Virus record (IMG/VR): IMGVR_UViG_3300024508_000201
Span: 1 to 24,074 of that record
Source of the DNA: a virus
DNA length: 24,074 bases
Direction: 5' to 3' (one strand)
Shown: in pieces, positions 1 through 24,074 of the stretch
Position numbering within the stretch: the stretch's first letter is position 1
Layout: each line of letters begins with the position of its first letter
Program-made: the position numbers and the translations under genes
The notes under the pieces: generated by a model
What the model saw: only the letters and a program-made list of their open reading frames with translations
Databases searched by the model: none
Told to the model about the DNA's origin: nothing

Positions 1-363
1 ATAGCACACGACAACAAAAAAGCTGACATGGTCGCTTTTGTATCAAAAAGATTACCTTTCTTTAATAGAAAGGATATTACTATTGTAACCACTGGAACAA
101 CGGGAAAACACGTTATGCATGCTGGGATAGAAGACGTTATTAAAGTAAATTCAGGGCCACTTGGAGGAGATGCTCAGATAGCAGCAATGGTTACTGAAGG
201 TGAAATAGATTTAGTTATCTTTTTAAGAGATCCATTAGGCAAACATCCACATGATGTTGATATCAGTATGTTAATGCGATTATGCGACGTTCATGATATA
301 CCTCTCGCAACAAATTATAGAACAGCAAGCTACTTAGTTAAATATTTAAAATCTTGTAAATAA
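1..363 (+). CDS. mgsA: Methylglyoxal synthase, 5' end outside window
   Basis: Methylglyoxal synthase converts dihydroxyacetone phosphate to methylglyoxal and phosphate in the cytoplasm. The reading frame is open from base 1 and the residues before the first ATG (position 28) read IAHDNKKADM, matching the family's beta-strand 1 (ALIAHDxxK). The gene therefore starts upstream and the ATG at 28 is internal. Further signatures are TGTTGK (phosphate loop), SGPLGGD (catalytic Asp, E. coli D71), LRDPL (D91) and HPHDVD (H98 and D101), then the ATN strand. All catalytic residues I know of are present. The C-terminus stops soon after the ATN helix, shorter than the E. coli enzyme. The stop overlaps the next start (TAATG). 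Family assignment is firm; the role in a phage is unknown. Confidence 0.9.
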   Translation: MAHDNKKADMVAFVSKRLPFFNRKDITIVTTGTTGKHVMHAGIEDVIKVNSGPLGGDAQIAAMVTEGEIDLVIFLRDPLGKHPHDVDISMLMRLCDVHDIPLATNYRTASYLVKYLKSCK

Positions 364-599
364 TGGAAATGTTTTTATTTAAACCGGATAATTATAAAGA
401 ATGGTCAGATAGCGCTATTAAAAAAATAATAAAAGTTGTAGATTCATGTATCAGTGATGACCATTTAGACTCTGCTAAACAAATGATAGATCATTTTATT
501 TTAATGCTTGCCTTAAATGAAACTTACTCAGAAGAAACTGTACAAGATATATCAAAACAATTATATTTATATTTAAATATTAAAAAATCTAATATATGA
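363..599 (+). CDS. Unknown small protein, 78 aa
   Basis: I do not recognise this protein. It is a mostly helical, charged sequence without signal peptide or membrane segment. Its start overlaps the stop of the methylglyoxal synthase gene (TAATG), and its own stop overlaps the start of the nucleotidyltransferase gene (ATGA), so it is almost certainly translated as part of this operon. Nothing visible ties it to a catalytic function. Confidence 0.75.
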   Translation: MEMFLFKPDNYKEWSDSAIKKIIKVVDSCISDDHLDSAKQMIDHFILMLALNETYSEETVQDISKQLYLYLNIKKSNI

Positions 600-1171
600 G
601 TTCTAAAACAAAAATAGGATTTACAGCAGGAAACTTTGATCTATTACACCCTGGCTATATTTATACATTTGAAACTGCAAAACAACACTGTGATCACTTC
701 ATAGTTTTTCTACAAATTGATCCATCTGAAACAAGATTCACGAAATATAAACCAGTAATACCTTTATATGAAAGATATAAAACTTTAATGGCAATACAAT
801 ACGTTGATGAAGTTATAACATATCAAACAGAAGAAGATCTAATTAAATTAATAAAATTCTATAAACCTGATGTTAGAATTTTAGGAGAAGACTATATTGG
901 TAAAGGATTTACAGGAGATGATTTACCCCCTAAGGTAATTTATACAACGCGATCACATAACTGGTCAACTACTAAACTCAAGGATTTAATTACAATGCAA
1001 ACTATTAAGCAAAATCCTGAAATAGTAGATAGAGCTAAGAATGAAAAAGAACAAACGTCTCACCAAAGATTAATGTTAGCAATTAGAGATCAAATTGCAC
1101 AACATGCTGAAGGTAATTTAACTGAGGCACAATATAAATCAGCAATTAAAGAATTATTAGAAGAATCATGA
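596..1171 (+). CDS. Cytidylyltransferase-like nucleotidyltransferase
   Basis: This is a member of the HxGH nucleotidyltransferase superfamily (glycerol-3-phosphate cytidylyltransferase / RfaE C-domain type), which joins a nucleotide to a phosphorylated small molecule. Visible signatures are the N-terminal FTAGNFDLLHPGY (about residues 9-21), a central ILGEDYIGKGFTG stretch, and RSHNWSTTKLKD, the counterpart of the RxxxxSTT motif. The second histidine of HxGH is a tyrosine here (H18-P-G-Y21), which is unusual and might reduce or alter activity. A helical, glutamine- and glutamate-rich tail of about 55 residues follows the catalytic domain. Starts are coupled on both sides by ATGA overlaps, and the downstream neighbour is an RmlB-like dehydratase, which suggests nucleotide-sugar or related metabolism. 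The substrate cannot be read from the sequence. Confidence 0.8.
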   Translation: MSSKTKIGFTAGNFDLLHPGYIYTFETAKQHCDHFIVFLQIDPSETRFTKYKPVIPLYERYKTLMAIQYVDEVITYQTEEDLIKLIKFYKPDVRILGEDYIGKGFTGDDLPPKVIYTTRSHNWSTTKLKDLITMQTIKQNPEIVDRAKNEKEQTSHQRLMLAIRDQIAQHAEGNLTEAQYKSAIKELLEES

Positions 1172-2103
1172 GAATAATCGTAACAGGAGGACTTGGATTT
1201 ATTGGATCATCTTTTGTAAATTTATTAAACAGAAGAATACCAAACGCTAAGATAGTTATTTTAGATAAAATGACGTACGCTGCTAATCCTAACAATATAA
1301 TTAAACCAACAAGTATCATTAAAAAAGATATATGTGATGTGACTCCTGATGATTTAGGATCTTATGACTATATTGTACATTTCGCCGCAGAAAGCCACGT
1401 TGATAACTCTATTAAAAATGGAAGGCCATTTGTTAGAACTAATGTTGAAGGTACTTTTAACTTATTAGAGTGTGCAAGACAAAACCCTGATCTTAAAAAG
1501 TTTATTCATATTTCAACAGATGAGGTTTATGGAGATATGGCAGATATTGGATTACTAGCAGAAGCAAATGAAGCATATAGTTTATCAGCATCTTCATATT
1601 ATTCAGCAACAAAAGCTTCAAGTGATTTATTAGTTGAAGCAGCGGGTAGAACCTTTGGTTTACCATATTTAATTACAAGAACTTGCAATAACTATGGAGA
1701 ACATCAAAATGAAGAAAAATTCATTCCTAAAATAATGAAGTCAATTGCCAATGATTTAACAATACCAGTATATGGAGATGGTAAGCAAGTTAGAGAGTGG
1801 ATTGATTGCGAAGACAACGTACAAATTATATATGAACTTATGTTATCAGATCTAGAAGGTGAGGTTTATAACATTGGCTCTGGAGAGAGATATGAAAACA
1901 TAGAAATTATAAATATGATCGGAGAAATGTTAGGAAAAACTCCTAAGTTTGAATTTGTTAAAGACAGATTAGGGCATGATCGTAGATATGCAATAAACTC
2001 AACTCGAGTTAGAGAAATATTCTCAGATTGGGAAACTCTTTCATTTCAAGAGTTTTTATTAGAACAAGTAAATACATTAAAATTAAAACAAGAACAATTA
2101 TGA
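1168..2103 (+). CDS. NAD-dependent dTDP-glucose 4,6-dehydratase-like (RmlB family)
   Basis: This is an extended short-chain dehydrogenase of the NDP-sugar epimerase/dehydratase family, 311 aa, slightly shorter than typical RmlB. Visible features are the Rossmann dinucleotide loop TGGLGFIG (residues 6-13), HFAAESHVDNS (71-81), STDEVYG with the dehydratase-specific Asp-Glu pair (116-122), the catalytic YSATK (Y145, K149), NNYGEHQNEEKFIPK (174-188) and YGDGKQVREWI. The DE pair after the catalytic Thr is characteristic of 4,6-dehydratases rather than simple epimerases. The expected reaction is NDP-glucose to NDP-4-keto-6-deoxyglucose. The gene is coupled to the cytidylyltransferase-like gene upstream. 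It could feed host-surface glycans, virion glycosylation or DNA glycosylation; the sequence does not decide. Confidence 0.85.
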   Translation: MRIIVTGGLGFIGSSFVNLLNRRIPNAKIVILDKMTYAANPNNIIKPTSIIKKDICDVTPDDLGSYDYIVHFAAESHVDNSIKNGRPFVRTNVEGTFNLLECARQNPDLKKFIHISTDEVYGDMADIGLLAEANEAYSLSASSYYSATKASSDLLVEAAGRTFGLPYLITRTCNNYGEHQNEEKFIPKIMKSIANDLTIPVYGDGKQVREWIDCEDNVQIIYELMLSDLEGEVYNIGSGERYENIEIINMIGEMLGKTPKFEFVKDRLGHDRRYAINSTRVREIFSDWETLSFQEFLLEQVNTLKLKQEQL

Positions 2104-2321
2104 ACATTAAATTAATTAAAATGCTTAAGTCATCAGCAGAAGCTGATAAAGCAAAAGCTCTTTTATCCTTAGATTTATTAGGAAATAAAGGAACAGGTAT
2201 TGGAGACCACTCAACTGGAGATTTTTATACTAACGCTGAAGAAGCACTGGCAATGTTAGTTGATGCAGATGATAGATTAGGGGCTATTGAAAAATACTTC
2301 CCAGCAGTTGAACAACTTTAA
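2100..2321 (+). CDS. Unknown conserved-looking small protein, 73 aa
   Basis: The start chosen is the ATG at 2100, which overlaps the upstream stop (ATGA) and gives MNIKLIKMLKSSAEADKAKA. An earlier in-frame ATG at 2028 lies deep in the RmlB-like gene and is less plausible. The C-terminal half contains GIGDHSTGDFYTNAEEALAM followed by LVDADDRLGAIEKYF, a style I associate with small conserved proteins of T4-like phages, but I cannot name a function. It is the last gene before a clear terminator. Confidence 0.75.
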   Translation: MNIKLIKMLKSSAEADKAKALLSLDLLGNKGTGIGDHSTGDFYTNAEEALAMLVDADDRLGAIEKYFPAVEQL

Positions 2322-2349
2322 AAAAGTGAATATTTTTTAAAAATAAAGG

Positions 2350-2378
2350 CCCAAACATTTTTTTGTTTGGGTTTTTTT
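2350..2378 (+). terminator. Rho-independent terminator closing the accessory cassette
   Basis: The inverted repeat CCCAAAC (2350-2356) and GTTTGGG (2365-2371) is extendable by one A-T pair. It has a T-rich loop and is followed by a run of seven T (2372-2378). It lies 28 bases after the preceding stop codon, with no gene on the other strand. Confidence 0.85.
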
Positions 2379-2399
2379 GTTTATATTAGTAGTATAATT

Positions 2400-2540
2400 A
2401 TGGAAGAAAAAAGCAAAAAATTAAAAGAAGTAAACCTAACACTGCAAGAGTGGTTAGACGCTTTACGTATGCCTACTCCCGTAAGAAATAAAAAGAAATA
2501 CAGACGTACAAAGAAACATAAAAACAAAGGTGATGAGTAA
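2400..2540 (+). CDS. Very small basic protein, 46 aa
   Basis: This short ORF starts with ATG at 2400 (MEEKSKKLKEVNLTLQEWLD) and ends in a strongly basic tail rich in Lys and Arg (RNKKKYRRTKKHKNK). Its stop at 2538-2540 overlaps the start of the next gene at 2533, as is common for coupled phage genes. It fills the space between the terminator and the next ORF. The basic tail suggests nucleic-acid contact, but this is inference only, and I recognise no family. Confidence 0.55.
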   Translation: MEEKSKKLKEVNLTLQEWLDALRMPTPVRNKKKYRRTKKHKNKGDE

Positions 2541-3129
2541 CAGAACATTTACATGGTGGAGACGCTTTCATTCTCCAATAAAGTTAAAGAAGAATCAAAT
2601 GTGGAAAGGATATCCTCAATTACTACAGAGAATTGAATTTGGAGAATTTGAGTACTGTCATCTTTCTGAAGAATGTCTTTTAGAAGAAGAGCTATATAAA
2701 CTTGAAGAAATAGAAATTCGTAAAGAACTTGTAAGATCTGACGAAGATGCAATACAAGAAAAATTATTTGATCGAAGAAAGCTTAAAAATAAAAGAGTAA
2801 AGCTTATGATGCAAGCTCATTTAAAAAAAGAACATGAAATATTAAAAAGTCTTAAGGAAAATCTATGTAAAGAATTTAATATGTCAAATGAATTTATCAA
2901 TAACTTCTTTGATACCTTCGATGGAGACACACGTCAATTATATTACTGTCTAAGAGCAGTTGCTAATAAAAAACCTATTCCATCTAATATCGATATAGAT
3001 AAATATCCTAGAGCGTTTGTACAGCAACCTAGACATGTGTTAAAACATGAACATCGTGGATTAAATAAAATATGGAAAAAAGTAGTAAAACAAAATAAAA
3101 TTTGGAATGCGTATGGAATCACAGATTAA
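2533..3129 (+). CDS. Unknown helical protein, 198 aa
   Basis: The start is taken at ATG 2533 (MSNRTFTWWRRFHSPIKLKK); the GTG one codon upstream is less likely. The protein is rich in Lys and Glu, with a long helical, probably coiled-coil centre (about residues 50-120). A more structured C-terminal part contains FDGDTRQLYYCLRAVANKK and a histidine-rich stretch HVLKHEHRG. I see no catalytic motif, signal peptide or membrane segment. It overlaps the next gene by more than 15 bases. Function unknown. Confidence 0.75.
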   Translation: MSNRTFTWWRRFHSPIKLKKNQMWKGYPQLLQRIEFGEFEYCHLSEECLLEEELYKLEEIEIRKELVRSDEDAIQEKLFDRRKLKNKRVKLMMQAHLKKEHEILKSLKENLCKEFNMSNEFINNFFDTFDGDTRQLYYCLRAVANKKPIPSNIDIDKYPRAFVQQPRHVLKHEHRGLNKIWKKVVKQNKIWNAYGITD

Positions 3130-3373
3130 ACCTTATTTAGTTTATTTTTATCCTTATGAGGATGATCGTTTTTTTGAAAAGTCAAAAAAGCCTCAAGACC
3201 ATGTTTGTTGTGTAATGGCATCTAGTCAAAAAGAAGCCATGGCCAAAACAGAAATAATAGCCCAAAATAATGGGGTTAAGTTTGTTAAGTTTATGGGAAT
3301 TGGAACAGGAAAAGAAGAGTGGGTAAACGAACATGAACCTCTTAGAGATTATGGAAGAGGACCAAGAAAATAA
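3107..3373 (+). CDS. Unknown small protein, 88 aa
   Basis: The start may be ATG 3107 or ATG 3113 (MRM versus MESQIKPYLVYFYPYED); both overlap the end of the preceding gene. The sequence has an alternating strand pattern (YLVYFYPY, HVCCVMASS, GVKFVKFMGIG), suggesting a small alpha/beta domain, and a polar Gly/Arg-rich end. No family is recognised. Confidence 0.7.
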   Translation: MRMESQIKPYLVYFYPYEDDRFFEKSKKPQDHVCCVMASSQKEAMAKTEIIAQNNGVKFVKFMGIGTGKEEWVNEHEPLRDYGRGPRK

Positions 3374-3401
3374 AATATATAAAAAAAATAAAAATTAAAC
3401 A

Positions 3402-3635
3402 ATGTCAACAAAACATCCCTGGGAATATAAACAAGAAGTTATAAAAGATAAAGCTAGTAAAGAAGAATTTCAAAAACTTATAGACAAAATTAAGAATAAA
3501 GAAGATCAACACAAGTCAGATATGTTTATAAAAAAAGGAACAAAATCCAAAACAAAAAAAACTCAATATCATTTCATTAATGGAATTCCGCATAAGATGG
3601 TTGGTGGAAATTGGGTTCCTTTAACTAAAATGTAA
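3402..3635 (+). CDS. Unknown small lysine-rich protein, 77 aa
   Basis: A highly charged N-terminal half (KEEFQKLIDKIKNKEDQHK, probably one helix) is followed by a Lys/Thr linker and a short C-terminal module with FINGIPHKMVGGNWVPL, which resembles a small beta hairpin. The start ATG at 3402 is preceded by an A-rich leader (AAAAAATAAAAATTAAACA) without a Shine-Dalgarno sequence. No function can be assigned. Confidence 0.7.
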   Translation: MSTKHPWEYKQEVIKDKASKEEFQKLIDKIKNKEDQHKSDMFIKKGTKSKTKKTQYHFINGIPHKMVGGNWVPLTKM

Positions 3636-3660
3636 ACAAAACCGATTATCGAGATATAAT
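3634..3660 (+). promoter_or_regulatory. Candidate phage promoter (AAAC-N17-TATAA class), site 1
   Basis: AAAC at 3634-3637 and TATAAT at 3655-3660 are separated by 17 bases. The same geometry recurs before the sliding clamp, gp41 and gp55 genes. The stretch TATAATACT..AAATAA is also nearly shared with the site before the clamp gene. The box starts 22 bases before the ATG at 3677. AAAC overlaps the stop of the preceding gene. Confidence 0.55.
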
Positions 3661-3676
3661 ACTTAAAATAAATTAC

Positions 3677-3961
3677 ATGAAGAGTATATTAGAAGAAGCA
3701 AATGACATTGTAAATAATAGAAGTGAAGAAGCAGATAGAAATTATGGTCCTTTTTCTGAAGGAATGGATCGAGCTGCTATGATATTTCAAGGAATGACCG
3801 GCCATCCCGTAACCGGCGCTGATATGTTTAAAGCATTAGTAGCACTTAAATTTTCTAGAGAAAGCTACAACCACAAAAGAGATAATTTATTAGACGCAGT
3901 CGCGTACATTCAAGGATTAGATAACTACGTTCAGGAGAACAATTCTAAAAACAATGAATGA
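3677..3961 (+). CDS. DUF6378-like protein, 94 aa
   Basis: This short helical protein contains EEADRNYGPFSEGMDRAAMI near the N-terminus and MFKALVALKFSRESYNHKRDNLLDAVAY in the C-terminal half (this second stretch is given only as a landmark of family-like residues). The arrangement of YG, a central helix, an LK.SR helix and a D..LD..AY helix is what I recall for the DUF6378 family, found widely in phages and of unknown function. The distribution of acidic residues is reminiscent of all-alpha nucleotide pyrophosphohydrolases, which is speculative. The gene begins 22 bases after the start of a candidate promoter box and overlaps the next gene. Confidence 0.7.
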   Translation: MKSILEEANDIVNNRSEEADRNYGPFSEGMDRAAMIFQGMTGHPVTGADMFKALVALKFSRESYNHKRDNLLDAVAYIQGLDNYVQENNSKNNE

Positions 3962-4121
3962 TAAAAGACCTAAAAACCCAATTAAAGTAACTCACCCTAA
4001 ATATGGTACAGGAGAGGTTTACGAATATTTTGAATTTTACAATGAAGAATTTATGAATATAAAATTTGAAAAGTTAGATAAAGTAATGTACCTTAGTTCA
4101 GATTCTATAAAAAAAATATAA
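3954..4121 (+). CDS. 55-aa Tudor/UvrD-tail-like protein
   Basis: This is a small ORF starting at ATG 3954, overlapping the preceding stop, and ending at 4121 directly before the next ATG. It encodes VTHPKYGTGEVYEYFEFYNE followed by an FMNIKFEKLDKV segment. The pattern V.HPKYG.G.V with following beta strands resembles the small Tudor-like C-terminal domain of UvrD/PcrA helicases, which contacts RNA polymerase. Here it stands alone. The similarity is by eye; the exact fit into the gap between two genes supports it being real. Confidence 0.65.
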   Translation: MNDKRPKNPIKVTHPKYGTGEVYEYFEFYNEEFMNIKFEKLDKVMYLSSDSIKKI

Positions 4122-5162
4122 ATGAAAGTAGCAATAACGTCAGTATTTTCAAACTTAACGTACAATAGTAAAAACCACAGAGGATTAGAGGTAACATACT
4201 TTAAAAAGCTTTTAGAAGAAAACAAATATGACGTTGATCTAATTGGTAAAAAAAATAGAAATACAGAAGAATTTGATTTCTATAAAAACTACGCTGACAC
4301 TGATTGGAATTCTTATGAAGCAGTTTTTATTCAATTAAGTACTGCTAATTTCTTTGGCGGTGTTGTTGGAGAACATACTGAACCAATTGCAAGAGCCCTT
4401 GCAGGATATGGTGGTAAAATATATGTTTTAGTAAATGATCCTCGGATCGATTTCTTAAACCCAGTGGATAAGTTAAAAAGATTTAATCTACTTCAAGATC
4501 TTAGCTCAGAGTGGTCCGAGATCATTGAGGAAGCAACATATTTATTTCCAGGTAAAGACATTAGTAAATTCTTAGGAAGAACACCTAAAAATTGGCAAAA
4601 ACTAGATTGGTTTACATATATGTTTAAGCACAGAATGGCTGATAAGTTAAATAATACAAAAACAACAAACGCACTTTTTGATTTTGATGCTCCTAAAAAA
4701 GAATGGGATGCCATTTACTATGGAGATAATCGAGCAGCCTTTAGAGAACAACAAGTTCGAAAGTATATGCCACATAGCGAAAAGAGTTTATTAGTAGGTT
4801 ATAAAACTAAAAAAGTTCCAACGACCTTTGCAAAAAAGATGGAACACTCAGTTTTATTAGATACTATTTCAAAAAGTAAAGCAAGTTTAATATTAGGAGA
4901 TGATGAACATTTAAATAATGTGACAACATTCCGCTTTTATGAAACTATGGCAAGTGATTGTTTGGCAGCGATCCAAATCGAATACGATCCAGAAATGGAA
5001 TTAATACAAGACCCTGTATTGCGTGATCAATTATATGTAAAATCGTCAAAGGATGTTGAGAAATTAGTAGCATCTTATTCGGATGATTTAATTGCAAGAC
5101 AGAAGAAAGAATTAAGAAACATATTTAACAGATTAGATATAACCTTTAAAATAAACAAGTAA
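4122..5162 (+). CDS. bgt: DNA beta-glucosyltransferase homologue (T4 Bgt-like)
   Basis: T4 beta-glucosyltransferase moves glucose from UDP-glucose onto 5-hydroxymethylcytosine in phage DNA. The protein can be lined up with T4 Bgt along its length: MKVAITSV start; GLEVTYF with E23 (T4 E22); ANFFGG (T4 INFFGG); KIYVLVNDPR with D106 (T4 catalytic base D100); DAIYYGDNRAAFR with R204 and R208 (T4 R191, R195); SLILGDDEH with D260 (T4 D258); and TTFRFYETMASD with R271 and E274 (T4 R269, E272). It is 346 aa, close to the T4 length. The stop overlaps the start of the gp56-like gene, a partner in the T4 cytosine-modification pathway. The modified base and sugar used here are inferred, not shown. Confidence 0.85.
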   Translation: MKVAITSVFSNLTYNSKNHRGLEVTYFKKLLEENKYDVDLIGKKNRNTEEFDFYKNYADTDWNSYEAVFIQLSTANFFGGVVGEHTEPIARALAGYGGKIYVLVNDPRIDFLNPVDKLKRFNLLQDLSSEWSEIIEEATYLFPGKDISKFLGRTPKNWQKLDWFTYMFKHRMADKLNNTKTTNALFDFDAPKKEWDAIYYGDNRAAFREQQVRKYMPHSEKSLLVGYKTKKVPTTFAKKMEHSVLLDTISKSKASLILGDDEHLNNVTTFRFYETMASDCLAAIQIEYDPEMELIQDPVLRDQLYVKSSKDVEKLVASYSDDLIARQKKELRNIFNRLDITFKINK

Positions 5163-5629
5163 TGGCAAACATAGATAACGAATGTAAAGACTTAGAAGTA
5201 AAAGACTTTTATGATCAGTCAAACACACACTTAGCAGATATCATGGAAAACCAAAAAAAGATGCAAGAGCAGACTTATGGTTTTAACTTTGATGATATGA
5301 CAATTAGAGAAATTATGGATTTCTGGCACTGTAATACACATGCAGTTGTTGATGAAATTCACGAAATGACCGATGCTCTTGGTGGTATTAAAGATGGTTC
5401 TGGAAATGCAGTATGGAAATACTGGAAAAAAGACTTTACAAAATACGATACATTAAAGATTTCTGACATGTCTGAAGGAGACAAAAAAGAATTGTATATG
5501 GAATGGGTAGATATTCTACACTTCTTTATTAATTACGCCGCTTCAATCGGGCTAGATGCTAAAACAGCATATAACTATTATTTCGCAAAAGCAGAAGAAA
5601 ATGTTAACCGTCAGAAAAATAACTATTAA
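5162..5629 (+). CDS. 56: gp56-like dCTPase/dUTPase (all-alpha NTP pyrophosphatase)
   Basis: T4 gp56 hydrolyses dCTP and dUTP (and the diphosphates), keeping cytosine out of phage DNA and supplying dCMP and dUMP. The metal-binding pairs are visible as E65xxE68 (VVDEIHEM) and E114xxD117 (MEWVDILHF), with AVWKYWKKDF between them, as in dimeric dUTPases. The match to T4 gp56 as I remember it extends through the C-terminus (W..WK, D.MS..D, E.VDI.HF, N..YY.K..EN..RQ.N.Y), making gp56 a better call than a generic dUTPase. It sits between the glucosyltransferase and polymerase genes with TAATG overlaps on both sides. Substrate range (dCTP as well as dUTP) is inference. Confidence 0.8.
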   Translation: MANIDNECKDLEVKDFYDQSNTHLADIMENQKKMQEQTYGFNFDDMTIREIMDFWHCNTHAVVDEIHEMTDALGGIKDGSGNAVWKYWKKDFTKYDTLKISDMSEGDKKELYMEWVDILHFFINYAASIGLDAKTAYNYYFAKAEENVNRQKNNY

Positions 5630-7026
5630 TGATATTAGATATCGAACAAAGAGATAGGGATGTCATTGTTTCCTATTACGATACTGAAGGTAAAGTAGCA
5701 TATAAACAATATCCAATTGCTCAATTCCAGAATTGGTATATATGTGATGAAAAAGAAAAAGGAGTTAGTACTGAATTTAAAAACTGGGATGGAAGGCCTG
5801 TTAAATTAGGAAACGCTAGACAATTCAATAAATTTTCATTAAATTATTTTATAGACGGATTACCTGAAAAAGATAAAGAAGAAATTTTAGCATATAATAT
5901 GCCTAAAACCTATTTTGTCGATATTGAAACCGAAATTGTAGATGGATTTCCTAAAGCTGAAGAAGCTAAAAGTAGAATTTTATCATTCTCAATTATTACA
6001 CCAGAACGTAAAGCAATTGTATTAGGACTGGAAGATATGGCTCCTGATAAAATTAAAAAGATCAATGATGATACTAATGAGTATTTCAAAGACTTTGATC
6101 AGGATTGGGAATTTAAGTATCATAAGTTTAATACAGAATATGATATGGTATATACTTTTTTAATGAAGTTTTTACCTAAATTTCCAATGATGACTGGCTG
6201 GAACTTCATAAACTATGACTGGCAATATATCGTAAATAGATGTAAAAGATTACAAATAGATGTTGCTGAGGTAGGTATGACTAAGAAGGTTGATAGAAAC
6301 GATTCTAGACCTTTACATATTGGTATTTTAGATTACATGCAGTTATATGATAAATATGATCGTAGTGTGAAAGTAAAAGAATCTAATGCACTTGATTATG
6401 TTTCTGGTCAAGTATTAAACGTAAAGAAGATTAAATACTCAGGCTCATTACAGGATTTATATAGAGATAATTTCGTTAAATACATTTATTATAACGTGGT
6501 CGATTCAGTGCTGGTATACTATATTGATCAAAAGTTAAAATCAATGGAAGTTCTTTTAACTCTTGCAAATATAACAAGAATGCCGCTATATAAAGCAGCT
6601 TCTCCAGTGGCAGTCACAGAATCTTTAATGGCAAGAAAGTTAGCAGAACAAGGAATGCGAATAGGAACTGAAAGAAGAGAAGATAGTGAAAAGAATTCTC
6701 AATACGCCGGAGCATTTGTTAAAGAACCTATTGTTGGATATTATGAAGGTGTAAGTGCATTTGACTTTGCTTCCCTATACCCATCTATAATGAGACAATT
6801 TAATATTTCGCCAGATGCTTATATAGAGCAGGTATATAAGACTGAGGTTGCGGAAAGACGTAAAGACAAAGACGTTATTGTTTGTGATAATGGTGTAGTT
6901 TATAAAAAAGATGATAGTATTCTTAAAAAGATATTAACAGATTTATATTCTCAGAGGAAACAATATAAAAAAATGTCGTATGATTATTTTACTAAGGCTG
7001 ATCAACTTAAAAAAAGATTAAGATAA
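5629..7026 (+). CDS. 43A: DNA polymerase, N-terminal half (gp43A)
   Basis: This is the family B replicative polymerase of T4/RB69 type, carrying the N-terminal domain, 3'-5' exonuclease and the first part of the palm and fingers. Visible motifs are Exo I FVDIET (D98, E100), Exo II GWNFINYDWQYIVNR (D197), Exo III YYNVVD (Y288, D292), GAFVKEP (about 361-367) and palm motif A FDFASLYPSIM (D379). R443 of YSQRKQYKK corresponds to the triphosphate-binding arginine of RB69 (R482). The frame stops at residue 465 within the fingers helices, before motif B. Motifs B and C are found on a separate ORF at 11506-12708. No frameshift restores them, because the following bases are a structured spacer and then nrdB. 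A bipartite enzyme is the likely product. Confidence 0.93.
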   Translation: MILDIEQRDRDVIVSYYDTEGKVAYKQYPIAQFQNWYICDEKEKGVSTEFKNWDGRPVKLGNARQFNKFSLNYFIDGLPEKDKEEILAYNMPKTYFVDIETEIVDGFPKAEEAKSRILSFSIITPERKAIVLGLEDMAPDKIKKINDDTNEYFKDFDQDWEFKYHKFNTEYDMVYTFLMKFLPKFPMMTGWNFINYDWQYIVNRCKRLQIDVAEVGMTKKVDRNDSRPLHIGILDYMQLYDKYDRSVKVKESNALDYVSGQVLNVKKIKYSGSLQDLYRDNFVKYIYYNVVDSVLVYYIDQKLKSMEVLLTLANITRMPLYKAASPVAVTESLMARKLAEQGMRIGTERREDSEKNSQYAGAFVKEPIVGYYEGVSAFDFASLYPSIMRQFNISPDAYIEQVYKTEVAERRKDKDVIVCDNGVVYKKDDSILKKILTDLYSQRKQYKKMSYDYFTKADQLKKRLR

Positions 7027-7048
7027 TATAATTATCAACAAGCCCTGC

Positions 7049-7120
7049 AGACTCTATGTAAATAGATATATAAAATCTATTATCATAGATATGAAGGCCT
7101 AACAAGGCCTTTATTAGTCT
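7049..7120 (+). ncRNA. Structured non-coding segment after polymerase 43A
   Basis: The 122-base gap holds nested complementary segments. AGACT (7049-7053) pairs with AGTCT (7116-7120) and encloses two hairpins. Hairpin one is CTATG (7054-7058) with CATAG (7084-7088), continued by AATAGAT (7061-7067) with ATCTATT (7075-7081). Hairpin two is AAGGCC (7094-7099) with GGCCTT (7106-7111) around TAACAA. The second hairpin has only a weak T tail, so as a terminator it would be poor. The whole could be an RNA three-way junction, a processing site or the remnant of an inserted element. Pairings are seen; function is not. Confidence 0.45.
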
Positions 7121-7148
7121 AAATCAGTAAGCAAAAAAAAATAAAAAA

Positions 7149-8162
7149 ATGGAAAATTCAAATTTATTTATAGAGAGAGTAGAGTTCAAACCGTTTGAAT
7201 ATCCTGAATATTATACGGAAGGTTGGTTAAAACAAGCGCAAGCTTTTTGGCTACACACTGAAATATCAATGCAAGGAGATGTTAAAGATTGGAACGAAAA
7301 GTTAACAAAAGGAGAAAAGAATTTAGTTGGGAATATTCTTTTAGGCTTTGCTCAAACAGAATGTGCAGTGAGCGATTATTGGACAACAATGGTAACCAAA
7401 TGGTTTCCTAAACATGAAATTAAACAAATGGCAATGATGTTTGGTTCTCAAGAAACTATTCACGCAACAGCATACTCTTATTTAAATGAAACATTAGGTT
7501 TAGAAGATTTTGCTGCGTTTTTACACGAACCTGCTATTTCAGAAAAATTTGAATTATTAACTTCTACATCAGCCGATTATACACACACTAACTTAGCAGA
7601 AGATGATAAAGCACGTAAAGAAGTTGCTAGATCACTTGCTATTTTTTCAGCTTTCGCTGAAGGAGTTTCACTATACAGTTCTTTCGCTGTTTTATATAGT
7701 TTTCAAATGAGAAACTTATTAAAAGGTATTGGACAACAAATGAAATGGTCTGTAAGAGATGAATCTCTACATTCTAAAATGGGATGTCAATTATTTAAAC
7801 AAATGGCAACTGAATATCCTGAGTTACAGGAGGATGTAAAAGAAGATGTTCTTAAAGCAGCTAAATTAATGGTTGAAATGGAACACAAATTCATAGACAT
7901 GATATTTGAACAAGGAGATCTTGAGAATCTTAAAGCAAATGATCTAAAGCAATTTATTATAAAAAGAGCTAATGAAAAGATTGCAGAATTAGGATATACA
8001 AAAGGTCCTTTTATGGAATATGATGAAGATGCTGCAGCAGAATTAGATTGGTTCTATCACTTAACAGGTGGAACAACACATACTGATTTCTTTGCAACAA
8101 GATCTACAGATTATTCTAAAGCAGGTGAAGATGAAAACTGGGACGAAGACGAATTATTTTAA
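7149..8162 (+). CDS. nrdB: Ribonucleotide reductase class Ia, beta subunit
   Basis: NrdB carries the diiron centre and tyrosyl radical that start nucleotide reduction in NrdA. The ligand set is visible: E71 (in AQTECAVSD), E102 and H105 with the radical tyrosine Y109 in SQETIHATAY, E171 in AFAEGVSLY, and E205/H208 in VRDESLH. The length of 337 aa is normal. The tail DENWDEDELF is acidic and ends in hydrophobic residues, as expected for the peptide that docks into NrdA. The start follows an A-rich leader (AAAAAAAAATAAAAAA) with no Shine-Dalgarno. It precedes nrdA, the reverse of the usual A-B order. Confidence 0.95.
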   Translation: MENSNLFIERVEFKPFEYPEYYTEGWLKQAQAFWLHTEISMQGDVKDWNEKLTKGEKNLVGNILLGFAQTECAVSDYWTTMVTKWFPKHEIKQMAMMFGSQETIHATAYSYLNETLGLEDFAAFLHEPAISEKFELLTSTSADYTHTNLAEDDKARKEVARSLAIFSAFAEGVSLYSSFAVLYSFQMRNLLKGIGQQMKWSVRDESLHSKMGCQLFKQMATEYPELQEDVKEDVLKAAKLMVEMEHKFIDMIFEQGDLENLKANDLKQFIIKRANEKIAELGYTKGPFMEYDEDAAAELDWFYHLTGGTTHTDFFATRSTDYSKAGEDENWDEDELF

Positions 8163-8183
8163 AAAGACTAAAACAATATAAAA

Positions 8184-10013
8184 ATGAGTAGCGAAAAAAC
8201 AAATTATGGAGAATCACAAGGTTGGGAACTTGGTGTTGATTTTCCAACATGGGCAAACACAGAAATTTACGTAAAAACAATAAGCAACGGATATTTATTA
8301 GAAGGAGAAACGCCTAAAGACGCATATTGGAGAGTTGCAACAACAGTTGCTAAAAGGTTACAAAAACCTGAAATGGCTTCTAAATTTTATGATTATATTT
8401 GGAGAGGTTGGTTAAATTTAGCTAGCCCAGTATTATCAAATACTGGAACTGAAAGAGGATTACCAATATCTTGTTTTGGTATCGATGTTGCCGATTCAAT
8501 TCATGACATTGGTGCAAAGAATCTAGAGATGATGTTGTTAGCAAAACACGGAGGTGGAGTTGGTATTGGTATAAATCAAATTAGACCAGCAGGTGCAACT
8601 ATACGAGGAAATGGAACATCAGACGGTGTAGTTCCTTTTTGTAAAGTATATGACTCAACTATTCTCGCAACTAACCAAGGTTCAGTTAGAAGAGGAGCTG
8701 CATCAGTTAATATAGATATTGAACATAAAGATTTTTGGGAATGGTTAGAAATTAGAGAACCTAAGGGAGATGTTAATAGACAATCTTTAAATCTTCATCA
8801 ATGCGTTGTTGTTTCTGATGGTTTCATGCAAAAAGTAAAAGAAGGAGATAAAGAAGCAAGAAAAAGATGGACGGCAGTTATTAGAAAAAGAAGAGCAACT
8901 GGAGAACCATATATAATGTTTAAAGGAAATATTAACAGAATGAATCCAGACGCATATAAGCAAAATGGATTAAAAGTTTACATGACTAATATTTGTTCTG
9001 AAATTACACTACACACGGACGAAAACCATTCTTTTGTATGTTGCCTTTCATCTGTTAATTTATCAAGATATGATGAATGGAAAGATACTGATTTAATATA
9101 CACTGCAACTTGGTTTTTAGATGGAGTATTAGAAGAATTTATTCAAAAAGCAAAATATATGCGTGGATTTGAAAACTCAATTCGTTCCGCTGAAAAAGGT
9201 AGAGCATTAGGATTAGGAGTTCTTGGATGGCATACATATTTACAAGATAGAAATATTCCATTTGAAGGTTTAACTGCACAATTTGAAACTCGTAAGATTT
9301 TTTCACAAATCAAGATTGAATCTGAAAGAGCATCAAGAGATATGGCAACTGAAATGGGAGAACCTCTATGGTGTGTTGGGACTGGAATGAGAAACACACA
9401 CTTAAGGGCTATTGCACCTACAGTTTCTAATTCTAAATTAGCTGGAAACGTTTCCCCAGGTATTGAACCTTGGGCAGCAAATGTATTCACAGAACAAACT
9501 GCTAAAGGAACTTTTATTAGAAAGAATCAAACTTTAGAAAAATGCCTTGATAGTATTGGTAAAAATACAAAAAAGACATGGGATCAAATTTTAAAAGATG
9601 GAGGATCAGTTCAAGGACTTGATTGGATAGATAATTACTCAGTACATATTGGTTCAAAAATAAATTTAGAATCAGGTTTAGGAAAACCTTTAACTAAAAA
9701 AGAAATTGAAAAAGAACCTCTTGAAAAACAAGGAGATTATATCCCTATGAAAGATGTTTTTAAAACATTTAAAGAAATTAATCAATTAGAGCTTGTAAGA
9801 CAAGGTGGAATAAGACAACAATATGTCGATCAGGCTGTTTCATTAAATTTAGCATTTCCTACGGAAGCAGAACCTAAGTTTATTAATCAAGTTCATTTAG
9901 AAGCATACGAACAGGGTATTAAAACTTTGTATTATATGAGAACTGAATCAGTATTAAGAGGAGATATTGCGCAATCAGCAATAGACCCAGATTGTTTAAG
10001 CTGTGACGGATAA
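8184..10013 (+). CDS. nrdA: Ribonucleotide reductase class Ia, alpha subunit
   Basis: NrdA reduces ribonucleoside diphosphates to deoxy forms. Redox-active cysteines are C97 (ISCFGID) and C286 or C287 (VCCLSSVNLSRY). The thiyl radical site is N269-I-C271-S-E273. The radical-transfer tyrosines are Y583-Y584 (TLYYMRTES), and the C-terminal shuttle pair is C604xxC607 (DCLSCDG). The protein has 609 residues, shorter than T4 or E. coli NrdA. The catalytic domain begins within the first 20-50 residues, so there is no room for an N-terminal ATP-cone and activity regulation by dATP at that site should be absent. It follows nrdB after 21 bases. No glutaredoxin or thioredoxin gene is in the window. Confidence 0.95.
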   Translation: MSSEKTNYGESQGWELGVDFPTWANTEIYVKTISNGYLLEGETPKDAYWRVATTVAKRLQKPEMASKFYDYIWRGWLNLASPVLSNTGTERGLPISCFGIDVADSIHDIGAKNLEMMLLAKHGGGVGIGINQIRPAGATIRGNGTSDGVVPFCKVYDSTILATNQGSVRRGAASVNIDIEHKDFWEWLEIREPKGDVNRQSLNLHQCVVVSDGFMQKVKEGDKEARKRWTAVIRKRRATGEPYIMFKGNINRMNPDAYKQNGLKVYMTNICSEITLHTDENHSFVCCLSSVNLSRYDEWKDTDLIYTATWFLDGVLEEFIQKAKYMRGFENSIRSAEKGRALGLGVLGWHTYLQDRNIPFEGLTAQFETRKIFSQIKIESERASRDMATEMGEPLWCVGTGMRNTHLRAIAPTVSNSKLAGNVSPGIEPWAANVFTEQTAKGTFIRKNQTLEKCLDSIGKNTKKTWDQILKDGGSVQGLDWIDNYSVHIGSKINLESGLGKPLTKKEIEKEPLEKQGDYIPMKDVFKTFKEINQLELVRQGGIRQQYVDQAVSLNLAFPTEAEPKFINQVHLEAYEQGIKTLYYMRTESVLRGDIAQSAIDPDCLSCDG

Positions 10014-10026
10014 AAAACTGAAATAG

Positions 10027-10071
10027 CCAACCTGAAATATGGTTGGATTTTAGGACCGTTTTAGTTAACGG
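10027..10071 (+). ncRNA. Two hairpins downstream of nrdA
   Basis: Before the terminator that follows nrdA there are two more perfect inverted repeats. CCAACC (10027-10032) pairs with GGTTGG (10041-10046), and CCGTT (10056-10060) pairs with AACGG (10067-10071). They have no T tails and are spaced by about nine bases. With the terminator stem they make a three-hairpin 3' UTR that may stabilise the nrd mRNA or form a small RNA. It does not fold as a tRNA that I can see. Confidence 0.4.
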
Positions 10072-10074
10072 CAC

Positions 10075-10116
10075 GGGGTAAGAAAAAGTTCGCTACTATT
10101 CTTACCCCATTTTTAT
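10075..10116 (+). terminator. Strong rho-independent terminator after nrdA
   Basis: A perfect ten-base stem GGGGTAAGAA (10075-10084) pairs with TTCTTACCCC (10099-10108), with a 14-base loop, followed by ATTTTTATT. It is the strongest stem in the window and should end nrdBA transcription. It is followed by about 40 bases of A/T-rich leader before the next ATG. Confidence 0.85.
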
Positions 10117-10156
10117 TAGATATATAGATTAACAAATTAATAAAAACAATTTAAAA

Positions 10157-10609
10157 ATGGCAAAAGTATTTTACGTGATTAATCACAACGAAGGCGAAGG
10201 AGGAGTAGATTTCTTCAAAACAGAAAAAGAAGCATTAGCTTATGGAAAAGAACAATTCGAACAATTCGAAATGGGTAAAGAAGTAGAAGATGAAGATGGA
10301 TGGGTATACATTGGAGACGCATTAACATTTAAAAAAGGAATCTTATTTTCATATGAAGAAGACGGTACTAAGTTACAAGCAATTGAAGATGCTGATGCAA
10401 GACAATATGCTGAAGATCTAGAAGAAATGGGTTCTGCTGTATTCTTTGAAGGTTTTGTAAAAGGAATGTATTGTTTATTAGGTTACGATGTTAAAGGTAA
10501 AGGTATAAAATGGAGTTATACAGGTGATGGTATTAATGAAAATGAAGTTAAGAGTTCATTCAAATACGTGCACACCTTTGAATCATTTACTAACACCTAT
10601 AAAAAATAA
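10157..10609 (+). CDS. Unknown acidic protein, 150 aa
   Basis: I do not recognise this protein. It starts MAKVFYVINHNEGEGGVDFF and is strongly acidic (many Glu and Asp, e.g. MGKEVEDEDGWVYIG). An alternating strand/helix pattern suggests a compact alpha/beta fold with strands YVIN, GWVYIG, GILFSY and KWSYTGDG. There is no signal peptide or membrane helix. The gene is isolated between two terminators, so it forms its own transcription unit or is read through from nrdA. The leader before ATG 10157 is A-rich without a Shine-Dalgarno. Acidity is compatible with a DNA mimic or host-protein inhibitor, but that is a guess. Confidence 0.8.
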   Translation: MAKVFYVINHNEGEGGVDFFKTEKEALAYGKEQFEQFEMGKEVEDEDGWVYIGDALTFKKGILFSYEEDGTKLQAIEDADARQYAEDLEEMGSAVFFEGFVKGMYCLLGYDVKGKGIKWSYTGDGINENEVKSSFKYVHTFESFTNTYKK

Positions 10610-10651
10610 ATAAAATTATTAAATTTTAATATTTTACCGCCAAACTACACT

Positions 10652-10679
10652 AAACCAGGACTTCAATCCTGGTTTTTTT
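10652..10679 (+). terminator. Rho-independent terminator before the clamp gene
   Basis: Stem AAACCAGGA (10652-10660) pairs with TCCTGGTTT (10667-10675) around the loop CTTCAA and is followed by further T residues. It lies directly upstream of the candidate promoter at 10687, so it insulates the clamp/polymerase operon. Confidence 0.9.
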
Positions 10680-10686
10680 ATTTTTG

Positions 10687-10713
10687 AAACTTTTTACTTA
10701 TTTTGCTTATAAT
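10687..10713 (+). promoter_or_regulatory. Candidate phage promoter (AAAC-N17-TATAA class), site 2
   Basis: AAAC at 10687-10690 and TATAAT at 10708-10713 have the same 21-base start-to-start distance as sites 1, 3 and 4. This site also fits a standard sigma-70 pattern (TTGAAA at 10684-10689, 18-base spacer). It lies eight bases after a terminator and 36 bases (box start to ATG) before the clamp gene, where a promoter is required. Confidence 0.65.
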
Positions 10714-10743
10714 ACTCAAATAAGTTACTAAAAAATAAATATC

Positions 10744-11499
10744 ATGAAAATTACAATTAACAAAGTTGATCAAACTAATTTTATCAACTTCATCAATAGA
10801 CTTAAAGTTATCGATACTTTCGTTTATTTCAAGATTAAAAATGGTGTAGTTCAGGCTTCGGCTTATTTACCTCAAAGAGATGCGGTAAAACACCACAGAT
10901 TACCAATCGGTCAAGTTTTTCAAGTTGAAGAAGATTCAATATCAACAGATAAAGAACTTAAAGTTGCTTTCTTTGATGCTCAAAAATTAACAGATGCTTT
11001 TAAGCAATTTGAGTATGATTCTATTCAAGGTGAATTAGAGTTTATTGAAAATGAAGATGACTTTGTTGCAACTAGCTTTAGAATCTATAATGATGAGCTT
11101 GAAATTACTTTAGCATGTTCAGAGCCTTCTTTAGGATATAAAGATCTTACAGATGCTCAGATTCAAACTATCTTTAACGTAGAAGATGCAAATTATAAAT
11201 TTGACATGGATTACACTACGTTAAATAAAGTAAGATCTCTATTTGGATTAGATAAAGAAGAAACTTTTTCTATTGAAGCGAATGGAAAAGGTGTTAAGCT
11301 AACTGGAAACACATACAATATGCTAGTGACTCCTGATTATGATGGAGATTCTTCAGGTAAAGTTACATTATTCAAAAAATATTTAAATCTTTTAGACAAA
11401 GAAGATTATACAGCAAACGTATTAGATAATAGAGTTGTTTTAAAATCTAACGATTCTGAAACATTATTAACTATTGCAACATGTTCAACTGCTGAATAA
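10744..11499 (+). CDS. 45: Sliding clamp, gp45-like
   Basis: The sliding clamp encircles DNA, tethers the polymerase and, in T4, activates late transcription through gp55 and gp33. The protein has 251 aa (T4 gp45 has 228) and shows a clamp-like alternation of strands and short helices. Landmarks are LPQRDAVKHHRLPIGQVFQV (about residues 43-62) and a C-terminal domain with KVRSLFGLDKEETFSIEANG and LLTIATC. Identity with T4 gp45 is low by eye, so the call leans on length, strand pattern and position immediately upstream of the C-terminal polymerase half. The T4 neighbours 44, 62 and regA are not present between clamp and polymerase. It has its own promoter and terminator upstream. Confidence 0.65.
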   Translation: MKITINKVDQTNFINFINRLKVIDTFVYFKIKNGVVQASAYLPQRDAVKHHRLPIGQVFQVEEDSISTDKELKVAFFDAQKLTDAFKQFEYDSIQGELEFIENEDDFVATSFRIYNDELEITLACSEPSLGYKDLTDAQIQTIFNVEDANYKFDMDYTTLNKVRSLFGLDKEETFSIEANGKGVKLTGNTYNMLVTPDYDGDSSGKVTLFKKYLNLLDKEDYTANVLDNRVVLKSNDSETLLTIATCSTAE

Positions 11500-11505
11500 T
11501 ATTAA

Positions 11506-12708
11506 ATGATAGAGATACAGGAACTTATTGATAAACCAGAAAGCGAGCTTAGTGTTCAAGAAACTGAAACATTGATTGATCATTATCAAACAATGTCTGC
11601 AAAATACACAGCGTACGAACAGGCAGTTAAAGTAACACTAAACTCGATTTATGGTGCCTTTGGTAATAAATGGTTTCACTTTTTCGATATTGAAATAGCA
11701 GAATCAATTACATTACAAGGCCAAAGTGCCATTCTATATTCTGAAAAAATATTAAATAAATATTTTCAAGAATTTTGGCCAAAAGATACAGTAGTTCATG
11801 AACACTTTAATATTAGTATTAAAAATAAATTAGTAAGACCATCCGTAGTTTATATTGACACAGATTCTTGCTATGTTCAGTTTGAAGAAATGTATGAGTC
11901 TATTGAATGGTTAGGAGAATCAAAACCTCCTATTGATAAGTTTATTATGGATTTATATACGTTTAGACTTAGAGATTATATTACAAAATGTATGCAAAAA
12001 TATGCAGATGTTACTAATACAAAAAACTTTTTATTCTTTGAATTAGAATCAATTGCATATTCAGGTATATGGTTAGCAAAAAAGAAATATTTACAAAATA
12101 TTGCATGGGAAGATCGATTAGACGTTTCTGATAGATATGATTCTCTTAAAAAAATTAAAACAATTGGTTTTGATACAATCCAATCTTCAACACCGGCACT
12201 TGCACGTAAACATCTAACTGATGCTTTAAAAATAGTTCTTTCTGAAAAACCAACAGCAGATCTTCTTAAAAAGCTAGTAGATTATTTAAAGAAAGGTAAG
12301 AAAGAATTTAAATTAGCAGATATAGACCAAATAGCATTTAATAAAAGAACAAATAATATTGAAAAATATATCGTAGATGATACTATTGAATTTCAAATAG
12401 GATTAAAGTGTCCACCTAATGTTAAAGCAGCAGGATTTTATAATTTCTTAATGAATCAATCTCCTAAATATAAAAACAAATATAAAATGATAGGTAATGG
12501 TGAGAAATTAAAGTTATATCACTGTAAGCATTTATCGTGCGATATGTTTGCTTATTTACCAGGAGATCATCCTTATGAAATTGCGCCTGAGGTTGATTAT
12601 GAACTACAATTTGAAAAAAGCGTAATAGACCCTTTAAATAGAGTATTGAAGGCAGTAGGTCTTCAGACTTTAAACAGAAATTTAATTTATTCAACATCAT
12701 TATTTTAA
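11506..12708 (+). CDS. 43B: DNA polymerase, C-terminal half (gp43B)
   Basis: This ORF carries the remainder of the family B polymerase: the end of the fingers, the palm catalytic core and the thumb. Motif B is VKVTLNSIYGAFGN (K42, N46, Y49; RB69 K560, N564, Y567). Motif C is VVYIDTDSCYV (D118, D120). KKKYLQNIAWEDR (about 183-194) is the KKRY-type DNA-binding motif. The first about 35 residues resemble the RB69 fingers segment before motif B, so little sequence is missing between the halves. A stop codon immediately precedes the ATG, so this is an independently translated chain, not a frameshift product. The C-terminus ends in hydrophobic residues (STSLF), where T4 polymerase carries its clamp-binding peptide. 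Confidence 0.93.
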   Translation: MIEIQELIDKPESELSVQETETLIDHYQTMSAKYTAYEQAVKVTLNSIYGAFGNKWFHFFDIEIAESITLQGQSAILYSEKILNKYFQEFWPKDTVVHEHFNISIKNKLVRPSVVYIDTDSCYVQFEEMYESIEWLGESKPPIDKFIMDLYTFRLRDYITKCMQKYADVTNTKNFLFFELESIAYSGIWLAKKKYLQNIAWEDRLDVSDRYDSLKKIKTIGFDTIQSSTPALARKHLTDALKIVLSEKPTADLLKKLVDYLKKGKKEFKLADIDQIAFNKRTNNIEKYIVDDTIEFQIGLKCPPNVKAAGFYNFLMNQSPKYKNKYKMIGNGEKLKLYHCKHLSCDMFAYLPGDHPYEIAPEVDYELQFEKSVIDPLNRVLKAVGLQTLNRNLIYSTSLF

Positions 12709-12709
12709 T

Positions 12710-12895
12710 ATGAAACATCAAGCAAACTTTTACGAGACTATCGCTAGCATTACGAAAAACACTCCAAACAATATGGAGTTGGGTACTTCTATAAGATCTT
12801 TAATTAATAAAATTGAAGACTCAAAAAAGAAAGAAGCGATTAAAGACCCTAATCAAGTAACAATATTTCAAGATTTAGAAAATTATGGATCCTAA
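12710..12895 (+). CDS. Unknown small protein, 61 aa
   Basis: The start codon follows the 43B stop by one base, and the 3' end overlaps the next gene by 11 bases, so it belongs to the polymerase-uvsX operon. The sequence is polar and mainly helical (MELGTSIRSLINKIEDSKKK). No family is recognised. Confidence 0.65.
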   Translation: MKHQANFYETIASITKNTPNNMELGTSIRSLINKIEDSKKKEAIKDPNQVTIFQDLENYGS

Positions 12896-13076
12896 AAAAT
12901 TAACAGAAAATTTAACGACAGAACAGTTAAAACAAGTACAAGAGTATCAGAAACTCCACATGAGGCTTAAAATTTTAAAAGCTCAAATGGCAGAAATTCA
13001 AGATGAAACGCATGACTTAATTGAAACTCTTGATAAAATGCGTATAAAAGATAATAAAAATAAAAACAATGGCTAA
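12885..13076 (+). CDS. Small coiled-coil protein, 63 aa
   Basis: Almost the entire protein is one predicted coiled coil: TEQLKQVQEYQKLHMRLKIL and the following QMAEIQDETHDLIETLDKMR show heptad spacing of hydrophobic residues. It overlaps uvsX by eight bases and ends in a Lys/Asn tail. A small partner of UvsX or the polymerase is possible from position only; I do not recognise it. Confidence 0.65.
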   Translation: MDPKKLTENLTTEQLKQVQEYQKLHMRLKILKAQMAEIQDETHDLIETLDKMRIKDNKNKNNG

Positions 13077-14169
13077 AAAAGATTTTACATTCGATGATTT
13101 AAATAAAGAACTAGCGGAATTAAATCCACTAGGTTCTGTTATGGATCAATCTAATTTTAGTGAAGTTACTGAATGGATTCATACAGGAAACTATCACCTA
13201 AATGCATGTGTTAGTGGTTCTCTATTTGGAGGATGGCCTAACAATAGATCAAGTTCAGTTGCAGGTCCTTCAGGAACTGGTAAAACATTCCTTACATTAA
13301 ACTCAGTTAGAGAAGCAATTAACATGGGATATAATGTAATATACTATGATAGTGAAGCAGCTGTAGATAAAGAACAAATGATTAAATTTGGTATTGATAT
13401 TACTAAAGTAAATTATCAACCAATGAATACTGTTCAAGATTTTAGAACTTCTATTACAACAATTACTCAAAAGATGCAAGAAATCAAAAGAAAAGGTGGA
13501 GAAATACCTAAGCTTATGATTATTCTTGATTCTGCCGGTAATTTAGCAACAGCTAAAGAAATCGCAGATGCTGCATCAGGTAGTGAAAAATCAGATATGA
13601 CACGTTCTAAAATTCTTAAGTCTATCTTTAGAATTATTATGACACCATTAGCTGATTTAAAGATTCCATTTATATTTACAAACCACACATATCAATCTCA
13701 ATCTTTTATTCCAATGCAAATCGCAGGAGGAGGAACAGGTCCAGAGTATGCTGCATCTATTGTATTGATGTTGAACAAAGCACAGTTAAAAGACGGAGCA
13801 GATAAAGTAGGTATTATTGTAACTGCAAAACCTTCAAAAAATAGATTTGCAAAACCAACACCTATTAAATTTCATCTAAACTTTAGTGAAGGTATGAATC
13901 CATACGTTGGATTAGAGCAATATGCAACTTGGGATATTTGTGGAATAACAAGAGGAACTATTGAGAAAGGAAAGAAAGTTCCTAAAGCAACTGCAAGAGG
14001 CTGGATTTGTGAGCACTTAGATTATGCAGTTCCTAACAAAGAATTCTTCACAGAAAAAGTATTTACTCAAGAAGTTCTTGAAAGAATTGAAGAACATATC
14101 CAACCTATATTTAACTATAACTCAGAAGCGGCAAGTTTAGATGTAGAAGAAATGTTACAAGAGGATTAA
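13069..14169 (+). CDS. uvsX: RecA-like recombinase UvsX
   Basis: UvsX forms filaments on single-stranded DNA and carries out strand exchange for recombination-dependent replication and repair. The Walker A box is GPSGTGKT (residues 66-73). IYYDSEAAVDKE (91-102) holds the catalytic glutamate region, Walker B is LMIILDS (149-155), and TNHTYQ and GGGTGPEYAAS correspond to the L2/ATP-sensing region. Length of 366 aa is close to T4 UvsX. The Walker A sequence is more like cellular RecA (GPxxxGKT) than that of T4. It is coupled to the following gene by an overlapping stop/start (TAATG). Confidence 0.92.
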   Translation: MAKKDFTFDDLNKELAELNPLGSVMDQSNFSEVTEWIHTGNYHLNACVSGSLFGGWPNNRSSSVAGPSGTGKTFLTLNSVREAINMGYNVIYYDSEAAVDKEQMIKFGIDITKVNYQPMNTVQDFRTSITTITQKMQEIKRKGGEIPKLMIILDSAGNLATAKEIADAASGSEKSDMTRSKILKSIFRIIMTPLADLKIPFIFTNHTYQSQSFIPMQIAGGGTGPEYAASIVLMLNKAQLKDGADKVGIIVTAKPSKNRFAKPTPIKFHLNFSEGMNPYVGLEQYATWDICGITRGTIEKGKKVPKATARGWICEHLDYAVPNKEFFTEKVFTQEVLERIEEHIQPIFNYNSEAASLDVEEMLQED

Positions 14170-14480
14170 TGAAAGCTAACGTTCATAAAATATTAGAAGA
14201 TAAATTGCCTATAAAATATATTTTAGGCATTCAGGATAAACTCGAAGCGTTTCCTGATGCTTTCGATATTTTATACATATTTATTAACGAAGCGGTTAGA
14301 CGTCCCGATAGACAAAAGGAAACATTCACGAAGCATGCTTTGATGAAATACCATTCTAAAGGTAATCATGAGAACGCAGAAGAAGGTCTTAAAAGAGGAA
14401 TTCAATTAGGACTTTTAGAGCAAATTAAATTTGAAAAAGGAAAAGAAACTTACGAAATAAAAATAAACCCATATATATGA
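14169..14480 (+). CDS. Unknown protein, possible winged helix, 103 aa
   Basis: It is coupled to uvsX upstream and to the oxygenase gene downstream by overlaps. The N-terminal half is helical and hydrophobic (DAFDILYIFINEAVRRPDRQ). The C-terminal half (FTKHALMKYHSKGNHENAEE, then GLKRGIQLGLLEQI and a beta hairpin EKGKETYEIKI) has the shape of a winged-helix domain, with helix, recognition-like helix and wing. DNA binding is plausible but not shown. In T4, uvsY works with uvsX, but I see no UvsY similarity here. Confidence 0.7.
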   Translation: MKANVHKILEDKLPIKYILGIQDKLEAFPDAFDILYIFINEAVRRPDRQKETFTKHALMKYHSKGNHENAEEGLKRGIQLGLLEQIKFEKGKETYEIKINPYI

Positions 14481-15049
14481 TAGCAGTATTTGACGATTTT
14501 ATACAAGATCAAGATTTATTAAACACAATAGCAAGAGAAGGAGAATCATTTTTTGTACCTACTGGAGACTATAAATACTGGAAAGGATGGTGGTCTAAAG
14601 ACGCCGTTAATACAAAACAAAGATTAGCCCAATATATTTGGGGTGATAACTTTCCGCTTAAACTAAACTTAGAGGTTGACGGTTTTGAATATTGGACTGG
14701 TCTACAAACAGCCCTTGAAGATGGTAGAAGAAATTATTTAGAAATGCATTACGATGATGATGTTCATTTAAGAGAAAAAACAGGAGAAAGAATGTTTCCA
14801 ATACTAGGATGTGTATATTACCCTCCAGGATTTGATTTTAAAGGAGGAGATCTATTGGTATATACTGATGGAGAAAGCAACACACCTGATCGTATTAAAA
14901 CAAGACCAAATAGATTAGTAATTTTTAATCCAGGTGAGGTAGCACATTGTGTTGATACTGTAACTGAAGGAGTAAGAGGAGCAATTGCGATTAATATATG
15001 GGGACAAGAGCCGTGGTCAGTAGGTCAAGGATTTATTGGTGTAGAATAA
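14477..15049 (+). CDS. 2-oxoglutarate/Fe(II)-dependent oxygenase
   Basis: This protein belongs to the prolyl-4-hydroxylase-like 2OG-Fe(II) oxygenases, which hydroxylate a substrate using 2-oxoglutarate, O2 and iron. The iron triad is H91-Y-D93 (LEMHYDDDV) and H157 (GEVAHCVDTV); R167 (GVRGAIAIN) is positioned to hold 2-oxoglutarate. Other family marks are GCVYYPPGFDFKGGDLLVY (about 111-129) and RLVIFNPGEV. Length is 190 aa, a single domain. Such oxygenases are common in T4-like phages of marine hosts. The substrate (protein, nucleic acid or small molecule) cannot be read from sequence. Its presence in a genome with a DNA glucosyltransferase leaves DNA or nucleotide hydroxylation open, as inference only. 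Confidence 0.87.
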   Translation: MIAVFDDFIQDQDLLNTIAREGESFFVPTGDYKYWKGWWSKDAVNTKQRLAQYIWGDNFPLKLNLEVDGFEYWTGLQTALEDGRRNYLEMHYDDDVHLREKTGERMFPILGCVYYPPGFDFKGGDLLVYTDGESNTPDRIKTRPNRLVIFNPGEVAHCVDTVTEGVRGAIAINIWGQEPWSVGQGFIGVE

Positions 15050-15052
15050 AAG

Positions 15053-15079
15053 AAACAAATCAGTAAATTACACTATAAC
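15053..15079 (+). promoter_or_regulatory. Candidate phage promoter (AAAC-N17-TATAA class), site 3
   Basis: AAAC at 15053-15056 and TATAAC at 15074-15079 have the same geometry as sites 1, 2 and 4. It closely resembles site 4: both read AAACAAAT, then 13 bases, then TATAACCT. The box starts 26 bases before the gp41 ATG, in a 50-base gap between genes. Confidence 0.6.
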
Positions 15080-15099
15080 CTATATAAAAATAAACACGT

Positions 15100-16413
15100 A
15101 TGAAATTCGGCGAAAATTTTGAAAAAATATTCTTTAAATTATCACTTTCTAAACCAAAATATTTAGATAAAATACAAAAGGGATTTTATGAATCTGATGA
15201 AATAGATATTTTACACGCTATAGCTAAGAAATTTCATAATAAATTCCACGAGTGTCCATCATTAGATCAGATGACATTACTTATATCTGATTCTAAATTT
15301 AAAAATAGAGTTGATGTTGATTTAATAGAAATAATATACTCTGTTGATTTAGCAGAATACGACGAAGAATGGTTAACATCAACTGCAGAATCTTGGATTA
15401 AATGGCGTAATTTTGATAATACTCTTATTGATACTATCGAATACGTTAAAACAACTGAAGTTACTCCTGAAAATGTAGACAGTATAGTTTCTAAAGTAAA
15501 AGGACTTATAAACGATAGAAATGCTATTGTATTTAATTCTGATTTAGGATTAGATTTCTTTAATCCGGATGATCACTGGGATGAAGAAAGACAGAAAGTA
15601 AGTAGCGGTTATCACTTCTTAGATAGAGTTTTAAACGGTGGTTATGATAAAGATGGTTCTTTAGTTGTTTATGTTGGAGAACAAAATATCGGTAAATCTA
15701 TATTCCTAGCGAATGATGCTGCGAGTTTTGTAAAGATGGGAGTAAATACCGCGTTTGTTTCAGCGGAAATGGCAGCTCATAAAGTAATGAAACGTATTGG
15801 AGCTAATCTTCTTACTATTGAAATGAATGATTACGATGAGAAAGCTAAAAATAGAGATCTCATGAAGCGTAAGATTGAAACAGTTGGTGATGGTTTAACT
15901 CCACCTGGTCAATTATTTGTAAGACAATTTCCAACGTCACAGGCAACAGTACCAGATATTGAAGCATATTTAAAACAAATAGAAGAAGAAAGAAAAATAA
16001 AATTAGGCTGTGTTGTTATTGATTACATTAACATCTTAGCAAATTACAGAAATCTAAATTCAGAAAACATGTACTTAAAGATTAAGCAAATCGCTGAAGA
16101 TTTAAGAGCAATGGGAGTACGTAATGGATGGTTAATTGTAACAGCGACTCAGATTAATAGAAATAATTATAATTCCAGTGATATTGGAATGGGAGACGTT
16201 GCAGAATCTGCAGGTCTTTCACACACTGCTGATATGATGCTTGGTATTATCCAAGACGATTTAATGCGAGCAAGCCAAGAATATTGGCTTAAAATCCTGA
16301 AAATCAGGGACGGTGAAGGTAAAGGAACTAAATGTAAACTTCATATTAATTATGGTTATATGAGACTTACTGAAACCGATGAGGTAACTAATTCAAACAT
16401 ACACAGTTTATAA
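15100..16413 (+). CDS. 41: Replicative DNA helicase, gp41/DnaB-like
   Basis: gp41 is the hexameric 5'-3' helicase of the T4 primosome. The N-terminal about 150 residues are helical and variable. The RecA-like motor domain follows, with Walker A GEQNIGKS (193-200, the asparagine-containing form typical of gp41), FVSAEMAAHKVMKRI (219-233), Walker B CVVIDYINI (304-312), VTATQINR and the C-terminal KILKIRDGEGKG arginine-finger region. Length of 437 aa is close to T4 gp41 (475). It begins a coupled operon: its stop overlaps the start of the gp33-like gene. No primase (gp61) or loader (gp59) gene is in the window. Confidence 0.9.
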   Translation: MKFGENFEKIFFKLSLSKPKYLDKIQKGFYESDEIDILHAIAKKFHNKFHECPSLDQMTLLISDSKFKNRVDVDLIEIIYSVDLAEYDEEWLTSTAESWIKWRNFDNTLIDTIEYVKTTEVTPENVDSIVSKVKGLINDRNAIVFNSDLGLDFFNPDDHWDEERQKVSSGYHFLDRVLNGGYDKDGSLVVYVGEQNIGKSIFLANDAASFVKMGVNTAFVSAEMAAHKVMKRIGANLLTIEMNDYDEKAKNRDLMKRKIETVGDGLTPPGQLFVRQFPTSQATVPDIEAYLKQIEEERKIKLGCVVIDYINILANYRNLNSENMYLKIKQIAEDLRAMGVRNGWLIVTATQINRNNYNSSDIGMGDVAESAGLSHTADMMLGIIQDDLMRASQEYWLKILKIRDGEGKGTKCKLHINYGYMRLTETDEVTNSNIHSL

Positions 16414-16859
16414 TGGGAAGAACTAAAAGAGATAAAATATTCGACAATACGTTTGAAGAAACGGAATATGAATTTGACACTTCAATGACTTTTAATCTAG
16501 CACCACACATGGTAGATAATAGATCAGAGGAAGATAAAATTGAAACTAGAATTATTGCCGATACTATTCATGAGTTAATAATCAAATCTAGATTTAAACA
16601 CTTTAACAATATTGATGAATTTCAACAAACAGTTAAATTAAAAAAGATAGACATCAACGAAGTATATGGATATATTAGTGATGAAACAAGAGATACACAC
16701 TCTTTAATAGAGGTTTTCTCAGAGCTATGCGATTATTTTAACATTAATCCTAATAGATTTTACCAATCTCTTGGTAATAAATTTAAAGAAGAACTAATTG
16801 AACAATTAGACGAAAGAACTAATATTTTACAAAGAAAAAACATAAATAGATTATTCTAA
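16413..16859 (+). CDS. 33: Candidate late-transcription coactivator, gp33-like
   Basis: T4 gp33 links RNA polymerase to the sliding clamp and, with gp55, activates late promoters. The C-terminal half (residues about 95-148) has the same series of short helices as T4 gp33: a helix with SLIEVFSELCDYF, NINPNRFYQSLGNKF, then KEELIEQLDERTNIL and a hydrophobic terminal INRLF, at the place where T4 gp33 has its clamp-binding LDFLL. The N-terminal part is acidic and probably disordered. The protein is 148 aa, longer than T4 gp33 (112 aa). The identification is by pattern, not strong identity. It is embedded between gp41 and gp47 genes. Confidence 0.5.
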   Translation: MGRTKRDKIFDNTFEETEYEFDTSMTFNLAPHMVDNRSEEDKIETRIIADTIHELIIKSRFKHFNNIDEFQQTVKLKKIDINEVYGYISDETRDTHSLIEVFSELCDYFNINPNRFYQSLGNKFKEELIEQLDERTNILQRKNINRLF

Positions 16860-16860
16860 T

Positions 16861-17976
16861 ATGATTGACCCTAAAATCTTAAACAAACCCGTTAAAAGGA
16901 TTTGGATATTAGGAGATATGCACTTAGGTGTTCGCTCTAATTCTATGGAGTGGCTCGATATTCAAAAAGACTTTTATGAAAATGTATTTATACCTACTTT
17001 AAAAGAAAATGTAAAGGAAGGAGATATATTAGTTCAAGTTGGAGACGCGTTTGACAATCGTCAAAGTATAAATTTAAAGGTATTAAATTATGCTGTTGAT
17101 TTTTTTGAAAGAGTTGGAGAAATTCTACCAACCCATGTGATATGTGGAAATCATGATATATGGGCAAAGAAGAGCAATGAAGTAACTTCAATTGATAGTT
17201 TAAAATGGATTCCAAATGTAGCAATATATAAAGAACCTAAAGAGTTTAAATGGGCTAATAAAAAAGTTTTATTAATGCCATGGAGAAGAGACACAGAACA
17301 TGAAGTAGAAACTCTAGCAAAATATCCACATACAAATATAGTTTTTTGTCACTCTGAAGTTAGAGGTATTAAATTAAATTCTAAAGTAACAAATCATCAC
17401 GGAGTTGAAGCAAATTCTTATGATAATTATGAAGCGGTTTTTTCAGGTCATATACACTATAGACAACGTAAAGGTAAATTAAGAATGGTTGGCGTTCCAT
17501 ATCAATTAACTAGATCTGATGCAAACAACGAAAAAGGATTTGACCTCGTTGATTTAAGTGACATGAGCGAGACTTTCTTTGAAAATACTAGATCACCTAA
17601 ATTTATTAAGAAGTATCTTACAAGTCTATATAATGTACCTTTAGGTGAATTTAAAAATGAGATTGAAAATAATTTTGTAGATCTATTTGTTCCATCTTAT
17701 ATCGCAGCATCTAATTCTTTATCTAAATTAATTAATAAAATACAAGAAGGTGCTCGTAAAATAGAACCAAACATATATGAACAAGATACGTTTATAGATA
17801 AAGACATGTATGACATGGATGAGATCGAAGATATGTATAAAAATTACAACATTTTACATTTGTGTAATATGTATATCGACGGAATGACTCATGATGATGA
17901 AACAAAATTACAGATCAAAGATAGAATAAAGAAGCTGCATGATTTATGTGCGTATAATTACGATAACGACAAATGA
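16861..17976 (+). CDS. 47: Recombination endonuclease subunit gp47 (Mre11/SbcD-like)
   Basis: gp47 is the metal-dependent nuclease of the gp46/gp47 complex, which resects DNA ends and degrades host DNA. Calcineurin-like phosphoesterase motifs appear in order: GDMHLG (D19, H21), GDAFDNR (D62), GNHD (N97, H98, D99), VFCHSEV and SGHIHYRQ. The length of 371 aa is close to T4 gp47 (339). The C-terminal about 120 residues are helical and charged and probably contact gp46. The stop overlaps the gp46 start (ATGA), matching the T4 47-46 order. Confidence 0.93.
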   Translation: MIDPKILNKPVKRIWILGDMHLGVRSNSMEWLDIQKDFYENVFIPTLKENVKEGDILVQVGDAFDNRQSINLKVLNYAVDFFERVGEILPTHVICGNHDIWAKKSNEVTSIDSLKWIPNVAIYKEPKEFKWANKKVLLMPWRRDTEHEVETLAKYPHTNIVFCHSEVRGIKLNSKVTNHHGVEANSYDNYEAVFSGHIHYRQRKGKLRMVGVPYQLTRSDANNEKGFDLVDLSDMSETFFENTRSPKFIKKYLTSLYNVPLGEFKNEIENNFVDLFVPSYIAASNSLSKLINKIQEGARKIEPNIYEQDTFIDKDMYDMDEIEDMYKNYNILHLCNMYIDGMTHDDETKLQIKDRIKKLHDLCAYNYDNDK

Positions 17977-19646
17977 GAATCCAATCTATAGAATTTAAGA
18001 ATTTTGCAAGTTATGGAAATTCAATTCAACGTTTAGAATTTGAAGATGAATCTTCAGAGTTATTTTTAACACTAGGTAAAAATGGCCACGGTAAAACTAC
18101 TATTGCGAATGCGATTGTTTTTGCGTTATATGGTAAAGTCGAAGGAGTTAAAATGGCAGATCTGCCAAATAGAATTAATAAAGAACTTTGGGTAAAGGTT
18201 AATTTATTATGTGGAACTAATGAAGTTTCAATAGAAAGAGGATTAGCTCCTAATAAATTTGAAGTTAAATTAAATGGAGTTGAATTTGATAAAGCTGGTA
18301 AAAGATCAGTTCAAGAATATTTAGAAGAAGAAATATTTGGAATTCCATACCATGTATTTAAAAATATTATCATATTGTCAGTTAATGATTTTAAATCTTT
18401 TTTAACAATGACAAATAATGATAAAAAGCAAATCATAGATAGAATGTTTGGATTTTCTATTCTTAATGATATGCAACGTCAAATCAAAGAACAGCGTAAA
18501 AGTTTAAAAGTTGAATTAGATGTTTATGATAGAGAATTAAAACAATTAACTGAAAATATTACTTCAGTTAATATGAAACTTAATGAAATGCTAGCTGAAT
18601 CTAATAAAAAAGATAAAGCTAAAATTCAAGAATTAAAAAATACTCTAAAAAAATATGGAGATAATAAAGATAAATTAGTTGATGCACAAACTAAAATATC
18701 AAACTCTATTAAGGATTTAAATTTAGTAAATCAAAGCGCTACTCAAGATAAATCAGATCTTGAATATGAATTAAAAGAACTTAAAAAGAAATTAAGCCTT
18801 TATGAAAGTAATTCATGTCCAACTTGTACGGCTCCTTTAACTTCTGATTTTCATGAAGATAGAAAAAAAGAATTAGAAGCTTTAATATCAGATTTACCTA
18901 ATAAAATTGCAGATGCCAATAAAGATGTTTTAGATATTAAAGATAAAATATTTTTAATGAATCAAAAAAACGATCAGGTTCGAGAAAAAGTTGCTTCAAT
19001 AAATACAAATATATTAAATCTCAAAAAAGAGTTAATTACTATTAAAGATTCTATTGACAGTGAGGGTAATTTTCCACACATGAAAGAATTAATTAAAGGG
19101 TTTGAATCTCAAGAATCTGAAAAAACAACATCACAGTCTAAAGTTAATAGTGATTATTATTTTTTAGAAAATATAGAAGAAATATTAGGTGAAGATGGTG
19201 TAAAAAACTTGGCAATTCAAACAATATTACCAGGGCTAAATACAAACATAGCGGCAATGGCCCAAACAATGCACCTTCCGTTTCATATTAGATTCAACGA
19301 TAAGTTTGATTGTATTATAAATCACTTAGGAGAAGACATCAACCCACTAACATTATCGACAGGCGAGCGTAAAAAAGCAGACTTTATTGTTATTATTGCA
19401 ATCATTAAAATATTAAAATTAAGATTTCCACAATTAAATCTGTTATTCTTAGATGAATTATTAAGTTCAGTAGATGCAGATGGGGTTCATAATATTCTTA
19501 AAATATTAAGTCAAGTAATCAAAGAGAGCAAGATTAATACATTTGTAATTAATCACTCAGTTCTTCCACATGAATTATTTGATAAAAAAATACAAATATA
19601 TAGAGAAAATGGCTTCTCTAAATTTGAGATAGAAGCTATAGAATAA
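17973..19646 (+). CDS. 46: Recombination endonuclease subunit gp46 (Rad50/SbcC-like)
   Basis: gp46 is the ABC-type ATPase that controls the gp47 nuclease. Walker A is GKNGHGKTT (35-43). A coiled coil runs from about 165 to 395, interrupted by the zinc-hook CPTC (282-285). The ABC signature is LSTGERKK (461-468), Walker B is LLFLDE (490-495), and NTFVINHS near the C-terminus supplies the H-loop. Length of 557 aa is similar to T4 gp46 (560). The coiled coil is short compared with cellular Rad50, as usual in phages. Confidence 0.95.
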   Translation: MRIQSIEFKNFASYGNSIQRLEFEDESSELFLTLGKNGHGKTTIANAIVFALYGKVEGVKMADLPNRINKELWVKVNLLCGTNEVSIERGLAPNKFEVKLNGVEFDKAGKRSVQEYLEEEIFGIPYHVFKNIIILSVNDFKSFLTMTNNDKKQIIDRMFGFSILNDMQRQIKEQRKSLKVELDVYDRELKQLTENITSVNMKLNEMLAESNKKDKAKIQELKNTLKKYGDNKDKLVDAQTKISNSIKDLNLVNQSATQDKSDLEYELKELKKKLSLYESNSCPTCTAPLTSDFHEDRKKELEALISDLPNKIADANKDVLDIKDKIFLMNQKNDQVREKVASINTNILNLKKELITIKDSIDSEGNFPHMKELIKGFESQESEKTTSQSKVNSDYYFLENIEEILGEDGVKNLAIQTILPGLNTNIAAMAQTMHLPFHIRFNDKFDCIINHLGEDINPLTLSTGERKKADFIVIIAIIKILKLRFPQLNLLFLDELLSSVDADGVHNILKILSQVIKESKINTFVINHSVLPHELFDKKIQIYRENGFSKFEIEAIE

Positions 19647-19654
19647 AAATTAAT

Positions 19655-20782
19655 ATGGCTTCATACAATTTAAAATACAATTCAGACGACAGTGTCGTTA
19701 GACATTTAATCATAGGCTTATTAGCAGACTTAAATAATAAGCTATATTTCTACAGACAAGTAGATTCAAATACCCGTAAGGCAATTGATGTTCCTTTTTA
19801 TTATTCAATAACAGGGGATGATCAATTTTTAAGAGATAATTTTTTATTTTCTACAGCGTCTGGACCTGATTGTCACCCTGATGTAGGGTTTGCCGATGGT
19901 AATTATGATGTTGTTCCAAGAGGAGTTGCAAGAGTAACGGGAATGGCTATTGATTCAGGCAGTTTAGTAAATAAACGTAATGTTGGAAGCTATACTAAAA
20001 TGAATAGCGAAGGCGCTATGGAAGGTTATCAATCTGAATTTGAAATGATTCCTATAGAGCTTTCATTTGATATTGAGATTTTAGTTAGCTCTACATTAGA
20101 TGCTTTTAAAATAACTGAAATGATGGTTAAGACTTTATATAAGTCTAATACCTTTAATGTTGAGGTTGGTCATTTAGACGAGGCAACATATAGATTAAAT
20201 TCATATTATGCAATTCCTGAAGATTTTGAAATACAAAATCCAATTGATTTTACTTTTGATGATAAAGATAAATATAAAATAACATTTCCAATCGTAGTAA
20301 ATTCATTTATACCTGCTTTTGAATTTGATTCAGAAACGCATGTTGGTAATAGAATGTTTGAAATTGTATCTTCGGTAGTTTCAAAAGGAAGTTTAGAAGA
20401 TGAAACAATAGCAACAAACAGAGGAGATACTACAATGGTTATAGATTCTACATTAACATCTAAGCCATCTCAAAATAATAGCAATTTTGCAGCAGACACT
20501 TCGTTTAACGCAAGTGATAGATACATTCCAAACGCTGGAAGTTCTAATTCAACACCATTGATTATTGACGCAAATCAACAACAATCACCGCTTGTTCTTT
20601 CCCCTGGAACAATAGGACAAGAATCGGTTATTATAGCAGCAAACGGTACTATTCAAATAGATACTTCTAATTTTGAAGGACCTCAGTCAATTGAGATTTT
20701 AGCAGGAGGAGCAATAAGTATTAAATATTATCAAGACTCTTGGTATGTTGTAGGGCATTCTAATAGTAATGTCACTTATTAA
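19655..20782 (+). CDS. 15: Tail sheath stabiliser/completion protein, gp15-like
   Basis: T4 gp15 caps the end of the contractile tail and joins it to the neck. Three stretches line up by eye with T4 gp15: VRHLIIGLLADLNNKLYFYR with a following VPFYYSITG (about 15-55); IPIELSFDIEILVSSTLDAF with the next helix (about 133-165); and KYKITFPIVVNSFIPAFEF (about 208-226). The protein has 375 aa against 272 in T4. The extra part is C-terminal: a Ser/Asn/Thr-rich linker (about 255-300) and a small beta-rich module ending in SWYVVGHSNS, which might be surface exposed. It follows gp46 after eight bases with no clear promoter of its own. Confidence 0.7.
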   Translation: MASYNLKYNSDDSVVRHLIIGLLADLNNKLYFYRQVDSNTRKAIDVPFYYSITGDDQFLRDNFLFSTASGPDCHPDVGFADGNYDVVPRGVARVTGMAIDSGSLVNKRNVGSYTKMNSEGAMEGYQSEFEMIPIELSFDIEILVSSTLDAFKITEMMVKTLYKSNTFNVEVGHLDEATYRLNSYYAIPEDFEIQNPIDFTFDDKDKYKITFPIVVNSFIPAFEFDSETHVGNRMFEIVSSVVSKGSLEDETIATNRGDTTMVIDSTLTSKPSQNNSNFAADTSFNASDRYIPNAGSSNSTPLIIDANQQQSPLVLSPGTIGQESVIIAANGTIQIDTSNFEGPQSIEILAGGAISIKYYQDSWYVVGHSNSNVTY

Positions 20783-20796
20783 AAAACAAACAAGCG

Positions 20797-21552
20797 ATGA
20801 AAACAAATATATTATCTCCATTTTTTAAAGACAAAAATTCTTCAACATTTTATATTAATGGTAGAACTTTTGAATTAAATAATAATATTCTAACAGAAAC
20901 TGAACACATAAGTAATACTTTAAAAAATGCGATTAATGCATTTGAGTCGTTTGAATTTTTAACTAATAAAATAAACTGGTATAATGGATCTTCTCAATTT
21001 GAATATCTGATTAAAGAAAACATCTTTAAGGTCAATGGAATTGAAATAAATGGTTCTTTCACAAACCACGTTCTACAAGCAGGTTTAGTAAGGTATAATA
21101 ATAAGAATAAATCTGATTTATTTGAATCTTTACCAAATTTAATTGAAAACTTTATAGTTTTAGATTTTGTAGCTTCATTTAATAATAAAAATATAAATGT
21201 TGATTTATTTAAAATAAACGAAAGTGTATATGTTTCTAGATTTAATTCAGAAACAAAAATTGCAAGATTTTTTAAAGCAGATTCTGCAAATACAGCACTT
21301 AATATAGTCTCTGAAGAAACTAAATTAGACGCATCTTCTTTTTTATTAGATTTATTAGAAGGAGAATCTAAAACAATAGCAGACATAAACGCAAAAATAG
21401 AATCATACGAAGATATAGTATCATTTTTAAAAGATCAAAGAGGTTTATTAGCAGAGGCTGATAAATCAATTTCTGAAATAAAAGCAGCTGATATACTTAT
21501 TACAAAAGAAATATTAGATTGGAAAAATAAAATTGCAGAGTTAAAGAAGTAA
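20797..21552 (+). CDS. Unknown, probable virion-associated protein, 251 aa
   Basis: I do not recognise this protein. The N-terminal about 180 residues are Asn/Phe/Ile-rich with alternating strands (STFYINGRTFELNNNILTE; FIVLDFVASFNNKNINVDLF). The C-terminal about 70 residues form a probable coiled coil (IADINAKIESYEDIVSFLKD and the final helix DILITKEILDWKNKIAELKK). It lies 14 bases after the gp15-like gene and before a terminator, so a structural or assembly role is likely from position. The coiled coil suggests oligomerisation. Confidence 0.75.
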   Translation: MKTNILSPFFKDKNSSTFYINGRTFELNNNILTETEHISNTLKNAINAFESFEFLTNKINWYNGSSQFEYLIKENIFKVNGIEINGSFTNHVLQAGLVRYNNKNKSDLFESLPNLIENFIVLDFVASFNNKNINVDLFKINESVYVSRFNSETKIARFFKADSANTALNIVSEETKLDASSFLLDLLEGESKTIADINAKIESYEDIVSFLKDQRGLLAEADKSISEIKAADILITKEILDWKNKIAELKK

Positions 21553-21577
21553 TTAAGAATTACATATTACTCTAATT

Positions 21578-21602
21578 AAGGGAACGAAAGTTCCCTTTTT
21601 TT
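21578..21602 (+). terminator. Rho-independent terminator with GAAA tetraloop
   Basis: AAGGGAAC (21578-21585) pairs with GTTCCCTT (21590-21597) around a GAAA tetraloop and runs into a T tract ending at 21602. It ends the gp15-like unit and directly precedes the promoter candidate for gp55. Confidence 0.92.
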
Positions 21603-21608
21603 ATTAAT

Positions 21609-21635
21609 AAACAAATTGCATTTTTACTGTATAAC
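21609..21635 (+). promoter_or_regulatory. Candidate phage promoter (AAAC-N17-TATAA class), site 4
   Basis: AAAC at 21609-21612 and TATAAC at 21630-21635 keep the 21-base distance of the other three sites. AAACAAAT and TATAACCT are identical to site 3. The site lies seven bases after a terminator and 31 bases (box start to start codon) before the gp55 gene. Confidence 0.65.
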
Positions 21636-21660
21636 CTTTAAATAAATTAAATTATAAACA

Positions 21661-22038
21661 GTGCCACGTAAAAAGAACTACCTTAACAATAAAGATTTTC
21701 ATGCAGAAATGAGTCTTTCAAAAGAACAAGACACACTTACTCCAACAGCAGAGAAGATGTTACTTCTACTTGCTGAAAAGGCAATAAATAAGATGCGATA
21801 TGTTAACGAAGATGATAGACATGACTGTCTTCAATTTGCTATTTTAGACCTTCTTAAATATTGGAGAAACTTTAACCCTAAATATCCTAATGCATTTGCG
21901 TATTTTACAGAAATTGCAAAAAGAGGATACGCTAAAGGATGGAATAAAATTCATCCACAAAAATATAAAGGAACTATATCAATTGATGGATATGGATCTG
22001 ATAAAGGAGGAGAACAGTCTGGAATCTATACAATATAA
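21661..22038 (+). CDS. 55: Late-transcription sigma factor, gp55-like
   Basis: gp55 is the small sigma factor that directs host RNA polymerase to T4 late promoters. The GTG at 21661 is chosen as start because residues 6-12 (NYLNNKD) match the N-terminus of T4 gp55 (NYVNNKE); the next in-frame ATG (21709) would remove them. The core (LLLLAEKAINKMRYVNEDDR, then CLQFAILDLLKYWRNF, NPKYPNAFAYFTEIAKRGYA) corresponds to the sigma-2-like region of gp55. The protein has 125 aa against 185 in T4; the missing part is C-terminal and includes the segment that carries the clamp-binding SLDFLYE in T4. The end here is GGEQSGIYTI. Confidence 0.8.
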   Translation: MPRKKNYLNNKDFHAEMSLSKEQDTLTPTAEKMLLLLAEKAINKMRYVNEDDRHDCLQFAILDLLKYWRNFNPKYPNAFAYFTEIAKRGYAKGWNKIHPQKYKGTISIDGYGSDKGGEQSGIYTI

Positions 22039-22039
22039 C

Positions 22040-22528
22040 ATGTCAATAAAGAATGTTAAACCAACTAAAAACTCAGGATTTAATCAAGGTTATTTTATCC
22101 CTAACTTTCCTGAGAAATATATCGGACCAACTCCGATTATATACAGAAGCTCATGGGAGCGCAAATTCTGTATTTGGTGTGACATGAATGATAAAGTATT
22201 AAATTGGTCAAGTGAGCCTGTTGAAATTAAATATTGGTCGAGACAAGATAATAAGGCACGTAAATATTATCCTGATTTTTATTTTAAACAAAAACAACAG
22301 GATAATTCTAATAAAGAATATTTAGTTGAAATTAAACCAAAGGCACAAATTCAAAAACCAGAACCTCCTAAGAAAAATTCAAAAAAAGCTATAAAATCTT
22401 ATAAATTTCTGGCAGAGCAGTATGTTAAAAACATGGATAAATACAATGCTGCTAAAGAATATTGTGAAGGTCGTAACTGGAACTTTATAGTATTAACAGA
22501 AGACACTATATTAAATGGGCTACGTTAA
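22040..22528 (+). CDS. 4: Head completion protein, gp4 (gp50)-like
   Basis: gp4 is needed to finish DNA-filled heads before tail attachment and has a nuclease-like fold. The start is the ATG at 22040 (MSIKNVKPTKNSGFNQGYFI); an earlier in-frame ATG at 21890 lies inside gp55 in another frame. Characteristic stretches are FIPNFPEKYIG, YRSSWERKFCIWCDMN, VLNWSSEPVEIKYW and YYPDFYFK, then YLVEIKPKAQ. The E..xxD..(E)xK pattern (EPVEI, PDFYF, EIKPK) is the PD-(D/E)xK-type active site expected for this family. Length of 162 aa is close to T4 gp4 (150). Confidence 0.82.
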   Translation: MSIKNVKPTKNSGFNQGYFIPNFPEKYIGPTPIIYRSSWERKFCIWCDMNDKVLNWSSEPVEIKYWSRQDNKARKYYPDFYFKQKQQDNSNKEYLVEIKPKAQIQKPEPPKKNSKKAIKSYKFLAEQYVKNMDKYNAAKEYCEGRNWNFIVLTEDTILNGLR

Positions 22529-23105
22529 AAAACAAATAAGAGAATTAACAAAAAGCGCTGGTAGTAAAAGAGCTGCCAGAAAGGCTGCTGAGAAATGGTT
22601 TAATGATGGTGTTAGTAATAAAAGTGTAAAAGAAGCAGCTTATGTTAGAAATAGATTTGAACCTGGAAAAATATACATATTTGAATATGACCCTATTACA
22701 CCAGATCTCGAATTTTTCGACAAAAACCCAGTAGTACTCGCTTTAGAACAATTAGATAATAACAACGATTTAGGAGTTAATTTAAATTTATTACCAATTA
22801 GAGTTAAAGAAGATTTATTAGATGATCTATATAGCAGGGTACAAGGTCAAATAAAAAGTAATTCAACAGGTGTAAAATATTATAACGCAAAAACACAAGG
22901 AGGATTAAGAATAACGTACGACGGTATGAAATCGTATTTACAAAGATCCGGATGTGATTTTGCAATCAGACAATATAAACCAAGTAGAAAACAAAAACAA
23001 GCAGTTGTTAGTTATTCTAAATGGCCAGAGATAGCACTATGTGATTTTATTGATTTAAATGGTGTTACAATGAAACAAATTAGAAGATTGTTTTCTAAGA
23101 AATAA
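22515..23105 (+). CDS. Possible DNA end-protector gp2-like virion protein
   Basis: The 196-aa protein has a basic N-terminus (KKQIRELTKSAGSKRAARKA). A central stretch FEPGKIYIFEYDP, then FFDKNPVVLAL, LGVNLNLLPIRVKEDLLDDL, follows a pattern I associate with phage head/DNA-end proteins (F.PG.MY.F.Y.P, YYD.FPLV, GLN.HYLP). The C-terminal part has YSKWPEIALCDFIDLNGVTM. In T4, gene 2 (end protector against RecBCD) neighbours gene 4, so position agrees. gp53, the other T4 neighbour of gene 4, is the main alternative, but its sequence as I remember it does not fit. The start overlaps the gp4 gene by 14 bases. Confidence 0.4.
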   Translation: MGYVKKQIRELTKSAGSKRAARKAAEKWFNDGVSNKSVKEAAYVRNRFEPGKIYIFEYDPITPDLEFFDKNPVVLALEQLDNNNDLGVNLNLLPIRVKEDLLDDLYSRVQGQIKSNSTGVKYYNAKTQGGLRITYDGMKSYLQRSGCDFAIRQYKPSRKQKQAVVSYSKWPEIALCDFIDLNGVTMKQIRRLFSKK

Positions 23106-23142
23106 AAAAAGAATATATAAACAAAATTAATATTATATTATA

Positions 23143-24074
23143 ATGGCAGGATTCGTAGATAGAAATGGACCATTAAGCTACAACAAGAAATCATTTACAC
23201 TGAGAGATCAGCTAAAAAAGCTAAGCTCTTTTGGTATGTATTATGATGATTTAGTACTTAGGCAATCACAGGCAATAGGTCCGATTGAAGACGCAATAGG
23301 TTTTGGTCAAATAAACCAAATGGGAGTAGACTCAGATGATATGTATGGAGCGTTTGCAGCTCTTTCAATGTCTGATACAACAATGCGTAAGAATATACCG
23401 TTCTTCGATCAAAATTACGAAAGTAAGCGTAATGAATTAAGAGCATTTTCAACGTATGATGAAATCGAAGATATTTTAGATATTCTTTGTGATGAATCAG
23501 TTGTTTATGATAATAAAAACTTTTTTGCAACTCCTGAACTTATAGGAATGGATGTTAGTGAAGAAGTTGAAAAATATTTACAAAAAGCATATCGAGATAT
23601 TTATCAATATTTTGGATTTAATCAAGACCAATCGGCATGGTACTTTTATAGAAAGTTCTTAGTTGATGGTTATCTTTCTTTTGAAATAGTTTATAACCCT
23701 GAGCAAACTCAAATTATTGGATTTAAAGAAATTGATCCTATAACATTAATTCCAGGATATAATAAAACGGATGGTAAGAAAGTATGGACTCAATTTAAAG
23801 ACGATCCAGTTAAAGAGAGAGTTCTATATGACTCTCAGATCATTTATATTTCTTATTCATCAATTACCACAGCCTCGAGAGTAAGTTACTTAGAGAGACT
23901 TATAAGGTCATTTAATTTAATGAGAATTATGGAACACACTAGAGTAATCTGGGCTGTTACTAATTCTTCTTATAGAATGAAATTTATAATCCCAGTTGGT
24001 GGTAAATCTAAAACAAGAGCAAAACAATCACTTGCTCAGTTAATGAATAACTATAAAGAAGTTGTAGATTTACC
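23143..24074 (+). CDS. 20: Portal vertex protein gp20, 3' end outside window
   Basis: This is the N-terminal 310 residues of the portal, the ring through which DNA enters and leaves the head. The frame is open from ATG 23143 (MAGFVDRNGPLSYNKKSFTL) to the end of the window. Portal-type stretches include YDEIEDILDILCDE, WYFYRKFLVDGYLSFEIVY, IGFKEIDPITLIPGY and the stem/clip part VSYLERLIRSFNLMRIMEHT followed by MKFIIPVGGKSKTRAKQSLA, matching the T4 gp20 core. A TATAAT overlaps the start codon (23139-23144) but is too close to be a convincing promoter for it. The gene follows the gp2-like gene after a 37-base A/T-rich gap. Confidence 0.9.
   Translation, partial: MAGFVDRNGPLSYNKKSFTLRDQLKKLSSFGMYYDDLVLRQSQAIGPIEDAIGFGQINQMGVDSDDMYGAFAALSMSDTTMRKNIPFFDQNYESKRNELRAFSTYDEIEDILDILCDESVVYDNKNFFATPELIGMDVSEEVEKYLQKAYRDIYQYFGFNQDQSAWYFYRKFLVDGYLSFEIVYNPEQTQIIGFKEIDPITLIPGYNKTDGKKVWTQFKDDPVKERVLYDSQIIYISYSSITTASRVSYLERLIRSFNLMRIMEHTRVIWAVTNSSYRMKFIIPVGGKSKTRAKQSLAQLMNNYKEVVDL

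Follow-up and report, generated by a model that had tools for sequence, protein, structure and literature searches.

Pyle et al. are said to have described in 2024 how virus-encoded glycosyltransferases hypermodify DNA with diverse glycans, and the enzymes covered there may include relatives of those considered here. In GenBank, 753 phages carry a DNA glycosyltransferase of the T-even type, and co-occurrence of the alpha and beta enzymes is rare according to the excerpts of that survey used here (PMC13216743). A study from 2025 on large phages of aquatic habitats, mostly with predicted Bacteroidota hosts, mentions glycosyltransferases, and the available portion of its text never uses the word "hydroxymethyl" (PMC12619734). 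The phage described in this report is very probably a large T4-related phage whose DNA contains 5-hydroxymethylcytosine (hmC), to which a sugar is then added, and the site between its genes for a DUF6378 protein and gp56 would be a hot spot at which relatives exchange this last step.

The window, by which we mean the whole stretch of DNA analyzed, is a 24,074-bp IMG/VR virus record. On its plus strand, at 4122..5162, lies the gene for a 346-aa homologue of the T4 DNA beta-glucosyltransferase (BGT), the content of what we regard as an exchangeable slot. The slot has a conserved left border, a 94-aa DUF6378 protein (3677..3961; PF19905, 4.2e-10), and a conserved right border, a 155-aa gp56-like all-alpha dCTPase/dUTPase (5162..5629), both on the plus strand, as are the other four genes listed next. 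Also within the slot is a 55-aa ORF (3954..4121), which had no match in a PHROG search and is present in some BGT loci and some alpha-glucosyltransferase (alpha-GT) loci. The right flank is the N-terminal half of a split family B DNA polymerase (5629..7026; phrog_2062, 6e-83, with a match to T4 gp43). To the left of the slot are genes for a cytidylyltransferase-like protein, a putative sugar-nucleotide enzyme (596..1171; PF01467, 2.2e-13), and an NAD-dependent nucleotide-sugar epimerase/dehydratase, a putative sugar-donor enzyme (1168..2103; PF01370, 2.4e-50). Genes of both kinds occur in the alpha-GT contigs G031 and G024 too, and we treat them as possible sugar-nucleotide enzymes tied to no one type of slot.

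Some other features of the window are recorded here as observations in their own right. The polymerase is divided between ORFs 5629-7026 and 11506-12708, with four genes between them, including one for an NrdA homologue, and a comparable split and gene order are seen in relatives (L135-L139). The window also encodes a 2OG-Fe(II) oxygenase (14477-15049; PF13640), and the related contig G010 has at least three further 2OG/PhyH-type dioxygenases. The protein encoded at 22515-23105 is homologous to DNA end protectors (phrog_429, 1.1e-21).

The 346-aa protein matches PF09198 over residues 1-112 (E 7.5e-9; 36 bits, cut-off 27), phrog_7922 over residues 1-319 of 346 (E 1.5e-20), and the solved T4 enzyme, PDB 1bgt, over residues 1-298 (E 2.6e-15). 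The original prediction held that seven residues of T4 Bgt are kept, and in the alignment all seven are identical: E22, D100, R191, R195, D258, R269, and E272 of T4 correspond to E23, D106, R204, R208, D260, R271, and E274 of the window protein. We take the seven T4 residues to be the catalytic base and the UDP-glucose-binding residues. They are identical in the window and four relatives and are kept in G038 as well, at 44% identity (L105, which has a broken frame, was left out of alignment A2). The gene is under purifying selection, with dN of 0.007-0.156 against dS of 0.12-2.5 in five pairs. A GT-B fold would be expected of this family, and the AlphaFold model of the protein has low confidence (pLDDT 50). 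Relatives were found in 118 named phage records (E <= 1e-3), every one below 60% identity. Sequence comparison thus confirms the protein as a homologue of T4 BGT over nearly its full length.

The BGT and gp56 ORFs share one base, at a TAATG junction. The gp56 protein matches phrog_173 (3.3e-13) and has 36.8% identity to the gp56 dCTPase of phage JSE (tblastn, E 3e-17). It had been claimed that this overlapping gene aligns to the end of T4 gp56 and keeps the ExxE and ExxD motifs, and both points are borne out: the alignment, at 31% identity, reaches the last residue of T4 gp56, and the acidic residues invariant in eight aligned rows include E65/E68 (ExxE) and E114/D117 (ExxD). The Pfam family dUTPase_2 scored 14.9 bits, under its cut-off of 22.9. 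A phmmer search of PDB sequences returned no gp56-type structure; its sole match, Pumilio, is not a relative. The alignments confirm the 155-aa gene as a gp56 homologue with both acidic motifs intact.

The original prediction also stated that a gp42 hydroxymethylase must lie outside the window, and one was located beyond it, in G019 and in G010. A search for thymidylate synthase (TS)-like genes took 15 of the 25 BGT loci, in as many IMG/VR contigs; the hydroxymethylase was found in 1 of the 15, G010 (175,162 bp), and not in the other 14, which are 11-91 kb long and may be fragments. Besides an ordinary ThyA, G010 encodes a protein that among PDB entries matches the T4 dCMP hydroxymethylase best (E 4.4e-18), with D171 aligned to T4 D179 and C140 to T4 C148. 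The Asp of the T4 D179 type presumably selects dCMP over dUMP, and we take it as the mark of a dCMP enzyme. The aligned ThyA has N in this column, as do two T4 PDB entries, presumably D179N mutants. Counterparts of Cys148 and Asp179 are found in all 65 gp42-like loci (63 + 2), many of which are near copies.

Two contigs, G010 and G038, carry both BGT and gp42, and the 175-kb G010 has BGT, gp56, gp42, and a dCMP deaminase together. Five colinear blocks, at 76-84% nucleotide identity, align most of the window with G010; roughly the first 370 bp of the window and the region at 2.3-3.7 kb have no alignment to it. The population of the window itself can be followed through overlapping contigs. The window is 99.94% identical to L145, part of G004 (91,386 bp), over a 15,626-bp overlap, and G004 1-20473 is 99.97% identical to G019 20473-1, with six mismatches and no gaps, each end lying inside the other contig. 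A gp42 gene with the counterparts of T4 Cys148 and Asp179 is located at G019 43921-44766, and a dCMP deaminase was found in G004 as well. By contig coordinates, gp42 and BGT share a strand, with gp42 92-93 kb upstream; the distance in G010 is similar, at 96-97 kb. Since the chain from window to G004 to G019 joins contigs of different metagenomes, it links these genes within one population and not within one particle.

The wider distribution of gp42 was sampled in two ways. Among 18 contigs of the slot survey, drawn from its 80 loci, gp42 was found in all three type D contigs of 199-234 kb and not in the remaining 15, which are 27-124 kb long and may be fragments. Conversely, a BGT-profile search covered 46 of the 62 gp42 loci (those left out being G010 itself and otherwise mostly short contigs) and gave a match in three, a strong one in G038; the 43 of 46 contigs without a match indicate that in this lineage the presence of gp42 is not bound to that of BGT.

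A scan for gp56 covered at least 599 stretches and confirmed at least 264 relatives, and we kept the best 80 of the 264 for a survey of the slot. Among these best 80, the slot holds an alpha-GT in 31 loci, cassette D in 19, BGT in 13, cassette E in eight, a 364-383-aa protein (type C) in eight, and D plus BGT in one; many of the loci are near copies (82 tree rows, 60 of them different). A DUF6378 homologue is on the left of the slot in 73 of the 80. In the other seven the sequence is short on the left in six, and the gene is seemingly absent in L170.

The genes left of gp56 were read directly in seven stretches, G031, G024, G037, G038, G041, G035, and G051. G031, G024, and G037 encode a homologue of the T4 alpha-glucosyltransferase there, scoring 66.4 and 65.4 bits against PF11440 (cut-off 25) in the two that were scanned, G031 and G037. 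The slot of G038 contains BGT plus six genes. Among the seven genes in that of G041 are ones for a family-2 glycosyltransferase and a UDP-galactopyranose mutase. G035 carries both gp42 and gp56, but on the left of its gp56 there is nothing except a ThyA homologue and two short ORFs, with no DUF6378 border, and G051, a distant relative, has a slot with no recognized content. Seven gp42 contigs of 133-179 kb have a gp56 that is 98% identical to that of the window and have no BGT match; the slot was read in six of the seven, and all six have an alpha-GT (G031, G022, G023, G024, G026, and G029, of which the last five are loci L160, L168, L159, L162, and L164, respectively).

The remaining cassettes are more varied. 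Cassette D typically encodes a myo-inositol-1-phosphate synthase, an FkbM methyltransferase, and an HMUDK_hel protein, and in one D locus a TAGT-family glycosyltransferase replaces the FkbM gene. Cassette E encodes a weakly PALP-like protein and uncharacterized proteins, with a LOG/lysine-decarboxylase-type protein in some loci and, in one genome, a family-2 glycosyltransferase together with a UDP-galactopyranose mutase; its matches to PALP and GDSL families are under the Pfam cut-offs. Pfam searches gave no match within their thresholds for the type C protein, for two type E families (two members each), or for the first type D gene (two members). The type C protein was considered as a BGT relative and rejected, as profile comparison shows no relation (probability 0.1); its AlphaFold model has low confidence (pLDDT 44). 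A tentative extension, which we place somewhat on the doubtful side, is that several of these cassettes (C, D, and E) install DNA modifications of new chemistry on a fixed hmC layer, for example inositol-derived or galactofuranosyl cytosines, with the DUF6378-gp56 site as a dedicated exchange locus.

A DNA tree of gp56 and the polymerase N-terminus was calculated for 75 of the 80 loci together with the window and four contigs, giving 80 rows, of which 58 are different. Three loci were left out for having too little sequence after gp56 (the rule was 1,200 bases), and L191 and L197 were left out for extra sequence after gp56, which misaligned. The slot groups had been defined ahead of the tree, though from the same loci. 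The tree requires 11 changes of slot type, or 10 with D and D plus BGT merged, where the least possible number is six; a tree that includes the misaligned L191 and L197 requires 13. Because recombination may carry the flanks along with the slot, 11 is to be read as a minimum. A single clade for alpha-GT is rejected (p-AU 6.7e-62), and so is a single clade for D (p-AU 8.7e-7), whereas a single clade for BGT is not (p-AU 0.48). These results suggest that the DUF6378-gp56 site is an exchangeable modification locus at which relatives swap predicted DNA-decorating genes. What is exchanged at this fixed locus is the predicted glycosyltransferase, in a lineage carrying gp42 and gp56. BGT itself is a further member of the already known T4 kind, and we found no paper on a DUF6378-gp56 exchange locus in the openly licensed PMC text searched.

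In L191 and L197 the extra sequence is between gp56 and the polymerase, and an open frame in that of L197 resembles, by eye, a homing endonuclease.

We propose the following pathway for the window phage, whose relatives range up to about 175-179 kb. In it, gp56 would degrade dCTP, gp42 would convert dCMP to hydroxymethyl-dCMP, a candidate kinase would take this to the triphosphate, and the split polymerase would build the hydroxymethylated nucleotide into DNA. After replication, BGT would transfer glucose onto the hydroxymethyl group, with D106 as the base and R204, R208, R271, and E274 holding the UDP-sugar, roles that we assume can be taken over from T4 BGT. Relatives would exchange this last step, using a beta-GT, an alpha-GT, or a multigene cassette, and keep the hydroxymethylcytosine base layer, and such exchange presumably evades host enzymes that recognize one particular decoration. 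The kinase step is the one for which no T4 counterpart was detected: G010 has no homologue of T4 gp1, the hydroxymethyl-dCMP kinase, by phmmer (E <= 10, 172 predicted proteins) or tblastn (1e-3), and parts of seven other contigs gave no gp1 match by tblastn (1e-5). An unrelated kinase may replace gp1. Nor was a homologue detected in G010 for denA, denB, alc, arn, a-gt, tk, frd, nrdC, or dam of T4. This pathway is the best explanation for the homology, the conserved residues, the linkage, and the exchange described above, and every biochemical activity and selective reason in it is one that we infer from these. The cytosine-glycosylation pathway originally predicted from BGT and gp56 is thus largely supported by homology, by the residues, and by gp42 in the same population.

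The nature of the sugar and the extent of modification bear on how this pathway should be read. The epimerase/dehydratase and cytidylyltransferase-like genes, 2-3.5 kb upstream of BGT, raise the question of whether the enzyme adds a sugar other than glucose, such as arabinose, xylose, or a deoxysugar, to an hmC layer that is otherwise as proposed. We consider this unlikely, given that the T4 residues, several of which we take to be UDP-glucose binders, are unchanged, and that the sugar-nucleotide genes are also in two alpha-GT contigs and so are not tied to BGT; there is precedent in T4-like phages with arabinosyl-hmC (PMC6024577) and in one phage with a pentose on cytosine (PMC12838424), as far as the consulted parts of those papers describe them. 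It is quite unlikely that gp56 removes dUTP only and gp42 works at a low level, which would make hmC sparse instead of a full replacement for cytosine. That reading would fit the annotation of gp56 relatives, which differs between records (dCTPase or dUTPase), and the lack of a detectable gp1 homologue in the contigs searched, but gp56 is 98% conserved between genomes with different slot genes, and the catalytic Cys and the dCMP-enzyme Asp of gp42 are kept in every one of the 65 loci.

It is very improbable that the target of the glycosyltransferase is a phage protein or a surface glycan of the host instead of DNA. Surface-modifying glycosyltransferases have been proposed for SAR11 myophages, but GT8 is the most represented family there, in the excerpts of that report available (PMC7029224), whereas the BGT and alpha-GT of this lineage belong to the T4 families named for DNA glucosyltransferases (PF09198 and PF11440). 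Moreover, they adjoin gp56 in a lineage that has gp42.

A Bacteroidota host is likely, judging from two kinds of sequence evidence. The polymerase matches 2,581 named records, and the best 25 of the 2,581, at 30-46% identity, are from uncultured huge phages, Sphingomonas phage PAU, Prevotella Lak phages, and Chryseobacterium phages. Furthermore, one of the proteins of G010 has a type IX secretion sorting domain (PF18962), which is typical of Bacteroidota. A Glaciecola bin that appeared in a scan of genome contigs was discarded as a hint of the host, as it had a single polymerase match of 29% and provides no host evidence.

Two further features of G010 deserve mention. It has a second, diverged BGT-like gene encoding 379 aa (L038:12720-13859, which is G010 172720-173859), which keeps five of the seven residues, with D39 in place of E22 and A244 in place of R195, and is followed by a PhyH-type dioxygenase gene and a methyltransferase-like gene. 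Among the 15 contigs searched, this gene is present in G010 only, the other 14 matching through their ordinary BGT at 27-29%; a further search likewise gave G010 alone, and we therefore left it out of the general model. The second feature, at 121603-131876, is a block of plus-strand genes in a contig that is mostly minus-strand, encoding a GlnRS/GluRS-like tRNA synthetase, a class-I amidotransferase, and the type IX secretion sorting-domain protein. A 0.4-kb piece of this block also matches G004, and the block could be a set of acquired host genes.

Our analysis would extend glycosylated-cytosine DNA of the T4 type to a T4-related lineage that is uncultivated and probably infects Bacteroidota, and in which the hmC genes appear to be retained and the last modification step to be exchanged at a single locus. 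Such a lineage would provide a natural series in which to test how the switching of sugars is driven by host nucleases and DNA glycosylases, and its cassettes make a short list of those likely to produce hitherto undescribed DNA modifications.

Variation of the sugar on cytosine is known likewise from T4-like phages, with arabinosyl-hmC in RB69 and a pentose in Thanatos, according to the parts of the reports cited (PMC6024577, PMC12838424). Those are phages of E. coli and Shewanella, respectively, whereas here there are at least five types of cassette at one locus, some with no recognized glycosyltransferase. The BGT of the window is like that of T4 in being homologous over near full length, at about 28% identity, with the seven tested residues kept, but it comes from a lineage that is uncultivated and has its polymerase split. 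T4 BGT adjoins gene 42, whereas the BGT gene of the window adjoins gp56 and the polymerase and is 92-93 kb from gp42. As in the T4 hmC pathway, gp42, gp56, and dCMP deaminase are present, and a beta-GT or an alpha-GT is in the slots of many relatives, but G010 lacks detectable homologues of gp1, denA, denB, alc, and arn, and some of the relatives' cassettes are absent from the T4 annotation. Finally, T4 has two glucosyltransferases at separate sites, whereas in the lineage described here the two kinds alternate at a single site, as read from the slots and from a contig-wide search for the BGT family only.
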